From Thermoflavifilum thermophilum (GTDB lineage Bacteria > Bacteroidota > Bacteroidia > Chitinophagales > Chitinophagaceae), in NCBI RefSeq assembly GCF_900116565.1, contig NZ_FPCJ01000001.1:1838540-1902539 (forward strand): a stretch of 64,000 nucleotides of DNA. Reading direction: 5' to 3'. Positions within the stretch are counted from its first letter, which is position 1. Every line of letters begins with the position of its first letter. Made by a program: the position numbers and the translations under genes. Positions 1 to 64,000 of the stretch are shown here, piece after piece. Under the pieces are notes generated by a model. It saw only the letters and a program-made list of their open reading frames with translations. It was not told the DNA's origin and did no database searches.

Positions 1-1
1 G

Positions 2-1246
2 CTTTCCGGTCACCAGATGAACCGGCTGCTCCAGGGTGATGTGGGCAGCGGTAAAACCATTGTGGCCTTGCTGGTTATGCTGCTGGCAGTAGATAATGGC
101 TTTCAGGCCTGCCTGATGGCGCCCACAGAAATTCTTGCCCAGCAGCATTATCGTCATATCACAGAACTTCTGGAGGGTTTGCCTGTGGAAGTGGCTTTGC
201 TTACCGGCAATGTTCGTGGGCAGCAGCGAAAGCAGATCCTGGAAGGTATAACCAGCGGAAGCATTCAGCTGTTAATTGGTACCCATGCTCTGATTGAAGA
301 TACAGTGCAGTTTGCCCGGCTGGGGCTGGCTGTGATTGATGAACAACATCGGTTTGGAGTGGCTCAGCGGGCTGCACTTTGGGAAAAAAGCGAAATTCCT
401 CCCCACGTACTGGTGATGACCGCCACACCCATACCGCGAACCCTGGCTATGACTGTGTACGGCGACCTGGATGTTTCTGTGATTGATCAGCTGCCACCGG
501 GCAGAAAAAAAATCATTACAGTACACCGAACCAGCGACAGGCGCCATCAGGTAATGGACTTCGTAAAATCCCAGATCCGCCAGGGGCGCCAGGCTTATAT
601 TGTATATCCATTGATAGAAGAATCAGAAAAGCTGGATTACGAAAACCTCATGCGGGGGTATGAAGAAGTAAAAGCCTATTTTCCCGAGCCGGATTTTCGC
701 ATCAGCATGGTGCACGGCCAACAATCGCCTGAAGTAAGAAACACCAACATGCAACGTTTTGTGCAAGGCATCACTCATATTATGGTTGCCACCACGGTTA
801 TTGAAGTGGGCGTGCACGTACCGAATGCTACCATCATGGTCATTGAAAGTGCAGAAAAATTCGGCCTTTCCCAGTTGCATCAGCTCAGGGGAAGGGTAGG
901 ACGCGGCGAGCATGCATCATATTGTATTTTGCTCACAGCACCTGAAATAGGAAAGGAAGCCATGGAGCGAATCCGGGTGATGACCCAAACCGATAATGGC
1001 TTTCTGATAGCTGAAAAAGATTTGCAACTCAGAGGCCCGGGAGATATAGAAGGCACCCGGCAAAGTGGTGTGATGGAATTTAAACTGGCCGACGTGGTAA
1101 AGGATAACGATTTGCTGATGCAGGCCCGGGAAGCAGCCCTGCGGCTGGTGGAACAGGATCCCCTGCTAATGCAGCCAGAAAACCAGTGTTTGCTGAACTG
1201 GCTCCAGCAGGACCATAAAAAAAACAACTGGAGTAAAATTTCTTAA
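2..1246 (+). CDS. recG: ATP-dependent DNA helicase RecG, 3' part
   Basis: C-terminal 414 residues of RecG, the branched-DNA helicase that remodels stalled forks and Holliday junctions in the cytoplasm. The reading frame is open through the left window edge, so the N-terminal wedge domain lies outside. Visible motifs are Walker A GDVGSGKT near the start, the RecG-specific DEQHRFGV form of motif II, the TATPIPRTLA motif III, and in the second RecA lobe VATTVIEVGVHVPNA followed by QLRGRVGRG. The C-terminal LRGPGDIEGTRQSG stretch is the RecG signature after the helicase core. The internal ATG at position 17 is not the true start because the conserved frame continues upstream of it. The gene ends 78 bases before the next gene. 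The family call is very secure. Confidence 0.97.
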   Translation, partial: LSGHQMNRLLQGDVGSGKTIVALLVMLLAVDNGFQACLMAPTEILAQQHYRHITELLEGLPVEVALLTGNVRGQQRKQILEGITSGSIQLLIGTHALIEDTVQFARLGLAVIDEQHRFGVAQRAALWEKSEIPPHVLVMTATPIPRTLAMTVYGDLDVSVIDQLPPGRKKIITVHRTSDRRHQVMDFVKSQIRQGRQAYIVYPLIEESEKLDYENLMRGYEEVKAYFPEPDFRISMVHGQQSPEVRNTNMQRFVQGITHIMVATTVIEVGVHVPNATIMVIESAEKFGLSQLHQLRGRVGRGEHASYCILLTAPEIGKEAMERIRVMTQTDNGFLIAEKDLQLRGPGDIEGTRQSGVMEFKLADVVKDNDLLMQAREAALRLVEQDPLLMQPENQCLLNWLQQDHKKNNWSKIS

Positions 1247-1324
1247 TCCCTCAAAAGCAACCGATCGAAGCGATATTTACGTTATTCCGTACAGGTGACT
1301 CAGACTGAAAGCATATTTCTTCAC

Positions 1325-4300
1325 ATGCCTGACCATATCCGTATCAGGAAGGTGTTTTTTGCACGCACAAATTCCCTTCTTGGCAGGGGATTGAGATATG
1401 GCTGGGCTTTATTCGCCTGTTTGTTGCTGGCCGGTTTGGCCAATGGTCAATCGTCTTTCGGGGATATCAGCTTTCAGACAAACAATGGGCAATGGCCTGC
1501 CGATGTGCTCTTCCGGGCTGATCTGGGATCAGGCCAGTATGTGGTGCTCAGCCGCCAGGGATTTGGTGTGGTGCTCTACGACACGGCAGATATGAAACAT
1601 TTCTGGTCATTATTTCATGGAGGTGCACCGGAAATTTCTTCTTCCCGCAACCCCGTTCACCGTCCGAGAAGCCGGTTCCCACAAGCAATTCCTTCTGCCG
1701 CTGCAGCATTTCCTGTCACCTTGCATGGCGTGTATTATCAGGTTCATTTCCTCAATAGTCAATCCCCCAGTAGTATACAATTTGATCATCCGAGTACGAC
1801 CTATTACAATTATTTCATTGGCAATGACCCTGCCCGTTGGGCTACCCATGTGGAGGGTTACGGGGGGATCACCTACGAACAGATTTATCCGGGTATTGAT
1901 GTGCGGTTTTATTTTGAAGCCGGCCGCCTGAAATATGACTGGATGCTTCAGCCCGGTGCCCAGATCAGCCAAATCAGCCTCCAGTATCAGGGCATTGAGA
2001 GCATGGAAATCCGCAAGGGTAATCTGTTGATTAAAACGGCTGTGGGAACCATTACGGAGCTGGAGCCTTTTTGCTATCAATATGTGGAAGGACAACGCCG
2101 GCAAATTCCCTGTCGTTATGTGATCAACCGGCAGCAGGTAGGCTTTCAGGTTACCGGTGCCTATGATCCGCATCTGCCCCTCATCATTGATCCGGTGGTC
2201 ATCTTTGCTACATTCACGGGCTCTACGGCCGACAACTGGGGGTTTACGGCTACCTATGATGCACAGGGTAATTTCTACGCAGGAGGCATCGTGTTCGACA
2301 GTGGTTACCCGGTTACACCCGGAGCTTTTCAGCAGACTTTTGGGGGTGGACAAATTGAATCCAATTATTATGGTTATGATATGGCGATTGCCAAATTCGA
2401 TCCGACAGGGAAACGATTGCTGTACGCCACTTATCTGGGTGGCAGTGGCAATGAACAGCCACATAGCCTGATTCTGAATCATCAGGGAAATCTGATTATT
2501 GCCGGAAGAACCAATTCACCCAATTTCCCTCACGACCATGCTTATGGTCCGCTGGGGAATTATGACATTGTGGTAGCTGAATTAAATCCTACGGGCTCGG
2601 TATTGCTCCACAGCACGGTGATTGGTGGAAAAAACGATGATGGGGTGAACATCACCTATGTACGCGAGGCCGGCACCGTTTCGCTCATGCAAAACTATGG
2701 CGATGATGCCCGCAGCGAAGTGGTGGTGGATAACAGCGATAATATTTATCTGGCCAGCTGCAGCCAGTCGCCCGATTTCCCCACTACAGCCGGAGTCTTC
2801 CAGCCCGGGAAGGGTGATCGCTCCCAACCCCATTCCGGCTCGCGAACAGCCTATATCGATGGTACATTGTACACCTTTTCTTATGCTTATTATGACCAGG
2901 ATGCCGTAGTCATCAAGCTGCATCCCGATTGCAGTCTGGCGTGGGCCAGCTTTTTAGGCGGCTCGGGCGATGATGCCGCTTATGTGATCGACCTGGATCC
3001 GGCAGGAAATATTTATGTTGGAGGTGCGACCTCAAGCGGCAATCTGCCCTCGGGTAAACTGCCCGGCGTGCTTCAGCCTTCATACCAGGGCAATATGGCC
3101 GATGGATTTGTAGCCGAGATCAGCAACGATGGTACCCAGCTGCTGCGCCGCACCTATCTGGGTACGAATGGCATCGACGAAGTATATGGATTAGCTTTTG
3201 ATCAACAGGGATATCCCTATGTGTGCGGCACTACGACGGGCAGCTGGCCGGTGGTCAATGCTCCCTATCGCCAGCCTGGTGGCAAGCAGTTCATTGCCAA
3301 GTTGAAGCCCGACCTCAGCGGATATGTCTATTCCACCACTTTTGGCAAGGGTGGCACCGAACCAGATATTTCTCCGGTAGCTTTTCTGGTGGACCGCTGT
3401 GAAAATGTGTATGTATCCGGCTGGGGTGGGGATATCAACAGCCAGTATGGGGGCTTTGTGCACGGGGGCCAGTCCACATCTGGACTGTATATCACTTCCG
3501 ACGCCCTGCAGAAAACCACCGACGGGTCTGATTTTTATTTCTTTGTGTTGAAACGAAACGCTGCCAGTGTGCTTTATGCCAGCTATTGGGGTGGATCCGG
3601 TATCTGGGAACATGTGGATGGAGGTACCAGTCGGTTCGATCCTATGGGTGTGATCTATGAGGCAATTTGTGGAGGCTGTGGCGGGTATTCCAATGAACCG
3701 ATTACACCCGGGGTATGGTCGCCCGTGAACCGAAGCGACAATTGCAATGAGGTAGCGTTGAAGATAGCGTTTAATTTGAGTGGGGTACATGTTGGGTTGA
3801 AGGCTTTGAATGGGGACACGAGCGGGTGTGTGCCGTTTACGGTGGAGATCAGCGACACGGCTGGGTTAGCCAAGCAATACGTGTGGGATTTTGGGGATGG
3901 GACGCCGCCGGTGAAGACGAGTGCGTCCAGCCAGCAGCATACGTATAATGCGGTAGGACAGTACCGGGTGATGGTGGTGGGGATAGATTCGGCGAGTTGC
4001 AACATAGCCGACACGGGGTACATGTGGGTGAAGGTAGGGGATAATCCGGCCGAGATTGGTTTTCGGGTGGAGAAGGTAGGGCCGTGCACGAGCTATCGGT
4101 ATCGGTTCATCAACACGAGTGTAGCGTTGGGAGGGGGTGGTTTTACGGGCAGTTCGTTTGTATGGGATTTTGGGGATGGGACGCCGCCGGTGGAGGCAGG
4201 GTTGGACACGGTGGAGCATGGGTATGGGGGTCCGGGGGTATACCGGGTGATGTTGCGGTTGGTGGACACGAGTTTTTGCAATGCGCCGGCCGATAGTGTG

Positions 4301-5080
4301 GTGGTGTTGCGGGTAGCCTCGAATGTGAAGGCAGGATTTGAGGTGGACAGTGTAGGGTGCATACCTTATGAGGCGGAGTTTGAGAACACGAGTTTGGGGG
4401 GTAGTAGTTTTGAGTGGGATTTTGGGGATGGGACGACGAGCACGGAGGTGAATCCGGTACATGAGTACAGCAAGGCTGGGGTGTATGTGGTGCGATTGGT
4501 AGCCAACGACAGTACGACGTGCAACCGGACGGATACGGTGGTAGATACGATACGGGTGTATGGGAGGCCGGTGTCGTCGTTTGTGGTGAGTCCGGTGCCG
4601 CCGCAGGAGAATGTGGCGGAGGTGTTCACCAACCAGAGCCAGGGAGCGGTGAGGTGGTGGTGGGAGTTTGGGGATGGGACGGGAGACACGACGTATAATG
4701 CGAGTCATATATATCCGAAGACGGGGGTGTATGAGGCATGTTTACGGGTAGCCAATGAGTGGGGATGTGAGGACACGAGTTGCCAGGCTGTGGAGGCGTT
4801 GATCAATCCGTTGTTTGATGTGCCGAGTGCGTTTTCGCCGAATGGGGATGGGGTGAATGATGTGTTTCGGGTGCGGGGATTTGGGATAGAGCGGTTTGAG
4901 ATGGAGATATACAATCGGTGGGGGCAGAAGGTGTATGAGAGCCGGGATGTGAATCAGGGATGGGATGGGACATACAGGGGCAAGCCACAGCCGATGGATG
5001 CCTATGCCTACGTGATCCATATCCAGTTCACCGATGGAACCCGTGTCACCCGCACCGGAAACGTAACACTTTTACGGTAA
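1325..5080 (+). CDS. Secreted SBBP beta-propeller/PKD protein with type B T9SS sorting domain
   Basis: A 1251-residue exported protein. A hydrophobic signal segment around residues 28-42 ends in ANGQ. It is followed by a DUF7948-like N-terminal domain (NNGQWPADVLFRADLG), then about five SBBP-type propeller repeats (YLGGSGNEQ, FLGGSGDDA, YLGTNGIDE, YWGGSG) spanning roughly residues 290-800. Four PKD-like repeats follow (VWDFGDGTPP twice, EWDFGDGTTS, WWEFGDGTGD). The C-terminal CHU_C/gliding-motility domain (AFSPNGDGVNDVF, IYNRWGQKVYES, GWDGTYRGK, GNVTLLR) targets it to the type IX secretion system for surface attachment. The next gene is a PorP/SprF protein 18 bases away, the usual partner of this sorting class. 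A GTG at 1295 is an alternative start. Bases about 3740-4965 use strikingly G-ending codons unlike the rest of the gene. The ligand or polymer recognised is unknown. Confidence 0.88.
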   Translation: MPDHIRIRKVFFARTNSLLGRGLRYGWALFACLLLAGLANGQSSFGDISFQTNNGQWPADVLFRADLGSGQYVVLSRQGFGVVLYDTADMKHFWSLFHGGAPEISSSRNPVHRPRSRFPQAIPSAAAAFPVTLHGVYYQVHFLNSQSPSSIQFDHPSTTYYNYFIGNDPARWATHVEGYGGITYEQIYPGIDVRFYFEAGRLKYDWMLQPGAQISQISLQYQGIESMEIRKGNLLIKTAVGTITELEPFCYQYVEGQRRQIPCRYVINRQQVGFQVTGAYDPHLPLIIDPVVIFATFTGSTADNWGFTATYDAQGNFYAGGIVFDSGYPVTPGAFQQTFGGGQIESNYYGYDMAIAKFDPTGKRLLYATYLGGSGNEQPHSLILNHQGNLIIAGRTNSPNFPHDHAYGPLGNYDIVVAELNPTGSVLLHSTVIGGKNDDGVNITYVREAGTVSLMQNYGDDARSEVVVDNSDNIYLASCSQSPDFPTTAGVFQPGKGDRSQPHSGSRTAYIDGTLYTFSYAYYDQDAVVIKLHPDCSLAWASFLGGSGDDAAYVIDLDPAGNIYVGGATSSGNLPSGKLPGVLQPSYQGNMADGFVAEISNDGTQLLRRTYLGTNGIDEVYGLAFDQQGYPYVCGTTTGSWPVVNAPYRQPGGKQFIAKLKPDLSGYVYSTTFGKGGTEPDISPVAFLVDRCENVYVSGWGGDINSQYGGFVHGGQSTSGLYITSDALQKTTDGSDFYFFVLKRNAASVLYASYWGGSGIWEHVDGGTSRFDPMGVIYEAICGGCGGYSNEPITPGVWSPVNRSDNCNEVALKIAFNLSGVHVGLKALNGDTSGCVPFTVEISDTAGLAKQYVWDFGDGTPPVKTSASSQQHTYNAVGQYRVMVVGIDSASCNIADTGYMWVKVGDNPAEIGFRVEKVGPCTSYRYRFINTSVALGGGGFTGSSFVWDFGDGTPPVEAGLDTVEHGYGGPGVYRVMLRLVDTSFCNAPADSVVVLRVASNVKAGFEVDSVGCIPYEAEFENTSLGGSSFEWDFGDGTTSTEVNPVHEYSKAGVYVVRLVANDSTTCNRTDTVVDTIRVYGRPVSSFVVSPVPPQENVAEVFTNQSQGAVRWWWEFGDGTGDTTYNASHIYPKTGVYEACLRVANEWGCEDTSCQAVEALINPLFDVPSAFSPNGDGVNDVFRVRGFGIERFEMEIYNRWGQKVYESRDVNQGWDGTYRGKPQPMDAYAYVIHIQFTDGTRVTRTGNVTLLR

Positions 5081-5098
5081 CCCTTTATGCAATAAATC

Positions 5099-6178
5099 AT
5101 GAATACGCGCATCAAATGCCGTTATCTGTTCCGGCTCAGCCGGGGTGGCCTTTGCAGAAGTTTTGTGCAGAGCCTGTGGGGGATCGTACTGGTGCTTTTC
5201 ACTGAACACATACATGCCCAGGATTTGCATTTCTCCCAGTACTTTTCAGCTCCGCTGCTTACCAATCCGGCCAATACGGGCTTTATTCCCGATGCGAATT
5301 ATCGGTTGGGTGTGGATTATCGCGATCAGTGGACTACCATTCCGGTGCCCTACCGTACCATGTCGGCCTTTGGTGATGCCCAGCTGTTGCGCAACCGGCT
5401 TACCTATGGATGGCTTGGCGTGGGTGGCGTGGTGTTGCAGGATGTAGCCGGGAGTGGCGATCTGACTTCCACGAAAGTATATGCTTCTCTGGCCTATCAT
5501 CAGCTATTGGGCTTGGGCAGCTTGTTGTCGGCAGGATTCAATGTGGGATATGCGCGCAAGAGCATTAACCTCAGCAAGCTTACTTTTGACGACCAGTGGA
5601 ACGGAAAGTTTTTCGATGCATCCTTGCCAACCAATGAATACAGTGCCATCACCCAAACCAGCGTCAGCTATATGGATTTGCAGGCAGGTTTAAACTATGC
5701 GTATTTTCCGAATGATCATATCTATCTTAACTTAGGCTTTTCTGCACAGCATTTAAATACTCCGAGAGAAACTTTTTACAACGGTGATAATCGTATTCCC
5801 CGGCGATATATTGGTTTTGTCAATGCCAGCATTCAGGTTTCCAGCCAGATAATCATCAATCCCAACGGATATTATTCGTTGCAATCCGGAGCCCATGAAC
5901 TGGTAGCCGGTGGCTATCTGCAGGTGAATCTTTCAGGCGATGGTGCGCAGCAGTTATTGGGGGGGATATATTATCGTTTTGGCGATGCACTAATTCCAAT
6001 GGTGGGTTATCAGCTGAACAACCTCAGGTTAATGTTTAGTTATGACGCAACCGTTTCTTCCCTGGGTTCGAATATTCAGCATAATGGAGCTTATGAAGTA
6101 TCTTTGATTTATCAAGGATTGTATCAAAATGGAACTTATCGCCGTGAAGAAAAAAAGTTTCGCTGCCCCAGTTTTTAG
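5099..6178 (+). CDS. PorP/SprF family type IX secretion outer-membrane protein
   Basis: A 359-residue predicted outer-membrane beta-barrel of the PorP/SprF family, which assists export or anchoring of CHU_C-type cargo. After a signal peptide ending in HAQ comes the family hallmark DLHFSQYFSAPLLTNPANTGF. Then YRDQWTTIPVPYRT and many alternating aromatic/polar strands follow, and it ends with an FRCPSF tail matching the KCPRF tail of the second family member at 20812-21846. It lies 18 bases after the CHU_C-domain gene and probably shares its transcript. Its last 50 bases overlap the start of the following gene. SprF of Flavobacterium johnsoniae is needed for SprB surface display. By analogy this protein probably serves the upstream 1251-residue cargo, which is inference from adjacency. 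Confidence 0.9.
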   Translation: MNTRIKCRYLFRLSRGGLCRSFVQSLWGIVLVLFTEHIHAQDLHFSQYFSAPLLTNPANTGFIPDANYRLGVDYRDQWTTIPVPYRTMSAFGDAQLLRNRLTYGWLGVGGVVLQDVAGSGDLTSTKVYASLAYHQLLGLGSLLSAGFNVGYARKSINLSKLTFDDQWNGKFFDASLPTNEYSAITQTSVSYMDLQAGLNYAYFPNDHIYLNLGFSAQHLNTPRETFYNGDNRIPRRYIGFVNASIQVSSQIIINPNGYYSLQSGAHELVAGGYLQVNLSGDGAQQLLGGIYYRFGDALIPMVGYQLNNLRLMFSYDATVSSLGSNIQHNGAYEVSLIYQGLYQNGTYRREEKKFRCPSF

Positions 6179-6779
6179 CAGAAAATATCTGTTATCATTA
6201 TGCATAATCTGTATGTATGCAATCATGCTTCATGCACAGGATCGTTCCATGTATATTCCCCCGGAACAAAGAGTTGAAACTCCACAAGCAAATCAAGCGG
6301 AGCAATCATATGGTGCTACATCTCGTTTCTTTGTAGGTGGTAATTTTGGTTTTACTTTTTTGGGTGATTATAATTATGTAGGAATCTCACCGCTCGTTGG
6401 TTATCGGCTTACATCGTGGTTTTCACCGGGCATCAATCTGAATCTGAATTTTGTAACTGATAAAACCGTCCCTGACCAGACAACACATTATACTACCATA
6501 GGTGCTGGAGTGTTTACGCGGTTTTTCCCTTTTCAATGGTTGTATTTGCAAATACAACCCGAATATAATCAGTATCAGGTGAAAGTAAAAAGTGGCGGCA
6601 CAACAATTGATCAGCAAACTTATCATGTGTTCAGCCTGTTGATGGGAGGTGGCTATGTGCAACGCATCAGTGAAAATGCTTACTTTAATTTTGGTGTGTT
6701 GTATGATGTGATTCAAAATCCGCATTCACCTTATTACGGTATTCCCGTCGTGCAAGGTGGCATCAATCTGGGATTCTGA
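6129..6779 (+). CDS. Small outer-membrane beta-barrel protein
   Basis: A 216-residue protein of unknown function. The N-terminus is basic (VKKK), followed by a hydrophobic run ending LHAQ, which reads as a signal peptide. The mature part begins with a short polar linker and continues as amphipathic glycine/aromatic strands (RFFVGGNFGFTFLGDYNYVGI, VGYRLTSWFSPGI, FNFGVLYD), ending in GGINLGF with a terminal phenylalanine as expected for an outer-membrane barrel. The size suits an 8-strand barrel. The chosen ATG overlaps the PorP/SprF gene by 50 bases in another frame. It is preferred because later starts would lose the basic n-region. Third gene of the cargo/PorP cassette, so a role at the secretion or adhesion site is possible but not shown. 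Confidence 0.72.
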   Translation: MELIAVKKKSFAAPVFSRKYLLSLCIICMYAIMLHAQDRSMYIPPEQRVETPQANQAEQSYGATSRFFVGGNFGFTFLGDYNYVGISPLVGYRLTSWFSPGINLNLNFVTDKTVPDQTTHYTTIGAGVFTRFFPFQWLYLQIQPEYNQYQVKVKSGGTTIDQQTYHVFSLLMGGGYVQRISENAYFNFGVLYDVIQNPHSPYYGIPVVQGGINLGF

Positions 6780-6784
6780 ATTTT

Positions 6785-9700
6785 TTATAATCCCTGTTTG
6801 TACGCAGGATGTTCCCGGATGAGTTTTTGGTAATGATGTCGATAGGCACGATTCCATTTATTTCCCATGATGCTGCTTCCTATACCACTTTCCACACCTT
6901 TTACCCAGTAATTGAAAAACGATAAATGTGGATTTCTCCGGTAAAAGACCAATCCAGTGCGATGATAATTTTCAGACCGAAGTACCAGATTAGCCATAAA
7001 ATTTTCTAATCCTGAATATAATTTCTTACCGGTGCTGTCTTTTTCCCGATCAAGTGAAATCTTCAGCTGATCATAATACAGGTTCATATTTCCAAGCATC
7101 ATGTACACATTTCCTTTTGCCTGCATACTTGCACTGGTAATGTTGCCTGAGATTACTCGTGCATGAAACCAGGATTCCAGAATCGGATTAAAAAGGTTGA
7201 ATGCAAATGGTGAAGACTGCACATGAAGCGTAAATAAATGCAAAGGAGCATATCTGCTTTCTAAATAATTCAGGCTAATAAGAGGTTGATTCATTAACCG
7301 GCCTGTGGCAAAAATCTGCAGATAAGCATTTGCTGTATCAGCTGTATGCTGGTGGATATCTGAAACCACAGGAGAAATATGCGCATCAATATCATTAAAC
7401 CATATTGTACCGGGCTGGCCTGTCTGGGCAGATATTTCCGTGTAGCTGGCAAATCCCTGATGAATATTCCATTGATCAATATTCAGCTTAAAAGGCAATC
7501 TATCCGGAACTTCAGATGGCATAGGCTTGTTTTGCTGAACATCTAACGGAAACCGTTTATCCCGGTACACATATACCATCGGATGATATACATCAAATGT
7601 ATCGGCAACAATTACCCGATCTCTTACCCAGGATAAAAGTTCAAAATGCTGCAGTTTCCATTGATGCGAATAAAACTGAACGTAATCTTTTTGAGTTTGC
7701 AATTGTTTGATGAAATCTTCCCTGCTTTTTACGGGATGAATATGCACGCTGTCTATTTCCAGCAATTGCCGATCAGCCTGGTAGGTGGCATTCCATCCTT
7801 GAAAAATCAATTTTGGATTCTGATATGCAATGTTGTAAAGATGCAGCTTTTGATGGGGTGATGAGGCAATTACATGATCCATAAAAGACCCAGCATGGCG
7901 ATTGGAAAGATGAAATGCATATAATTTTCCTGAACTGTTCATCTGATGCATATCATCGTTGATATTCAGTTCATGAAAAGCACAAGAATCTATGAATGCC
8001 TGCCAATGATGTGTGGATGGCTGATAGGCAAAATTGGATGCCGATAGTTGCATGAGTTCTACATTTGCTTTCATTTGACGCATTGACTGAACATCAGATC
8101 TATGATATGATTGCATTTGCAAATGTTGCAAATTGGTGTACAAATGTTGCAAGCTGATTTCATTCTCAGATGAATCTCCCTTTATGCGCAGTTTGCTTAT
8201 CCATCCATCTATCAGAAAGCGAATTTGCAGATTCGGTAGTCCAGCTTGAACAGAATCATATTGCATAAATGCAACCATCCCATGATGTATGTACACGCTA
8301 TCCATCTGCATTGAATGGGCAGGATTTATACGGCTGCGAAGTTGAAATAAAGGATGATTTAGAGTCTGTTGCCGAACAGCAAAATCAGGTGAATCCAATT
8401 CCAAATACCTAAAATGCCTGAATAATGCTTGTACATCGCCAGTAGAATCACTTTCATATTTCCATGATACAACAGGTATATTTATTTCCAGCAGGCTATC
8501 CTGCAAGGAGCGAATGTGCATGTTGTGGATGAGTGACGCAGTATCGCGCTGCCAGTTGAAGTTCTGGAATTGGATATGCAGATTATGGGTCGTTATTTTC
8601 CCCTGGTTACCTGCAATCAAAAAGTCATGCAGGATCCATTGATGTTGATCATGGTAAAATGAATCAAGCCTGATATGTGTGCAATCAAGCAAAATCTCCC
8701 GGGATTGTGTACGATCGGCTTTTAAATGAAAAACAGTATTTTCCCCCGATAAATGTGAAATAAGAAATGAAGGAAATAAACCGGATGAAGTATCACCTGG
8801 ATGTATTTGTATGTTTGCGCTCTTCCATCCGGATGAAGCAATCAGCCAATTGTGTTCTCGTGTTGCAAATGAACTGTCGTATGCGGGCGTGTCGAATGTG
8901 ATGTTACATTCCTCACATGAAAACAAATCATGCGACCGTTGAATTTGAAATTCACCTGCACGGAATTGCTGATTGTCGATGGTTACGTTTTTTGCATATC
9001 CATTTGCAGCTTTTTGCATTTGATTCTGATTCAGCTTGAAATTCATCGAATCCATTTGCAAATGGACGGGTGATGATGCGGGAGGCCATAAGGTAAACGG
9101 AAAACCTATGTTGCCATTCACATGGCTCGCCTGCAGGTTGTGTGCTGGCGTGAGCCAATCAATGGTTCCATCGTGCAGGTAAATGATACGAATACCCTGC
9201 AGAAGAGAAAACGATCGGATAAATTTTTTCGGAATGAAATGCATTTGCTTACCCGCCAGGATAGCTGTTTTCCGGAAGACGTGAATTTCCGGTTGGTCAA
9301 AAACAATTTCATGTGCACCTGAGCCTTGCCTTGAAATAAGGCGATTCAGATCCAGATCGGGTATCAGTATCCTCGATGCCAGCAGATGAAACTGACTGCC
9401 TGCTTGCAGATTCTGATGATGCAGATTAGGCTGCACCAGCACCAGCGTATCCTGATGCAGGATCATTTGCTGAAGGCTAAATCTCCAGCTGCTATCTGAA
9501 CTCTGAAAGGTATAATGTTGCATGTTCAGACTGGCTTGCTGGATGCTGAACGGATTTTCACTCCGTGAATCAAAAACCACTTCATGCAAATTTAACTGTT
9601 GTTTGCCCGTCTGAAAAACATATTGTGTAGATGCTGTTCCCGCATGGACTTTCACTTCAGCATCTTCAATCACAACATGATGAACAGATGCCCGATCAGC

Positions 9701-10669
9701 AATCCGTGATAAAACAGCTTCCAGCAGCCTGGATGTGTCTTTTATTTTCGGATGTGGACTTATATTCAGATTCACCTGCAATTCTACACGTGCATGTCGA
9801 ATCATAAGAGAATCACTCTGAAATGTTTTATTGAAATACAATTCGTTGAACTGATTTTTTTTGAAATACAATTCATCAGCAGAAAAATCATAATTGGAAA
9901 TCGCTTTATCTTTTGCACGGGCATAAAACGACAAGTTATGAATATGGCAGGCACTGTCTATAGTGGAAAGATAAAAATCATCGAAAGATATTTTTTCCTG
10001 CTGATGGTTCAGAAAAATTGTTTGAGATCCCAGATGAAAAATAACCTGGTTGGAAAGTAATTTTCGTTTTTGCTGTTGTTTGATAATAGCAGAATCAATC
10101 CTAAAATGCCGGATTTGCAAACCGATTTTCTGAATACGGGTGGCAGCACTGTCTGGATGATCGGGGTAAGCGGAGAAAATCAGTTCCCCCTGTGCGATAT
10201 GCATTTTTTCAATCTGCAGCAGATTTAAAATCTTCTGAATCTGCAGGTAAATTTCATCCATTTGGGCTGCCAGACTCAGAGATGAGTCAGATGCTGCAAA
10301 AGCTTTCAATCCAATGTGCAGGGAAGGTGACTGGCAATATATGGAATCAATATACAAGGCGCGATTCAGGATGAGTGCAGGTATTCGTTGTATGCTCAGA
10401 TATATGTAAGGAATCTGAAGGATAAACCTGGGATGGCTGTGATGCTGATCATAAGCCTTCAGGGTTACCTGTTTTAGCCGAATGACATGAAGGTTATTAT
10501 CCAGATGCAGTTGCTGGATTTGCAGATCATACATGCCCTGTGTTTGGGTATTAACCAGCTGGCGGATTAGATTTTCCGCATGCTGCAGCATCCAGAAACG
10601 GATAAACAAAAATATCGCAAGCATCAGGAAAATGCCTGCTATCAGGTATGCCGTCTGCCTTTTACGCAT
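6785..10669 (-). CDS. AsmA-like giant envelope protein, single N-terminal anchor
   Basis: A 1294-residue protein with one N-terminal membrane segment (residues about 8-27, preceded by MRKRQ). The rest is a long, periodic, beta-rich periplasmic body with repeated strands of the type LHLDNNLHVIRLKQVTL and many His, Gln and Asp residues. This layout resembles AsmA/TamB/DUF748-like bridge proteins that form a lipid-carrying groove from inner to outer membrane. I cannot point to a diagnostic AsmA motif, so the family assignment rests on architecture. The C-terminal part (NLYYDQLKISL, TGLVFYRRNPHLSFFNYWVKG) is the most conserved-looking. It is convergent with the barrel gene to its left (5-base gap) and divergent from the symporter to its right. 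Codon usage is more A/T-rich than in neighbouring genes. Confidence 0.6.
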   Translation of the reverse strand: MRKRQTAYLIAGIFLMLAIFLFIRFWMLQHAENLIRQLVNTQTQGMYDLQIQQLHLDNNLHVIRLKQVTLKAYDQHHSHPRFILQIPYIYLSIQRIPALILNRALYIDSIYCQSPSLHIGLKAFAASDSSLSLAAQMDEIYLQIQKILNLLQIEKMHIAQGELIFSAYPDHPDSAATRIQKIGLQIRHFRIDSAIIKQQQKRKLLSNQVIFHLGSQTIFLNHQQEKISFDDFYLSTIDSACHIHNLSFYARAKDKAISNYDFSADELYFKKNQFNELYFNKTFQSDSLMIRHARVELQVNLNISPHPKIKDTSRLLEAVLSRIADRASVHHVVIEDAEVKVHAGTASTQYVFQTGKQQLNLHEVVFDSRSENPFSIQQASLNMQHYTFQSSDSSWRFSLQQMILHQDTLVLVQPNLHHQNLQAGSQFHLLASRILIPDLDLNRLISRQGSGAHEIVFDQPEIHVFRKTAILAGKQMHFIPKKFIRSFSLLQGIRIIYLHDGTIDWLTPAHNLQASHVNGNIGFPFTLWPPASSPVHLQMDSMNFKLNQNQMQKAANGYAKNVTIDNQQFRAGEFQIQRSHDLFSCEECNITFDTPAYDSSFATREHNWLIASSGWKSANIQIHPGDTSSGLFPSFLISHLSGENTVFHLKADRTQSREILLDCTHIRLDSFYHDQHQWILHDFLIAGNQGKITTHNLHIQFQNFNWQRDTASLIHNMHIRSLQDSLLEINIPVVSWKYESDSTGDVQALFRHFRYLELDSPDFAVRQQTLNHPLFQLRSRINPAHSMQMDSVYIHHGMVAFMQYDSVQAGLPNLQIRFLIDGWISKLRIKGDSSENEISLQHLYTNLQHLQMQSYHRSDVQSMRQMKANVELMQLSASNFAYQPSTHHWQAFIDSCAFHELNINDDMHQMNSSGKLYAFHLSNRHAGSFMDHVIASSPHQKLHLYNIAYQNPKLIFQGWNATYQADRQLLEIDSVHIHPVKSREDFIKQLQTQKDYVQFYSHQWKLQHFELLSWVRDRVIVADTFDVYHPMVYVYRDKRFPLDVQQNKPMPSEVPDRLPFKLNIDQWNIHQGFASYTEISAQTGQPGTIWFNDIDAHISPVVSDIHQHTADTANAYLQIFATGRLMNQPLISLNYLESRYAPLHLFTLHVQSSPFAFNLFNPILESWFHARVISGNITSASMQAKGNVYMMLGNMNLYYDQLKISLDREKDSTGKKLYSGLENFMANLVLRSENYHRTGLVFYRRNPHLSFFNYWVKGVESGIGSSIMGNKWNRAYRHHYQKLIREHPAYKQGL

Positions 10670-10817
10670 AGGTGATGCTCATTCGAATCTCATGACAAGC
10701 GCTTCATCAGGTTATTGAACAGCCGGAATCACACGCCATTCCAATAAAGCAAGTTAAGAGATTTTTTGGGATGGAAGCATAAACGGCTTTTTTCTTATTT
10801 TACCGTCCAAAAAGAAT

Positions 10818-12338
10818 ATGATTTTCTCTCCTGCTGCCCTGCTGATTTTCATGGTGGGATATTTTGTGTTGTTGTTGCTCATTTCAAGACTTACATCGGG
10901 CAAGGCCGACAATGAAACTTTTTTCATTGCCAATCGCAACAGCCGCTGGTATCTGGTAGCATTTGGCATGATCGGCACTTCCATATCCGGCGTTACTTTT
11001 ATTTCTGTGCCGGGCACTGTGAAACAGGACGCATTTTCCTATTTTCAGTTTGTGCTGGGCAATGCTGTGGGCTATGCAATTATAGCTCTTGTACTGATGC
11101 CGGTTTATTATCGCATGAAGTTAACTTCTATTTACACTTATTTGCAACATCGTTTTGGATTTTACAGTTATCAGTCCGGTGCTTTTATTTTTCTGGTTTC
11201 CCGCACCATTGGTTCAGCTTTCCGATTGTTTCTGGTAGCTATTGTGCTGCAACATTATATTTTTGATTACTGGCATATTCCTTTCTGGATTACGGTGGCT
11301 GTATCGCTGTTGCTGATCTGGACGTACACGTATAAAGGTGGATTGAAAACCATTATCTGGACAGACACGATTCAAACTTTATTTCTGGTAACGGCCGTGA
11401 TATTAACCTTAATCCTTATCAGTCATCGAATGCAGATGGGTTTGGATGAAATGATTAACGCCATTGCACAGAGCCACTATAGCAAGATATTTTGGTGGGA
11501 TGATTTTTTATCTGATAAACGACATTTTATCAAATATTTTCTGGGCGGTGTAGCCGTTTCAGTGGCTATGACCGGGCTGGATCAGGATTTGATGCAGAAA
11601 AATCTTAGCTGCCGCAATCTCAGGGAAGCACAGAAAAACATGTTTTCTTTTACCGGTGTGTTTGTGGTCATCAATTTATTTTTCCTCAGCTTAGGAGCCT
11701 TGCTTTACCTGTATGCATCTGCCAATCATATTGCCTTACCGCAACGCGCCGATTATTTGTTTCCGGAAATTGCCTTTCATTATCTGGGTGGTTGGGCCGC
11801 TATTGTGTTTATTTTGGGATTGACTGCAGCTACGTTTGCTACGACTGATTCGGCCATGACGGCACTCACTACTTCGTTTTGTGTGGATTTTTTGCGTTTC
11901 ACGGATCGGCCATCTGATGCACAAAAACGACGGCAGATCCGCATCCGCCAGCTTGTGCATCTGGCATTTTCGCTGGTGTTTTTGCTGGTGGTTTTGTTTT
12001 TCAAATATGCAGTTAGTGAATCGGTGGTAAAAGCTGTATTTACCGTAGCCGGATATACCTATGGACCTTTGCTGGGATTGTTTTTCTTCGGTATTTGCAC
12101 ACGTCGGCAGGTGCGCGATAAATGGGTGCCGTGGATTTGTGTTTTGTCGCCATTGCTGTGCGCTTTGCTTGACTTGCGGAGCGTGCAATGGCTGGGGGGG
12201 TATCGCTTTGGCTTTGAGCTGCTCATCGTAAACGGAATCCTTACTTTTGCAGGGTTATGGATGATATCACAAAAACCTGTCTGCCCGCAAGGCACGCAGG
12301 AAGTTCAGGCAGTGGCCGTGCACAACAAACGAGATTAA
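10818..12338 (+). CDS. Sodium:solute symporter (SSS family)
   Basis: A 506-residue inner-membrane transporter of the SSS (SLC5-like) family with about 13 hydrophobic segments. Seen directly: an N-terminal helix (LIFMVGYFVLLLLIS), the FFIANRNSRWYLVAFGMIGTSISGVTF region that carries the Na+-site helix in this family, YTYKGGLKTIIWTDTIQT in the middle, and VAMTGLDQDLMQKNLSCRNL, typical of Bacteroidota members. The substrate cannot be read from the sequence; Bacteroidota homologues are usually annotated only as sodium:solute symporter. It starts at an ATG 148 bases from the divergent AsmA-like gene and is followed at 33 bases by the LOG gene, so co-transcription with the downstream run is possible. 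Confidence 0.9.
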   Translation: MIFSPAALLIFMVGYFVLLLLISRLTSGKADNETFFIANRNSRWYLVAFGMIGTSISGVTFISVPGTVKQDAFSYFQFVLGNAVGYAIIALVLMPVYYRMKLTSIYTYLQHRFGFYSYQSGAFIFLVSRTIGSAFRLFLVAIVLQHYIFDYWHIPFWITVAVSLLLIWTYTYKGGLKTIIWTDTIQTLFLVTAVILTLILISHRMQMGLDEMINAIAQSHYSKIFWWDDFLSDKRHFIKYFLGGVAVSVAMTGLDQDLMQKNLSCRNLREAQKNMFSFTGVFVVINLFFLSLGALLYLYASANHIALPQRADYLFPEIAFHYLGGWAAIVFILGLTAATFATTDSAMTALTTSFCVDFLRFTDRPSDAQKRRQIRIRQLVHLAFSLVFLLVVLFFKYAVSESVVKAVFTVAGYTYGPLLGLFFFGICTRRQVRDKWVPWICVLSPLLCALLDLRSVQWLGGYRFGFELLIVNGILTFAGLWMISQKPVCPQGTQEVQAVAVHNKRD

Positions 12339-12371
12339 CTTCCGTTTTGTATGTAAGAAGGATGTACAAGT

Positions 12372-13070
12372 ATGAATGAATTTCTGAAAAAAATTAAAAT
12401 CCGCGACTGGGGCGAAACACGGGCACATTCCAGCTGGCAGATTTTTAAGATCATGGCCGAATTCGTGGAAGGGTTTGAAACCCTCAACCGCATTGGCCCT
12501 TGCATTTCCATTTTCGGATCGGCCCGCACGCGCCCGGGAGATAAGTATTATGAACTGGCTGTGCGAATCGCCAAAAGGCTTGCCGAAGAAGGTTTTGGCA
12601 TTATCACGGGCGGAGGTCCCGGCGCCATGGAAGCCGCCAACAAAGGCGCTCATCTGGCAGGCGGTAAATCAGTGGGATTGAACATCGACCTGCCGCATGA
12701 ACAGGAACCCAATCCTTATGTAGATAAAGATAAACTGCTGAAATTTGATTATTTCTTTGTGCGCAAGGTGATGTTTGTGAAATATGCCCAGGGATTTGTG
12801 ATGATGCCGGGTGGCTTTGGCACGATGGATGAATGTTTTGAAGTGCTCACCCTGATGCAGACGCGCAAAATTACGCCCGTGCCTGTGGTGCTGGTGGGGC
12901 ATGAATACTGGGATGGCTTATTGCAATGGATGAAACACACCATGTGTGAACAATATCATCATATTCAACCCGAGGATTTGCAGATGTGGCGCGTGTTTGA
13001 CCATGAAGACGAAGTAGCCGATTATTTCATTCAATACTACGCAGAACATCGCCTGACACCTAATTTTTAA
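12372..13070 (+). CDS. LOG family nucleotide phosphoribohydrolase (TIGR00730)
   Basis: A 232-residue cytosolic protein of the LOG/YgdH family, once misnamed lysine decarboxylase. Members remove ribose 5-phosphate from (cytokinin) nucleoside 5'-monophosphates. Diagnostic motifs are GGGPGAMEAANKGA and PGGFGTMDECFE, the PGGxGTxxE phosphate-binding/catalytic signature. SIFGSARTRPGDKYYE marks the first Rossmann strand. The length fits the longer bacterial class, which has an N-terminal helical extension. It is followed directly by the methyltransferase gene: its TAA stop abuts the GTG-ATG of the next frame, suggesting one transcript. The physiological substrate in this organism is unknown. Confidence 0.9.
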   Translation: MNEFLKKIKIRDWGETRAHSSWQIFKIMAEFVEGFETLNRIGPCISIFGSARTRPGDKYYELAVRIAKRLAEEGFGIITGGGPGAMEAANKGAHLAGGKSVGLNIDLPHEQEPNPYVDKDKLLKFDYFFVRKVMFVKYAQGFVMMPGGFGTMDECFEVLTLMQTRKITPVPVVLVGHEYWDGLLQWMKHTMCEQYHHIQPEDLQMWRVFDHEDEVADYFIQYYAEHRLTPNF

Positions 13071-13073
13071 GTG

Positions 13074-13721
13074 ATGGAATTATTTGTCGGTGGACTGGAA
13101 GCTTATGCAGCCCGATATACTTCGCCCGAATCGGCTTTACTGCAGGAGATTGCGGCTTATACGCAAGCACACACATCCCGCCCGGGCATGATGAGCGGCC
13201 ATGTGCAGGGAATGTTTTTACAGATGATAAGCCACATGATTCAGCCCCAATATGTGCTGGAAATCGGCACTTTTACAGGATATTCAGCTGTTTGTCTTGC
13301 CGCTGGTTTGCAACCTGGAGGTTATGTGATCACCATTGACCGCGATGAAAAACTGCATCAACAGTTTAAAGAACGCCTCGATAAGGCCGGCCTGTCAGAC
13401 AAGATTTTGTTGAAAACGGGTAACGCCCTCGATATCATTCCCACCCTTACAGAAACATTTGATTTAGTGTTCATAGATGCCGATAAAGAAAATTATATCC
13501 GCTACTATGAACTGGTGATGGATCGGGTGAGGCAAGGTGGATTTATGCTGGCCGATAATGTATTGTTTCATGGCGAAGTTTTGCTTCCTGAAGACCAGCA
13601 AAGCAAAGCGGCACAAGCCATTCAGCGGTTTAATGCACATGTGGCGCAGGATACACGCGTGGAGCATGTGTTGCTGACAGTACGCGACGGATTGATGTTG
13701 ATCCGAAAAAAAGCAGGCTGA
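13074..13721 (+). CDS. Class I SAM-dependent O-methyltransferase (COG4122)
   Basis: A 215-residue methyltransferase of the caffeoyl-CoA/catechol O-methyltransferase-like group. The SAM-binding loop is EIGTFTGYSAVCLAAGL. The acidic ribose-binding residue sits in VITIDRD, and the metal/catalytic region is seen in FDLVFIDADKENY and LADNVLFHGEV (Asp and Asn ligands of the divalent metal in this family). The start is placed at the ATG at 13074; a GTG immediately before it is in frame but less likely. It sits 3 bases after the LOG stop and 1 base before the glucosaminidase start, so the three are translationally packed. The acceptor substrate is unknown; small-molecule phenols are the usual substrates of characterised relatives. 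Confidence 0.9.
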   Translation: MELFVGGLEAYAARYTSPESALLQEIAAYTQAHTSRPGMMSGHVQGMFLQMISHMIQPQYVLEIGTFTGYSAVCLAAGLQPGGYVITIDRDEKLHQQFKERLDKAGLSDKILLKTGNALDIIPTLTETFDLVFIDADKENYIRYYELVMDRVRQGGFMLADNVLFHGEVLLPEDQQSKAAQAIQRFNAHVAQDTRVEHVLLTVRDGLMLIRKKAG

Positions 13722-13722
13722 T

Positions 13723-15111
13723 ATGCATCAGGGTAAACGAAATGCTGTATGGATTTGCTGTTTGTTATGTTGCATCTGGCCTGTGCTTGTAAGCGCACAA
13801 GCAAGTTTCACTACACAACAATACATTGAGCAATATAAAAACCTGGCCATCGCAGAGATGCTGCGCACCGGCGTGCCCGCCTCCATCTCCCTGGCACAGG
13901 CTATTGTGGAAAGCCAATCGGGCAACGGCTGGCTGGCGCGCAATGCCAACAATCATTTTGGTATCAAGTGCAAGAATTGGACGGGAGCTACCATTACCTA
14001 CAATGATGATCAACCCAATGAGTGCTTCCGCAAATATGCCACGGCGGCTGATTCCTGGCGCGATCACAGCGATTTTCTCCGGCAAAATGCACGGTATGCA
14101 TTTTTGTTTCAATATCCACCCACCGATTATCAGCACTGGGCTTACGGCCTCAAACAGGCCGGCTATGCCACCAATCCGGCTTATGCACAGATGCTTATCA
14201 AAGTGATAGAAGATTATCATTTGCAGCAATACACGCTGGAAGCGCTTGCTTTGCAAAAAGGGCAGGATACCAGCGGTATGGCTGCCGCCTGGGCTGCAAA
14301 TTATCCATCTGCCACCGTGCAGAATCCGTCTTCCGGAAGTTATCCCAGCGGCGTTTTCACCATCAATCACCGCAAGGTCATTTATGTTCCCGCCGGCACA
14401 TCCCTGCTTACGCTTGCACATCAGTATGGCATCAAGTTGCGCAGGTTGCTGCAAGATAATGATCTCACCAGCGATGCATCGCCCGCACAGCCCATGCTCA
14501 TTTTTCTGCAAACCAAAAAGAAAACGGGTGCCCATCTGAGCCATACCGTGCAGCCCGGTGAAACCATGTACAGCATTGCCCAGCAGGAGGGCATCCGGTT
14601 GAAATGGCTCTATAAGCGCAACCGCATGCAACCCGGCGATGAACCAGCTGTGGGTGAAACCCTCGTGTTGCGTGGTGAGGCATCCCATCCGCCACGCCTG
14701 GCCCAAGCATCGCATCACAACCGAACCGGGTTGCTGTCGGCGCTCACCGGCGTTTCCAACGAGGATACTGCCAACTCGGCCTCAAGCGTTACATCCACCT
14801 CTGGTGGTAAACAGGCCGATCAAACAGCCACCCAAACCGATACAGCAGGTGTCACTCAGATTTCCGAACCACCATCTTCTTCCGATCGGGTGCCCAATCC
14901 CTGGAAACAACCCGCACAGGCTCAGCCGGTACCCACCCGTTCCGCTTCCCATCCGCAACGCATCTATCATACCGTAGTAGCTGGCGATACCCTTTACAGC
15001 CTGGCCAGGAAATACCGCGTTACGGTACAGCAGCTGAAACAATGGAATCATCTTTCAGGAGACGCTATCCGCACGGGTCAGCAGCTGGTTATTTATTCAC
15101 CTGCTCAATAA
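13723..15111 (+). CDS. Glucosaminidase with C-terminal LysM repeats (peptidoglycan hydrolase)
   Basis: A 462-residue exported cell-wall hydrolase. The signal peptide ends VSAQA. Residues about 28-165 form a glucosaminidase domain of the FlgJ/LytG type: YIEQYKNLAIAEMLRTGVPASI, then the catalytic-region AIVESQSGNGWLA, NNHFGIKC and YATAADSWRDHSDFL. LysM modules follow: a weak one at VPAGTSLLTLAHQYGIKLRRLL, a clear one at HTVQPGETMYSIAQQEGI, and a third at HTVVAGDTLYSLARKYRVTVQQL at the C-terminus. A low-complexity Ser/Thr/Pro/Gln linker separates the last two. This is a typical Bacteroidota division or turnover enzyme. The upstream methyltransferase gene ends one base before its start and hpt begins 10 bases after its stop. 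Confidence 0.92.
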   Translation: MHQGKRNAVWICCLLCCIWPVLVSAQASFTTQQYIEQYKNLAIAEMLRTGVPASISLAQAIVESQSGNGWLARNANNHFGIKCKNWTGATITYNDDQPNECFRKYATAADSWRDHSDFLRQNARYAFLFQYPPTDYQHWAYGLKQAGYATNPAYAQMLIKVIEDYHLQQYTLEALALQKGQDTSGMAAAWAANYPSATVQNPSSGSYPSGVFTINHRKVIYVPAGTSLLTLAHQYGIKLRRLLQDNDLTSDASPAQPMLIFLQTKKKTGAHLSHTVQPGETMYSIAQQEGIRLKWLYKRNRMQPGDEPAVGETLVLRGEASHPPRLAQASHHNRTGLLSALTGVSNEDTANSASSVTSTSGGKQADQTATQTDTAGVTQISEPPSSSDRVPNPWKQPAQAQPVPTRSASHPQRIYHTVVAGDTLYSLARKYRVTVQQLKQWNHLSGDAIRTGQQLVIYSPAQ

Positions 15112-15121
15112 ATGTTTCTAT

Positions 15122-15658
15122 ATGCATTCCATTCAGGTACACGACAAAATCTTTGTTCCTTATCTTTCGCAGCAGCAGATTCAGCAACGCATTGCGGAAA
15201 TGGCGCAGCGGCTCAATCAGGATCTGGCTCATGAACGCCCTTTGTTTCTGGCCATTCTGAACGGTGCTTTCATGTTTGCTGCTGATCTGTTCCGGCAGCT
15301 CACCATCGAAGCCGAAATCTCGTTCATCAAGCTGGTCTCTTACAAAGGCACACGTTCTACGGGGCATGTGATTACCTCCATCGGGCTCGATGAAGATTTG
15401 TATAATCGCACGGTAGTGATTCTCGAAGATATTGTAGATACCGGTAAAACGCTGCATGAGTTTTTGCCGCAGATTCATCATCAGCATCCGCGAAAATTAT
15501 TGATTACGGCATTGTTGTCGAAGCCCGACGCCCGCGAATTTCCGGTGACTATTGATTATCTGGGTTTTTCCGTGCCCAATCGTTTTTTATTGGGTTATGG
15601 ATTGGACTATGATGGCCTTGGCCGCAACCTACCCGAAATTTATCAACTAAAAGAGTGA
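15122..15658 (+). CDS. hpt: Hypoxanthine phosphoribosyltransferase
   Basis: A 178-residue purine salvage enzyme converting hypoxanthine (and guanine) plus PRPP to IMP/GMP in the cytosol. The PRPP-binding motif is VVILEDIVDTGKTL with the two acidic residues preceding DTG. LNGAFMFAADLFRQL is the flexible-loop/PPi-binding region, and FVPNRFLLGYGLDYDGLGRNLPEIY the C-terminal purine-binding part with the Lys/Val replaced region typical for HPRT. Length is normal for bacterial Hpt. It begins 10 bases after the glucosaminidase gene on the same strand and ends the tightly spaced run that starts with the LOG gene. Confidence 0.95.
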   Translation: MHSIQVHDKIFVPYLSQQQIQQRIAEMAQRLNQDLAHERPLFLAILNGAFMFAADLFRQLTIEAEISFIKLVSYKGTRSTGHVITSIGLDEDLYNRTVVILEDIVDTGKTLHEFLPQIHHQHPRKLLITALLSKPDAREFPVTIDYLGFSVPNRFLLGYGLDYDGLGRNLPEIYQLKE

Positions 15659-15872
15659 AAAAATATTTTGGTTGACATGAGCAAGATAGCTTTAGATGTG
15701 GTACTTCGGAGATTGAGTGATATCCAATTCTCCATGCTAATTCCCCCAGCCAGATTCAGCAAATAGATAAAAATTTTTTCACGTATGACATTTGATTTTA
15801 TATTATCTTTAAGCAGAAATTATCTGATTTCCTAACTGTTTGGATGGTTAGGATGATGCGAGTTGACCACCT
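15659..15872. other. Intergenic region before the PKD-array gene
   Basis: 214 bases without a credible ORF. It is A/T-rich in the middle and carries a near-consensus -7 element TATCTTTA at 15804-15811 about 60 bases before the next ATG. It also carries a small inverted repeat CCTAAC/GTTAGG around 15831-15852. It is probably the promoter and leader of the adhesin operon. No RNA gene was recognised. Confidence 0.4.
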
Positions 15873-18800
15873 ATGAGAAACCGACGGATATCCTGCAGCG
15901 TGTTACCCGTACTGTCTGCCTACATGTGGATAGCAGTTTTTGTTTTGGATATCCGGCATTCCTCAGCTCAGATCAACGCTGCTTTTCAGGCTGATACCAC
16001 GCAGGGTTGCGCGCCCGTCATCGTGCATTTCATCGATCAATCAACCGGCAATATTGTTTCTCGTTACTGGGATTTTGGCAATGGCAATCATATCCGCTAC
16101 GACAGCGCGGTGAATCCCAGCGCCAGTTATATCAATCCCGGATATTACAACGTTTCGCTTACCGTTACCGATGCAGCTGGCCACAGTTCCACCCAGACGT
16201 TGCAGGTGGCTGTGTTTGGCTCGCCCCGCGTGCTGTTTTCGCCCGATTCGGCTACGGGTTGTTATCCGGTGACGGTGCATTTTACCGACCGGTCGTTGCC
16301 TGGCTCGGGGAGCATCACCAGCCGGCTCTGGGATTTTGGGGATGGACACACGTCAACCGATGCCAACCCGATATATACCTATTCCAGTCCGGGGAAATAC
16401 AGCGTGCAGTTGATGGTAACGAATTCTTATGGATGTACGGCAGTATCAGATACGCCAGGTGTGGTGGTGGTTCCCCGGCCGGTGGTGGCGGGGTTTTCGG
16501 CAGACACTGTGTTGTCGTGCACGGCTCCTCTCACGGTGCATTTTACCAACACCAGCTCCGGATCAGGCCTTTTGCAATATCATTGGGATTTTGGGGATGG
16601 TGCAGTGTCTACCGAAGCCCAACCCGTGCATACCTACACACAAAGCGGAAAATTTACCGTGAGTCTCATAGCGAGCGACAGCATGGGCTGTGCCGATACT
16701 TTGGTCAGGCCGCAGTGGATACAGGTGGGCGAGGTACCACCCGTGGTGCTGCAGATACCGGAAACGATATGCGCCCAGCAAACGGCCTTGTTTTCCAATC
16801 AAAGCCAACCCACGCCCCGGCAAAGCCAGTGGTTGTTCAGCGATGGAAGCACCTACACCGGATTGCAGGTAAGCAAGTCGTTTTTTTCACCCGGCACTTA
16901 TTTCGTTCGGGTCATCAACACCTATGCCAGTGGCTGTTCCGATACCTTATCGCATTCTTTTGAGGTAGCCCCTCAGCCTATGGCCGATTTTTCGGCTTCA
17001 CCGCAATATGGCTGTGCGGTTCCTTTTTCCGTACAGTTTACCAACACAAGCAAAGGAGCAGTAAGCTATCGGTGGGATTTTGGTGATGGCACTACCGATA
17101 CCACTGCCTCGCCTACGCATGTGTACAAGGCTTATGGCCGTTACACGGTGAAACTGGTTGCAACCAACGCGGCCGGATGTAGCGATTCGGTTGTGAAACC
17201 AGGCTATGTGCAGGTGCAGGCCCCCACGGCTCGGTTGTATGCCAGCGTGGATCATGGCTGTGTACCGCTTCCGGTTGATTTTTATGCGAGCATACAAACT
17301 CTCGACAGCGTGGTGCTTGCAGTCTGGGATTTTGGCGATGGCACTACCGATACGGGATTTTCCGCAAGTCATATCTACACAGCAGAGGGCATTTACACAG
17401 TAAAATTCACCATCACCACAAGCCAGGGTTGCACGCAAACTTTTCAATATCCTACTGCGATTCGGGCAGGATCGCCTCCGGTCGTGAATTTCTCCGCTAA
17501 TCCCACCGAAGCCTGTGCGGGAACGACCATTCATTTTACTGATCTATCTGACAAAGGCGAACAATGGCTCTGGTTGTTTGGTGATGGGGGAACCTCAACG
17601 CTGCAAAACCCTGCCCATGTGTATGGCGACACGGGCTATTTCAACGTGAGTCTCATTGTGACTCATCTGGGCTGTACCGATACGCTCACCCGACCGCGAT
17701 ACATCCATATTCGCCCGCCCATCGCCGCTTTTGCTATTCGGAGAACTTGCAGCGCTCCTTACACGATTCAGTTTCTGGATCGTTCCATAGGAGCCATCCA
17801 TTATCAGTGGGATTTTGGCGATACGGCCTCAGGTACAAAAAACTACGATACAGTTCCCAATCCCATTCATGTGTATTCCACCACAGGCACATTCACCGCT
17901 ACCCTCACGGTGAGTAACGATACCTGCAGCTACACCACGAGTCAGACATTTCAGATCATAGATGAACATCCCCAACTTTCCGTGAGCGATACGCTGTTGT
18001 GTCGCAACAGCCCGGTTACCCTGCAGGCTATCAATGTTCATCCCTCTCTGATCAAGTCATACCAATGGATTTACCAGGGGCCGGTATCCGGCAGCCAGAC
18101 CACCACCGTACCGCAGATACAGTTTAATTTCAACCAGCCGGGGATATACTCGTTTACCCTGATTACAACCGATTTAAACAATTGCCAGGATACGGTCCGG
18201 AGAGACAGTGTGTTGCAGGTCATTGGGCCAACGGCCAGTTTTTCGGTGGGCACGCAGGGCTGTGCGCAGATAGCTTTGCCTTTCCAGGATCTCTCAAAAC
18301 CCAATGGGAGCGGGCTGGCATCCTGGATCTGGGACTTTGGTGACGGCGTGAAAGACACCCTGCTGGCAAGCGACAGTGTGCGAAACGGCAATATCCAACA
18401 TGTCTATCAACGATCCGGGACCTATGCCATTACCTTGATCGTGACTGACAGCAATGGTTGCTCGCAACAAATCACGGGGCCGGTGGGAGGATTGCATATC
18501 ACGCAGGTCAATGCTGGCTTTTATTCGCCCGATACCTTCTCCTGCCCGGGCAAACCCATACAGTTTGTCAACCAATCAACAGGCAGTCCTACCCGGGTGA
18601 GATGGACGTTCGGAGACGGACAAACATCTGCCCAGCTTAATCCTACGCATATCTACGACACCGACGGGGTGTATGATATAGGCTTATTCGTGGCCAATGC
18701 ATCTGGCTGCACGGATAGCCTGCTTCGCCCGCAGTATATTCATATTGCCACGCCGCATGCAGCTTTCTCCATCAGCAATCTGCCCGATAGTGGCGGAGTG

Positions 18801-20783
18801 AAATGTCCGCCTTTTGTGGCACAGTTTCAGAATCATTCTGTAAACTATCGGGCGGTGAAATGGGATTTTGGCGATGGGGCTACCTCTTCATTGACCAATC
18901 CTACGCATATTTACAACTATCCGGGAAATTACACCATAACTCTGGTAGTTACCAGTGCCGGAGGGTGTACCGACACGGCCAGGATGAGCTTTGTGATTCA
19001 CGGCCCCGTGGCGCAGATCATGCATCAGCCCATGGCGGGTTGTGGATTGCCGGTAACCATTCAGTTTAAAGCCACGGGCAAAAATGCGATTTCTTACCAG
19101 TGGGATTTTGGCGATGGGGTGGTGTCGCTTCCCAGTACGGATACCATTGTATCGCATACCTACACCCAGCGGGGCAATTATAAACCCGTGCTGATCGTAC
19201 GCGATTCCTCCGGTTGCAGTGTTTCCTTCCGGAACGACGATTCGCTGATCATTGACCAGCTTGCTGCCGGATTCACCATGCAGCCGCATGTTGTTTGCGA
19301 TTCCGGTGTGGTGGAGGTAGCCGATACTTCGCATAGTTTTGCTGCCGACACCTTAGGCCTGCCCAATCAGGTGTTCTGGGATTTTGGCGATCCCACTTCC
19401 AACCGGGATACTTCCACGCAGCGGCAAGCCAGCTATCATTACCGTGCGCCGGGCGATTATGTGATCCGGCTCACTGTAACGACCTATTTTGGTTGTACCC
19501 AGACCGTTACCGACACCGTGCATGTGGTGGGCACTACACACGTGGGCATCTTAGGGCCCGATAGCGCCTGCTTTGGCATGCCCCTGCGATTTTCATCGCA
19601 GGTATTAAACAGCTATAAACCCATTGTATCGTGGTATTGGGATTTCGGAAATGGTATGGTCGATACCACAAGCGCTCCACCGTCACAATCCTATCCTTCT
19701 GCTGGCCGTTTTCAGGTAAAACTCATAGCCACCAATACCGATGGTTGCCGGGATACAGCCAGGCATGCGGTCAGCATTTTCCCCTTGCCGGTGCCTGCGG
19801 CAGGAGCGCTGGATTCGGTGATTTGTCTGGGTAAAAGTACCCGTTTACATGCACAAGATGGTGTGCAATACCACTGGTGGCCGGGTATTGGGTTAAATGA
19901 TACTACCATTGCCGATCCGGTGGCTTCGCCTACCAATGATATGCTTTATCATGTGCAGGTTACCAACAGTCATGGTTGTACACAGGTTGATTCTGTGCCG
20001 GTGAGGGTTTCGCAGCCCTTTGCCATGCGGGTAGGAGTGGATACCACCATTTGTGCGGGCGAAAGCGTTCAGCTTTTTGCAAGGGGAGGAGCAGCCTCTT
20101 ATCGGTGGACGCCACCCACTTTTCTGGATCATGCAGAATCAGCTAACCCGGTCTGTCGGCCCGATTCTTCGATTACCTATCGTATTGTAGGATATGGACA
20201 GGATGCCTGTTTTACCGATACGGGCTATGTGCACATACATGTGATACCCCTGCCCCAGTTGCATGCCACACCCGATCAAACCCTGGTGGTGGGCTCGCAA
20301 GTACAACTGCAAGCGAATGGCAGTCCTGATGTGGTCAGCTACCAATGGTCGCCGCCCGACTGGCTGAGCTGTACTGACTGTGCTAACCCCATTGCCACGC
20401 CGCGTGGGAATATAACCTATCGTGTAGTGGCCGCCAATGCATTGGGTTGCATTGCCATTGCCACGACTCGCATCAAACTTATCTGTTCATCGGGTGTGGT
20501 TTTCATTCCCAATACCTTCAGCCCGAATGGCGACCAGCAAAATGATGTTTTCTACCCGCGCGGCAAGGGTATTCAGATCGTGCGTTATTTCCGCATCTTC
20601 AACCGCTGGGGGCAGCTGATGTTTGAACGCGACAATTTTCCGATTGATGATAAAAGTTTTGGGTGGGATGGAACGTTTAAAGGAGCGGCCTTGCCACCGG
20701 ATGTGTATGTATATGTGACCGAAATGGTATGCGACAATGGCGAGGTATTTCAACTGAAAGGCAATGTAACCCTGTTAAGATAA
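15873..20783 (+). CDS. Giant PKD-array surface protein with type B T9SS sorting domain
   Basis: A 1636-residue exported adhesin-like protein. The signal segment (residues about 12-30) ends in SSAQ. About 14-15 PKD-type repeats run from residue 35 to about 1280, each recognised by a WDFGDG-like core (YWDFGNG, LWDFGDGHTS, HWDFGDGAVS, RWDFGDGTTD, KWDFGDGATS, and degenerate WLFSDG and WTFGDG). Three Ig/SprB-like segments of the type YQWSPPDWLSCTDCANPIATP follow. The C-terminal CHU_C domain has TFSPNGDQQNDVFYPRG, IFNRWGQLMFER, FGWDGTFKGA and GNVTLLR. The paired cysteines of many repeats (about 40 residues apart) suggest one disulfide per repeat. The partner PorP/SprF gene starts 28 bases downstream. 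Codon usage is uniform and normal, in contrast with the PKD block of the first cassette. Confidence 0.9.
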   Translation: MRNRRISCSVLPVLSAYMWIAVFVLDIRHSSAQINAAFQADTTQGCAPVIVHFIDQSTGNIVSRYWDFGNGNHIRYDSAVNPSASYINPGYYNVSLTVTDAAGHSSTQTLQVAVFGSPRVLFSPDSATGCYPVTVHFTDRSLPGSGSITSRLWDFGDGHTSTDANPIYTYSSPGKYSVQLMVTNSYGCTAVSDTPGVVVVPRPVVAGFSADTVLSCTAPLTVHFTNTSSGSGLLQYHWDFGDGAVSTEAQPVHTYTQSGKFTVSLIASDSMGCADTLVRPQWIQVGEVPPVVLQIPETICAQQTALFSNQSQPTPRQSQWLFSDGSTYTGLQVSKSFFSPGTYFVRVINTYASGCSDTLSHSFEVAPQPMADFSASPQYGCAVPFSVQFTNTSKGAVSYRWDFGDGTTDTTASPTHVYKAYGRYTVKLVATNAAGCSDSVVKPGYVQVQAPTARLYASVDHGCVPLPVDFYASIQTLDSVVLAVWDFGDGTTDTGFSASHIYTAEGIYTVKFTITTSQGCTQTFQYPTAIRAGSPPVVNFSANPTEACAGTTIHFTDLSDKGEQWLWLFGDGGTSTLQNPAHVYGDTGYFNVSLIVTHLGCTDTLTRPRYIHIRPPIAAFAIRRTCSAPYTIQFLDRSIGAIHYQWDFGDTASGTKNYDTVPNPIHVYSTTGTFTATLTVSNDTCSYTTSQTFQIIDEHPQLSVSDTLLCRNSPVTLQAINVHPSLIKSYQWIYQGPVSGSQTTTVPQIQFNFNQPGIYSFTLITTDLNNCQDTVRRDSVLQVIGPTASFSVGTQGCAQIALPFQDLSKPNGSGLASWIWDFGDGVKDTLLASDSVRNGNIQHVYQRSGTYAITLIVTDSNGCSQQITGPVGGLHITQVNAGFYSPDTFSCPGKPIQFVNQSTGSPTRVRWTFGDGQTSAQLNPTHIYDTDGVYDIGLFVANASGCTDSLLRPQYIHIATPHAAFSISNLPDSGGVKCPPFVAQFQNHSVNYRAVKWDFGDGATSSLTNPTHIYNYPGNYTITLVVTSAGGCTDTARMSFVIHGPVAQIMHQPMAGCGLPVTIQFKATGKNAISYQWDFGDGVVSLPSTDTIVSHTYTQRGNYKPVLIVRDSSGCSVSFRNDDSLIIDQLAAGFTMQPHVVCDSGVVEVADTSHSFAADTLGLPNQVFWDFGDPTSNRDTSTQRQASYHYRAPGDYVIRLTVTTYFGCTQTVTDTVHVVGTTHVGILGPDSACFGMPLRFSSQVLNSYKPIVSWYWDFGNGMVDTTSAPPSQSYPSAGRFQVKLIATNTDGCRDTARHAVSIFPLPVPAAGALDSVICLGKSTRLHAQDGVQYHWWPGIGLNDTTIADPVASPTNDMLYHVQVTNSHGCTQVDSVPVRVSQPFAMRVGVDTTICAGESVQLFARGGAASYRWTPPTFLDHAESANPVCRPDSSITYRIVGYGQDACFTDTGYVHIHVIPLPQLHATPDQTLVVGSQVQLQANGSPDVVSYQWSPPDWLSCTDCANPIATPRGNITYRVVAANALGCIAIATTRIKLICSSGVVFIPNTFSPNGDQQNDVFYPRGKGIQIVRYFRIFNRWGQLMFERDNFPIDDKSFGWDGTFKGAALPPDVYVYVTEMVCDNGEVFQLKGNVTLLR

Positions 20784-20811
20784 CCGTTTAACCTGTTTTA
20801 AACCATGTCCT

Positions 20812-21846
20812 ATGAAACAATTTTACACTGCGGCAGCGGGCCTGCTTTGTATTTGCGGGCTTGGTACATTGGCCGGATATGCACAGGATATTCATCTGTC
20901 GCAGTTTTATGAAGCACCCTTGCTTCAGAATCCGGCACTGGCAGGCATTTTTACGGGCGATTGCCGGGTGCAGGCCGTATATCGCAACCAGTGGGGCAGC
21001 GTAACAGTTCCCTATCAGACCGGCGCCCTCAGCGGTGAAGCCCGCTTCCCGGTCAAAAATTCTTCGGATTTTATCACCATTGCCTTGCAGTTTACCTACG
21101 ATGAAGCAGGCACATCCAACCTTCATGCTTCTGAAATCATGCCCTGTGTGAATTATCACAAGTCATTGAGTGAAGATCATAACCTGTATCTTTCCCTGGG
21201 CGTGATGGGCGGATGGGTTGACCGACAACTGGATCCCAGTAAACTTACCTTCGATAATCAGTACAACCCCAACTATGGTTTTGATCCCAACAACCCGAGC
21301 GGTGAAAATATGTCGGTTTATGGTTATCATTACCTGGATGGAGCTGTGGGTATGAGCCTTAGCACATCGCTCGGCGAAAACACACATATGTTCATTGGAT
21401 CTTCTTATTATCACCTGAACAAGCCCAAAGTTTCCTTTTATAACAACAGCGAAGTTTTGCTGCAGCCCAAATGGCAATACCACGCCGGCATCTCATCTAC
21501 TGTTGGCGACCAGTACTATCTGATCGGGCAGTTTAACCAGCTTGTGCAGGGCACCTATTCCGAAACCATGATAGGAGGTCTGGCAGGGGTGGCACTTTTG
21601 AAACAAGGGCTGCAAAGCAATATGGCATTGTATCTTGGCGGCTTTCTGAGATGGAAGGATGCATTGATCCCGGTGGTAAAACTCGACATGGGTAATTATA
21701 ACCTGGGACTGAGTTATGATATCAATATATCAAAACTGGCCACAGCCAGTCATACAGTAGGTGGATTTGAAATTTCACTTTCTTGGAAAGGATTTTTCAC
21801 CAACCAGAACAGTTCCTTGAACAAAGTAAAATGCCCCAGGTTCTGA
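20812..21846 (+). CDS. PorP/SprF family type IX secretion outer-membrane protein
   Basis: A 344-residue predicted beta-barrel, paralogue of the protein at 5099-6178. The signal peptide ends GYAQ. The hallmark DIHLSQFYEAPLLQNPALAGIF follows, then YRNQWGSVTVPYQTGA, and it ends in VKCPRF. Internal glycine/aromatic strands such as NLYLSLGVMGGWVDRQLDPSKLTF match the sister protein (YARKSINLSKLTF). It lies 28 bases after the PKD-array gene with no promoter-like element between, so both are probably on one transcript. It is inferred to serve export or anchoring of that cargo, as SprF does for SprB. Confidence 0.92.
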   Translation: MKQFYTAAAGLLCICGLGTLAGYAQDIHLSQFYEAPLLQNPALAGIFTGDCRVQAVYRNQWGSVTVPYQTGALSGEARFPVKNSSDFITIALQFTYDEAGTSNLHASEIMPCVNYHKSLSEDHNLYLSLGVMGGWVDRQLDPSKLTFDNQYNPNYGFDPNNPSGENMSVYGYHYLDGAVGMSLSTSLGENTHMFIGSSYYHLNKPKVSFYNNSEVLLQPKWQYHAGISSTVGDQYYLIGQFNQLVQGTYSETMIGGLAGVALLKQGLQSNMALYLGGFLRWKDALIPVVKLDMGNYNLGLSYDINISKLATASHTVGGFEISLSWKGFFTNQNSSLNKVKCPRF

Positions 21847-21947
21847 AGATTTCATCGGAGTAAACTTTTCCGGTAAATGGTAAGTCAAACCGTTATCCGA
21901 AAGCACATAAAAACAAGGATTTTAAGCAAATTTTATTACAAGTAATG

Positions 21948-21978
21948 TTGATTTTTTCTCTGAAAAAATGTAAGTTTG
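21948..21978 (+). promoter_or_regulatory. Bacteroidota-type promoter, TTG-N20-TAAGTTTG
   Basis: TTG at 21948-21950, a 20-base spacer, then TAAGTTTG at 21971-21978. The ATG of the next gene begins only five bases after the -7 element, which predicts a transcript starting at or next to the initiation codon. Confidence 0.6.
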
Positions 21979-21982
21979 ACCT

Positions 21983-22312
21983 ATGATGAAAAAATTTACA
22001 CTGATTTTTTTACTTATCCTTTGTAAAACCACCTTCAGCTTTGCTCAGGCCTACGGAGATGGGAACGGGAAAATCCTGAAACTTTATCCCAATCCGGCCA
22101 CTACCCAGATCAATCTTGAACTTCAATCCCATGGTGACCAGGCCTATGAAGTGGTCATCTATAATTTTCTGGGAAAAAAGTTTGATGATTTCAAACTCAC
22201 TGGCCGCCAGACACTGAGCCTTTCCCGCTATTACAGCGGTATTTATATTTACCAGCTGCTCGACATGCAGGGCAATGTGGTGGAGACTGGCAAGTTTAAC
22301 GTGATCAAATAG
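21983..22312 (+). CDS. Mini-protein: signal peptide plus type A T9SS sorting domain
   Basis: A 109-residue secreted protein. A signal peptide (MMKK then a hydrophobic run ending FSFAQ, residues 1-22) is followed after only about 9 residues by a complete type A C-terminal sorting domain. Its landmarks are KLYPNPATTQINLEL, a YEVVIYNFLGK core, SLSRYYSGIYIYQL and VVETGKFNVIK. In characterised T9SS cargo this domain is cut off by PorU during export, so almost no passenger would remain. It may be a CTD-only competitor, regulator or structural peptide, or a relic; none is proven. The first codon pair is ATG-ATG, directly under a promoter-like element. It stands after the second PorP/SprF gene, with its own promoter, and is convergent with the methyltransferase gene. 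Confidence 0.8.
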   Translation: MMKKFTLIFLLILCKTTFSFAQAYGDGNGKILKLYPNPATTQINLELQSHGDQAYEVVIYNFLGKKFDDFKLTGRQTLSLSRYYSGIYIYQLLDMQGNVVETGKFNVIK

Positions 22313-22330
22313 CAAAGGGTTTACAAAGGC

Positions 22331-23503
22331 TTATTGTACCTGAACAATGAGAAATTTCAGGTAGGCCGTGCTTTCAATGGTCCACACAATCGGATGATCG
22401 GGTGGTTGGGTGTGAAACAGCACTTGCCTGATCTGTCGTTTGGCATCGGCAGCAGCCTGCCTGATGATTTGCAGAAACAGATCGGCGGGTATCAGATTGG
22501 TGCATGAAGAAGTAATGAGAAATCCACCGGGACGAATCATTTTCAATGCCCGTAGATTAATTTCCTTGTATCCGGTAATGGCGCTTTGAATTTGTTGCCG
22601 GCTTTTGGCAAAGGCAGGAGGATCGAGCATTACCACGTCGTAACTGCGTTTTTCGGCAGCCCATTGTTTCAATACATCAAAAGCATTGGCTTCCACAAAG
22701 CTGCAGGAGGTGGCAACACCATTCAGTGCAGCATTCTGCCGGGCCAACTGCAGGGCATCGGCTGAGGCATCAATGGCTGTGACATGTCTGGCTCCAAAGG
22801 CTGCCGCGTGGCAGGTGAAACTGCCGGTATAACAAAAGGCTTCCAGTATTTCTGCATCTTTCACAAAAGGAGCTATGGCCTGGCGGTTCATGTGTTGATC
22901 CAGGAAATATCCTGTTTTTTGACCATTGGCCACATCTACCCAAAACGATAATCCGTTTTCCCGGATCTGAAAAGTGGTGGGGAAGGGTTGGGATAAGAAT
23001 CCTTTCACTTGAGGCAGGCCCTCCAGCTCACGTACAGGGGCATCGTTGCGCTCGTAAATACCAGCAGGATGGAGGATATCCTGAATAGCAGCTACGATAG
23101 CGGATTTCCAGCGATCCATCCCCAGTGCCAATGTTTGGATGACTACGATATCACCAAACTTATCCACAATCAATCCAGGCAATTGATCGGCTTCAGCAAA
23201 TACCAGCCGGCAGTTGTCTGTATACCCGATGCGTTTTCGGTAATCCCAGCATTGCCGGATGCGCTGAAAGAAAAAATCTTCATCCACGGTTTCCGGTTTT
23301 AGGGTGAGCAGCCTCACCCGGATCTGGGATTGGGGATTCCAGTATCCACGACCGCAGAATTTTTGTGCAGAACTGAAAACATCTACGATGGCACCCGGTC
23401 CCTCCGACACCTGTTCACTGGCTATTTCGCCCGCAAAAATCCAGGGATGGCCTGCCAGGAGCCTTTTTTCTGCCTGTTTTTTCAGAATAATTTTTCCTGC
23501 CAT
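22331..23503 (-). CDS. Class I SAM rRNA methyltransferase, RlmI-like
   Basis: A 390-residue protein of the RlmI/RlmK family that methylates cytosine C5 in 23S rRNA. The N-terminal PUA domain shows HPWIFAGEI. The central EEHEE-like segment has AEADQLPGLIVDKFGD. The Rossmann domain carries ILEAFCYTGSFTCHAAAFGA (SAM motif I), VTAIDAS, and VVMLDPPAFAKSR (the DPP motif). TSSCTNL near the C-terminus holds a Cys in the position common in this family. The start is set at ATG 23503: a longer in-frame ATG at 23530 would lie upstream of the predicted transcription start. It is divergent from grpE. Whether the target base is that of E. coli RlmI cannot be told. Confidence 0.9.
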   Translation of the reverse strand: MAGKIILKKQAEKRLLAGHPWIFAGEIASEQVSEGPGAIVDVFSSAQKFCGRGYWNPQSQIRVRLLTLKPETVDEDFFFQRIRQCWDYRKRIGYTDNCRLVFAEADQLPGLIVDKFGDIVVIQTLALGMDRWKSAIVAAIQDILHPAGIYERNDAPVRELEGLPQVKGFLSQPFPTTFQIRENGLSFWVDVANGQKTGYFLDQHMNRQAIAPFVKDAEILEAFCYTGSFTCHAAAFGARHVTAIDASADALQLARQNAALNGVATSCSFVEANAFDVLKQWAAEKRSYDVVMLDPPAFAKSRQQIQSAITGYKEINLRALKMIRPGGFLITSSCTNLIPADLFLQIIRQAAADAKRQIRQVLFHTQPPDHPIVWTIESTAYLKFLIVQVQ

Positions 23504-23527
23504 GATTGCTGATGCTTTCCAGACATT

Positions 23528-23557
23528 CAAATATCTGAGATTTCATGCGATATGCAA
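23528..23557 (-). promoter_or_regulatory. Promoter of the RlmI-like gene, TTG-N19-GATATTTG
   Basis: Read on the minus strand: TTG (23557-23555), 19 bases, then GATATTTG (23535-23528), one mismatch to TAnnTTTG. The predicted transcription start near 23524 supports ATG 23503 as the true start. Confidence 0.55.
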
Positions 23558-23610
23558 GGCAAAAGGCAGCAAATGCATAAACATCGTGCCAATTTGTCCT
23601 GCTGCAGCCA

Positions 23611-23640
23611 TTGGCAATATAATTGACTGACGTAACTTTG
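23611..23640 (+). promoter_or_regulatory. Promoter of grpE-dnaJ, TTG-N19-TAACTTTG
   Basis: An exact match to the Bacteroidota consensus: TTG at 23611-23613, 19-base spacer, TAACTTTG at 23633-23640. Predicted start near 23644, leaving a leader of about 24 bases before the grpE ATG. No CIRCE inverted repeat was seen nearby. Confidence 0.75.
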
Positions 23641-23667
23641 CATTTTGCTTTTAAAATCACGACAGAT

Positions 23668-24273
23668 ATGGATGAAAAAGAACTTCAGCATAACGGTATG
23701 TCGCAACCGCAAACCCAATCTGATAACCCCGCATTGCCTCCGGAAGAAGCCCAGCAGGCTGAATTGAATATTGATGAAAATGTGGGGGGCACCACCCATC
23801 TGTCGGATGAGATGGAAGAACCTTCTGTGGTGGAAAAGCTTGAAAATGAGCTGGCCGAATGTAAAGACAAATACCTTCGCCTGATAGCTGAATTTGATAA
23901 TTACAAAAAACGCACGGCTAAGGAACGGATGGAGCTGATGCAGACGGCGGGTCGGGAAATTATCGTTTCGTTGCTGGATGTACTCGATGATTTTGATCGG
24001 GCCATTCAGCAGCTCGACCAGGCAAAAGATATAACAGCGCTGAAGGAAGGCATCCATTTGATTTACAATAAATTTAAGTCTATCCTGCAGTCCAAAGGGC
24101 TAAAAGAGATGGAAACCCTTCACGCGCATTTTGATCCAGAATTGCATGAAGCTATTTCTGAAGTACCTGCACCGGATGAAAATCTGAAAGGTAAGGTGTT
24201 GGATTATGTCCAGAAGGGATATTGGTTAAACGATAAAATCATCCGGCACGCCAAGGTGGTGGTAGGTAAATAA
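23668..24273 (+). CDS. grpE: GrpE nucleotide exchange factor
   Basis: A 201-residue cochaperone that releases ADP from DnaK. It has an acidic, low-complexity N-terminus, then the long GrpE dimerisation helix (ELAECKDKYLRLIAEFDNYKKRTAKERMEL, residues about 70-100). The conserved C-terminal beta domain follows, with GVEMID-equivalent FDPELHEAISEVPA and GYWLNDKIIRHAKVVVGK. The start is placed at the ATG at 23668; an in-frame TTG upstream (23623) lies inside the promoter and is rejected. dnaJ follows 51 bases downstream on the same strand; dnaK is not in the window. Confidence 0.95.
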   Translation: MDEKELQHNGMSQPQTQSDNPALPPEEAQQAELNIDENVGGTTHLSDEMEEPSVVEKLENELAECKDKYLRLIAEFDNYKKRTAKERMELMQTAGREIIVSLLDVLDDFDRAIQQLDQAKDITALKEGIHLIYNKFKSILQSKGLKEMETLHAHFDPELHEAISEVPAPDENLKGKVLDYVQKGYWLNDKIIRHAKVVVGK

Positions 24274-24324
24274 CCATTATGTAACCAAGCGGCAGGTATA
24301 TCGTTATTTTAATTTACGCGTCCC

Positions 24325-25476
24325 ATGTCGAAGCGCGATTACTATGAAGTTTTAGGAGTTTCGCGAAATGCTACGCAGGATGAAATCAAAAAGGCTTATC
24401 GGAAGATAGCCCTGCAATATCATCCTGATCGGAATCCGGGCAACAAGGAAGCCGAAGAAAAATTTAAGGAAGCCGCTGAAGCTTATGAGGTGCTGAGCGA
24501 TCCGGAAAAGCGGGCTCAGTATGACCGCTTCGGGCATGCTGGCATGCGGGGCGGTTTTTCGGGTGGAGGCATGCGCATGGAAGATATCTTCAGCCAGTTT
24601 AGTGATATTTTTGGCGACGATATCTTCGGCAGCTTTTTTGGCGGAAGCACCCGTACGCGTTCCTCTTCCCATCGGCAAACAGGAACCCGCGGCTCCAATC
24701 TTCGTATCAAGGTGCGTCTTACCTATGAAGAAATGGCCAACGGGGTGCAAAAGAAAATCAAGGTCAAAAAATATGTGCCCTGTGACGTGTGTGGGGGCTC
24801 CGGTGCAAAAGACAAGGGCTCGTTTCAGACCTGTTCCACCTGCGGAGGTTCAGGCCAGGTGAGAAGAGTTACGCAAACTTTCCTGGGCCAGATGCAAACG
24901 GTGATGACCTGCCCCACCTGCAATGGTGAAGGCACCGTGATCACCTCCCGATGCAGCAATTGCAAAGGCACCGGTCGTGTGTACGGAGAGGAAACCATTT
25001 ATGTGGATATTCCCGCAGGTGTACAGGAAGGCATGCAGCTCAGCATGAGCGGTAAAGGCAACGCGGGTGAACATGGCGGGCTGGCTGGCGACCTGCTCAT
25101 CGTAGTGGAAGAAGAACCGCATCCCTATCTGCACCGCGAGGGTCTGAATGTGGCCTACGACCTGTATATTTCCTTCCCCGAAGCTGTTTTTGGCACCACC
25201 GTGGAAGTTCCAACCATCGATGGCAAAGCCAAAATCAAAATCCCGCCCGGCACCCAGAGTGGGAAAATCTTCCGCCTCAAGGGCAAGGGGTTCCCTTCGC
25301 TGAATTCCTATGAGCGGGGCGATGAGCTGATTCATGTCAATATCTGGGTGCCTCAGCATTTGAGTCCGGAAGAAAAGGAGATGCTCGAAAAAATGCAACA
25401 TTCACCCAACTTCCAGCCCCAGCCCGATAAATCGGAAAAAAGCTTTTTTGAGCGCATCAAGGATATTTTTGGCTGA
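24325..25476 (+). CDS. dnaJ: Chaperone protein DnaJ
   Basis: A 383-residue type I Hsp40 that delivers unfolded clients to DnaK and stimulates its ATPase. The J domain at residues 1-70 contains YHPDRNPGN with the HPD triad. The Gly/Phe-rich segment ([13 protein letters not shown]) follows. The zinc-binding domain has four CxxCxGxG motifs ([32 protein letters not shown]), and the C-terminal substrate-binding domain has [13 protein letters not shown] and [19 protein letters not shown]. The protein is complete and of normal length. It is probably co-transcribed with grpE from the promoter at 23611-23640. Confidence 0.97.
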
Positions 25477-25605
25477 AAGAGCTTCGGTTCACCCTAACCT
25501 CTGATATCCGTGATTCAGGCAAGTGTTCAAGGGCCAGCTGTTTTTTAGCTCCATCCAATCCATGGCATAAAGTCGGTAAAACCAAAAGCACTGTACATGA
25601 GATGG

Positions 25606-25645
25606 AATAAAAAGGCCACTCATCCGTTCGGTGGTGAGTGGCTTT
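25606..25645 (-). terminator. Intrinsic terminator after ahcY (possibly bidirectional)
   Basis: Arms GCCACTCATC (25615-25624) and GGTGAGTGGC (25633-25642) pair over 10 bp with one G-U, with an 8-base loop. On the minus strand the hairpin is followed by TTTTTATT, fitting termination of ahcY. On the plus strand only three T follow, so its use for dnaJ is weaker. Confidence 0.7.
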
Positions 25646-25673
25646 CGTGTCTCAAAATACGAATGGGGTGCTA

Positions 25674-27002
25674 TCAGTAGCGATAATAATCCGGTTTGTA
25701 TGGTCCTTCTTTCGGTATGCCCAGATAAGCGGCCTGTGCATCGGTAAGCTCATCGAGTTCTACGCCAATTTTCTTCAGATGCAGACGGGCCACTTTTTCG
25801 TCCAGATGCTTGGGCAGTACATATACTTTGTTTTCATACCGGTCGTGATGTTGCCAGAGCTCAATCTGAGCCAACACCTGGTTGGTAAAGGAATTACTCA
25901 TCACGAAAGAAGGATGTCCGGTAGCGCATCCTAAATTTACCAGCCGTCCTTCAGCCAGTACGATGATATCTTTTCCATCGATCGTGTATTTATCTACCTG
26001 GGGCTTGATCTGCACCTTGGTATGGCCGTAATGTGCATTCAGCCAGGCCATATCAATTTCAATATCGAAATGACCGATGTTGCAGACGATAGCCTTGTCT
26101 TTCATAAGCCGGAAATGCTGCTCGGTAATAATATCGCGGCAGCCGGTAGCGGTTACAATGATGTCGGCCTCTTTTACGGCATCGATCATCTTTTTCACTT
26201 CATATCCTTCCATAGCGGCCTGTAAAGCGCAGATGGGATCGATTTCTGTAACAATGACCCGCGCGCCAGCTCCGCGGAGCGATTGGGCGGATCCTTTCCC
26301 CACATCTCCATAACCTGCTACCACGGCTACTTTTCCGGCAATCATGATATCCGTAGCCCGACGAATGGCATCAACCAGGCTTTCCCGGCAACCATATTTA
26401 TTATCGAACTTGGATTTGGTTACCGAATCGTTTACATTGATAGCGGGAATAGGCAATTTCCCTTTGGCCATGCGTTCATACAGGCGATGCACGCCGGTGG
26501 TGGTTTCTTCGGTAATGCCTTTCACATGCTGCACCAACTCAGGATAGCGATCGAGCACCATATTGGTTAGGTCGCCTCCGTCGTCTAAAATCATATTCAG
26601 TGGGCGGTCGAAGCTGCCGAAGAAAAGGGTTTGTTCAATACACCAGTCAAATTCTTCCTGCGTCATGCCTTTCCAGGCAAATACGGGAATCCCTTTGGCC
26701 GCAATGGCAGCTGCGGCATGATCCTGTGTGGAGAAAATATTGCAGGAGCTCCAACGCACTTCAGCCCCTAACTCAATCAGCGTTTCAATCAATACGGCCG
26801 TTTGGATGGTCATGTGGAGGCAGCCGGCAATGCGTGCTCCCTTCAAAGGTTTGCTCGGACCATATTCTTCCCTGAGTGCCATCAGGCCGGGCATTTCTGC
26901 TTCGGCCAGTTCAATTTCCTTGCGGCCCCATTCGGCCAGCTGAATATCTTTTACCTTGTAAGGTAAACTCAGGTCAATCCTTGCATGTGAGATCGTGGAC
27001 AT
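25674..27002 (-). CDS. ahcY: Adenosylhomocysteinase (SAH hydrolase)
   Basis: A 442-residue NAD-dependent cytosolic enzyme that splits S-adenosylhomocysteine to adenosine and homocysteine, clearing the product inhibitor of the cell's methyltransferases. Motifs: [23 protein letters not shown] and [17 protein letters not shown] at the substrate site, [20 protein letters not shown] with the catalytic Lys/Asp/Asn/Cys, the NAD loop [36 protein letters not shown], and the C-terminal YKPDYYRY with the conserved Lys-Tyr pair. Complete. It has its own promoter element and terminator. Two SAM methyltransferases in the window feed this pathway. Confidence 0.97.
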
Positions 27003-27036
27003 AATTGTTGTGTGTTTAAATTCAGAAATCGTTTGC

Positions 27037-27044
27037 CAAAATTA
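27037..27044 (-). promoter_or_regulatory. -7 element TAATTTTG of ahcY
   Basis: On the minus strand TAATTTTG lies 35 bases before the ahcY ATG. No exact TTG at the expected distance; CTG occurs 18 bases upstream. Confidence 0.5.
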
Positions 27045-27129
27045 CAATTATGAAGCTATTTTCAGGCATTTTGTTCGGGAAGGATTCAGGGAAGGCCGTG
27101 GTTTTCAGGATTTTTCAGGTAAAACAAAA

Positions 27130-27153
27130 CCTGCCGGACCATGTACCGGCAGG
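27130..27153 (-). terminator. Intrinsic terminator after tRNA-Leu
   Basis: A perfect 8-bp stem CCTGCCGG/CCGGCAGG with an 8-base loop. On the minus strand it is followed by TTTTGTTTT. It begins 6 bases after the tRNA 3' end. Confidence 0.8.
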
Positions 27154-27159
27154 CGTGGG

Positions 27160-27243
27160 TGCGGCAGAGGAGATTCGAACTCCCATGCCCTTGCGGGCGC
27201 TACCACCTCAAAGTAGTGCGTCTACCAGTTCCGCCACCGCCGC
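27160..27243 (-). tRNA. tRNA-Leu (anticodon GAG)
   Basis: An 84-base type II tRNA on the minus strand. The acceptor stem GCGGCGG pairs with CTGCCGC (one G-U) with discriminator A. The D arm contains AACTGGTAGACGC. The anticodon stem CTACT/GGTAG encloses loop TTGAGGT, giving anticodon GAG for CTY leucine codons. The long variable arm is GCGCCCGCAAGGGCAT, and the T arm GGGAG-TTCGAAT-CTCCT. The base triplet after the discriminator is CCC, so CCA is not encoded and must be added by the CCA-adding enzyme (gene at 32646). It lies between the histidine kinase and ahcY, with a -7 element TATCTTTG at 27255-27262 and a terminator downstream. Confidence 0.97.
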
Positions 27244-27254
27244 ATTTGGGAGAG

Positions 27255-27262
27255 CAAAGATA
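27255..27262 (-). promoter_or_regulatory. -7 element TATCTTTG of tRNA-Leu
   Basis: TATCTTTG on the minus strand, with TTC (one mismatch to TTG) 19 bases upstream. Its end is 11 bases before the mature tRNA 5' end. Confidence 0.55.
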
Positions 27263-27290
27263 AGAAAAAGCCTTTGAGTTTGAATTGGGA

Positions 27291-28445
27291 TTATTTGTAT
27301 AGCACAATGCGAAACGTACTGCCCTTGCCGGGTTCGGACGACTTCAGCTGCAGCCTGCCCTTGTGGTAAGTTTCCACAATGCGCTTGGCTAGGGAAAGAC
27401 CCAATCCCCAGCCCCTTTTTTTGGTTGTAAAGCCCGGCTTGAAAATTTTATTCCACAAGTGTTTGGGAATGCCTTTACCGGAATCACTGATATCAATCCA
27501 CCATTGGGTGGGCTGGTCGTACATGTCAATTTCGATGCTTCCCTGGCCTTCGGTAGCGTCCAGTGCATTCTTCAGTAGGTTTTCAATGACCCAGCTGAAG
27601 AGGGTAGGTGATACCAGGGCTATCATTTCCGCATCGCCATGGGTACGGAGGGCAAACTGTACTTTTTGGGAAGCTCGTTTCCGGACGTACAGCATCACGT
27701 TGTTTACCAGCCCCACCAGATCTGTTTCTTCAAACTCCGGTGCACTACCTATTTTGGAAAAACGTTCGGCAATCAGGTTCAGGCGCTCCACATCTTTCTG
27801 GATTTCTGTTGCCAGGGAGGGCATTTGAGCCGGGTTTTCTTTCAGCATTTCCACCCAAGCCTGAAGTGAAGAAAGCGGTGTGCCCAGCTGATGGGCTGTT
27901 TCCCTGGCCAATCCCACCCAGAGTTGATTCTGGCTGGAACGGTTGCTGCTGCTGACCGCCATAAATACGATGATAAGAAACAGGGCAATAACCGTAAGCT
28001 GCACATAGGGATAGTAGCGAATCTGCTTCAGCAGGATGGAATCTCCGTAATAAAAATAGTTCACAGCTTCTGGATGCTGTGGATCATAATGCTCGAGGAT
28101 GGGCGGATGCTGGGATTTGAATAGCTTTAATTGCCGGGCCAGATAGTGAGGATCACGGGCAATCTTGGCAGAATCCAGATTTCGCGAATCGATGATCTGG
28201 CCTTTGTTATTCACTGCAATGACGGGAATGGTCGTGTTGTTGGCAATGATTTTGAATTCCAGGTTCAGATTATCATTGGATGAAGCTTTTTGCAATTGCT
28301 GATAGGCCTCCACCCATTCTTCCATGCGGCGTTTTTCCTCGGCCTGCATTTGTTTCACCAGGCTGTTTACATATACCACGGTAGTGGCAATGATCAGGCA
28401 GGCCAGAAGCAGCAACACATTTCGCCAGCTGAACAAATAGCGCAT
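27291..28445 (-). CDS. Sensor histidine kinase, orphan
   Basis: A 384-residue inner-membrane kinase. One transmembrane helix is at residues 9-27, a periplasmic sensing segment of about 115 residues with a PAS-like VIAVNNKGQIIDSRNL follows, and the second helix is at about 148-166. The phosphoacceptor is His185 in ARETAHQLGTPLSSLQAW. The ATPase domain shows the N box NLLKNALDA, DSGKGIP and GLGLSLAKRIVE. No HAMP domain is evident and no response regulator is adjacent, so the partner is unknown. A TATTTTTG element at 28459-28466 is its likely promoter. tRNA-Leu follows 47 bases downstream. Confidence 0.9.
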   Translation of the reverse strand: MRYLFSWRNVLLLLACLIIATTVVYVNSLVKQMQAEEKRRMEEWVEAYQQLQKASSNDNLNLEFKIIANNTTIPVIAVNNKGQIIDSRNLDSAKIARDPHYLARQLKLFKSQHPPILEHYDPQHPEAVNYFYYGDSILLKQIRYYPYVQLTVIALFLIIVFMAVSSSNRSSQNQLWVGLARETAHQLGTPLSSLQAWVEMLKENPAQMPSLATEIQKDVERLNLIAERFSKIGSAPEFEETDLVGLVNNVMLYVRKRASQKVQFALRTHGDAEMIALVSPTLFSWVIENLLKNALDATEGQGSIEIDMYDQPTQWWIDISDSGKGIPKHLWNKIFKPGFTTKKRGWGLGLSLAKRIVETYHKGRLQLKSSEPGKGSTFRIVLYK

Positions 28446-28458
28446 ATTCCAAAATATC

Positions 28459-28466
28459 CAAAAATA
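28459..28466 (-). promoter_or_regulatory. -7 element TATTTTTG of the histidine kinase
   Basis: TATTTTTG on the minus strand, ending 13 bases before the ATG, so the leader would be about 10 bases. A second, weaker TATTTTGG lies even closer. Confidence 0.45.
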
Positions 28467-28535
28467 ACAAGTTTTCTTCCCTGAAAGACAGGAGATAATA
28501 GACTTTAAATTTCCGGCTTCGAATCAGAGAATCTC

Positions 28536-28543
28536 TATTTTTG
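28536..28543 (+). promoter_or_regulatory. -7 element TATTTTTG before the family 2 glycosyltransferase
   Basis: TATTTTTG on the plus strand. It covers the first possible TTG start (28541), so if it is active the true start must lie downstream. No TTG is found at the usual -33 distance. Confidence 0.4.
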
Positions 28544-28561
28544 CTGCCAAACCAGAAACGC

Positions 28562-29632
28562 TTGTTTGCAACGGATTCGCATATACCGGAGGTGGCTGTT
28601 GTGATTTTAAGCTGGAATGGGCGCCGGCAGCTGGCCGATTTTTTGCCTTCGGTATGCCGCTCCACCTATCCCCGTCTGAAAATTTATCTCGCAGATAATG
28701 CTTCTACGGACGATACGGTTGCCTTTGTGCGGCGTGCATTTCCGGATGTGCATTGCCTGTTGAATGACCGGAATTATGGATTTGCCGAGGGATACAATGT
28801 GGCTTTGCGAAGGGTGCAGGCCACATATTATGTGTTGCTGAATCAGGATGTGGAAGTGGAGCCTGGATGGCTGGAACCGATGATTGCCTTTATGGAACAG
28901 CATCCGCAGGTAGCTGCTTGTCAGCCCAAGCTACGTAGCTATCTGCAGCGCGATTATTTTGAATATGCAGGTGCTGCAGGCGGATGGCTGGATGCGTTGG
29001 GCTACCCGTTCTGCCGGGGGCGGCTCTTTTACACATTGGAAAAGGATGTAGGCCAGTACGATGATCCGGTTTATCTTTTCTGGGCTTCGGGAGCGGCATT
29101 GTGCATCCGGGCAGAGGTTTTTCATGCAGCGGGTGGTTTCTATGCCGGCTTTTTTGCACACATGGAGGAAATTGATCTGTGTTGGCGTCTCCAGCGAATG
29201 GGTTATCGGATCGGATATTGCCCGCGGTCCGTGGTGTATCATCTGGGCGGGGGCAGCCTGCCGCAGGGGAATCCGCAGAAGACTTACCTCAACTATCGCA
29301 ACAACTTGATGATGATGGCGCGTAACCTCAGCCGGGCGGAGCGTTGGCGGCGCATTCCTTTCCGAATGTTGCTGGATTTGCTTTCTATTGTTTATGGCAT
29401 GGCCCATCGCACACCCGCCGAGATGCTGGCTATTTTGAAAGCGCATCGCGATTTTATCCGCTGGTATCGTAAAAACCGTCGTGCGCTTCCCCGACAAGCC
29501 GTTCCCCTGTGCGAATTGCAGGGGTATTATCCCGGTTCCGTGATCTGGCAATATTTCGCAAAAAGAAAAAAATTTTTTTCCAACCTGCCCATCAAAACCC
29601 GGCTTATCGCCCTAAATTTGCAGGACCAATAA
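28562..29632 (+). CDS. Family 2 glycosyltransferase (WcaE/rhamnosyltransferase-like)
   Basis: A GT-A fold glycosyltransferase, about 356 residues, probably acting on surface polysaccharide or lipid-linked sugar at the inner membrane. The N-terminal nucleotide-sugar fold shows VAVVILSWNGRRQLADFLPSV, YLADNASTDDTVAF and NYGFAEGYNVAL. NQDVEVEPGWLEPM carries the DxD-like acidic site. HMEEIDLCWRLQRMGYRIGYCP and VYHLGGGS are typical of the COG1216 group. There is no ATG start: TTG 28562 is chosen because an upstream TTG falls in the promoter, while GTG 28592 is also possible. A 69-residue membrane protein gene follows 12 bases downstream. Confidence 0.87.
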   Translation: MFATDSHIPEVAVVILSWNGRRQLADFLPSVCRSTYPRLKIYLADNASTDDTVAFVRRAFPDVHCLLNDRNYGFAEGYNVALRRVQATYYVLLNQDVEVEPGWLEPMIAFMEQHPQVAACQPKLRSYLQRDYFEYAGAAGGWLDALGYPFCRGRLFYTLEKDVGQYDDPVYLFWASGAALCIRAEVFHAAGGFYAGFFAHMEEIDLCWRLQRMGYRIGYCPRSVVYHLGGGSLPQGNPQKTYLNYRNNLMMMARNLSRAERWRRIPFRMLLDLLSIVYGMAHRTPAEMLAILKAHRDFIRWYRKNRRALPRQAVPLCELQGYYPGSVIWQYFAKRKKFFSNLPIKTRLIALNLQDQ

Positions 29633-29644
29633 ATATCCTTATCG

Positions 29645-29854
29645 ATGGAACAGGAATTGCATCATGCCCGGCCAAACTATAACGATATTCTTACCAGCCG
29701 CACTTCCACTTCCAGATTTTTGTTTTACCTCTATGTGGCTATTTTGGTAGCTTTCTTTCTGGGAATGTGCTATGGCTTGTACGTGCACCGGTATAAAGGC
29801 AAGCCCAATGTGGAAATCCCATCCAACACCCTTTACAACCCGACTTATAAGTAA
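29645..29854 (+). CDS. Small single-span membrane protein
   Basis: A 69-residue protein of unknown function. A polar N-terminus (HHARPNYNDILTSRTSTS) is followed by one transmembrane helix at about residues 25-46 (FLFYLYVAILVAFFLGMCYGL), then a basic stretch (HRYKGKP) and a short tail NTLYNPTYK. It starts 12 bases after the glycosyltransferase stop and is probably co-transcribed with it. No known domain is recognised. The coding-like composition and placement support a real gene. Confidence 0.65.
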   Translation: MEQELHHARPNYNDILTSRTSTSRFLFYLYVAILVAFFLGMCYGLYVHRYKGKPNVEIPSNTLYNPTYK

Positions 29855-29867
29855 AGCGATCCCCTGG

Positions 29868-29960
29868 TCAGTATTGATGGCTGGAATGCAGGGAATAAAT
29901 AATCAATCCTATCAATATCAGCAGCAATACAATCGCGAGAATTTTCGTGAACACTTGCAT
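29868..29960 (-). CDS. Putative 30-residue transmembrane microprotein
   Basis: A short minus-strand ORF starting ATG at 29960: MQVFTK, then an uninterrupted hydrophobic run of about 17 residues (ILAIVLLLILIGLIIYS), then a polar tail LHSSHQY and TGA. This is the classic shape of a single-span membrane microprotein. A TAAATTTG -7 element at 30012-30019 on the same strand predicts a leader of about 47 bases. It sits between the dapD stop (30080) and the convergent 69-residue gene. Evidence is composition and promoter only; function unknown, and it could be chance. Confidence 0.45.
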   Translation of the reverse strand: MQVFTKILAIVLLLILIGLIIYSLHSSHQY

Positions 29961-30011
29961 GTGATCAGGAGGGCTTTGATCCCGGAGGTTTCTCACAGGT
30001 AAAGTTTTACA

Positions 30012-30019
30012 CAAATTTA
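30012..30019 (-). promoter_or_regulatory. -7 element TAAATTTG before the microprotein
   Basis: TAAATTTG on the minus strand, 52 bases upstream of ATG 29960 and downstream of dapD. No TTG at the -33 position. Confidence 0.35.
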
Positions 30020-30079
30020 TCTGTGTATTTGCAGATACTTTTGAGGGTTATCCTTATAGTTTTGTTAATCTCTATGCTT

Positions 30080-30892
30080 TTATACCGACACCTGAAAGTC
30101 CCTCAAAGCCTGATTCAAACTGGTTTTCAGATCGGTGGAAGGTTTGCGTTTCCCGATGATAAGCGCACAACTTACCTGAAATTCTCCTGCAGGGAATTTT
30201 TTTGTATAGCTGCCGGGGATTACCACGCTACGGGCAGGTACACGGCCTTTATAGGTGACAGGTTCATTGCCCGTTACATCAATGATCTTGGTGGATTGTG
30301 TCAACACAACATTGGCACCCAATACGGCTTCCTGTTCAACGATCACGCCTTCCACCACAATGCAGCGTGAACCGATAAAGCACCCATCTTCGATAATCAC
30401 AGGTGAAGCCTGAAGAGGCTCCAGCACACCGCCAATTCCCACACCCCCACTCAAATGCACATTTTTGCCGATTTGTGCACAGGAACCCACGGTGGCCCAG
30501 GTATCCACCATGGTTCCCTCGTCCACATAGGCACCGATGTTTACATAGGAAGGCATTAGCACTACTTGTGGACCCAGGTAGGCGCCATATCTTGCAGTAG
30601 CCGGAGGTACAGCCCGTACGCCGATCTCGGCAAAATTTTTTTTCAGGGGTATTTTATCGTAAAATTCGAAAGGAGGAAGCTCCATCACCTGCATCTGCTG
30701 AATGGCAAAATACAGGAGAATAGCTTGTTTGATCCATTCGTGTGTAATCCAGCCATCGGCATGGCGGGTAGCTACCCGCAGTTTGCCCTGATCGAGCTGG
30801 CGGATTACTTCACGAACAGCCTCTGCATAGAGCGATTGTTGCAAACGAGTCCGATCCTGCCAGGCTTCTTGAATAAGAGATGCTAATTCCAT
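30080..30892 (-). CDS. dapD: 2,3,4,5-tetrahydropyridine-2,6-dicarboxylate N-succinyltransferase
   Basis: A 270-residue cytosolic trimeric enzyme of the lysine/meso-diaminopimelate pathway, transferring succinyl from succinyl-CoA to tetrahydrodipicolinate. The N-terminal helical domain runs from MELASLIQEAWQDR. The central left-handed beta-helix is visible as hexapeptide repeats (VNIGAYVDEGTMVDTWATVGSC, AQIGKNVHLSGGVGIGGVLEPL, VIIEDGCFIGSRCIVVEGV). The C-terminus holds PARSVVIPGS. The start is set at ATG 30892; an in-frame ATG at 30910 would lie upstream of the predicted transcription start from the promoter at 30908-30915. It is divergent from the heptosyltransferase gene. Confidence 0.95.
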   Translation of the reverse strand: MELASLIQEAWQDRTRLQQSLYAEAVREVIRQLDQGKLRVATRHADGWITHEWIKQAILLYFAIQQMQVMELPPFEFYDKIPLKKNFAEIGVRAVPPATARYGAYLGPQVVLMPSYVNIGAYVDEGTMVDTWATVGSCAQIGKNVHLSGGVGIGGVLEPLQASPVIIEDGCFIGSRCIVVEGVIVEQEAVLGANVVLTQSTKIIDVTGNEPVTYKGRVPARSVVIPGSYTKKFPAGEFQVSCALIIGKRKPSTDLKTSLNQALRDFQVSV

Positions 30893-30907
30893 GCAATAAG
30901 TTTTGCG

Positions 30908-30936
30908 CAAACTTACAAATCAATCCGACAAACCAA
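30908..30936 (-). promoter_or_regulatory. Promoter of dapD, TTG-N18-TAAGTTTG
   Basis: Minus strand: TTG at 30936-30934, 18-base spacer, TAAGTTTG at 30915-30908. It fixes ATG 30892 as the plausible start. Confidence 0.6.
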
Positions 30937-30962
30937 AGGAAAGGAGAAAGAGTGCTATTTCT

Positions 30963-30970
30963 TAGTTTTG
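30963..30970 (+). promoter_or_regulatory. -7 element TAGTTTTG of the family 9 glycosyltransferase
   Basis: TAGTTTTG on the plus strand. GTG 30979 begins 9 bases after the element, implying a very short leader. Confidence 0.45.
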
Positions 30971-30978
30971 TCAGCATC

Positions 30979-31974
30979 GTGAAAACTTGCCTGATCATTC
31001 AAACGGCGTTCCTGGGCGATGTGGTGTTGGCTACTGCCATTGTGGAAGAGCTGCATGCCGCACATCCCGACTGGCAACTTGATTTTTTGCTGCGCAAAGG
31101 CAACGAATCATTGCTGGCGCATCATCCCTTTATTCGAAAAGTGTGGGTATGGGATAAAAAACATAAAAAATACAGCCACTGGTGGCAGCTTTGCAAACAG
31201 ATCAGGCGTGCACGGTATGATGTGGTCATCAATGTGCAGCGTTTTTTTTCAACGGGTTTGCTTACCGTATTATCTGGAGCAGGCTGTACCATTGGCTTTG
31301 ATAAAAATCCGCTCAGCTTTCTGTTCGACCATGCAGTTCCCCACCTCATTGGAGCAGGTATCCATGAAACCGATCGCAACCATGCACTGGCAGCCTGTGT
31401 AACACGATTAAAACAAGCTTTTAAGCCTCGGTTATATCTTCCGCCGGAAGCGCAGCAGCGGGTGGCACATTGGCAGCAGCAAGGCAGCTATTGTTGTATG
31501 GCGCCAGCTTCGGTATGGTTTACCAAGCAATGGCCCCGGGAGAAATGGCTGGAATTGCTGAATCGTTTCCCACCCGGATACCGGGTATACCTGCTGGGTA
31601 GTGCGTCTGACAGGGATTTGTGTCAATGGTTGAAAGAGCACACCACCTATCCGGCGGTTGAAAACCTGGCCGGAGAGCTGCATCCGCTGGAGTCAGCAGC
31701 CCTCATGGCCGGCGCCCGCATGAATTTTGTAAATGATTCTGCACCTTTGCATCTGGCATCGGCCGTAAATGCACCTACGGCAGCCGTGTTTTGTTCCACC
31801 GTGCCGGAATTTGGATATGGTCCGCTGGCCGATGTGCATTTCATTATCCAGACAACGGAAAAGCTGCCTTGCAGGCCCTGTGGGTTGCATGGTCACAAAA
31901 AGTGCCCGGAGAAGCATTTCCGCTGTGCCTGGACTATTCCGGTGGAAGCATTGTTGCAAACGCTTGATGAATAA
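30979..31974 (+). CDS. Family 9 glycosyltransferase (heptosyltransferase-like)
   Basis: A 331-residue GT-B enzyme of the WaaF/WaaC/WaaQ type that adds sugars to the lipopolysaccharide inner core at the cytoplasmic face. The N-terminal CLIIQTAFLGDVVLATAIVEEL is the acceptor-domain signature. The C-terminal donor domain shows MAPASVWFTKQWPREKWLELL and NDSAPLHLASAVNAPTAAVFCST. A Cys-rich tail (CRPCGLHGHKKCPEKHFRCAW) is typical of these enzymes in Bacteroidota. A longer frame is open to 30880, but the -7 element and homology-like start favour GTG 30979. Its stop overlaps the next ATG by one base (TAATG), indicating coupling to the Sua5-type gene. Confidence 0.9.
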   Translation: MKTCLIIQTAFLGDVVLATAIVEELHAAHPDWQLDFLLRKGNESLLAHHPFIRKVWVWDKKHKKYSHWWQLCKQIRRARYDVVINVQRFFSTGLLTVLSGAGCTIGFDKNPLSFLFDHAVPHLIGAGIHETDRNHALAACVTRLKQAFKPRLYLPPEAQQRVAHWQQQGSYCCMAPASVWFTKQWPREKWLELLNRFPPGYRVYLLGSASDRDLCQWLKEHTTYPAVENLAGELHPLESAALMAGARMNFVNDSAPLHLASAVNAPTAAVFCSTVPEFGYGPLADVHFIIQTTEKLPCRPCGLHGHKKCPEKHFRCAWTIPVEALLQTLDE

Positions 31975-32570
31975 TGAGCAATGAAATGACACACGAAGAA
32001 TCCATATTTCAACAGGATGTAAACGCCTGCCTGCAGGTGCTGCGGAAGGGAGGTATTATCCTGTATCCGACCGATACCATCTGGGGCATTGGCTGTGATG
32101 CCACGCTGGCAGATGCCGTACAACGGATCTATGAGCTCAAACAGCGACCTGCCAGCAAAAGCATGATCATCTTGCTGGCCGATGAAAAAGATATTCCGCA
32201 ATATGTGGCAGATCCCCATCCGGCCATATTTGAATTTCTGAAATCTGTTGACAGGCCTACCACGGTGATTTATGAACATGCCATTCATTTGCCTGATAAC
32301 CTCGTGAATACGGATGGCAGCATTGCTATCCGGATCGTCAAGGAACCTTTTTGCCAGCATTTACTCAGAGAATTGAAAAAACCCCTGGTATCTACTTCAG
32401 CTAACCTGAGCGGTGGGCCTTCGCCGGCCACATTTGATGAAGTGCCGGATGCCATTAAGCAGGGAGTTGATTATGTGGTACGCTACCGGCAGGAAGACCG
32501 AACCCCGGCTCAACCCTCGCGGATTGTAAAGGTTATGGCAGACGGGCAGCTGGTGGTGATTCGTCCTTGA
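31974..32570 (+). CDS. Threonylcarbamoyl-AMP synthase (Sua5/YciO/YrdC family)
   Basis: A 198-residue YrdC-domain protein that activates threonine with bicarbonate and ATP for the t6A37 modification of ANN-decoding tRNAs. Seen: GGIILYPTDTIWGIGCDA (the YPTDT(I/V)YG signature with W in place of Y), IYELKQRPASKSMIIL (KxR/SxxN substrate-site region), RPTTVIYE, IAIRIVKEPFCQHLL and STSANLSGGPSP. It lacks the extra Sua5 domain, so it is of the short TsaC type. Translationally coupled to the upstream glycosyltransferase by a one-base overlap. The promoter of the following CCA gene starts inside its last codons. Confidence 0.9.
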   Translation: MSNEMTHEESIFQQDVNACLQVLRKGGIILYPTDTIWGIGCDATLADAVQRIYELKQRPASKSMIILLADEKDIPQYVADPHPAIFEFLKSVDRPTTVIYEHAIHLPDNLVNTDGSIAIRIVKEPFCQHLLRELKKPLVSTSANLSGGPSPATFDEVPDAIKQGVDYVVRYRQEDRTPAQPSRIVKVMADGQLVVIRP

Positions 32571-32595
32571 CTGGCTGCGGAATTGGCTAACTTTG
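32567..32595 (+). promoter_or_regulatory. Promoter of the CCA-adding enzyme gene, TTG-N18-TAACTTTG
   Basis: TTG at 32567-32569 (overlapping the upstream stop codon), 18 bases, TAACTTTG at 32588-32595. The leader to ATG 32646 is about 47 bases. Confidence 0.65.
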
Positions 32596-32645
32596 CGCCT
32601 TTTCACAGTAAAAATTCAGGTTGCATAATAACGAAATAAAGCAAT

Positions 32646-34094
32646 ATGGCATTTTCCATCCATACAATCCCATGCCCTGTGGAGCTCAATGAGCGGGAGC
32701 GTATGATTTTCCGGGCTGTTGCGCAGGCAGCTGCGGAGATGGGAGTTCCGGCTTATGCGGTAGGCGGCTTTGTGCGGGATAAACTGCTGAACAGGGCTAC
32801 CACGGAAATTGATTTTGTATGCGTGGGCGATGGGGTTGCACTGGCAAATGCTTCGGCCAGAAAACTGCCTGGTGAGGTGGCAAGTGTACAGGTATTTAAA
32901 AATTTCGGCACAGCCCATTTCGTGTGGAATGGCTATCAGGTGGAGTTTGTAGGTGCCCGCCGGGAAAGCTACCGCTCGGATTCCCGCAAACCCAGGGTTG
33001 AACCGGCAACCCTGGAAGAAGACCTGTTGCGACGCGATTTTACTATCAATGCATTAGCCATTTCCCTGCAAACCGAAAATTTTAATGAACTGCTTGACGC
33101 CTTTAATGGTTTGGAGGATCTCCGCAAAAAAAGAATCCGCACGCCTACGGACCCGGTTATCACCTTTCGGGATGATCCTTTGCGTATGATGCGAGCTATT
33201 CGCTTTGCCACCCAGTTGCATTTTTCCATCGTCCCCGAAGTAGCCCATGCCATCCGCCAGGAAGCCGAACGTATTCGTATCGTTTCCCAGGAGCGGATTA
33301 CGGATGAACTCAACAAAATCCTGATGGCCGATAAGCCGTCCATTGGCTTTGACCTGTTGTTCAAAACCGGGCTGCTGCAGATTATTTTTCCCCAGATGGC
33401 CGCCCTGGCAGGCGTGGAAATGATTGACGGCAAAGGCCATAAGGATAATTTTTACCACACCCTGCAGGTCATTGATAATGTGGCTGCCAAAAGTTCAAAC
33501 CTGTGGCTGCGGTGGGCAGCTCTGTTGCACGATATCGGCAAGCCGGCAACCAAGCGCTTTGATCCGCAGCAAGGATGGACCTTCCATGGGCACGAGGTAG
33601 TGGGTGCTCGCATGGTACCCAAAATTTTTGCCCAATTAAAACTACCTACCCATCAACCCATGGAATACGTGAAGAAACTGGTATTGCTGCATCTGCGACC
33701 CATCAGTCTGACGAAGGAAAATATTACCGATTCGGCTATCCGCCGGTTGCTGTTTGAAGCCGGGGATGATCTGGAAGACCTGATGCTGCTTTGCGAAGCC
33801 GATATCACTTCCCGCAATGCCCAAAAGGTGAAACGCTACCTGCAAAATTTTGCCCTGGTGCGCAAACGCTTGCAGGAAGTTGAGGAAAAAGACCGGATCC
33901 GCAACTGGCAACCGCCCATTACAGGCGAGATGATTATGGAAAGGTTTAAGCTGCCGCCCTGCAAGCTGGTGGGTGATATCAAAAATGCTATCCGCGAAGC
34001 TATTCTGGATGGCAAAATCAAAAATGATTTCCAGGAAGCCTGGGATTACATGATTCAGGTTGCCAGGGAGTTGCATGTGCCAAATGTTGACTAA
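32646..34094 (+). CDS. CCA tRNA nucleotidyltransferase with HD domain
   Basis: A 482-residue class II nucleotidyltransferase that builds or repairs the 3' CCA of tRNAs. The catalytic head shows YAVGGFVRDKLLNRATTEIDFVCVGDG, with the GG motif and the DxD-type pair in EIDFV. LLRRDFTINALAI and DPLRMMRAIRFATQL form the neck. RITDELNKIL continues into the body. An HD phosphohydrolase domain carries LLHDIGKPATKRFD and HGHEVVGARM in the C-terminal half. The only tRNA in the window (Leu-GAG) has no encoded CCA, consistent with an essential role. It has its own promoter and sits downstream of the Sua5-type gene on the same strand. Confidence 0.95.
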   Translation: MAFSIHTIPCPVELNERERMIFRAVAQAAAEMGVPAYAVGGFVRDKLLNRATTEIDFVCVGDGVALANASARKLPGEVASVQVFKNFGTAHFVWNGYQVEFVGARRESYRSDSRKPRVEPATLEEDLLRRDFTINALAISLQTENFNELLDAFNGLEDLRKKRIRTPTDPVITFRDDPLRMMRAIRFATQLHFSIVPEVAHAIRQEAERIRIVSQERITDELNKILMADKPSIGFDLLFKTGLLQIIFPQMAALAGVEMIDGKGHKDNFYHTLQVIDNVAAKSSNLWLRWAALLHDIGKPATKRFDPQQGWTFHGHEVVGARMVPKIFAQLKLPTHQPMEYVKKLVLLHLRPISLTKENITDSAIRRLLFEAGDDLEDLMLLCEADITSRNAQKVKRYLQNFALVRKRLQEVEEKDRIRNWQPPITGEMIMERFKLPPCKLVGDIKNAIREAILDGKIKNDFQEAWDYMIQVARELHVPNVD

Positions 34095-34132
34095 CTTGCA
34101 TATCATACTTTCAGTTGTTAAAATCGTGTGTT

Positions 34133-34681
34133 ATGGCTGTTTTTCGCTTTCGGGTGTATTGGGAAGATGATGATAGCGTGTATCGGGATGTACTGATTAA
34201 ATCCGATCAGACTTTTGCGGATTTTCATAGAGCTATTCTTGCAGCTTTTGATTTCGATCAAATCCACGACGCTGTCTTTTATCGCAGCAATGATAATTGG
34301 CAAAGAGGTCGGGAAATACTACTGAAAAAAGATGATCGTCCGCATCAGGTAGAACCCTTGCTGATGGCTGAAACGCCTGTCGGCGCCGCAGTGCGGAACA
34401 CCAACCAGAAATTCGTGTACGTATATGATTTTCAGAAAAACTGGACCTTTTTGATCGAGTTGATTCAGGTGATGGGTCAGGAAAATAAAAAGCTGAGCTA
34501 TCCATACTGTGCCCGCAAGGAAGGTCTTGCCCCCAGCCAATATGAAAACAAAATCCCCGGCAATGATAAGCTGATGGAGATGGAAGAGAAATACGATTTG
34601 GGAAGTGATGATTTCCCTCAGGAAGGCTTTGGTGAAGAGGGTGAAACAGACCAGGATATGGCAGATGAAGAATCCTTCTAA
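34133..34681 (+). CDS. Plasmid pRiA4b ORF-3-like family protein
   Basis: A 182-residue cytosolic protein of the PF07929 family (pRiA4b ORF-3-like), which is common in Bacteroidota but without an established function. Family landmarks: VFRFRVYWEDDDSVYRDVLIKSDQTFADFH at the N-terminus, AAFDFDQIHDAVFY, and FVYVYDFQKNWTFLIELI. The C-terminal third is strongly acidic (GFGEEGETDQDMADEESF). The start is the ATG at 34133; an in-frame TTG at 34115 is less likely. Its last 17 bases overlap miaA in another frame, so the two are probably translationally coupled. Confidence 0.85.
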   Translation: MAVFRFRVYWEDDDSVYRDVLIKSDQTFADFHRAILAAFDFDQIHDAVFYRSNDNWQRGREILLKKDDRPHQVEPLLMAETPVGAAVRNTNQKFVYVYDFQKNWTFLIELIQVMGQENKKLSYPYCARKEGLAPSQYENKIPGNDKLMEMEEKYDLGSDDFPQEGFGEEGETDQDMADEESF

Positions 34682-35588
34682 ACTGGCGATTGTGATCGTG
34701 GGGCCAACGGCTTCCGGAAAATCGGATCTGGCTATTCTACTGGCCCGCTATTTCCAAACCAGCATCATCTCAGCTGATTCGCGGCAGTGTTATCGCGAAT
34801 TGAATACGGGTACAGCCAAACCTCCTGCTTCAGTACTCGCTGAGATAAAGCATTATTTCATCAACTCCCACAGCATTCATGACAACGTCAACGCTGCACT
34901 TTTTGAAAAGCTGGCTTTGGGTTATGCTGATGAAATCTTTCAGCAAGCTCCGGTTGCCATTGTATGCGGGGGCACAGGCCTTTATGTAAAAGCATTTTGC
35001 GAAGGACTCGATCAGATTCCTCCCGTACCATCCGATGTAAGAGAGCGGCTCCGGCATATGTATGCCACTTATGGTCTTTCCTGGCTGCAGGAGGAAGTGA
35101 GAAAAAAAGATCCGGCTTTTTATCGGCAGGCTGATGTTCGCAATCCCCACCGCCTGTTGCGGGCATTGGAAGTATGGGAAGCTACGGGGCAATCCATACT
35201 GAACTTTCAGCAACAAATTCCACATCCCCGTTCTTTTCAAATCCTGAAAATTGGCATTCAGCTTCCCAGAAAAGAATTGCATCAACGCATTGCCATGCGG
35301 GTTAAACAAATGGTAGAAGCGGGCTTGTTTGAAGAGGCCGCATCGCTCCGGGCATTTCGTTCACACCCGGCTTTGCAAACCGTAGGATACAGCGAAGTCT
35401 TCGACTGGTTGGAAGGGAAATATTCCCGGGAAGAAGCCATTCAGCAAATTATTTTTCACACGCGCCAATATGCCCGCCGGCAGCTTACCTGGTTCAGGCG
35501 AGATCTTGCTATCCAGTGGATAGATGCCCCGGATCCGGACAAGGCGTTGCAGTTGGTAAAAATGAAATTATCAGATCTTGAATCCTAA
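34665..35588 (+). CDS. miaA: tRNA dimethylallyltransferase
   Basis: A 307-residue enzyme that prenylates A37 in tRNAs reading UNN codons, using dimethylallyl diphosphate, a product of the MEP pathway whose dxr gene is also in this window. The P-loop is IVGPTASGKSD. SADSRQCYRELNTGTAKP is the conserved DSRQxY motif, followed by VCGGTGLYVKAFCEGL. NPHRLLRALEVWEATGQSI and GYSEVFDWLEGKY come near the C-terminus, and FHTRQYARRQLTWFRRD is the tRNA-binding signature. ATG 34665 gives the normal N-terminus. Overlaps the pRiA4b-like gene by 17 bases and the convergent porin gene by 18 bases. Confidence 0.95.
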   Translation: MKNPSKLAIVIVGPTASGKSDLAILLARYFQTSIISADSRQCYRELNTGTAKPPASVLAEIKHYFINSHSIHDNVNAALFEKLALGYADEIFQQAPVAIVCGGTGLYVKAFCEGLDQIPPVPSDVRERLRHMYATYGLSWLQEEVRKKDPAFYRQADVRNPHRLLRALEVWEATGQSILNFQQQIPHPRSFQILKIGIQLPRKELHQRIAMRVKQMVEAGLFEEAASLRAFRSHPALQTVGYSEVFDWLEGKYSREEAIQQIIFHTRQYARRQLTWFRRDLAIQWIDAPDPDKALQLVKMKLSDLES

Positions 35589-37154
35589 TGTCAGCACAAA
35601 TTGGCTTTGACTGGCTTTCCAGGTGGCCGGGGCGGGCGAAGGTACATTCAGGCTATTGGGTTGAATCACGTAATACGGCTGGTTTTGATCTTTCCAGGTG
35701 CTGAATACGTAGGTGAGATCCAGATAAAATCCTTTGTTCCGATAACCTAATCCACCGCTGTAGGTGTATTGCGAAGCATTTACATTCTGGCTGGAAGGAG
35801 CATAGGGATTGCCATAATAGGCAAAGCCGGCTCTCACGGCCCAGATATCCCATTTCAGTTCGCCTCCCACCCGGATATTGGAAGCACCCTGGTAAAGCTG
35901 GGAAATCGTCTGGTTCACCTTATTTTGCTGGGCAATATCGGAGCTATAGGATTGATCATAGCGGAAATGCGCTTTCCGGTAATCAATCCATTCATAATCA
36001 GCCGTGAGAAATCCTTTCACGCTTTGCGGATCGGGATTGTTTAATCCGAATACATAACTTGCACTGCCCACCAGATGCAGGGGTGTGGTAAGATTGTAGG
36101 CATAATCGCCGGTATAGCCTCCTGTCACATCGGCCGTGGTGGCGCTTACAATGCCCTGGTCTTTGGTATTGGTGGTAACCGTGGTATAATAGCTGTCATG
36201 CATGGAATAATATGATGGCGTTTGCACGGAAACTCCCAAACGCAGGCTGCTAACCGGTACATAAATAATTCCGAGAGTGCCGCTTATGCCAACCCCGGTG
36301 GTTTTTAAGTAATTAAATACATCATATTGGTTAAGCGGAGAATTCGCGTCGCCAGGATTGGCTTCTTCAAAGGTTTCATTGCGTTCGTAGGAAATAGAAG
36401 GGATGTTCAGCGCAGCCCCGATATACAATTTATCTTCATAGTTCCCGGCTGCGGAAAGGCTGAATACATCCAATCCTCCTTTGGTAAGCAAGGTTTTCGA
36501 TTGTAAAAGTGCATATCCGTCCGCAATAATTTGGCTGGGAAGGCTGCTCCATCCGGCAAATTGATTGTTGTTATCATAAACCGGGCCTACCAGTCCTGCT
36601 TTTATGGATTCGCTGATACCAAAGGGATAATTGGTTTCAGCAGTTTGTACATCCTGCACTTGATCGTTGGCCAGGGTAATCAGGTAATTATCTGAATAGG
36701 AAGAGAAAGTATTGGCGGGAGTATTTATCTTTCCCTGATAATACAGGGCCTGATTAAAGTTGGCCAGTCTGTTTTCACCTACACCGAAAGTGATGTTTTT
36801 CCAGTGGCTGGGCCTGCGACTGTTGCTGGCCAATATCAGGGTAAGATTTTGCAATGCCAGTTGGGTTTTGCTATCACTGCTGGACGTCTGGTAGTATTGT
36901 GCATCGGTGTTGATGCTGTGAAGCAGTGGAGTAATCGAAAGGTCGTTGGTTTTGAAGAATCCAATACCGGCCGGGTTCACCCAGATGTCCGAAGCATCTC
37001 CGCCCAGCGAGCCTGCGGCTCCGCCAATGGCCATCGAACGAGCATCTCCGCTAGAAACAGTACGACTGTAACGCAAAGCATCTGTTTCGTCCTGAGCCTT
37101 TGCTTGCGTAATGCCCCAAAAAAGAATAAACAACAACAGCATCAACTTTTTCAT
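35571..37154 (-). CDS. OmpP1/FadL-family outer-membrane transporter
   Basis: A 527-residue outer-membrane barrel. The signal peptide (MKKLMLLLFILFWGITQAKA) is followed by QDETDALRYSRTVSSGDARSMAIGGA and GGDASDIWVNPAGIGFFKTNDLSI, the N-terminal plug (NPA) signature of FadL/TodX-type hydrophobic-compound transporters in Bacteroidota. The rest consists of aromatic-rich strands, ending in SQFVLTLGFKI. The probable substrate class is hydrophobic molecules such as fatty acids, by family analogy only. A TATATTTG element at 37178-37185 lies 23 bases before the start. Its 3' end overlaps convergently with miaA. Confidence 0.88.
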   Translation of the reverse strand: MKKLMLLLFILFWGITQAKAQDETDALRYSRTVSSGDARSMAIGGAAGSLGGDASDIWVNPAGIGFFKTNDLSITPLLHSINTDAQYYQTSSSDSKTQLALQNLTLILASNSRRPSHWKNITFGVGENRLANFNQALYYQGKINTPANTFSSYSDNYLITLANDQVQDVQTAETNYPFGISESIKAGLVGPVYDNNNQFAGWSSLPSQIIADGYALLQSKTLLTKGGLDVFSLSAAGNYEDKLYIGAALNIPSISYERNETFEEANPGDANSPLNQYDVFNYLKTTGVGISGTLGIIYVPVSSLRLGVSVQTPSYYSMHDSYYTTVTTNTKDQGIVSATTADVTGGYTGDYAYNLTTPLHLVGSASYVFGLNNPDPQSVKGFLTADYEWIDYRKAHFRYDQSYSSDIAQQNKVNQTISQLYQGASNIRVGGELKWDIWAVRAGFAYYGNPYAPSSQNVNASQYTYSGGLGYRNKGFYLDLTYVFSTWKDQNQPYYVIQPNSLNVPSPAPATWKASQSQFVLTLGFKI

Positions 37155-37177
37155 GTGGATGGTTTTTAAAGCGAAAT

Positions 37178-37185
37178 CAAATATA
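37178..37185 (-). promoter_or_regulatory. -7 element TATATTTG of the OmpP1/FadL gene
   Basis: TATATTTG on the minus strand. A TTG (complement of 37208-37210) stands 22 bases upstream, a longer spacer than usual. Confidence 0.45.
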
Positions 37186-37253
37186 GGCCTTCTCCATTCA
37201 GGAACGGCAACTGAAAGGCTTTTGCATGTAAAGATTCAACTATCATTCCAGAT

Positions 37254-38231
37254 TTAACGACCACCCCTCGGGCTGAAGGTTCGGACTGGAGCTGCATTTT
37301 CAACTGGGGCACTACGAAACATCGGAGTGGGCGAAGAGAAAGTTCTGGTTTCAAAGTTGCGGTCGGGTGCCTGTTGAAAACGAGGAGTAGAATTAAAATT
37401 ATTCTCATTGGATCGGAACATCCGGAAAAACCCGCCACGATTGTTGGATGGAGGATTCACGGGGTGTTCGCTAGGCTGCTGGATAAATACGCGCCTGCTG
37501 CGGGCAGGAGTATTGGTAGCGGGTGTTTCATTCTGGGGGGTGGTAAATACCCGTCGGGTGTTGGAGGGTGCCAATGGGCTGGAAGTATTGCCGTTTGTAT
37601 GGTTGTAAAACACACGCGGTGCATTGGTATTTATTGTACCATTGCTGCCTGTTGATAGGCCATTCATTGCCCCCGAACGGGCTTCATAGTTCATCCGCGG
37701 GGCATAGGTATTTGCCGGCCGCGGATTGGCAATATATTTCCCTCCTGCATAACCGTAATAATATCCGTAGGGAAATCCATACCAGGCATAAGGTGTGTAC
37801 CACAAATAGGGGGAATACCAGGCATAATATCCCGGAAACCAGGGATCCCAGAAAAACGGTGAATAATAATTTCCAAAGCTCAGACTCCACGCAAAGGAAG
37901 ATCCCCACCAGGGCGAATAGCCGAAATAAGGATTAAAGCTGTAGGAGTTGTAAAAAATAAATGGATCGTAAAAATAGTTCGGATCATTAAACATCCGAAG
38001 CCGCTGGGTGTAGGTGAGTCCACCGTTGTCCTGATCGTCATACACTACGTAGTGATCTCCGTCACTGGTATTCACCGTGTTGGATGAAGAGGAGTTGGCA
38101 GTGGCTACCGCTTCCTGAGTTTGTGCGGGGGAATAGTACACATCATCGGGTGTTTGCCCGGTACGATAAGTGGTGGCACATCCGCCCAGCAGAAGGCCAA
38201 GTCCCAGCAGCATATATGTGAACGATTTCAT
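37254..38231 (-). CDS. Aromatic-rich lipoprotein of unknown function
   Basis: A 325-residue predicted lipoprotein: signal peptide with lipobox LLGGC at about residue 20. It then has a Ser/Asn/Thr linker, a middle part extremely rich in Tyr, Trp, Phe, Pro and Gly (about residues 88-165), and an Asn/Pro/Arg-rich C-terminal third with recurring RRVF motifs (TRRVFTTPQNETP, SRRVFIQQPSEHP). No enzyme or binding domain is recognised. The composition suggests an extended or sticky envelope protein. An ATG two codons upstream (38237) is possible. A TAACTTTG promoter element is at 38271-38278. Adjacent genes give no functional hint. Confidence 0.75.
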   Translation of the reverse strand: MKSFTYMLLGLGLLLGGCATTYRTGQTPDDVYYSPAQTQEAVATANSSSSNTVNTSDGDHYVVYDDQDNGGLTYTQRLRMFNDPNYFYDPFIFYNSYSFNPYFGYSPWWGSSFAWSLSFGNYYSPFFWDPWFPGYYAWYSPYLWYTPYAWYGFPYGYYYGYAGGKYIANPRPANTYAPRMNYEARSGAMNGLSTGSNGTINTNAPRVFYNHTNGNTSSPLAPSNTRRVFTTPQNETPATNTPARSRRVFIQQPSEHPVNPPSNNRGGFFRMFRSNENNFNSTPRFQQAPDRNFETRTFSSPTPMFRSAPVENAAPVRTFSPRGGR

Positions 38232-38270
38232 GATCAAGCGTTTTAGAAAAGTGAATTCAAACTATCTAAT

Positions 38271-38278
38271 CAAAGTTA
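38271..38278 (-). promoter_or_regulatory. -7 element TAACTTTG of the aromatic-rich lipoprotein gene
   Basis: TAACTTTG on the minus strand, about 40 bases before the ATG. No TTG at the expected -33 position. Confidence 0.5.
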
Positions 38279-38427
38279 CTAATATTATGACAAGTTTTGT
38301 ACCCAATCGTTTAGCTTTTTCTTGTTAAAAAAGATGAGTCTTCCGATATCTTTCCATATGGTTTTATGATGGGCAATGCAGATTTTTCTATTTCTTTGCG
38401 GTTTCAGGTGAAGTAAAGGCAAACCGT

Positions 38428-39912
38428 ATGAGTAAAGCAATTACCCCGCGTGCTCAGGATTATGCACAATGGTACAACGATCTGGTCATTAAGAGCGGAT
38501 TGGCTGATTATTCGGCTGTCAGGGGCTGCATGGTGATAAAGCCTTATGGATATGCCCTTTGGGAAAACATGCAGGCTGAGCTTGACAAAATGTTTAAAGA
38601 CACCGGTCATCAAAACGCTTATTTCCCTTTATTCATACCCAAAACTTTCTTAAGCCGGGAAGCCGCTCACGTGGAGGGTTTTGCAAAGGAATGTGCCGTG
38701 GTTACGCATTATCGCCTGAAAAATGATCCAGCTGGTGGTGGAGTGATAGTAGATCCGGAAGCAGCATTGGAAGAGGAGTTGATTGTGCGTCCCACATCGG
38801 AAACCATTATCTGGAATACCTATAAGACCTGGATTCAATCCTACCGGGATTTACCCATACTCATTAACCAATGGGCCAATGTGGTGCGCTGGGAAATGCG
38901 CACCCGGCTGTTTCTGCGCACAGCTGAATTTCTCTGGCAGGAGGGTCATACCGCTCATGCTACCGCAGAGGAAGCCATGGAGGAAGCCCGCCGTATGCTG
39001 GATGTGTATACTCAGTTTGCGGAATCATTTATGGCTTTACCGGTGATCCGGGGCGTAAAATCTCCGGCCGAACGCTTTGCAGGCGCCGTGGAAACTTTTT
39101 GCATCGAAGCATTGATGCAAGATGGGAAAGCTCTGCAGGCCGGTACTTCCCATTTTCTGGGACAGAATTTTGCCCGGGCTTTCGATGTGCAGTTTTTAAA
39201 CAAAAACAATGAACAGGAATACGTCTGGGCTACCTCCTGGGGAGTGTCAACCCGGCTGATTGGTGCGCTGGTCATGGCCCATGGTGATGATGATGGATTG
39301 AAACTACCGCCCAAGCTCGCTCCTATCCAGGTCATCATCATCCCTGTATATAAAAACGACACTCAGCGAGCTACGGTTCATACCCAAGCTTTGGAAATTT
39401 TGGAACAACTGAAAAAAGCCGGTTTCCGGGTGCAATACGATGATGCCGACCACGTGCGGCCCGGCTGGAAATATGCTGAATATGAACTGAGAGGTGTACC
39501 CCTCAGGCTTTCCCTGGGTGAACGGGAGATTCAGCAACATCAGGTAGAAGCTGTTCGCCGGGATACCCGGGAAAAACTGTATTTACCTTTTGACCAGCTT
39601 CCCGAAAAAATTGGTGATTTACTGGATCAGATACAGCAGGATATGTTTCATCAGGCCAAAAGCTTCCGGGACCAGCATATTACCACGGTTGACAACTGGG
39701 ATGATTTTCTCCGGGCACTGGAAGAACCGGGAGGATTTGTATATGCTCATTGGGACGGCACTCCGGAAACGGAAATCAGAATCAAAGAACTTTCCAAAGC
39801 AACCATCCGTTGTATTCCCTTCCCAGGGCAGCTTCCGGATCATGGTTCAGGCCATTGTGTGCTAACGGGTAAACCCTCCGCGCGCAGGGTGTTGTTTGCC
39901 AGAGCTTATTAG
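38428..39912 (+). CDS. proS: Prolyl-tRNA synthetase (archaeal/eukaryotic type)
   Basis: A 494-residue class II synthetase charging tRNA-Pro. It belongs to the short type without the bacterial editing insertion: about 490 residues, beginning [31 protein letters not shown] and ending in a C-terminal Tyr (ARAY), as in archaeal-type ProRS. Class II motifs: [16 protein letters not shown] (motif 1 region), RPTSETIIW with [27 protein letters not shown] (motif 2), and [28 protein letters not shown] (motif 3). The anticodon-binding domain follows ([29 protein letters not shown]). It is monocistronic by position. Confidence 0.95.
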
Positions 39913-39977
39913 GCTCGTGTACTATCCGCAACTCTGAATACCCACAGAAAAAGAATTTACAAATTATAGGTATTTTG

Positions 39978-40001
39978 TATTTTTACCTTCAGGTAAAAAT
40001 A
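39978..40001. repeat. 24-bp palindrome upstream of the LytTR regulator
   Basis: Perfect 11-base arms TATTTTTACCT (39978-39988) and AGGTAAAAATA (39991-40001) around a 2-base centre. It is 55 bases upstream of the LytTR gene start. The 2-base centre is too tight for an RNA hairpin loop, so a DNA operator is more likely. A GGGG/CCCC pairing with 10 bases between lies right after it (40002-40019). Confidence 0.6.
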
Positions 40002-40055
40002 GGGGAGTTTTTTGACCCCAAACCCCATTTTTATTCAAATAACAATACCTATTCC

Positions 40056-40826
40056 ATGAACCCCGTCATCAAAGCCATGATTGTTGAGGATGAGCAAAAA
40101 AATATTGATATCCTCAAAAATATTCTTGAAAAATACTGTGAAGAAGTAGAGCTGGTGGGCTCGGCTACTTCTGTCGAGGAAGCCGCATCCTTGCTGGAAA
40201 AGATAGAACCCGATGTGTTGTTTTTGGATATTGAAATGCCGCCGCATAAAGGATTTGAATTGCTGGAGAAATTTGATCGTCCTAAATTTGATGTAGTGTT
40301 CATCACAGCCTATGAAGAATATGCATTAACGGCGATTAAATTTTCTGCGCTGGATTATTTATTAAAACCTATCAAAGTAGGGGAAGTTAAACATGCCCTC
40401 GAAAAAGTACGAGAGCGCAAAGAAAAAAATATTCGCAGCACAGCTCCCACCAGTTATTTAAAGGATTATTTAAAAAGCAGCGGTAGCAATCTTTCCAAAA
40501 TCGTCATTCCCGTTAACGACGGGTACAACATCGTTGATCTGAATGATATTGTGTATTGTGAAGCGCTGGATAGTTATACCCGTGTGATATTAACCAATGG
40601 TACGCGACACGTGGTTTCCAAATCCCTGAAAGAGTACGAAGAAATGCTGGAGGATAAAGGTTTTTACCGGGTTCATAAGTCATATTTGATCAATGTAAAT
40701 CATATTACCAAAATCATCAAAGGTGAAGGCGCTGCCGTGATTATGTCCGACAAGCAAAATATTCCTATTTCCAACCGCAAGAAAAACGAATTCTTTGATT
40801 ACCTGCGGACGATCATGAACATTTAG
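40056..40826 (+). CDS. LytTR-family response regulator
   Basis: A 256-residue two-component regulator. The receiver domain begins MIVEDEQKN. The phosphoacceptor is Asp58 in DVLFLDIEMPP, followed by FITAYEEYALTAIKF (Thr and aromatic switch) and LDYLLKPI (Lys). The C-terminal LytTR DNA-binding domain has KIVIPVNDGYNIVDLNDIVYCEA, VSKSLKEYEEML and FYRVHKSYLINVNHI. The start at ATG 40056 removes a non-conserved extension. No LytS-type kinase is adjacent. A palindrome 55 bases upstream may be an operator. It is convergent with the HtrA gene (20-base gap). Confidence 0.93.
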   Translation: MNPVIKAMIVEDEQKNIDILKNILEKYCEEVELVGSATSVEEAASLLEKIEPDVLFLDIEMPPHKGFELLEKFDRPKFDVVFITAYEEYALTAIKFSALDYLLKPIKVGEVKHALEKVRERKEKNIRSTAPTSYLKDYLKSSGSNLSKIVIPVNDGYNIVDLNDIVYCEALDSYTRVILTNGTRHVVSKSLKEYEEMLEDKGFYRVHKSYLINVNHITKIIKGEGAAVIMSDKQNIPISNRKKNEFFDYLRTIMNI

Positions 40827-40846
40827 CCCCCAGCCATACACTTCAT

Positions 40847-42331
40847 TTATTCTTCATCTTCGATGTCGTAGTAAAAGATTCCATCCACACCCGGATAGAT
40901 GCCTTCCACCTGGATATGATGCCCGCCATTTTGTACCAGCTTTTCCAGGTCATTGACTGATTTAACGGGATATCCGTTGATGCGCGTAATTACAAAGCCT
41001 TCCCGCATATTGGTCTGCGCTTTGATGAGTCCCTCGCCAATATTGCCTACCATCACTCCTCCTGAAATACCCAATTGATTGGCTTGATTTTTACTCAATG
41101 TGATGAATTCAGCTCCCAGTTTGTCTAACGCCGAATTGCGTACCAGTCCTGTACCTCCTTCCCGATTGCGAAGGGTCACCACCACATTGCGTTCTTTTCC
41201 ATCTCGAATGAAACTTACATTGATTTTATCGCCAGGCCTGAAACCAGCAATTTTTTCAATTAATTCCGATTCTGAATTTACCGGTTCTCCATTGATGGCT
41301 GTGATGACATCACCCGCTTTAATACCGGCTGCGGCGGCTCCTCCATCGGGATCTACACCTGCAATCACCACACCCTTTCCATAAGGATTGCGATTGGAGA
41401 GGGATGCCTGGGTGAAGCTCACATCATTGCGATAGAGTTGTACTCCCAGAAAAGCCCGTTGCACGGTGCCATAGGTGAGGATATCATTGACCACTTTTTT
41501 TACGATGTTCACTGGAATTGCATAGGCATAACCTGCATAAGAGCCGGTAGGAGAAGCAATGGCGGCAAGAATTCCGATGAGCTGTCCATCTGTGTTCACC
41601 AGCGGTCCTCCGCTGTTGCCGGGATTCACGGCAGCATCGGTCTGGATGTAGGCATCAACAGGATAGGAGCCCTGGTGGTTGACATCAATTTCACGGGAAG
41701 TAGCGCTCACAATGCCTGCAGTAACCGTGGTTTCCAGATCCAGCGGATAACCTGCAGCCAGTACCCATTGCCCCACTTTCACATTATCAGAGTTTCCATA
41801 CACCAGATAGGGTAGGTTGCGCGCATCAATTTTCAACACAGCCAGATCTGTATTCGGATCATGGCCTACCACTTTGGCCTGGTAACTTTTCCCGTTGAAA
41901 AGGGTTACTACAATCTTGCTGGCACCGGCAATTACGTGATTGCAGGTCACAATGTATCCATTATCGGAAATGATAACTCCTGAACCGGAAGCCATTTGGC
42001 CGGGAATATAATACCGTTGGCCACCTCCGAAGAAGTTGAAGGGATCAAAAATATCCCCCGGGCCTGTAACTTCTTTGGGAGGGATGGTGGTTTTGATATG
42101 CACAGCCGTTGGAATCACAATGCTTGCGGCCTGTTCAAAATCAGTAGGAGCACTGGATGCATGTGCATCCGTAATATTGGAAGCCAGCCGAACATAGTTG
42201 ATTGGCAGATTTTGACTCCCGTTCTGAAAAGGACCGGGCAGCTGACTCACATAGCGTGAATATACCCATAGCGTGCCCAGACTTGCAGCGATGCTGATGA
42301 AAATAGTGAGCAGAATGTGACGTATTTTCAT
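40847..42331 (-). CDS. DegP/HtrA-type periplasmic serine protease
   Basis: A 494-residue envelope quality-control protease. The N-terminal hydrophobic anchor is at residues 5-24, with no clear cleavage site. The trypsin-like domain has catalytic His132 in VTCNHVIAGA, Asp162 in NTDLAVLKID and Ser240 in AAVNPGNSGGPL. Two PDZ domains follow (FLGVQLYRNDVS and AAAAGIKAGDVITAINGEPV; then GVMVGNIGEGLI and FVITRINGYPVKSV). It ends in an acidic tail YYDIEDEE. The length fits Do-family proteases. A TAAATTTG element at 42378-42385 gives a leader of about 43 bases. RseP, its partner in envelope stress signalling in other bacteria, is also in the window but not linked. Confidence 0.94.
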   Translation of the reverse strand: MKIRHILLTIFISIAASLGTLWVYSRYVSQLPGPFQNGSQNLPINYVRLASNITDAHASSAPTDFEQAASIVIPTAVHIKTTIPPKEVTGPGDIFDPFNFFGGGQRYYIPGQMASGSGVIISDNGYIVTCNHVIAGASKIVVTLFNGKSYQAKVVGHDPNTDLAVLKIDARNLPYLVYGNSDNVKVGQWVLAAGYPLDLETTVTAGIVSATSREIDVNHQGSYPVDAYIQTDAAVNPGNSGGPLVNTDGQLIGILAAIASPTGSYAGYAYAIPVNIVKKVVNDILTYGTVQRAFLGVQLYRNDVSFTQASLSNRNPYGKGVVIAGVDPDGGAAAAGIKAGDVITAINGEPVNSESELIEKIAGFRPGDKINVSFIRDGKERNVVVTLRNREGGTGLVRNSALDKLGAEFITLSKNQANQLGISGGVMVGNIGEGLIKAQTNMREGFVITRINGYPVKSVNDLEKLVQNGGHHIQVEGIYPGVDGIFYYDIEDEE

Positions 42332-42377
42332 GATGATTGGTTTTTGGTTGTATGGTTCAAAGATTATACCTGTTCTA

Positions 42378-42385
42378 CAAATTTA
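42378..42385 (-). promoter_or_regulatory. -7 element TAAATTTG of the HtrA gene
   Basis: TAAATTTG on the minus strand, 46 bases before the ATG. No TTG at the usual distance. Confidence 0.4.
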
Positions 42386-42516
42386 AGTACAGCCGGAAGC
42401 TTGATGGTATTGAAAAAAAAGGGTTTAACAATAATTTATTGCAATAGTTAAACACGGGTTAAAATAAGCAAGACAATATCTCATGCCGCGAAAATGCAAT
42501 TGTATCTGCAAACCTG

Positions 42517-43515
42517 TCAGTTCAGCGAAAGCAAAAATTCCATCGTATCTATGCCATCGGCATAATCCTGTAAACCCGGGAATTGGGCCTCACCAAAGGG
42601 AAGAAATCCTTTTCCCACTACACACTGAATGGAAGAGAATGGCAAGTTTTGCTTCAGCTGATCAGGATCAGCATAGGTTTCATACAACACCACACTTACC
42701 GGAGAAAACAAAGCCGGGTCGGGTTTGAGAATCACGTGCCCAAGAATCTGATGCGGTTGATGATTGAGCAGATAGGCTGAAAGATAATAGTCGAAATTAT
42801 GACGATAGGGCCGATGATCCATAAAATAGGCATAAGCTTCCAGGGAACGACCAAGTGGGCGAAAATCATATTCTTCTGGCACAAAGAGTTTGGTTACATT
42901 GCGACATCCCAGTCCGAAGTAAGTACAAATGTCTTTTGCAAGCAACTGAAGATCATCCGTTGATTCCGTACCATCGAGGATGGCTACTGATGTGCGATTC
43001 CGGCGGATGATATGGGGGTACTTACCAAAATAATAGTCAAAATAGCGCGAGGTATTCTGGCTTCCTGTTGCAATATAGGCATCGCAGCCCCGCAACAATT
43101 CGGCATCATGGATCAACAAGGGTTCATCAGTCCATTCTTTAAGTTTTTCCACCAGAAAAGGAATCAGTATGTTGTCTTTGGATGCATATTTAATCCACAA
43201 TGTGTGTCCGCTGATCCACCCGCACAGCAAATCATGAAAACCAACCATCGGAATATTGCCGGCCATCACGATACCTACTTTCCGGGGATGAGAGGGTTGG
43301 GGAAGCCGGGATAAATAGGGTTGAAGCCATTCCTGCAGCCTTTCGGCATTCAGGTAGTTATGCGCGATATGTTGAATGGCCAGGTCAATAAATTCCCTTG
43401 TAAACCAGGGGTTTTCTTGTGAGGCTCTTTCTTTGGCTTGCAACCATGCAGCATCATCGGAAAGCATGAATCGGCCAAGTCTATCCAGCAATTCGATTTT
43501 TTTATCCACCAACAT
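42517..43515 (-). CDS. Acyl-CoA reductase, LuxC family
   Basis: A 332-residue member of the LuxC family (PF05893), related to aldehyde dehydrogenases, which reduce activated fatty acids to aldehydes. Seen: KVGIVMAGNIPMVGFHDLLCGWISGH (nucleotide-binding region), TGSQNTSRYFDYYFGKYPHIIRRNRTSVAIL, and YFGLGCRNVTKLFVPEEYDF, which contains the Cys expected for the acyl-enzyme intermediate. No lux genes are nearby, so this is not a bioluminescence cluster. Bacteroidota homologues are common and uncharacterised. It is divergent from a two-cluster ferredoxin gene 112 bases away, and the pair may act together. Confidence 0.88.
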   Translation of the reverse strand: MLVDKKIELLDRLGRFMLSDDAAWLQAKERASQENPWFTREFIDLAIQHIAHNYLNAERLQEWLQPYLSRLPQPSHPRKVGIVMAGNIPMVGFHDLLCGWISGHTLWIKYASKDNILIPFLVEKLKEWTDEPLLIHDAELLRGCDAYIATGSQNTSRYFDYYFGKYPHIIRRNRTSVAILDGTESTDDLQLLAKDICTYFGLGCRNVTKLFVPEEYDFRPLGRSLEAYAYFMDHRPYRHNFDYYLSAYLLNHQPHQILGHVILKPDPALFSPVSVVLYETYADPDQLKQNLPFSSIQCVVGKGFLPFGEAQFPGLQDYADGIDTMEFLLSLN

Positions 43516-43581
43516 GACACGTGATTGTCAAAATCAAAACGGAAGATTTTTAAAAATTTGTGCTTTATTTGCGTGAACGTT

Positions 43582-43589
43582 TATTTTTG
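43582..43589 (+). promoter_or_regulatory. -7 element TATTTTTG of the ferredoxin gene
   Basis: TATTTTTG with a TTG 21 bases upstream (43558-43560). The leader to ATG 43628 is about 35 bases. Confidence 0.5.
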
Positions 43590-43627
43590 TTGCAAATTAA
43601 ATTGGTTTTCACAAAACAGGACTTCCA

Positions 43628-43975
43628 ATGGCACTCAAGATTACAGAAGAATGTATCAATTGCGGGGCATGTGAGCCCGAATGCCCGAACAATGCGATTT
43701 ACGAAGGCGGTGTGGAATGGGCCATTGCCGATGGCACTTCCGTAAAAGGCCCTTATACCCTGCTGGATGGTACGGTAGTAGATGCTGAACAACGCAATCC
43801 GCCTATCAGCGTGGATACCTATTACATCGTTCCGCATAAATGCACTGAATGCAAAGGATTTCATGAAGAACCACAATGTGCGGCTGTTTGTCCGGTAGAT
43901 TGCTGTGTGCCGGATGAACTATACCGGGAATCAGAAGAAGAATTGCTGGCCAAAAAGGAACGTTTGCATTTGTAA
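43628..43975 (+). CDS. 2[4Fe-4S] ferredoxin
   Basis: A 115-residue cytosolic electron carrier. The first cluster motif is [16 protein letters not shown] and the second [22 protein letters not shown]. The second has the 7-9 residue insertion between the second and third Cys that is typical of the Alvin/Chromatium-type 2[4Fe-4S] ferredoxins, which have very low reduction potentials. The roughly 50-residue insert between the two motifs and an acidic/basic C-terminal helix complete it. It is divergent from the LuxC-type reductase and followed by a strong terminator, so it is monocistronic. Its redox partner is unknown. Confidence 0.93.
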
Positions 43976-43997
43976 CTTTACCATAAAGCTATGAGCG

Positions 43998-44034
43998 AAG
44001 CCGTTCCGAAGTAAGGAACGGCTTTTTGTTTTGC
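43998..44034 (+). terminator. Intrinsic terminator after the ferredoxin gene
   Basis: A 10-bp perfect stem AAGCCGTTCC/GGAACGGCTT with a 7-base loop, followed by TTTGTTTTGCTTTT. It starts 22 bases after the stop codon. Confidence 0.85.
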
Positions 44035-44090
44035 TTTTGTCTTTAAAACTGCGTTTTCATCCCTAGAAAATTTCCGATATTGCACGTAGC

Positions 44091-45266
44091 ATGCAGTTTC
44101 CACGAAGAATTGCCATTTTTGGATCGACAGGGTCTATTGGTACACAGGCACTGGAAGTGATTGCAGCCCATCCGGACCTGTTTGAGGTAACTGTACTCAC
44201 TGCCTGGAAAAATGCGGATTTGCTTATCCGGCAAGCCGTTCAGTTTCAGCCCCGGCTTGTGGTCATAGGAGAAGAGCAGCTGTATAATCAGGTGAAAAAT
44301 GAGCTTCAGCAAAGAGGGATTCGTGTGCTGGCAGGTATCAGCGGCCTGGAAGAAGCTGCTGCTGAAGATCTCTATGATATCCATATTGCCGCTATTGTAG
44401 GATTTGCCGGTTTGAAACCCACCCTGTCGGCCATCAAACAGGGTAAAACGATTGCTTTGGCCAACAAGGAAACCCTGGTAGTGGCCGGAGAATGGGTGAT
44501 GCAGGCAGTAAAAAACTATCAGGCACGAATCATCCCGGTGGATTCTGAACATTCAGCCATTTTCCAATGCCTCGAAGGCGAACAGCATAATCGGATTGAA
44601 AAGATCATCCTTACAGCTTCAGGCGGGCCTTTTCTGGGTAAAAAGCCTAATTTTTTAGTGAATGTGAAGAAAGACCATGCACTTCAGCATCCAAACTGGC
44701 GGATGGGTGAAAAAATTACCATTGACTCGTCTTCGCTGATGAACAAAGGGTTGGAAATGATTGAAGCCCGCTGGCTCTTTGATCTGCAGCCTGATCAGAT
44801 TGAGGTAGTCATTCATCCACAATCGGTGATTCATTCCCTGATTCAGTTTGAAGATGGTTCTCTGAAAGCCCAACTGGGGCTGCCCGACATGAAATTGCCC
44901 ATTCAATATGCCCTTTGTTATCCGCACCGAATAGCCAATAATTTTCCCAGGTTCTCATTCAGACAATATCCGGCACTAAGTTTCGAAACACCCGATATCA
45001 AAACATTTCGTAATCTTGCCATCGCCATGGATGTGCTGCGCAAAGGAGGCAATGCAGCATGTGTGATGAATGCTGCCAACGAAGAAGCTGTTTGTGCTTT
45101 CCTAAAGAATCAGATCGGATTTCTGGATATGTCGGATGTCATCGAGCAAACACTTGAAAAAGTTTCCTTTATCCCTCACCCCAGCCTGGCCGATTATGAA
45201 GAAAGCGATAGGCTCGCACGCCAGTACGCCCAACTTTTCATCGATAAAATACAACGCAGAAACTAA
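44091..45266 (+). CDS. dxr: 1-deoxy-D-xylulose 5-phosphate reductoisomerase
   Basis: A 391-residue NADPH-dependent enzyme of the MEP isoprenoid pathway, converting DXP to MEP. The NADPH loop is IAIFGSTGSIGTQALEVI. VGFAGLKPTLSAIKQGKTIALANKETLVVAGEWV follows, then PVDSEHSAIFQCLEG (metal and substrate ligands Asp and Glu), TASGGPF, and NWRMGEKITIDSSSLMNKGLEMIEARWLF with the flexible catalytic loop. The C-terminal domain has NAANEEAVCAFL. Complete. rseP follows 17 bases downstream, the dxr-rseP order frequent in bacteria, so they are probably one operon. Confidence 0.97.
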   Translation: MQFPRRIAIFGSTGSIGTQALEVIAAHPDLFEVTVLTAWKNADLLIRQAVQFQPRLVVIGEEQLYNQVKNELQQRGIRVLAGISGLEEAAAEDLYDIHIAAIVGFAGLKPTLSAIKQGKTIALANKETLVVAGEWVMQAVKNYQARIIPVDSEHSAIFQCLEGEQHNRIEKIILTASGGPFLGKKPNFLVNVKKDHALQHPNWRMGEKITIDSSSLMNKGLEMIEARWLFDLQPDQIEVVIHPQSVIHSLIQFEDGSLKAQLGLPDMKLPIQYALCYPHRIANNFPRFSFRQYPALSFETPDIKTFRNLAIAMDVLRKGGNAACVMNAANEEAVCAFLKNQIGFLDMSDVIEQTLEKVSFIPHPSLADYEESDRLARQYAQLFIDKIQRRN

Positions 45267-45283
45267 CACAATCTGATTTGGAG

Positions 45284-46627
45284 ATGACTACTGCACAGAT
45301 TCTGATTAAAGTTGCCCAACTCATGCTTTCCTTATCTATTCTGGTAATCTGGCATGAATTGGGGCATTTTATTCCTGCCAAACTGTTTAAAACACGGGTG
45401 GAAAAATTTTATTTGTTTTTCAACCCCTGGTTTTCATTGTTTAAATTCAAAAAAGGGGACACGGAATATGGGATAGGCTGGTTGCCACTGGGCGGATATG
45501 TAAAAATTGCTGGCATGATTGATGAAAGCATGGACAAGGAACAACTGCAACGCCCGCCCCAGCCTTGGGAATTTCGCTCCAAGCCTGCCTGGCAGCGGCT
45601 GATCATCATGATTGGCGGAGTTACCATGAACATTATCCTGGCTTTTATGATCTATGTGGCCATGCTTTGGGTGTGGGGCGAAACCTATCTGCCCCCCCAA
45701 AATCTTACCTATGGCCTCTCTGTAGGCCCGCTGGCCGAGCAGATAGGCTTGCAGAACGGCGATAAAATTGTGGCTGTGGATGGTAAGCCTGTGGAGAATG
45801 TGTCCTCCATTCCTTATCAAATCATTGTCAACCAGGCTCATACCCTGGAGGTAGATCGCGAGGGCGTGCAGGTTCTCCTACCGCTGCCCCAGGGCTTTAT
45901 TGAAAAATTGGTGAAAAGCAAAGGTCAGGGATTTATTTCCGTGCGGATGCCGGTGATTGTGGACACGGTTTTGCCATCAGCCCAGTTTCTGCAAGGCCGT
46001 TTGGAAAAGGGTGATCGGGTTATTTCCCTGAATGGCCAGCCAACTCCTTTCGATCAGGAATTTCAACAGGCAGAGAAAGGGTTGCGCAATACGGTTGTAA
46101 CCCTGGGTGTATTGCGGCATGGCCGGGATACCCTGTATGTCAAAGCCCGGATCAACGAGCAGGGTTTAATAGGTTTTGGAAAACGTCCACCCGAAAAAAT
46201 CTTTCAATTTGAAACCAGGCATTATTCCTTCCTGGCTTCCATTCCAGCCGGTATCCACAAGGGTATTTCCAGCATCGGAAACTATCTGCAGCAGCTGAAG
46301 CTCATTTTCTTTTCCAAGCAAGTAAAGACTTCTGACTCATTGGGTGGTTTCATCACAATTGGAAGCCTGTTCCCACCTTTCTGGGACTGGCAGGCTTTCT
46401 GGAGTATGACGGCTTTTTTATCCATCATCCTGGCTGTGATGAATATTTTACCAATACCTGCGCTGGATGGCGGGCATGTACTGTTTTTGCTGTACGAAAT
46501 CATCACCCGTCGCAAGCCCAGTGAAAAGTTTCTGGAATATGCCCAGATCGCGGGCATGATCATTTTGTTTTCCCTGCTTCTGTATGCCAATGGACTGGAT
46601 ATCTGGCGTCATCTCACCGGACGATAA
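45284..46627 (+). CDS. rseP: Site-2 intramembrane metalloprotease RseP
   Basis: A 447-residue S2P-family zinc protease cutting transmembrane segments of anti-sigma factors and signal peptides in the inner membrane. The zinc motif HELGH is in the first helix (His24 and His28). GYVKIAGM is followed by WQRLIIMIGGVTMNIILAFMIY in the second helix. Two PDZ-like domains follow (SVGPLAEQIGLQNGDKIVAVDGKPV and AQFLQGRLEKGDRVISLNGQP). The C-terminal helices carry NILPIPALDGGHVLFLLYE (the LDG zinc-ligand motif). The start is placed at ATG 45284; an upstream in-frame TTG is weaker. It forms an operon with dxr. Confidence 0.95.
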   Translation: MTTAQILIKVAQLMLSLSILVIWHELGHFIPAKLFKTRVEKFYLFFNPWFSLFKFKKGDTEYGIGWLPLGGYVKIAGMIDESMDKEQLQRPPQPWEFRSKPAWQRLIIMIGGVTMNIILAFMIYVAMLWVWGETYLPPQNLTYGLSVGPLAEQIGLQNGDKIVAVDGKPVENVSSIPYQIIVNQAHTLEVDREGVQVLLPLPQGFIEKLVKSKGQGFISVRMPVIVDTVLPSAQFLQGRLEKGDRVISLNGQPTPFDQEFQQAEKGLRNTVVTLGVLRHGRDTLYVKARINEQGLIGFGKRPPEKIFQFETRHYSFLASIPAGIHKGISSIGNYLQQLKLIFFSKQVKTSDSLGGFITIGSLFPPFWDWQAFWSMTAFLSIILAVMNILPIPALDGGHVLFLLYEIITRRKPSEKFLEYAQIAGMIILFSLLLYANGLDIWRHLTGR

Positions 46628-46695
46628 GTTGGCAGGCATTGTGTCAGGAATTGCAGCCTGGTTTTTCAAAATGTCAGGATACATCACTTTGTATG

Positions 46696-46725
46696 TTGGT
46701 TGGGCACAGGATTTGCGTAATTTTG
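46696..46725 (+). promoter_or_regulatory. Promoter of tmRNA, TTG-N19-TAATTTTG
   Basis: TTG at 46696-46698, an exact 19-base spacer, TAATTTTG at 46718-46725, six bases before the mature 5' end. One of the two best consensus matches in the window. Confidence 0.75.
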
Positions 46726-46730
46726 CATCC

Positions 46731-47105
46731 GGGGCCGAAAGGTTTTGACAACATGGGTTCTTTGAAAGTGTAAGCATGCCGTGCGTTGGATCATTAGCAC
46801 GTTAATCTGAAGATCCGAAAAGTAAATGGCGACTATTCTTACGCCATGGCTGCCTGATCAGCGATCAGGACGCCATTATGGCCGGGTATGTTGACAGACC
46901 TGTGGTCGACTGCCCCGCCGAATCATCCGATCCGCACAGGTTGCGGCAACAGTGCGCTGCGGCTGTTGCTTAAGACAAGCAGCTCAGGGAAACCATCGGT
47001 TTGTCCGGCTCCAGTGGTTTCCTGAACTCTAATGCCGGAATAAGCATGTAGAAAGCTTTCAGGGAACATGGATGGACGCGGGTTCGATTCCCGCCGGCTC
47101 CACCA
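46731..47105 (+). ncRNA. ssrA: tmRNA (SsrA), one-piece
   Basis: A 375-base RNA that rescues stalled ribosomes by acting as alanyl-tRNA and mRNA. The 5' end GGGGCCG pairs over 7 bp with CGGCTCC at the 3' end, followed by an encoded ACCA. The T arm is GCGGG-TTCGATT-CCCGC, and the 5' portion AAGGTTTTGACA matches the tmRNA D-like region. The tag frame is read from GGC at 46828 to TGA at 46855-46857, giving GDYSYAMAA; the preceding AGTAAAT context is as in other Bacteroidota. The tag differs from the usual ALAA ending. The pseudoknot-rich region follows to about 47060. No protein gene overlaps. The stretch 46628-46730 holds only its promoter, and 47106-47165 shows nothing else. Confidence 0.95.
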
Positions 47106-47165
47106 TTCTCTCCTCATTCTTTTCATTTCTTCCTCACCCCAGTTGACATGAAATCTTAACCTGAA

Positions 47166-47867
47166 TTACGGCCAGGTTGATTCTGCCATTGGGATTGGTT
47201 TTCCTTCCACAGCAGTTGCAATAGGAAAGAATATGGTGGGTTGGGGTTGCCCATCAATGGGCGCTTGCAGCTGGCATCGATACAGGAAAGGCGGGATACC
47301 GGTAAACCGGATAGCCGGATGCAAGGATTTTTCAGCCCATTCCATGGTTTTTTCCAGCTCATGAGTAGCCGTGGGCAACCATCTCTTTGATGATGCATAG
47401 GCTATGGAATCGGCTTGCATGGCTGTGCTGAGCACGATGCGGCTATTGCTTTTCAATACGCCACGCAGGGCCTGTATCCAGTTTTTCCAGTAACTACCCA
47501 ACTTTGAAATATCCGCGTATTCCGCATGCAACCAAACCAAATGCAGCTGCCCGTACTTCCATAGCAAACGCTGGATGACAGTTTCCGGCCGGGTTGTATT
47601 TTCTTCCATGCTGGTGCAAAGCGGATCCTGCCTGAGGATTTCTTTCCACCAGCTGGAAATCATGGGTTGTTCTGGTACCGTAACAACTGTGTGAATGCCG
47701 CGCAGCACAAGTTCTTTTACCAGGATATAACCCAGTGGCGATTGGGCTTGTGTGAGCAGCAGGATATGGTTTTTAAGTTTGTTGAAAAGCATTTGCCAGT
47801 CGTCCGGGAAAGATATGGATGAAAGAAGCTGAGGCGCGGAAGGCTTTTGTGTACGGAGGGTAAGCAT
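47166..47867 (-). CDS. Diverged SDR-like Rossmann-fold protein
   Basis: A 233-residue protein without a confident family. The pattern resembles a short-chain dehydrogenase. A strand-loop-helix HILLLTQAQSPLGYILVKELVLRGIHTVVTV (residues 34-64) stands where TGxxxGxG would bind NAD(P), but the glycines are mostly lost. LHLVWLHAEYAD is in the place of the NNAG motif. Next is IVLSTAMQADSIAYASSKRWL, with Tyr157 and Lys161 spaced as the catalytic YxxxK and Ser149/Thr148 nearby. The C-terminus PIPMAESTWP is short. It may be a degenerate SDR that no longer binds cofactor well. It is convergent with tmRNA and divergent from the DUF1345 gene; no promoter motif was found. Confidence 0.6.
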   Translation of the reverse strand: MLTLRTQKPSAPQLLSSISFPDDWQMLFNKLKNHILLLTQAQSPLGYILVKELVLRGIHTVVTVPEQPMISSWWKEILRQDPLCTSMEENTTRPETVIQRLLWKYGQLHLVWLHAEYADISKLGSYWKNWIQALRGVLKSNSRIVLSTAMQADSIAYASSKRWLPTATHELEKTMEWAEKSLHPAIRFTGIPPFLYRCQLQAPIDGQPQPTIFFPIATAVEGKPIPMAESTWP

Positions 47868-47980
47868 AAACTGAGGTTTAAAAAAGTGAGAAATAAGAAC
47901 AGAAGCAATAATTTGATTTCGAAAAAAATGCCGGAAACTGTGAAGAATCCTATATATTTTGTTGTTTTTCAGTTAAATAA

Positions 47981-48664
47981 ATGCAGCATATGTCGCAACT
48001 TAAACCTTTGGCAAGGATCGCCCATCTGTCAGGCCGGCAGCGACAGGTTGTTGCTCTGGCGTGTACCTGCCTGGCTGCTGTTTGGATCCAATCGTTTCCG
48101 CATCAGCCCTGGATCGTACGGGTTTCGGAATTGTGGCTCATTTATGCGGGAGTCATGTTGTTGACGATGTGGTGTGCCATTCTGCTTGTGCATCCGGCTG
48201 AAATTAAACGCAGGGCAGCTTTGCTTGACATGGGGCAAACCCTGATTTTTACCTTTATTTTATTGGCTGCTGTGGCGAGTCTGCTGGCCATGGTGAAATT
48301 GTTGCATTTGCCGGCTGGAGCCTTTTATGCTCAGTGGTGGTTCCTGTTGATGGTAGTTACGGTGTCATGGCTGCTGGTACACACGATTTTTGCCATGCAT
48401 TATGCACATATGTATTATTACGGCAAGCGTGCCGATGACTCATCGGGTAAAGGCTGGGGGCTGGAATTTCCTGAGGAAAAAAGGCCGGATTATATGGATT
48501 TTGCCTACTTCTCCTTCTGCCTGGGGATGACCTTTCAGGTTTCGGATGTACAGATCAGTTCGCGGAGCATTCGTCGCCTGGCATTTCTGCATGCGTTGAT
48601 CGCTTTTCTGTTTAACACATTCATCCTGGCCATGATGGTCAATCTGCTTGCTGGCAAGTTATGA
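47981..48664 (+). CDS. DUF1345 family membrane protein
   Basis: A 227-residue inner-membrane protein with five or six hydrophobic segments. Family landmarks are the [12 protein letters not shown] and [50 protein letters not shown] stretches, which define the DUF1345 family. The function is unknown; no catalytic residues are evident apart from the conserved His/Tyr cluster between helices. A second ATG three codons in (47990) is possible. Its stop codon directly abuts the convergent ppc stop at 48665. Confidence 0.88.
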
Positions 48665-51244
48665 TCATGCAGAATTTCTGCTGGCATTGATGATACCAAA
48701 AGAACAACGGATAGCCAGCTTTTCATAAGTTTCCAGTGGCATACCGGTTAGCTGATTTTCTTTGGTTTCCCGGATTTTTGACAATGCATGTTGCTGAATG
48801 GTGAGCAGGGGCAGCATGATTCTTTCCCGCATCTGGATGGAAAGCCTTTCAACCGGATAATTTTCCATGAGGTCGCTGGCACCGGAAAGCATCAGCAGGT
48901 ATTTTCTGGTTTTTTCGTACTCTTCGTAAATCATCTTCCAGATGGTGCCAAATCTGGGGTGTTTGGCCAGATAGGCCGTGAGCGGGAAAAAGCTTTTTTT
49001 CATGGACATTTCGCAGTTATCCAGCAGGGTACGGAAGAAGAGAGATTGCTGATACAGTTGCTGCAGGGCTTTCCATTTGCCGTTGTTATACAGGGCTTCC
49101 AGCGCGGTGCCCACACCATAATAGCCGGGCACGTTTTGTTTAATCTGGCTCCAGGATCCTACGTAGGGGACGGCACGCAAATCATTCAGATTCAGCCTGG
49201 CCGAACGGTTGCGGCTGGAAGGCCGGCTGGCAATATTGGTTTCGGCATAATACCGGAGCGGACTGGCATAATTCAGATAATCCAAAAAATCTGGATGGTT
49301 TTTCAGGGCCTGAAAAGCCCGGAAACTTTCTTCTGCCAGCTGGATGAGCAACTGTTCTTCATCCGGCGTAAAGGTCATGCGCCTGGATGCAAACAAGCCG
49401 TTTGAAATACCGGCATGCATAAGCTGCTCCAGGTTGTACTGGGCGGAAGTAGTGGTTCCAAAGTTTGAACTGATGGTTTGACCCTGCACCGTCAGCTGGA
49501 TTTCTTCGTTGGCAATATTTTGCCCCATGGAAGCATAAAACTGGTGCGTTTTACCTCCACCCCGTGCAGGAGGTCCACCACGCCCATCAAAGAAAAGCGC
49601 GTGTACGCCAAATGAACGGGAAATGGCTGTCAACGATTCTTTGGCTTTGTAAATGCTCCAGTTGGCCATCAGGTAACCCCCGTCTTTTGTGCCATCGGAA
49701 AAGCCCAGCATGATGGTTTGTTTGTTCCCGCGGCGGGCAAGATGTTCCCGATAAGGCGGATAGGCATACAGCGTTTGCATCACTTCGCTGGCATGATGCA
49801 AATCTTCAATGGTTTCAAACAAGGGTACAATATCCACCCGGAGTTCTTCGGGTTTCCAGCCACTCATCAGGAAAAGAGCATAAACTTCCATGATGTCAAT
49901 CACAGAAGTAGCGTGGCTGATAATATAGCGGTGGCAGCCTTCTTCACCATTGGTACGCTGGATATCCCTGATGGCAGCCATTACTCGAATGGTGTCTTGC
50001 AAGAGGGGATCGGAAAATTCATCGGGATTAACCGTTTGTTGAATCCGGGAAAGGCAAGCCAGTTTTTCTTCCTGCGGAAGCTGGGTGTAATTCGTTGGCA
50101 GCACCTGTCCACGGGCAGCAATCTGATCGATAATCCGCCTATGAATGGAACTATCCTGCCGGATATCCAGCGAAGCAAAGAACAATCCAAAGGCAGCCAC
50201 TTTACTCAGCAGCTCTTCTACCATGCCGGCAAACAACCCGTTGTGATCCCGGATCAGTGCCTCACGAATCCGGATCAGAGGCTCACGGATGTCTTCTATC
50301 GTAAGAAGCTCATTTTCTGGATGATCAAACACATGTTGGTACAGTAATTCTTCTAATTGGGTGATGAGTCCGGAGATGCCTTTAAACGTAAGCCTCCTGC
50401 GCAATTTGCGCACGTCGCGGTAATAACACACCAGGATTGCATTTCGCAGAGCCTGGGCTACTTTTAGGGTAATTTCAGGTGTTACAAAGGGATTCCCATC
50501 GCGGTCTCCTCCCGGCCAGAAGCCCAGCCGGATGGGAGCATTGGTAAACAGATCGTCGTACCCATCCAGATGGGTTTTGAGCGTAGTGAGAATTTTCCCT
50601 ACGGCCGGATAAAATACGTGTTCCAGATACCAGATCAGATTTACGGCTTCATCATAGGGTGTAGGTTTTTGTTTTTTGAAAAAAGGCGTTTTACCCAACT
50701 GTTGCAAATAGGTATTTACCAATGCCGTATTGTCCTGCATGATGGCTTGGGAAAGATCGTGGATGATGCCAAGTACTTCACTCGGATAAAACTGCGTAGG
50801 ATGAGCCGTGAGCACGATGCGAACCGCAAAGTGCCTGAGCTTTTCCCTGAGCTGAGGCCAGGCATTTTGCTGATATACTTCGTTCAGCAAATGCTTTAAC
50901 GTGCCCTTGCCATTCAGATCATTCACAGCCCCGAAGGCAGCATCTTCCAGGGCATCAAACAAAACCACCTGTCGCTCAGCGTATTGAATAAAGCGAAACA
51001 GCAAATCAACCTGATCTTTTTCAGTCTGATAATCCGTGTATTTGCAAAGAAATTGTTCGATGATTTCAGATGGACTTAAGCCACGCTGGTAAGCTTCTTC
51101 GCAAAATATGATGAACATGGAAAGCAAAACGCCGGTTTTTTCCACCCGATGAAAAGGAAGGGCAGAAAACAAACTGTTGTACAGCTGAAAGCGCATGGCT
51201 ACCAGATTCCGGAAAGCTTGCAGGGAAGCTTGTTGTCCATCCAT
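48665..51244 (-). CDS. ppc: Phosphoenolpyruvate carboxylase
   Basis: An 859-residue anaplerotic enzyme fixing bicarbonate onto PEP to give oxaloacetate. The catalytic His148 is in VLTAHPTQFYPSE. GFWPGGDRDGNPFVTPE, FASLDIRQDSSIHRRI, IMLGFSDGTKDGGYLMANW, and the essential Gly-rich loop FDGRGGPPARGGGKTHQFYASM are all present. AVPYVGSWSQIKQNVPGYYGVG lies in the C-terminal third. The length is typical of the shorter Bacteroidota form. The C-terminus reads NASRNSA, where most PEP carboxylases end in (Q/R)NTG. A promoter element TAATTTTG is at 51279-51286. Monocistronic. Confidence 0.95.
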   Translation of the reverse strand: MDGQQASLQAFRNLVAMRFQLYNSLFSALPFHRVEKTGVLLSMFIIFCEEAYQRGLSPSEIIEQFLCKYTDYQTEKDQVDLLFRFIQYAERQVVLFDALEDAAFGAVNDLNGKGTLKHLLNEVYQQNAWPQLREKLRHFAVRIVLTAHPTQFYPSEVLGIIHDLSQAIMQDNTALVNTYLQQLGKTPFFKKQKPTPYDEAVNLIWYLEHVFYPAVGKILTTLKTHLDGYDDLFTNAPIRLGFWPGGDRDGNPFVTPEITLKVAQALRNAILVCYYRDVRKLRRRLTFKGISGLITQLEELLYQHVFDHPENELLTIEDIREPLIRIREALIRDHNGLFAGMVEELLSKVAAFGLFFASLDIRQDSSIHRRIIDQIAARGQVLPTNYTQLPQEEKLACLSRIQQTVNPDEFSDPLLQDTIRVMAAIRDIQRTNGEEGCHRYIISHATSVIDIMEVYALFLMSGWKPEELRVDIVPLFETIEDLHHASEVMQTLYAYPPYREHLARRGNKQTIMLGFSDGTKDGGYLMANWSIYKAKESLTAISRSFGVHALFFDGRGGPPARGGGKTHQFYASMGQNIANEEIQLTVQGQTISSNFGTTTSAQYNLEQLMHAGISNGLFASRRMTFTPDEEQLLIQLAEESFRAFQALKNHPDFLDYLNYASPLRYYAETNIASRPSSRNRSARLNLNDLRAVPYVGSWSQIKQNVPGYYGVGTALEALYNNGKWKALQQLYQQSLFFRTLLDNCEMSMKKSFFPLTAYLAKHPRFGTIWKMIYEEYEKTRKYLLMLSGASDLMENYPVERLSIQMRERIMLPLLTIQQHALSKIRETKENQLTGMPLETYEKLAIRCSFGIINASRNSA

Positions 51245-51278
51245 GGGTCATGAAAGTTTTGATGTCATTAACCGAAAG

Positions 51279-51286
51279 CAAAATTA
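51279..51286 (-). promoter_or_regulatory. -7 element TAATTTTG of ppc
   Basis: TAATTTTG on the minus strand, 34 bases before the ppc ATG. No good TTG at -33. Confidence 0.5.
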
Positions 51287-51461
51287 CAGAACCAGACCTG
51301 GTTGTTGAAAAATATTTTAATCATTCGAATTTTAAATGGATAGATTTAAGTTAAAATGTTTTAAAATTTGAAAATATTCAATTATCGTTCATTTTATTGA
51401 AAAATCTGCATCGGCAAGATGAAACCATTTCTTTTAACTTTATGGCATAAAACTCTTTGCT

Positions 51462-51953
51462 ATGCCTTCATTTGATATTGTCAGCAGGGCTGATATGCAG
51501 CTGGTGGATAATGCGGTGAATATTACCCGCAAGGAAATAGCCAATCGGTTTGATTTCAAGGATGTGCCGGTGGAGCTTGACCTGCGTAAAAAAGATTACA
51601 TGCTGGTCATCGCTACGGAATCGGAAATGAAACTCAATCAGATCGTGGATGTATTGCTGAGCCGTAGCATGCGGCAGGGGCTGGATATCAAAATTTATGA
51701 CCTAAGCAAAGCACCTGAGCCTTCGGGCAAACTTGTCAGGAAAGAAATTCCCATCCGCAACGGATTGTCGCAGGAAGAGGCCAAGAAGCTCGTGAAATAT
51801 ATCAAGGAACTGGGATTAAAAGTACAGGCTTCGGTTATGGATGATATGGTTCGGGTAAGCGGTAAAAAGATTGATGACCTGCAAACCGTTATTCAGCATT
51901 GCAAAAAAGCGCCCTTTGATTTTGCCCTGCAGTTTGTGAATATGAAATCCTGA
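51462..51953 (+). CDS. YajQ family nucleotide-binding protein
   Basis: A 163-residue cytosolic protein with two ferredoxin-like subdomains. It starts MPSFDIVSRADMQLVDNAV, and then has ITRKEIANRFDFKDVPVEL, LLSRSMRQGLDIKIYDL and KKLVKYIKELGLKVQASVMDDMVRVSGKKIDDLQTVI, all classic YajQ signatures. A Xanthomonas homologue binds cyclic di-GMP; binding here is inference only. A near-consensus TAACTTTA lies about 25 bases before the start. It is convergent with the TPR gene (9-base gap). Confidence 0.93.
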   Translation: MPSFDIVSRADMQLVDNAVNITRKEIANRFDFKDVPVELDLRKKDYMLVIATESEMKLNQIVDVLLSRSMRQGLDIKIYDLSKAPEPSGKLVRKEIPIRNGLSQEEAKKLVKYIKELGLKVQASVMDDMVRVSGKKIDDLQTVIQHCKKAPFDFALQFVNMKS

Positions 51954-51962
51954 GTCCTTTAT

Positions 51963-54926
51963 TTATTGCGTGATATAGTTATCGTTAAAGAAGTTTATAT
52001 ATCCGTTTAAATCTTTGGTTTGATTGAGCAGAATGAAGTTGCTGCGGGAGATGATATAAAATGCATATTCGCTGATAGCCAGGCCTTTCAGGAGAGCGGG
52101 GGCTGATGCCCGGATCTGATCCAGGAATTCCAGGGCGTGATTTTCATCCGGAAAAATACGAAATACCACCATGGTTTGCGTGGGAGTCAATGCATAGGGC
52201 CCCACCTGTAGGCTGCTGTCTGCTGCGTGGGCATGAAGGTATGTGCTAAACCGCTGCGTAGCCGCTTCAAGCAGATCTGCATCGGATGGCTGCATGAGCA
52301 TGATCACGAAATGGGGATCTTTTTCATTCAGGGCATAGGGGGTGGCCACTACAGGCTGAGGAGGCCGCGGAGGCGGGACCACTGGCCTGGCTGCAGTATC
52401 AGCTATTTTAGGTTGCACCGGGACCCCATTTGTATGCGATGCTGGTTGCGCAGTTACCGCTCGGGTAATACTGTCCTTACCTGCGATTCCCGGGGAAGAA
52501 CTTTCCAGGCGGGCAATCAATTCCTGTTTGTGTTGCAATACACCTAAGATGCGGCTCGCTTCAGCTCCTGCCGGCAGTTGCGGATATTGCAGGGCCAATG
52601 TTTGCAGGATGTGCCGGGCTGAATCTTCCCTGTTGAGCTTCAGGAGTGCCATCGCCTGCAAGAGGGAAAACTGCATCTGCAGCGAGTCTGCAGGATGATG
52701 ATCCAATCCCTGTTGAATCCATTGAAGTGTTTCAGAATAGCGTTGTTGTTCATAACAGGTATAGGCGCTGTCATACAGGGTTGAAAGACGAAGAGTATGC
52801 ATGGGTGTAACTGGTCTCAGCGCACGGGTATATTCGGTTTGGGGATAGTTTTTCAGCAGCACCTCCCGGTAGTAGGCGGCCTGGCTGGAGTCGTGCAATT
52901 GGCTGTAAGCGAGGAAGAGCAGATAAGCGATTTCAGGATAATTAGAGGATTGGGGGTTTCGTTGCAATAATGTATTCAGCACATCTTTTGCGAAATCAGG
53001 GCGATTCAGCTGAAAATTAAAAATCCTCGCCGCTTGCAATAAAGCATAGCTGATAGAGTCATTGGACGCTTTCAGCTGCTCCGGTGTGAGGGGTATATTC
53101 GCCAGCAAGGTTTTTTCACCCATGGAAAGGGCGCTATCGGTACGGACAGAGGAAGGAGCTGCTGAAACGGTTGCTGTGGGGTTGGCTGTGGATGGAGGTT
53201 CAAATCCCCGGATAGCAGCTGCCCGTCGCCAATTGTCAACCAGTGGCCGGTTTCCCCAGAGTTGTTTAAAAGCCACAAAACCCGAGGCCTTGAGGTCTGG
53301 ATTGTTAAAATACCAGTTACCCGAAGCAGCCGGTTGGTTCCCCGGGGCAGATGTGGGATTCATGGTTAAAATAGCGGGCATAGCCGACTGTCCGGCATTT
53401 GGCTGTGCTTCCCTTTGTGCTGCCCTTTCTGCACGTCGTTGCTGCGCAAGCATATCTTCCCATACCGCATGTACTTTTTGCATCCTGGCATCAGGCGGAA
53501 GAGCTGCCAGTCGTTGCAGGCTATCCTGCCGGTACACAACATCCATCTGCATGGCAAGGGCTTTCAAAGCAGTGAGTTGTTCTTGCAGGGAATCTCGTCG
53601 CGGATCATTGCCGGGCAACACCTGTAACGCTGTATCCAGATAATTTGCAGCAAGGGCAAATTGTTTTTTCTCCATCATCAGCGAAGCCAACATGATTGCA
53701 CTGTTGCCTCTTGCCAGGGAGGGAGATGTCTGGGCATGAAGGCTGGAGAGTAGATAACCGATGCCTTTTGCGGTGTCAGAATGGGACAGAGCTATTTGTG
53801 CCAGGCCATGATAAATAACATCACGGTATCGTTCATATTTATTTTTGCGGGCCATTTCAGCCAGTTGTTCATAGGGTTGTATGCCATTATCGGTGGGTAT
53901 CTGCTGCAGGAGGGCTATTTGGTAGGCAGCATAAAACTCCAGCAAAGGCTCATGGCTCAGCTGCATAGCCTGACGAAAAGCGGCTATGGCCTGATTGGTA
54001 TCTTTTTGCTGCAATTCAATCTGTCCAAGCAGGTAAGCCCAGCGTGATTTCAGTCGTTTGTCGGTTTGTAGGGCTATGGCTTTGCGTAAATAGGGGATCG
54101 TTTCATCATCCTGTTGCAGCTGGTAGTAAAAGAAAGCCGCTGTTTCGTACAATGAACCCTGAAGCCTGGACGGGAATCGAGGATCCCCCAGCAACTGGTT
54201 GAGCAAAGTTCGTGCTTTGGCTATCTGCTGCTCAGCCAGGTAAGTTTTCACCAACCATAACAATGCTTCGTTGCGGCTGGGATGGTGATAAAAGAACCCA
54301 TTTTTTTCCGGACTGGCAATGCTGATTTGTGTACTTCCCTCAGCCAGGGAGCCTATCACCGGGGTATATTCCCCTTTTACTGCAGGCGCGTCGCGCAGGT
54401 TGATAAACTGAAAAGCTCTTTCGGCCTCGGTGAATTTTTGTTCATAATAATAGGCTTTGCCTACCAGCAAGTACAGATCATCAATCCACTTTCCGCGCGG
54501 ATCATGCACCTGGATACCCACGGAAGCCCTGAAAATAACCGAATCCAGCAGGCTGGACGCCTGTGCAAGTTCAGCAAAGGAATAGGGATAGAAATTCAGC
54601 AACCGGGTATAATCGTCCTGATGCAAACCTGTAGCCATCTGCAAGGCTTTTTGCAGGTTTTGGCGGGCGTTGTACACGAAATTGAAATGTGTAACCAGGT
54701 TTTGATACCAGCGGCGGGTAAGGGTAAATTTTTTTGTTGCCAGTTTGCTGGCAGGAGCTTCCATGGTGGCATATATCGAATCTTGCTGTGCAGCGTTGTT
54801 CTGCTCTCCACCTAAAACCTGGTTTAAATTGAGCTGAGCAGCTGCACCCAGGGGAATCAAAAACAAATATATCCACAGGCTGGAAAGCCTGAAAAATCTC
54901 CATTTCACCATAACCATCCGAAGCAT
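51963..54926 (-). CDS. Large TPR protein, SprE/PorW-like
   Basis: A 987-residue exported protein. The basic start (MLRMVMVKWRFFR) and hydrophobic segment end in GAAAQ. About a dozen TPR-like helical pairs follow through residue 520 (AYYYEQKFTEAERAF, AAFFYYQLQQDDETIPYLRKAI, KDTNQAIAAFRQAMQLS), then a Gln/Ala/Pro-rich linker and a second TPR block near residues 590-780. A compact C-terminal domain ends SRSNFILLNQTKDLNGYINFFNDNY, a pattern I associate with the gliding/T9SS protein SprE/PorW; that link is inference. No lipobox Cys is seen, unlike PorW. ATG 54911 is an alternative start. Longer in-frame starts would overlap the divergent gene at 55123. Confidence 0.68.
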   Translation of the reverse strand: MLRMVMVKWRFFRLSSLWIYLFLIPLGAAAQLNLNQVLGGEQNNAAQQDSIYATMEAPASKLATKKFTLTRRWYQNLVTHFNFVYNARQNLQKALQMATGLHQDDYTRLLNFYPYSFAELAQASSLLDSVIFRASVGIQVHDPRGKWIDDLYLLVGKAYYYEQKFTEAERAFQFINLRDAPAVKGEYTPVIGSLAEGSTQISIASPEKNGFFYHHPSRNEALLWLVKTYLAEQQIAKARTLLNQLLGDPRFPSRLQGSLYETAAFFYYQLQQDDETIPYLRKAIALQTDKRLKSRWAYLLGQIELQQKDTNQAIAAFRQAMQLSHEPLLEFYAAYQIALLQQIPTDNGIQPYEQLAEMARKNKYERYRDVIYHGLAQIALSHSDTAKGIGYLLSSLHAQTSPSLARGNSAIMLASLMMEKKQFALAANYLDTALQVLPGNDPRRDSLQEQLTALKALAMQMDVVYRQDSLQRLAALPPDARMQKVHAVWEDMLAQQRRAERAAQREAQPNAGQSAMPAILTMNPTSAPGNQPAASGNWYFNNPDLKASGFVAFKQLWGNRPLVDNWRRAAAIRGFEPPSTANPTATVSAAPSSVRTDSALSMGEKTLLANIPLTPEQLKASNDSISYALLQAARIFNFQLNRPDFAKDVLNTLLQRNPQSSNYPEIAYLLFLAYSQLHDSSQAAYYREVLLKNYPQTEYTRALRPVTPMHTLRLSTLYDSAYTCYEQQRYSETLQWIQQGLDHHPADSLQMQFSLLQAMALLKLNREDSARHILQTLALQYPQLPAGAEASRILGVLQHKQELIARLESSSPGIAGKDSITRAVTAQPASHTNGVPVQPKIADTAARPVVPPPRPPQPVVATPYALNEKDPHFVIMLMQPSDADLLEAATQRFSTYLHAHAADSSLQVGPYALTPTQTMVVFRIFPDENHALEFLDQIRASAPALLKGLAISEYAFYIISRSNFILLNQTKDLNGYINFFNDNYITQ

Positions 54927-55122
54927 ATAGGCAAGAAAATTCCTTTTTAATCGTTTCTTAAGTGAATTTATTGCAATTGGAGGAAGAGAAAATGATGCCG
55001 GTCTGCAAACCCAAAGGAAGAAAAAAATAAGCTTGCATAAACAAATTATGGATTGGTGTAATAAGTGAAGAATTTTGTATGTAAAATTTTTGTTTTTCAC
55101 AATTCGATTGTAATTTGGAAAC

Positions 55123-55503
55123 ATGAGCAGAGTGATGGAAGGGATCCGCAGGAGGTTTAAGCGTTTAAACGACCGTTTCAGGTTAGTGATTCTGGATGAA
55201 GATACACTGGAAGAGACGGCTTCTTTTATATTGTCGAGGAAAAGCATTTATATCGTGCTCAGCTCTTTTGTCATGTTGGTTTTTCTGCTGGTATATGGTG
55301 CTTTTGTCCTGACACCGTTAAAGTATTACATACCCGGCTATGGAGATGTAAAACTTCGGCAGGAATACATCCGGCTGAATATTAAAATGGATTCCTTACA
55401 GAATGTTTTGCAAGCTAATGAAAAATACTGGGATGATATTCGTAAGGTATTGAAGGGTGATGCGCAGATTCAGCAATCCGATACGGTTTCGGCCGAAGAA
55501 TAA
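55123..55503 (+). CDS. Membrane-anchored protein resembling an M23-peptidase N-terminus, no peptidase domain
   Basis: A 126-residue inner-membrane protein. The cytoplasmic part (about 40 residues) contains RRRFKRLNDRFRLVILDEDTLEETASFILSR. One transmembrane helix lies at about residues 43-66. The periplasmic part begins TPLKYYIPGYGDVKL, followed by a coiled-coil-like segment (EYIRLNIKMDSLQNVLQANEKYW). From memory, Bacteroidota M23 peptidases next to bactofilins share the N-terminal half, including the PGYGD motif, but here the protein stops before any HxxxD/HxH peptidase motif. The bactofilin gene follows 36 bases downstream. It may be the membrane partner of the bactofilin filament. Confidence 0.7.
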   Translation: MSRVMEGIRRRFKRLNDRFRLVILDEDTLEETASFILSRKSIYIVLSSFVMLVFLLVYGAFVLTPLKYYIPGYGDVKLRQEYIRLNIKMDSLQNVLQANEKYWDDIRKVLKGDAQIQQSDTVSAEE

Positions 55504-55539
55504 AGCAGGCGCTTATTTTAACACTAAAATACCTGACCT

Positions 55540-55980
55540 ATGTTTGCAAAATCACACTCATCTACTCATCGAAGCGCTCCATGTAGCGAGGTGAATCTCA
55601 TCGCTTCCGGCACACTGATTCGCGGACATATTACTTCGGCCGGTGATATTCGCATTGATGGCAAATTAGACGGCACCCTCACCACCGACGCTCGGGTGGT
55701 AGTAGGAAAGGAGGGTGAGATCCATGGCGATATTGTTTGCAAGTCGGCCGACATTATGGGCCGGGTCAAGGGAACCATCCGGGTGGAAGATTTGCTCAGT
55801 TTGAAAGAGACGGCTGTAGTGGAAGGCGATATTTACACCCATCGCCTTGAAATGGCTCCTTCAGCCGTTTTCAATGGTCAGTGCAAGATGGAAGCTACAT
55901 CGGTGCGGACGCAAGTTCCAGACCTGACGGATGAAGAGCCGGAAATTACGGTTGCCCATGCAGAAAGAGCCACGGCGTAA
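55540..55980 (+). CDS. Bactofilin
   Basis: A 146-residue cytoskeletal polymer-forming protein of the bactofilin family (DUF583). A short polar N-terminus is followed by SEVNLIASGTLIRGHITSAGDIRIDGKLDGTLTTDARVVVGKEGEIHGDIVCKSADIMGRVKGTIRV-type right-handed beta-helix repeats with regular Gly spacing (residues about 20-115), then a charged tail. Bactofilins form filaments that position cell-wall enzymes. The small membrane protein just upstream is a plausible anchor. Its last 23 bases overlap the AtpZ-like gene. Confidence 0.95.
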   Translation: MFAKSHSSTHRSAPCSEVNLIASGTLIRGHITSAGDIRIDGKLDGTLTTDARVVVGKEGEIHGDIVCKSADIMGRVKGTIRVEDLLSLKETAVVEGDIYTHRLEMAPSAVFNGQCKMEATSVRTQVPDLTDEEPEITVAHAERATA

Positions 55981-56170
55981 TGACCCTTCCTGGCTGCGTT
56001 ATGCGGGCCTGACCACGGAATTGCTGGTAACCATTGGTTTAGGTGTGGGAGTGGGGTTGTGGATCGATCGCAAAACTCATCTTTCCCTTCCAGTGTTTAC
56101 CATTGTTTTGTCCTTGGGCTCATTGGTTGTAGCTTTGTGGCGAGTGATCAAATCAACCCGTGATGGATAA
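55958..56170 (+). CDS. AtpZ/AtpI-type F1Fo-ATPase accessory protein
   Basis: A 70-residue membrane protein. A basic cytosolic start (MQKEPRRND, PSWLRYAGLTTELL) precedes two transmembrane helices joined by a short loop, VTIGLGVGVGLWIDRKT and FTIVLSLGSLVVALW. The GxGxGxWxDRK pattern is the AtpZ/AtpI (PF09527) hallmark. Such proteins help assemble or load the c-ring or transport Mg2+/Ca2+ near Fo. It overlaps bactofilin by 23 bases, a position where the Bacteroidota ATP synthase cluster often starts. The start is set at the ATG at 55958 rather than an upstream in-frame codon. Confidence 0.88.
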   Translation: MQKEPRRNDPSWLRYAGLTTELLVTIGLGVGVGLWIDRKTHLSLPVFTIVLSLGSLVVALWRVIKSTRDG

Positions 56171-56555
56171 TTTTTATTTCCGGCTGATTGCCCTGTTTTG
56201 TGCAGTAAATGGAATCGGGATTGTATTTTCCCATGTGCTGGAAGACCTGGGCATTGATGACCTGTCAGGTGCCATAGGCAATCTGTTACTGGCTTTGATT
56301 ACGGCATATACGTATCATCTGGGTAAAAAAGCCATTCGCCATCCCAATCATCATCGTTTTTTCAGAACCGTTTATCTCACCACTTTTTTAAAGATTGTCA
56401 TTTATGCGGGAGCTATGGTCGGGTATGCATTTACACGAGCTACCGGTTTTACCCGTAATACGTTGATTTTACTCCTCATTTTGTATTTCATTTATTCCAT
56501 TCTGGAGACCTGGGCTTTGTTTCGCTTAGCCCGTACCAGTTCGGGTCATCAGTAA
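56163..56555 (+). CDS. AtpI-like four-helix membrane protein
   Basis: A 130-residue membrane protein with four predicted helices (LIALFCAVNGIGIVFSHVL, IGNLLLALITAYTYHLG, TTFLKIVIYAGAMVGYAF, LILLLILYFIYSILETWALF). Its position right after the AtpZ-like gene, with an 8-base overlap, and its helix layout resemble the AtpI-like subunit-I protein that normally precedes atpB. Here the next gene is on the other strand and no ATP synthase subunit is present. The assignment is by context and topology. It is convergent with the glycosylasparaginase gene (7-base overlap). Confidence 0.65.
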   Translation: MDNFYFRLIALFCAVNGIGIVFSHVLEDLGIDDLSGAIGNLLLALITAYTYHLGKKAIRHPNHHRFFRTVYLTTFLKIVIYAGAMVGYAFTRATGFTRNTLILLLILYFIYSILETWALFRLARTSSGHQ

Positions 56556-57580
56556 AAACTTTTGCTTTCCAGTAGTTTATTCGGTGTATCGGGTGTGTAC
56601 ACTGCATAGCGGAAGCCTTTCTGAAGTGCAAACGCACCGACAAGGCCGTCTTTGTTGACCGCCAGAAATGCCAGCTGGATAGTTCGGGCATAGTTGGGTT
56701 GTTTTTTCACCAGGCGTTCCAGAGCGAGATAACAGGCTTCCTCGGGCTCATGGCCCTGGCGCATGAGTTCCACCACCGTATGAGTGCCGCAGATGCGCAT
56801 GTTGGCTTCGCCCACACCGGTGGCTGTAGCTGCTCCGATTTCGTTGTCTACGAATAATCCGGCACCGATGATCGGCGAATCGCCCACCCGTCCGTGCATT
56901 TTAAAAGCCAGTCCACTGGTGGTGCAGGCACCGGAGAGGTTACCGTGCTGGTCAATGGCTAGCATGCCAATGGTGTCATGGTTATTGCGGCTACCGGGCA
57001 GGGTAGTGCTGTCGGGTACGGGATGGGGCGCCAGTTGATTTTCGATATTGATCACGGGATGATAATCTGAGGTTTTGAGCCATTCTTTCCAGGCTTTTTC
57101 GGAAGCCGGCGTTAGCAGATTTTGTTTTTGAAATCCCTGGGACAGAGCAAATTCCAGGGCTCCTTCGCCGACCAGCATCACGTGGGGTGTTTTTTCCATT
57201 ACCTTTCGGGCAACTGATATCGCATGCACAATATGCTCCAGGCAGGCTACGGCACCGGCATTGCCGTGCTCGTCCATGATGCAGGCGTCGAGCGTTACAT
57301 GGCCGTCGCGATCAGGAAGTCCACCCAGGCCAATCGTCTGGATGTTCGGATCAGCTTCGGGGACGCGCACGCCAGCTTCTACAGCATCTAAGGCTCTTCC
57401 TCCGTTTTTCAGAATTTCCCAGGCTGCTTCATTGGCCTGAATACCAAAATCCCAGGTGGAAACCACCAGGGGTTTCACCGAACTTCTCCGGCTGAAGCTG
57501 AAATACTTAGGAGGTCTGAGCAAAGGCATACCCAACATGCCGGCTGTAGCCCATTTTATGAAATCTCTGCGATGTGTCAT
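56549..57580 (-). CDS. Glycosylasparaginase/isoaspartyl peptidase (Ntn hydrolase) with Tat signal
   Basis: A 343-residue exported N-terminal-nucleophile hydrolase that cleaves asparagine-linked glycan or isoaspartyl bonds. HRRDFIKWATAG is a twin-arginine signal motif. PLVVSTWDFGIQANEAAWEILKNGG starts the enzyme. The autoprocessing site is at DTIGML with Thr203 as nucleophile, followed by GACTTSGLAFKMHGRVGDSPIIGAGLFVDNEIGA, the glycosylasparaginase signature. The single-chain precursor is expected to self-cleave before Thr203. An ATG two codons upstream is possible. It lies 31 bases after the gamma-glutamyltransferase gene on the same strand, so the two Ntn hydrolases form a likely operon. Confidence 0.92.
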   Translation of the reverse strand: MTHRRDFIKWATAGMLGMPLLRPPKYFSFSRRSSVKPLVVSTWDFGIQANEAAWEILKNGGRALDAVEAGVRVPEADPNIQTIGLGGLPDRDGHVTLDACIMDEHGNAGAVACLEHIVHAISVARKVMEKTPHVMLVGEGALEFALSQGFQKQNLLTPASEKAWKEWLKTSDYHPVINIENQLAPHPVPDSTTLPGSRNNHDTIGMLAIDQHGNLSGACTTSGLAFKMHGRVGDSPIIGAGLFVDNEIGAATATGVGEANMRICGTHTVVELMRQGHEPEEACYLALERLVKKQPNYARTIQLAFLAVNKDGLVGAFALQKGFRYAVYTPDTPNKLLESKSFY

Positions 57581-57611
57581 ATCCAAAACATTTTGTGTGA
57601 AAAATCCGTTT

Positions 57612-59360
57612 TTAATATCCCGCTACTGCATCATCGCCGCGGTGGTCGCCCACACCGGTGATGGTTTCGCCTTCAGGATGCACGATGAGTTCTGTGCGGC
57701 CGATGGCTTCGCGCTCTGCCAGTCGATATCCCATGCTTTCCAGCGCCTTTGCCAGCGAATCGGGAAATCCTTTTTCCACATACACCACATCGGGCAGCCA
57801 CTGATGGTGGAATTTGGGATTGTTGACAGCCTCATAAGGTGAGAGGTGAAAGTCCAGGATATCCACAATTGTCTGAAAAACAGAAGTGATAATGGTAGAA
57901 CCTCCGGGCGTACCGGTAATCAGATAGGGTTTTTCGTTTTTCAGGACAATGGTGGGCGTCATGCTGCTGAGCATGCGTTTATGTGGTGCAATGGCATTGG
58001 CTTCGGAGCCAGTGAGTCCATACAGATTGGGACTACCGGGTTTGGCACTGAAATCGTCCATTTCATCATTCAGCAGAAAGCCAGCGCCTTCCACAATCAG
58101 CTTGCTGCCATACAGGTTGTTGAGGGTATAGGTGGCTGAAACCGCGTTGCCAGATTCATCCAGTACACAAAGATGGGTGGTTTCTTCGCTTTCATGGGTA
58201 AAATCGCCTGCCTGGGTAGCCCGGCTGGGCGTGGCTTTTCCGGGAGTGTAGCTGCTGATGCGTTGCTGGAGATAATCCGCACTGGTGAGTTGGGCAATGG
58301 GTATTTTCACAAAATCGGGGTCGCCCAGATATTGGGCTCGGTCGGCATAGCTGCGGCGTTCGGCTTCGATCATGAGCTGGGTGGCCTGCGGAGAGCCATA
58401 TCCCCATTGATCGATGGGGTAAAAGCTGATCATGCCCAGCATTTGTTGCAGCATGATACCTCCAGCCGAAGGAGGGGGCACAGTTACAATCGTATATCCT
58501 TTGTAATCGAATATCAACGGCTGGCGCTCGATGGCACGGTATTGCCTCAGATCCTGCAAGGTGATGAGGCCATGATGATGTTGCATGGTTTGCACGATCT
58601 GATGGGCCACCCGGCCGGTGTAGAATCCCTTTTTTCCCTGATCGCGAATCAACATCAATGTGCGAGCCAGTTCGGGTTGCCGCAGGGTATCGCCAGCTTT
58701 CCAGGGCGTGTCTTTCACAAAAGCCACCGGCTGGGTATTGTAGGTGAGGAAATCCTGCCGGCTTTCGTTCAACCAGCGGGCTTCCATGGCCGTAATAGCG
58801 AAGCCCTGCTGGGCCAGGTCGATAGCGGGCTGCACGAGCTGGCGCCAGGGCAAGTGCCCGTATTTTTTCCAGGCTTGCCAAAGTCCCGCTACTGTGCCGG
58901 GAATCCCAGCTGACAGCGCACCATACAGGCTGAGCCGGGAATCAGGATTGCCCAGGCTATCTAAAAACATGTCGCGGGTAGCCTTGCCGGGGGCTTCTTC
59001 CCGGTAATCCAGTACGGTGTTTTTCCCATTGGCAAGATGGATGACCATAAAACCTCCCCCGCCGATATTGCCCGCTGCCGGATACACCACAGCCAATGCC
59101 AGCTGGGTGGCAATCGCTGCATCCACGGCATTTCCACCCTGTTGCAATATCCAGCGGCCCACTTCACTGGCGAGCGGATGAGCAGAAACCACACAAGCAT
59201 GGTGGGTGATCACCTCTTTTTGGGAAACATAAACATAGGGATTGATCGTTTTTCCTATTGGACTATGCTGAGCCAGAAGGGAACAGGGAAGCCCCATGGC
59301 TAAGCTCAACAGGATGATGAGTGAAAAGAATGTTTTTAATTGGGCATGCAGCTTTTTCAT
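57612..59360 (-). CDS. ggt: Gamma-glutamyltransferase
   Basis: A 582-residue secreted enzyme that removes the glutamyl group from glutathione and other gamma-glutamyl peptides. The signal segment KTFFSLIILLSLAMGLPCSLLAQ is at residues 9-31. The large-subunit hallmarks are HPLASEVGRWILQQGGNAVDAAIATQLAL, GNIGGGGFMVIH, and DYREEAPG (substrate Arg). The self-cleavage nucleophile is Thr394 in TTHLCVLDESGNAVSATYTLNNLYGS. The small subunit has LSSMTPTIVL and GTPGGSTIITSVFQTIVDIL. ATG 59360 is chosen as it starts the basic MKKLHAQ signal n-region; ATG 59378 also fits. It probably heads an operon with the glycosylasparaginase. Confidence 0.95.
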   Translation of the reverse strand: MKKLHAQLKTFFSLIILLSLAMGLPCSLLAQHSPIGKTINPYVYVSQKEVITHHACVVSAHPLASEVGRWILQQGGNAVDAAIATQLALAVVYPAAGNIGGGGFMVIHLANGKNTVLDYREEAPGKATRDMFLDSLGNPDSRLSLYGALSAGIPGTVAGLWQAWKKYGHLPWRQLVQPAIDLAQQGFAITAMEARWLNESRQDFLTYNTQPVAFVKDTPWKAGDTLRQPELARTLMLIRDQGKKGFYTGRVAHQIVQTMQHHHGLITLQDLRQYRAIERQPLIFDYKGYTIVTVPPPSAGGIMLQQMLGMISFYPIDQWGYGSPQATQLMIEAERRSYADRAQYLGDPDFVKIPIAQLTSADYLQQRISSYTPGKATPSRATQAGDFTHESEETTHLCVLDESGNAVSATYTLNNLYGSKLIVEGAGFLLNDEMDDFSAKPGSPNLYGLTGSEANAIAPHKRMLSSMTPTIVLKNEKPYLITGTPGGSTIITSVFQTIVDILDFHLSPYEAVNNPKFHHQWLPDVVYVEKGFPDSLAKALESMGYRLAEREAIGRTELIVHPEGETITGVGDHRGDDAVAGY

Positions 59361-59543
59361 AATGTATTTGTTTTCCATCAGGATATTTCGTTGATAATCG
59401 ATCCATCCTGAATCATATATCCAGGAATAAAGACAAACATCCTGCAAACTTTAATTAGAAGCTTAAAAGTAGCAAGATTTGTGGAACAATATTTGTGCTT
59501 TTACAGCAGCTTATTTCTTATTTCTTTTTTAAAAACCTTTCTT

Positions 59544-60359
59544 ATGCAAAAACAATTTCTCTTTCTACCGATGTTGACAGGTGCGATCATTGCAGGTTTA
59601 CTCCTCTATTCCTCCTGTCAAAAAACGAGTGTAAGTACAGGGCCGGCACATGTAGAATTTTATTTAACGGATGATCCCGGACCCTATCAGGCGGTATGGA
59701 TTGATGTTCAACAGGTGTGGGTCAATACATCGAGTGATACCTCGAGCAGCAGTTCGGGCTGGCAACAGGTACCCCTGTTAAAGCCAGGGTTGTACAATTT
59801 ATTGAGTCTTCGCAATGGTGTAGATACCATCTTAGGCGCTATTGATCTTCCTGCAGGTAGGATTTCACAAATTCGACTCGTATTGGGAACGAATAATAGT
59901 TTAGTGTTAAACGATGGTACGCAAGTGGCTTTGACTACGCCTTCGGCTCAGCAATCGGGATTAAAATTGAATGTGGATCAAACCATCACAGCTGGTATAC
60001 CCTATGCCATCGTGCTGGATTTTGATGCTGCACGATCGATCGTGAAAGCAGGTAACAGTGGCAATTACTTGTTGAAACCTGTGATCCGCACTTTCTTGAA
60101 ATCAACTGGTGGTGCGATAGATGGATATGTATTACCCGACAGCGCCAGGGCTCAGGTATGGGCAATCATGAACACGGATACGATAGGTGCATGGCCCGAT
60201 AGCACGGGATATTACAAGTTCTGGGGAATAGCTGCCGGTAGCTATCAACTGGTGTTTCAGCCCGATACTACTACCGGTTATCAGGACACTACGCTCAACA
60301 ATATACAGGTAACCACCGGCCAGGTGACCCATGTAGATACGGTGTGGCTTCATCGTTGA
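59544..60359 (+). CDS. DUF4382-type lipoprotein
   Basis: A 271-residue predicted lipoprotein. The lipobox LYSSC is at about residue 25 after a hydrophobic signal (FLFLPMLTGAIIAGLLL). Residues about 35-190 form the DUF4382 domain: VEFYLTDDPGPYQAVWIDVQQVWVNT, LSLRNGVDTILGAIDLPAGRISQIRLVLG, and FDAARSIVKAGNSGNYLLKPVIR. A C-terminal carboxypeptidase-regulatory-like beta domain follows (GAIDGYVLPDSARAQVWAI, GSYQLVFQP). It is probably tethered at the outer membrane with a binding role; the ligand is unknown. A longer in-frame start exists at 59481, but ATG 59544 gives a proper lipoprotein signal. A strong terminator follows. Confidence 0.85.
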   Translation: MQKQFLFLPMLTGAIIAGLLLYSSCQKTSVSTGPAHVEFYLTDDPGPYQAVWIDVQQVWVNTSSDTSSSSSGWQQVPLLKPGLYNLLSLRNGVDTILGAIDLPAGRISQIRLVLGTNNSLVLNDGTQVALTTPSAQQSGLKLNVDQTITAGIPYAIVLDFDAARSIVKAGNSGNYLLKPVIRTFLKSTGGAIDGYVLPDSARAQVWAIMNTDTIGAWPDSTGYYKFWGIAAGSYQLVFQPDTTTGYQDTTLNNIQVTTGQVTHVDTVWLHR

Positions 60360-60382
60360 GCATATAAAAAATATTTCACCAG

Positions 60383-60424
60383 AAAGGGAAGACAAGCTAT
60401 GTGTCTTCCCTTTATTTTATTTTT
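60383..60424 (+). terminator. Intrinsic terminator after the DUF4382 lipoprotein
   Basis: A perfect 12-bp stem AAAGGGAAGACA/TGTCTTCCCTTT with a 7-base loop (60383-60413), followed by ATTTTATTTTT. Confidence 0.88.
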
Positions 60425-60597
60425 AACTTAGGGCTTAATATTCTGGATAGGTAAAAACAAGTGCATGTTTTTGAATCAAAACTTACCTTCAGAAAAGAAG
60501 GGTATATTTACATGTATTTTTTTATATTGTCTATGATCCATGTAAAAATGCATGTAACGTCTGGCTGCATCCGATGCTTTAACTTGAATTTTTTTGT

Positions 60598-61839
60598 ATG
60601 AAGGAACAAATTGTTCAGTATTTAAATGATCCAGTGGAGCTGGAAAGATTATATCGGCAGCATAAGATGCTTTTTAAAAAAGCATTTTTTGCATTATATC
60701 CTGAAGTATCCAATCATCCTGTAGCGCAATGCTGGTATGCGCGGTTGCAAGATGAACGTGATGAAGTGCAGTGGGGAACAAAATATGAATGGATGCGGGT
60801 AATGATGCTTGGATTACTTGCAGGTGCTGTAGCCAAACTGCCCGACTGGCTTTCCATTCAGCCGGAAGATTTTTATCCACGTTATGCGGGCTTCATCGTG
60901 TTTCCATTTTTGATGTGGTTGCATATGTGGAAAAAACATATTTCTTTTCGGCAGGTGGCCTGGCTTTGGGGTATAGTTGCAATCGCATTTCTTTATATTC
61001 GTTTTTTACCCGGTCATATTGGTAATGACACTTTTATATTGGCTTGTTTATACTTGCCCGTGTTGTTATGGGCTTTGCTGGGTATTGTGTATATGCAAAA
61101 TCGTTTGGTAGATCAAGAAAGCAGATTTTTGTATTTGCAATACAATGGTGATCTGCTGGTAATGACGCAGTTAATATTAGCTGCAGGGGGAGCTTTTACG
61201 GGTATTACCCTGGCTTTGTTTTCACTCATCCAGATTCATCTTCAGGCAATCTATCTTCACACCATTGGTATATGGGGATTAGCTGCTTCACCTATTGTAG
61301 CAAGTTATCTGATTGAAATAAATCCGCAGCTGGTACGCAAAATTTCTCCCATCATTGCCACCATTTTCGCGCCCTTGACTTTGGGGCTGATGGTGAGTTA
61401 TTTGATTGCACTTTTTTACATTGGGAAAAATCCATACAATGATCGTGAATTTTTGTTGATATTTAATATTGTATTGCTTGGTGTAATGGCTATCATATTT
61501 TTTTCAGTCACCAGTTTTTCAGAATCTACTTCCCGTATTCTGATTTGGGTATTGCTGGCTTTGTCCATTGCTACTGTTTTGTTTTGTGGCATAGCATTAT
61601 CTGCCATCATGTTTCGAATGGTTAAATGGGGAATTACACCCAACAGATTAGCTGTATTGGGTAATGATGCATTGATCATGATCAATTTAATTTTGATAAC
61701 TTATCAACTCTTCATGGTGATTTTACGCAAACATGCACTTGATGCTGTAAGCAAATCCATTACTTCGTTTTTGCCTGTTTATGTAATATGGTCTGTTTGT
61801 GTCAGTTTTTTATTCCCCGTATTATTTCATTTTCAATGA
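60598..61839 (+). CDS. Polytopic membrane protein, possibly DUF4153-like
   Basis: A 413-residue protein. The N-terminal 60 residues are cytosolic and charged (DPVELERLYRQHKMLFKKAF). About ten transmembrane helices follow from residue 65, ending FLPVYVIWSVCVSFLFPVLFHF. The motif KWGITPNRLAVLGNDALIMINL near the end recalls DUF4153 proteins of Bacteroidota, but the match is only by memory and the family call is tentative. No transporter or enzyme motif is seen. Function unknown. It is isolated between the terminator at 60383 and the cobalamin riboswitch, and is A/T-richer than its neighbours. Confidence 0.6.
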   Translation: MKEQIVQYLNDPVELERLYRQHKMLFKKAFFALYPEVSNHPVAQCWYARLQDERDEVQWGTKYEWMRVMMLGLLAGAVAKLPDWLSIQPEDFYPRYAGFIVFPFLMWLHMWKKHISFRQVAWLWGIVAIAFLYIRFLPGHIGNDTFILACLYLPVLLWALLGIVYMQNRLVDQESRFLYLQYNGDLLVMTQLILAAGGAFTGITLALFSLIQIHLQAIYLHTIGIWGLAASPIVASYLIEINPQLVRKISPIIATIFAPLTLGLMVSYLIALFYIGKNPYNDREFLLIFNIVLLGVMAIIFFSVTSFSESTSRILIWVLLALSIATVLFCGIALSAIMFRMVKWGITPNRLAVLGNDALIMINLILITYQLFMVILRKHALDAVSKSITSFLPVYVIWSVCVSFLFPVLFHFQ

Positions 61840-61896
61840 AGGGTGTTGTTGACAAATTGTTGAAAAAATCATTTTCTTAAAATTTCAATAATCCCA

Positions 61897-61904
61897 TAGC
61901 TTTG
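61897..61904 (+). promoter_or_regulatory. -7 element TAGCTTTG before the riboswitch
   Basis: TAGCTTTG lies 8 bases before helix P1 of the riboswitch. No exact TTG at -33, only a TTC one or two bases off. Confidence 0.5.
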
Positions 61905-61912
61905 CAAAAGCG

Positions 61913-62128
61913 TTAAGGTTTTTGCCTGTACAGGTTACAGGCAAAATGAAAAGGGAATCAGGTGCAAATCCTGAACACTACCCGGTGCTGTAAGCTCTTC
62001 ATCCGTTTATTGAAGTAAAAGGGATCCATTGCTTCAATAAACGGAGTTGCCGGACTTGCGCTGGCCACTGTCCGTTGCTACGGATGGGAAGGCGTTCGGC
62101 AACGAGCAAGTCAGAAGACCTGCCTTAA
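61913..62128 (+). ncRNA. Cobalamin riboswitch
   Basis: An adenosylcobalamin/B12-sensing mRNA leader of about 216 bases. The closing helix P1 is TTAAGG (61913-61918) with CCTTAA (62123-62128). The conserved core includes AAAAGGGAATCAGGTGCAAATC, the ACACTACCCGGTGCTGTAAG segment, the B12-box region GCCACTG and GGGAAGGCG, and the 3' GCAAGTCAGAAGACCTGCC. A variable arm pairs TCCGTTTATTGAAG with CTTCAATAAACGGA. It precedes a BtuB-like receptor gene, so the expected effect is repression when cobalamin is plentiful. Confidence 0.95.
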
Positions 62129-62140
62129 TGCTGCACATTC

Positions 62141-62231
62141 GAGCTTTCGGGTAAAAAGCGTAGAATGTATAATGGCCTCTTTTGCAGACATTATCTTTCT
62201 ACTCATTGTCTTTTCGTATTTCCGAAAGCTC
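62141..62231 (+). promoter_or_regulatory. Nested long hairpin between riboswitch and start codon
   Basis: The outer stem GAGCTTTCGG (62141-62150) pairs perfectly with CCGAAAGCTC (62222-62231). Within it GTAGAA (62160-62165) pairs with TTCTAC (62197-62202), and ATAATG (62169-62174) with CATTAT (62189-62194). No U-tract follows, so it is unlike a terminator. It could be the expression platform or an mRNA-stabilising structure. Confidence 0.55.
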
Positions 62232-62263
62232 ATAGTGTCATTGTTTCACTAAAAAAATGAACT

Positions 62264-64000
62264 ATGAGCAAACTGTTATGTCATTTCATTCTTTTCGGAT
62301 CTCTGATTTCTTTTACGGCCATTGCCCAAACAGAAAAGCAGGATACGGCTATCAGCCGCCATGGCCAATTGCAGGAAGTGGTTGTTACCGCCACCAAATT
62401 TCCCAAACCGGTGAACCAAACTGGCAATTCCGTAATTGTGATCACGCACGAACAACTGTTACATAGCCAGGGTGAAACTTTATCGCAGATTCTGGATGAA
62501 CAAACCGGCATCAACGTCAACGGAGCCAATAGCAATCCTGGAAAAGACAAGGCAATATATATTCGCGGAGCAGGCAGTGATTATGCAGTGATTTTATTAG
62601 ATGGCATGCCTTTGTACGATCCATCGGGCATGGGCGGAGCCTTTGATCTGCGTTTGATTCCCATAGATGATATTGAAAGGATTGAAATTGTGAAAGGTGG
62701 ATTATCCACCTTGTATGGCACTGATGCTATTGCCGGTGTCATCAATATTATCACCCGGCGTGCTGCACAAAAACCGGTGGAAGGCAACGCCGATGTTTCG
62801 TATGGCAGTTATCAGACGTTTCAAGCACATACCGGCTTAAGCGGAAAATTACATGCCTTCACTTATGATATCCAATATGATCATCTGCAATCAGGCGGTA
62901 TCTCAGAAGCCACAGACAGTACCGGCAAAGCTGGTTTTGATAAAGATGGCATAAATAGCAATGCTGTGCTGGCCAGGCTGGGATGGCAGATCAATCCAGA
63001 TTTCCAGCTACAGCCTTTTTTCCGCTACGATTATTTCTTTGGAAATACCGATGCTGGTTCATTTACCGATTCCAAAGATCATTATCAGGCGCATGACCTC
63101 AATGCTGGTTTTCAAACGAGTTATCTGCTGCATGAAGGGGCTATTCATGCGCATTATCTGTATGAACAAACTCATCGCACCTATCATAGCCAGTCGTACG
63201 GCGATTCCCGCTACGAAGGCCTGCAGCACGATGCAGAGCTGTATTGGAATCAGAATCTGGGCAAGCATATCCAGGCGCTGGCCGGATTGGATTATCGCTA
63301 TATGAAAATGCCCGATACAACCGCCAAAAAGAAAAATCCATCTGTGTATTTGATCAGTCCGTATGCCGCTTTGTTCTGGGTAAATGAAAAAGGATTGAAT
63401 GTGGAGCTGGGCGGGCGTTTTACGCATCATCAGCAATATGGCAATAACTTCAGCTTCACGTTTAATCCCTCATTTATTTTTCATTCCGGAATGGTGTTGT
63501 CAGCCGATGTATCATCGGCATTTAAAGCACCTACGTTAACGATGTTGTATGGACCATACAGTCCGAATCCCGATCTGAAGCCTGAAATTGCTTATCAATA
63601 TGAAGGAGGTATTACTGTGCCTTATGGAAACGACGGATCCGATATGCGCTTCACAGTGTTTAAAAGAAAGATTCAAAACATCATTGTATATACGCCTGCG
63701 GCTTATATCAATCAGGATGAACAGCGTGATTGGGGTATAGAATATGAAAATACAGTCAAAGCAGGCAAGCATTTATCTTTTACCGGCAGCTTTGTTTTTC
63801 TCAACGGGCAGCTCACCACACAGGAAAACGGGAAGGATACCACTTATGAAAACCTGCTGCGTAAGCCCAAGGCATCGTTCAAACTGTTAGCTCAATGGCA
63901 AATAACGCCGCAATGGTTTGTGAGCAGTTCACTGGAAAATATCGGTGACCGGACGGATCTCGATTTCAACACTTATCCGTTTGCACCGGTTAGCCTGAAG
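62264..64000 (+). CDS. BtuB-like TonB-dependent receptor, 5' part
   Basis: The first 579 residues of an outer-membrane TonB-dependent receptor, cut by the right window edge. The signal peptide MSKLLCHFILFGSLISFTAIAQ is followed by QEVVVTATKFPKPVNQTGNSV, where the TonB box would lie (EVVVTA). The plug domain has LSQILDEQTGINVNGANSNPG, YIRGAGSDYAVILLDGMPLYDPSGMGG and IERIEIVKGGLSTLYGTDAIAGVINIIT. The barrel strands follow. The upstream cobalamin riboswitch makes vitamin B12 or a related corrinoid the likely ligand. The start is the ATG at 62264, right after the leader hairpin. The C-terminal strands and any BtuFCD-type genes lie outside the window. Confidence 0.92.
   Translation, partial: MSKLLCHFILFGSLISFTAIAQTEKQDTAISRHGQLQEVVVTATKFPKPVNQTGNSVIVITHEQLLHSQGETLSQILDEQTGINVNGANSNPGKDKAIYIRGAGSDYAVILLDGMPLYDPSGMGGAFDLRLIPIDDIERIEIVKGGLSTLYGTDAIAGVINIITRRAAQKPVEGNADVSYGSYQTFQAHTGLSGKLHAFTYDIQYDHLQSGGISEATDSTGKAGFDKDGINSNAVLARLGWQINPDFQLQPFFRYDYFFGNTDAGSFTDSKDHYQAHDLNAGFQTSYLLHEGAIHAHYLYEQTHRTYHSQSYGDSRYEGLQHDAELYWNQNLGKHIQALAGLDYRYMKMPDTTAKKKNPSVYLISPYAALFWVNEKGLNVELGGRFTHHQQYGNNFSFTFNPSFIFHSGMVLSADVSSAFKAPTLTMLYGPYSPNPDLKPEIAYQYEGGITVPYGNDGSDMRFTVFKRKIQNIIVYTPAAYINQDEQRDWGIEYENTVKAGKHLSFTGSFVFLNGQLTTQENGKDTTYENLLRKPKASFKLLAQWQITPQWFVSSSLENIGDRTDLDFNTYPFAPVSLK

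Follow-up and report, generated by a model that had tools for sequence, protein, structure and literature searches.

A conserved family of stand-alone type A sorting domains in Chitinophagaceae and its possible role in type IX secretion

Type A sorting domains of the type IX secretion system (T9SS) are mostly viewed as disposable tags, cleaved off once used. Removal at the cell surface, which the preliminary description of the gene studied here took as its premise, is not general, as PorU, PorZ and part of PorA are reported to keep their domains (PMC7712824). For PorU and PorZ (uncleaved, group III), the retained CTD is described as holding the protein to PorV or PorQ (PMC10202324). PorA (PGN_0123) of P. 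gingivalis is a small CTD protein with an effect on the T9SS itself; it is reported to need PorV in order to be found with Sov, of which it is the most abundant partner after PorV (PMC8754138), to act upstream of PorXY-SigP, and to be found on the cell surface in sov and porV mutants (both PMC7712824). Fjoh_0547 of Flavobacterium johnsoniae (112 aa) is a reported CTD protein which, according to a secondary citation, is secreted in sprA and porV mutants (PMC7712824, citing Lauber 2018). In type A domains, the surface that faces the translocon is described as poorly conserved save for one Lys near the C terminus (Lauber et al. 2024, PMC10994853). Our literature searches found nothing on "CTD-only" T9SS proteins and nothing joining type IX secretion, Chitinophagaceae and sorting domain.

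The gene considered here lies in a window of Thermoflavifilum thermophilum DNA (the whole stretch analysed, 64,000 nt), in which the order is a PKD/type B protein, a PorP/SprF protein, the mini-protein, a convergent rlmI, grpE and dnaJ (the last read by eye). The features are as follows.

15873..20783, forward strand: PKD-repeat protein with a type B sorting domain (TIGR04131, PF18911), a neighbour outside the finding.
20812..21846, forward strand: PorP/SprF-family outer-membrane protein, the upstream neighbour (TIGR03519, 132 bits).
21971..21978, forward strand: promoter-like -7 box, TAAGTTTG, ending 4 nt before the first ATG.
21983..22312, forward strand: mini-protein coding sequence, stop included, 109 aa, supported by orthologues.
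21983..22045, forward strand: predicted Sec signal peptide, residues 1-21, read from the sequence (model helix 3-18), with likely cleavage before Gln22.
22046..22081, forward strand: linker, residues 22-33, the sole possible "passenger" (residues 21-27 with pLDDT under 50; pairwise identity 0.28).
22082..22309, forward strand: complete type A T9SS sorting domain, residues 34-109 (family models, model strands, conservation).
22331..23530, reverse strand: rlmI-like 23S rRNA methyltransferase, the convergent neighbour (family models, relatives' loci).

The mini-protein frame starts with ATG, has a second ATG at 21986 and ends with TAG; an opposite-strand frame of 101 aa overlaps it at 22010-22315. 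By reading, the signal peptide is MMKKFTLIFLLILCKTTFSFA, ending in FSFA before the Gln. The domain matches TIGR04183 (43.4 bits, cut-off 23, residues 34-98) and PF18962 (43.4 bits, cut-off 27, residues 34-100), in agreement with the preliminary description, which saw a signal peptide and a type A sorting domain with almost no passenger between them. Its short passenger stands, with the count of about 9 residues corrected: counted from the likely cleavage site, LYPNPA is preceded by about 12 residues (22-33), the last of which, K30 and K33, lead into the first strand. From this layout, the mature mini-protein would be one sorting domain plus about a dozen residues. The passenger domain of ordinary type A cargo is absent (the 12-residue linker takes its place), as is the propeller or gingipain-like catalytic part of PorZ and PorU; what is left is the CTD alone, in 109 aa, the shortest frame among the eight sorting-domain genes of its own genome over the cut-off. 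Rfam gave no match within 21600-22600, and the RNA fold of the first 101 nt of the mini-gene was not unusual (z -1.2).

A T9SS in this genome is deduced from its sorting domains, PorP/SprF and a divergent PorU-like protein with 116 bits against a cut-off of 420 bits (L142:546-5612, a 1689-aa frame, with PorU-model matches at C2:1971195-1976027). Just upstream of the PorU-like gene lies a PorV/PorQ-like gene (C2:1969941-1971011, 71 bits to the PorQ model). The PKD-repeat protein at 15873..20783 is likely a client of the adjacent PorP/SprF protein, and this pair (15873-20783 with 20812-21846) was confirmed by family models. A second pair of a PKD-like and a PorP/SprF-type gene in the window (1295-5080 with 5099-6178) was read by eye only.

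An AF2 model of the mini-protein, built from 79 sequences (mean pLDDT 83), has a helix at 3-18, a low-confidence stretch at 21-27 (pLDDT below 50) and seven strands between residues 32 and 107, so that the domain is predicted to be a complete seven-stranded Ig-like sandwich. The top four VIA-align matches, over residues 28-109, were the sorting domains of mirolase, NucA, PorU and PorZ with Z 10.9, 10.6, 10.3 and 10.0. Thus, the mini-protein resembles ordinary type A cargo (RemZ, NucA, mirolase) in domain family and fold, and differs from it in carrying no passenger; the fold is also like that of the uncleaved PorU and PorZ domains, which belong to much larger proteins. In Foldseek, the mirolase sorting domain ranked first and that of NucA, bound to the T9SS translocon, third, with Vibrio GbpA proteins in places 2 and 4. 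Sequence searches of the PDB returned 3 and 7 chains; the best was a 75-residue chain of a T9SS sorting domain, and the longer chains align to the mini-protein near their own C-terminal ends. Other Ig-like folds came next in VIA-align, at Z 9.6 and below and within Z 1 of the sorting domains; the fold alone is therefore not specific. This bears on the main rival to the reading that we prefer below, namely a free extracellular or cell-surface Ig-like mini-protein, its fold re-used for other binding, whose exit from the cell may or may not use the T9SS, in line with what is reported for Fjoh_0547. The near-equal fit of unrelated Ig-like folds and the secretion reported for Fjoh_0547 speak for it, whereas all 79 scanned members (alignment A2) still match the type A model TIGR04183 at E <= 0.001. 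We regard this possibility as rather unlikely, and as the strongest of the alternatives.

Orthologues of the same size, which the preliminary description had proposed to look for across Chitinophagaceae, are widespread. A profile search over 294 sampled family genomes, with 15 first-look candidates scored per genome, gave matches at E <= 1e-14 in 230; by reading of the list, 215 of these stand at E <= 1.7e-25 and 15 between 2e-19 and 9e-15. A close orthologue is thus present in at least 215 of the 294 genomes, with one match in all but five, which have two or three. The figure of 215 is a lower bound, because the gene behind the weak match in G158 sits at the conserved place and is a diverged orthologue; it also reflects the scoring of 15 candidates per genome. 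The gene was found in all five sampled genomes of Thermoflavifilum, with 89-99% protein identity in the other four, and named Chitinophaga species carry it. Frames among the best matches listed, down to E 2.3e-38, measure 108-186 aa, and in the 78 of 80 named loci with an inferable start the protein has 109-129 aa (median 114). Three loci with frames of 245-310 aa (L031-L033) were dropped, as were rows lacking a usable start (L030 from alignment A1, L078 and L079 from alignment A2). In samples of 198 order and 296 class genomes, close orthologues were seen only in Chitinophagaceae; the best matches outside the family (E 3e-21 to 1e-20) are no worse than that of G158 and mostly fall in frames of at least 233 aa. 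Outside the family, three short frames with a sorting domain (134-148 aa) do occur, in G324, G336 and G465 (L238:1355-1789, L239:4732-5133 and L237:4928-5371), where the conserved neighbours are absent, and stand-alone sorting domains may have had more than one origin.

The mini-gene is one of a conserved family whose products are stand-alone sorting domains, and it is under purifying selection, with dN/dS of 0.020-0.063 over the whole gene in ten pairs within the genus. Sorting domains commonly terminate long proteins, from which the gene might have been left over as a truncated remnant of a longer cargo gene. The same short layout recurs in 78 named loci, at a partly conserved place, and close orthologues run across the family under the constraint just given; a remnant was therefore rejected as highly improbable, and the preliminary description, which had weighed truncation against its own proposal, is not weakened on this side.

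Close orthologues are missing from 79 of the 294 family genomes, and the mini-protein is accordingly not needed by every T9SS. Diverged copies hidden in such genomes were considered and rejected: among 24 genomes without a close orthologue, 21 gave an rlmI match, and the 22 rlmI loci contained no short sorting-domain ORF within about 1.5 kb, nor any grpE or peroxiredoxin match within the same distance. Three of these 22 loci hold frames of 441-485 aa.

The box TAAGTTTG at 21971..21978 is one that we take to be a Bacteroidota-type -7 box. In 45 of 78 orthologues, a TAnnTTTR box has its end 3-8 nt upstream of the inferred start, whereas 300 shuffles gave 2.0 such cases on average and 7 at most; the same placement was seen in 0 of 60 dnaJ genes and in 11 of 42 rlmI genes. 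Starts inferred with a scoring script (78 orthologues in L043-L122) were 40 ATG, 33 TTG and 5 GTG, and 14 TTG and 2 GTG starts were counted among the 42 rlmI genes. Since rlmI shows the box and non-ATG starts too, neither trait is unique to the mini-gene. In most of the TTG-start orthologues codon 7 is ATA. Synonymous change per site is 0.26-0.41 in the first 33 codons compared with 0.67-0.96 in the rest (five pairs other than L001-L005), and in the same five pairs a clear synonymous dip at the gene start was found once for rlmI and twice for PorP. The position of the box suggests that the mini-gene has a promoter of its own and that its mRNA has little or no leader. In F. psychrophilum, 5.5% of mapped mRNAs are reported to be leaderless (PMC9723704), and in an older survey leaderless genes are reported to have been found in no more than 1 of the 37 Bacteroidetes/Chlorobi genomes (PMC3160421).

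Selection does not act evenly along the protein. Mean pairwise identity among 79 sequences is 0.27 in the signal peptide, 0.28 in the linker and 0.55 in the sorting domain. Within the linker, K30 (3.1 bits) and K33 (2.8 bits) stand out from residues 23-29 (0.7-1.7 bits); by a scripted cleavage rule, 78 orthologues have 11 to 29 residues between the cleavage site and YPNP, and 68 of 79 rows carry Gln in the column where the mature protein likely begins. Because the linker is as variable across the family as the signal peptide, the idea of a peptide released on purpose, raised in the preliminary description, is disfavoured. Ordinary cargo was represented by one protein, the M43 protease (PF05572) of the same genome, with best matches taken as orthologues and the own genome paired with G001, G003, G004, G002, G010, G011 and G008. 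In this order, identities in the M43 cargo were 0.92, 0.86, 0.79, 0.54, 0.31, 0.26 and 0.29 for the sorting domain and 0.95, 0.87, 0.88, 0.80, 0.45, 0.40 and 0.39 for the passenger. The corresponding values in the mini-protein were 1.00, 0.96, 0.95, 0.92, 0.58, 0.46 and 0.47 for the domain and 0.97, 0.94, 0.97, 0.82, 0.33, 0.15 and 0.35 for signal peptide plus linker. Within the genus the latter are about as conserved as the domain and the contrast is small. In comparisons outside the genus, conservation in the mini-protein centres on the domain, yet in the M43 cargo the domain is less conserved than the passenger. This reversed direction of constraint relative to ordinary type A cargo, in the one cargo compared, is our main new result.

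The pattern bears directly on the reading of the mini-protein as ordinary cargo, in which the PorU sortase would remove the domain and leave the short linker peptide, perhaps tied to LPS, as the product. The mini-protein does have every visible feature of a type A substrate, and the divergent PorU-like protein could supply the sortase. However, the part to be discarded is the conserved one and the part to be kept varies in both sequence (28% identity) and length, opposite to the M43 control, which makes this reading improbable. Across the family selection keeps the domain, so that the sorting domain itself is very probably the working product. Its last strand is strongly conserved (E101, S102, G103, K104, F105), which would suit a free Ig-like protein as well, whereas the retention of a near-invariant basic residue at position 104 (K in 76 and R in 3 of the 79 rows) argues against it. 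K104 would be the counterpart of RemZ Lys1110, with which we equate it by its place near the C terminus. As the mini-protein domain is conserved beyond what the translocon-facing need for one Lys would call for, it probably has a partner of its own; the conservation itself says nothing on what the domain binds.

High conservation of a sorting domain is not unique to the mini-protein, since the type B domain of the PKD neighbour is conserved equally or better (94% identity against 89% for the mini-protein in G002, and 55% against 43% in L021). A dedicated PorP/SprF partner is assumed for that type B domain, and the comparison therefore also fits a dedicated partner for the mini-protein. A further possibility is that the mini-protein is a partner of the PKD adhesin and the PorP/SprF protein encoded next to it, and is secreted or held with them. 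Type B proteins are reported to pair with adjacent PorP/SprF proteins (PMC12618676), and 41 of 80 named loci have a PorP/SprF gene upstream in the same orientation. It was not found upstream in the others, the count being 40 of 74 where at least 1.5 kb of upstream sequence is available; in about half of the loci a peroxiredoxin gene lies upstream (present in 44 of 80, upstream in 42 of them, at a median of 90 nt; the AhpC-TSA identity rests on one scanned member). As PorP is upstream in only 41 of 80 loci and peroxiredoxin is often the direct neighbour, a product of the PKD-PorP cluster loses weight, and with the promoter-like box of the mini-gene and the use of PorV by type A domains also against it, we consider such a partnership quite improbable. 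The convergent rlmI is adjacent in 41 of 80 loci, grpE occurs in 58 and dnaJ in 56. The constant neighbours are housekeeping genes, and the place of the mini-gene therefore looks inherited rather than functional.

The distribution of the mini-gene was also compared with that of PorQ and PorZ in 97 family genomes. The model cut-offs were passed in 60 (PorQ) and 62 (PorZ) of them. With the borderline PorQ of G062 (209 bits) and that of G064 (split at contig ends) counted as present and the 28.6-bit PorZ match of G088 as absent, PorQ and PorZ come and go together: both in 61 genomes, neither in 35 and PorQ only in 1. The mini-protein occurs with PorQ in 40 genomes and without it in 33, PorQ alone in 22 and neither in 2 (Fisher p 0.001), four genomes with weak mini-protein matches only (G005, G072, G112, G117) being counted as lacking the gene; that is, the mini-protein is present in 33 of the 35 genomes without PorQ, and PorQ in 22 of the 24 without the mini-protein. 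The link is not significant once relatedness is taken into account: an ahcY tree covering 92 genomes (G035, G059, G063, G064 and G084 left out of the 97, ahcY being absent or fragmentary) yields independent pairs with a median p of 0.6 one way and 1 the other. Parsimony on this tree places 13 of 14 PorQ losses in lineages with the mini-gene and the remaining one on a branch gaining it. Ten of the 24 PorQ changes are gains, which indicates that the one-gene tree is too noisy. The own genome has no PorZ match, and its matches to the PorQ model are all far below the cut-off. The mini-protein as a stand-in for PorZ/PorQ is kept merely as a lead. Extended further, the sorting domain alone might be a built-in T9SS regulator in Chitinophagaceae, a passenger-free ligand filling the PorV-SprA translocon, setting or reporting its free capacity and making the PorQ-PorZ part of the attachment complex dispensable; this is a doubtful proposal.

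The best explanation, to which we give a probability of about 40%, is that the mini-protein is a PorV/SprA ligand working like PorA. The protein would be exported by Sec, lose its signal peptide before Gln22 and fold into the seven-stranded Ig-like sorting domain. It would then enter the T9SS and bind the PorV shuttle, either inside the SprA pore or on the cell surface, and stay there with its domain uncut or be released only slowly. In this position, it would occupy, gate or report on the shuttle, a part that PorA may play in P. gingivalis as a member of the PorA-PorV-Sov complex. From the gene, its layout, the fold prediction and the conservation pattern, all established here, we infer secretion, PorV binding, lack of cleavage and a regulatory effect by analogy. 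The analogy has its bounds: PorA has 246 aa and a FimH-like N-terminal domain, for which residues 22-33 of the mini-protein leave no room, and no homology is claimed beyond the sorting domain. The reported presence of PorA on the cell surface in sov and porV mutants counts against a PorA-like ligand, and Fjoh_0547, likened to the mini-protein by description and of the same size class, differs from such a ligand in its reported secretion in sprA and porV mutants. The "regulator of PorU/PorV" or "decoy" of the preliminary description may come nearest to the PorV/SprA ligand favoured here.

The mini-gene is small and nearly always single-copy, and its domain is kept better than that of the one cargo compared. 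A gene that consists of the tag alone and is kept by most sampled members of the family offers a clean natural test of whether the tag works after secretion, as a shuttle ligand, a gate or a signal.
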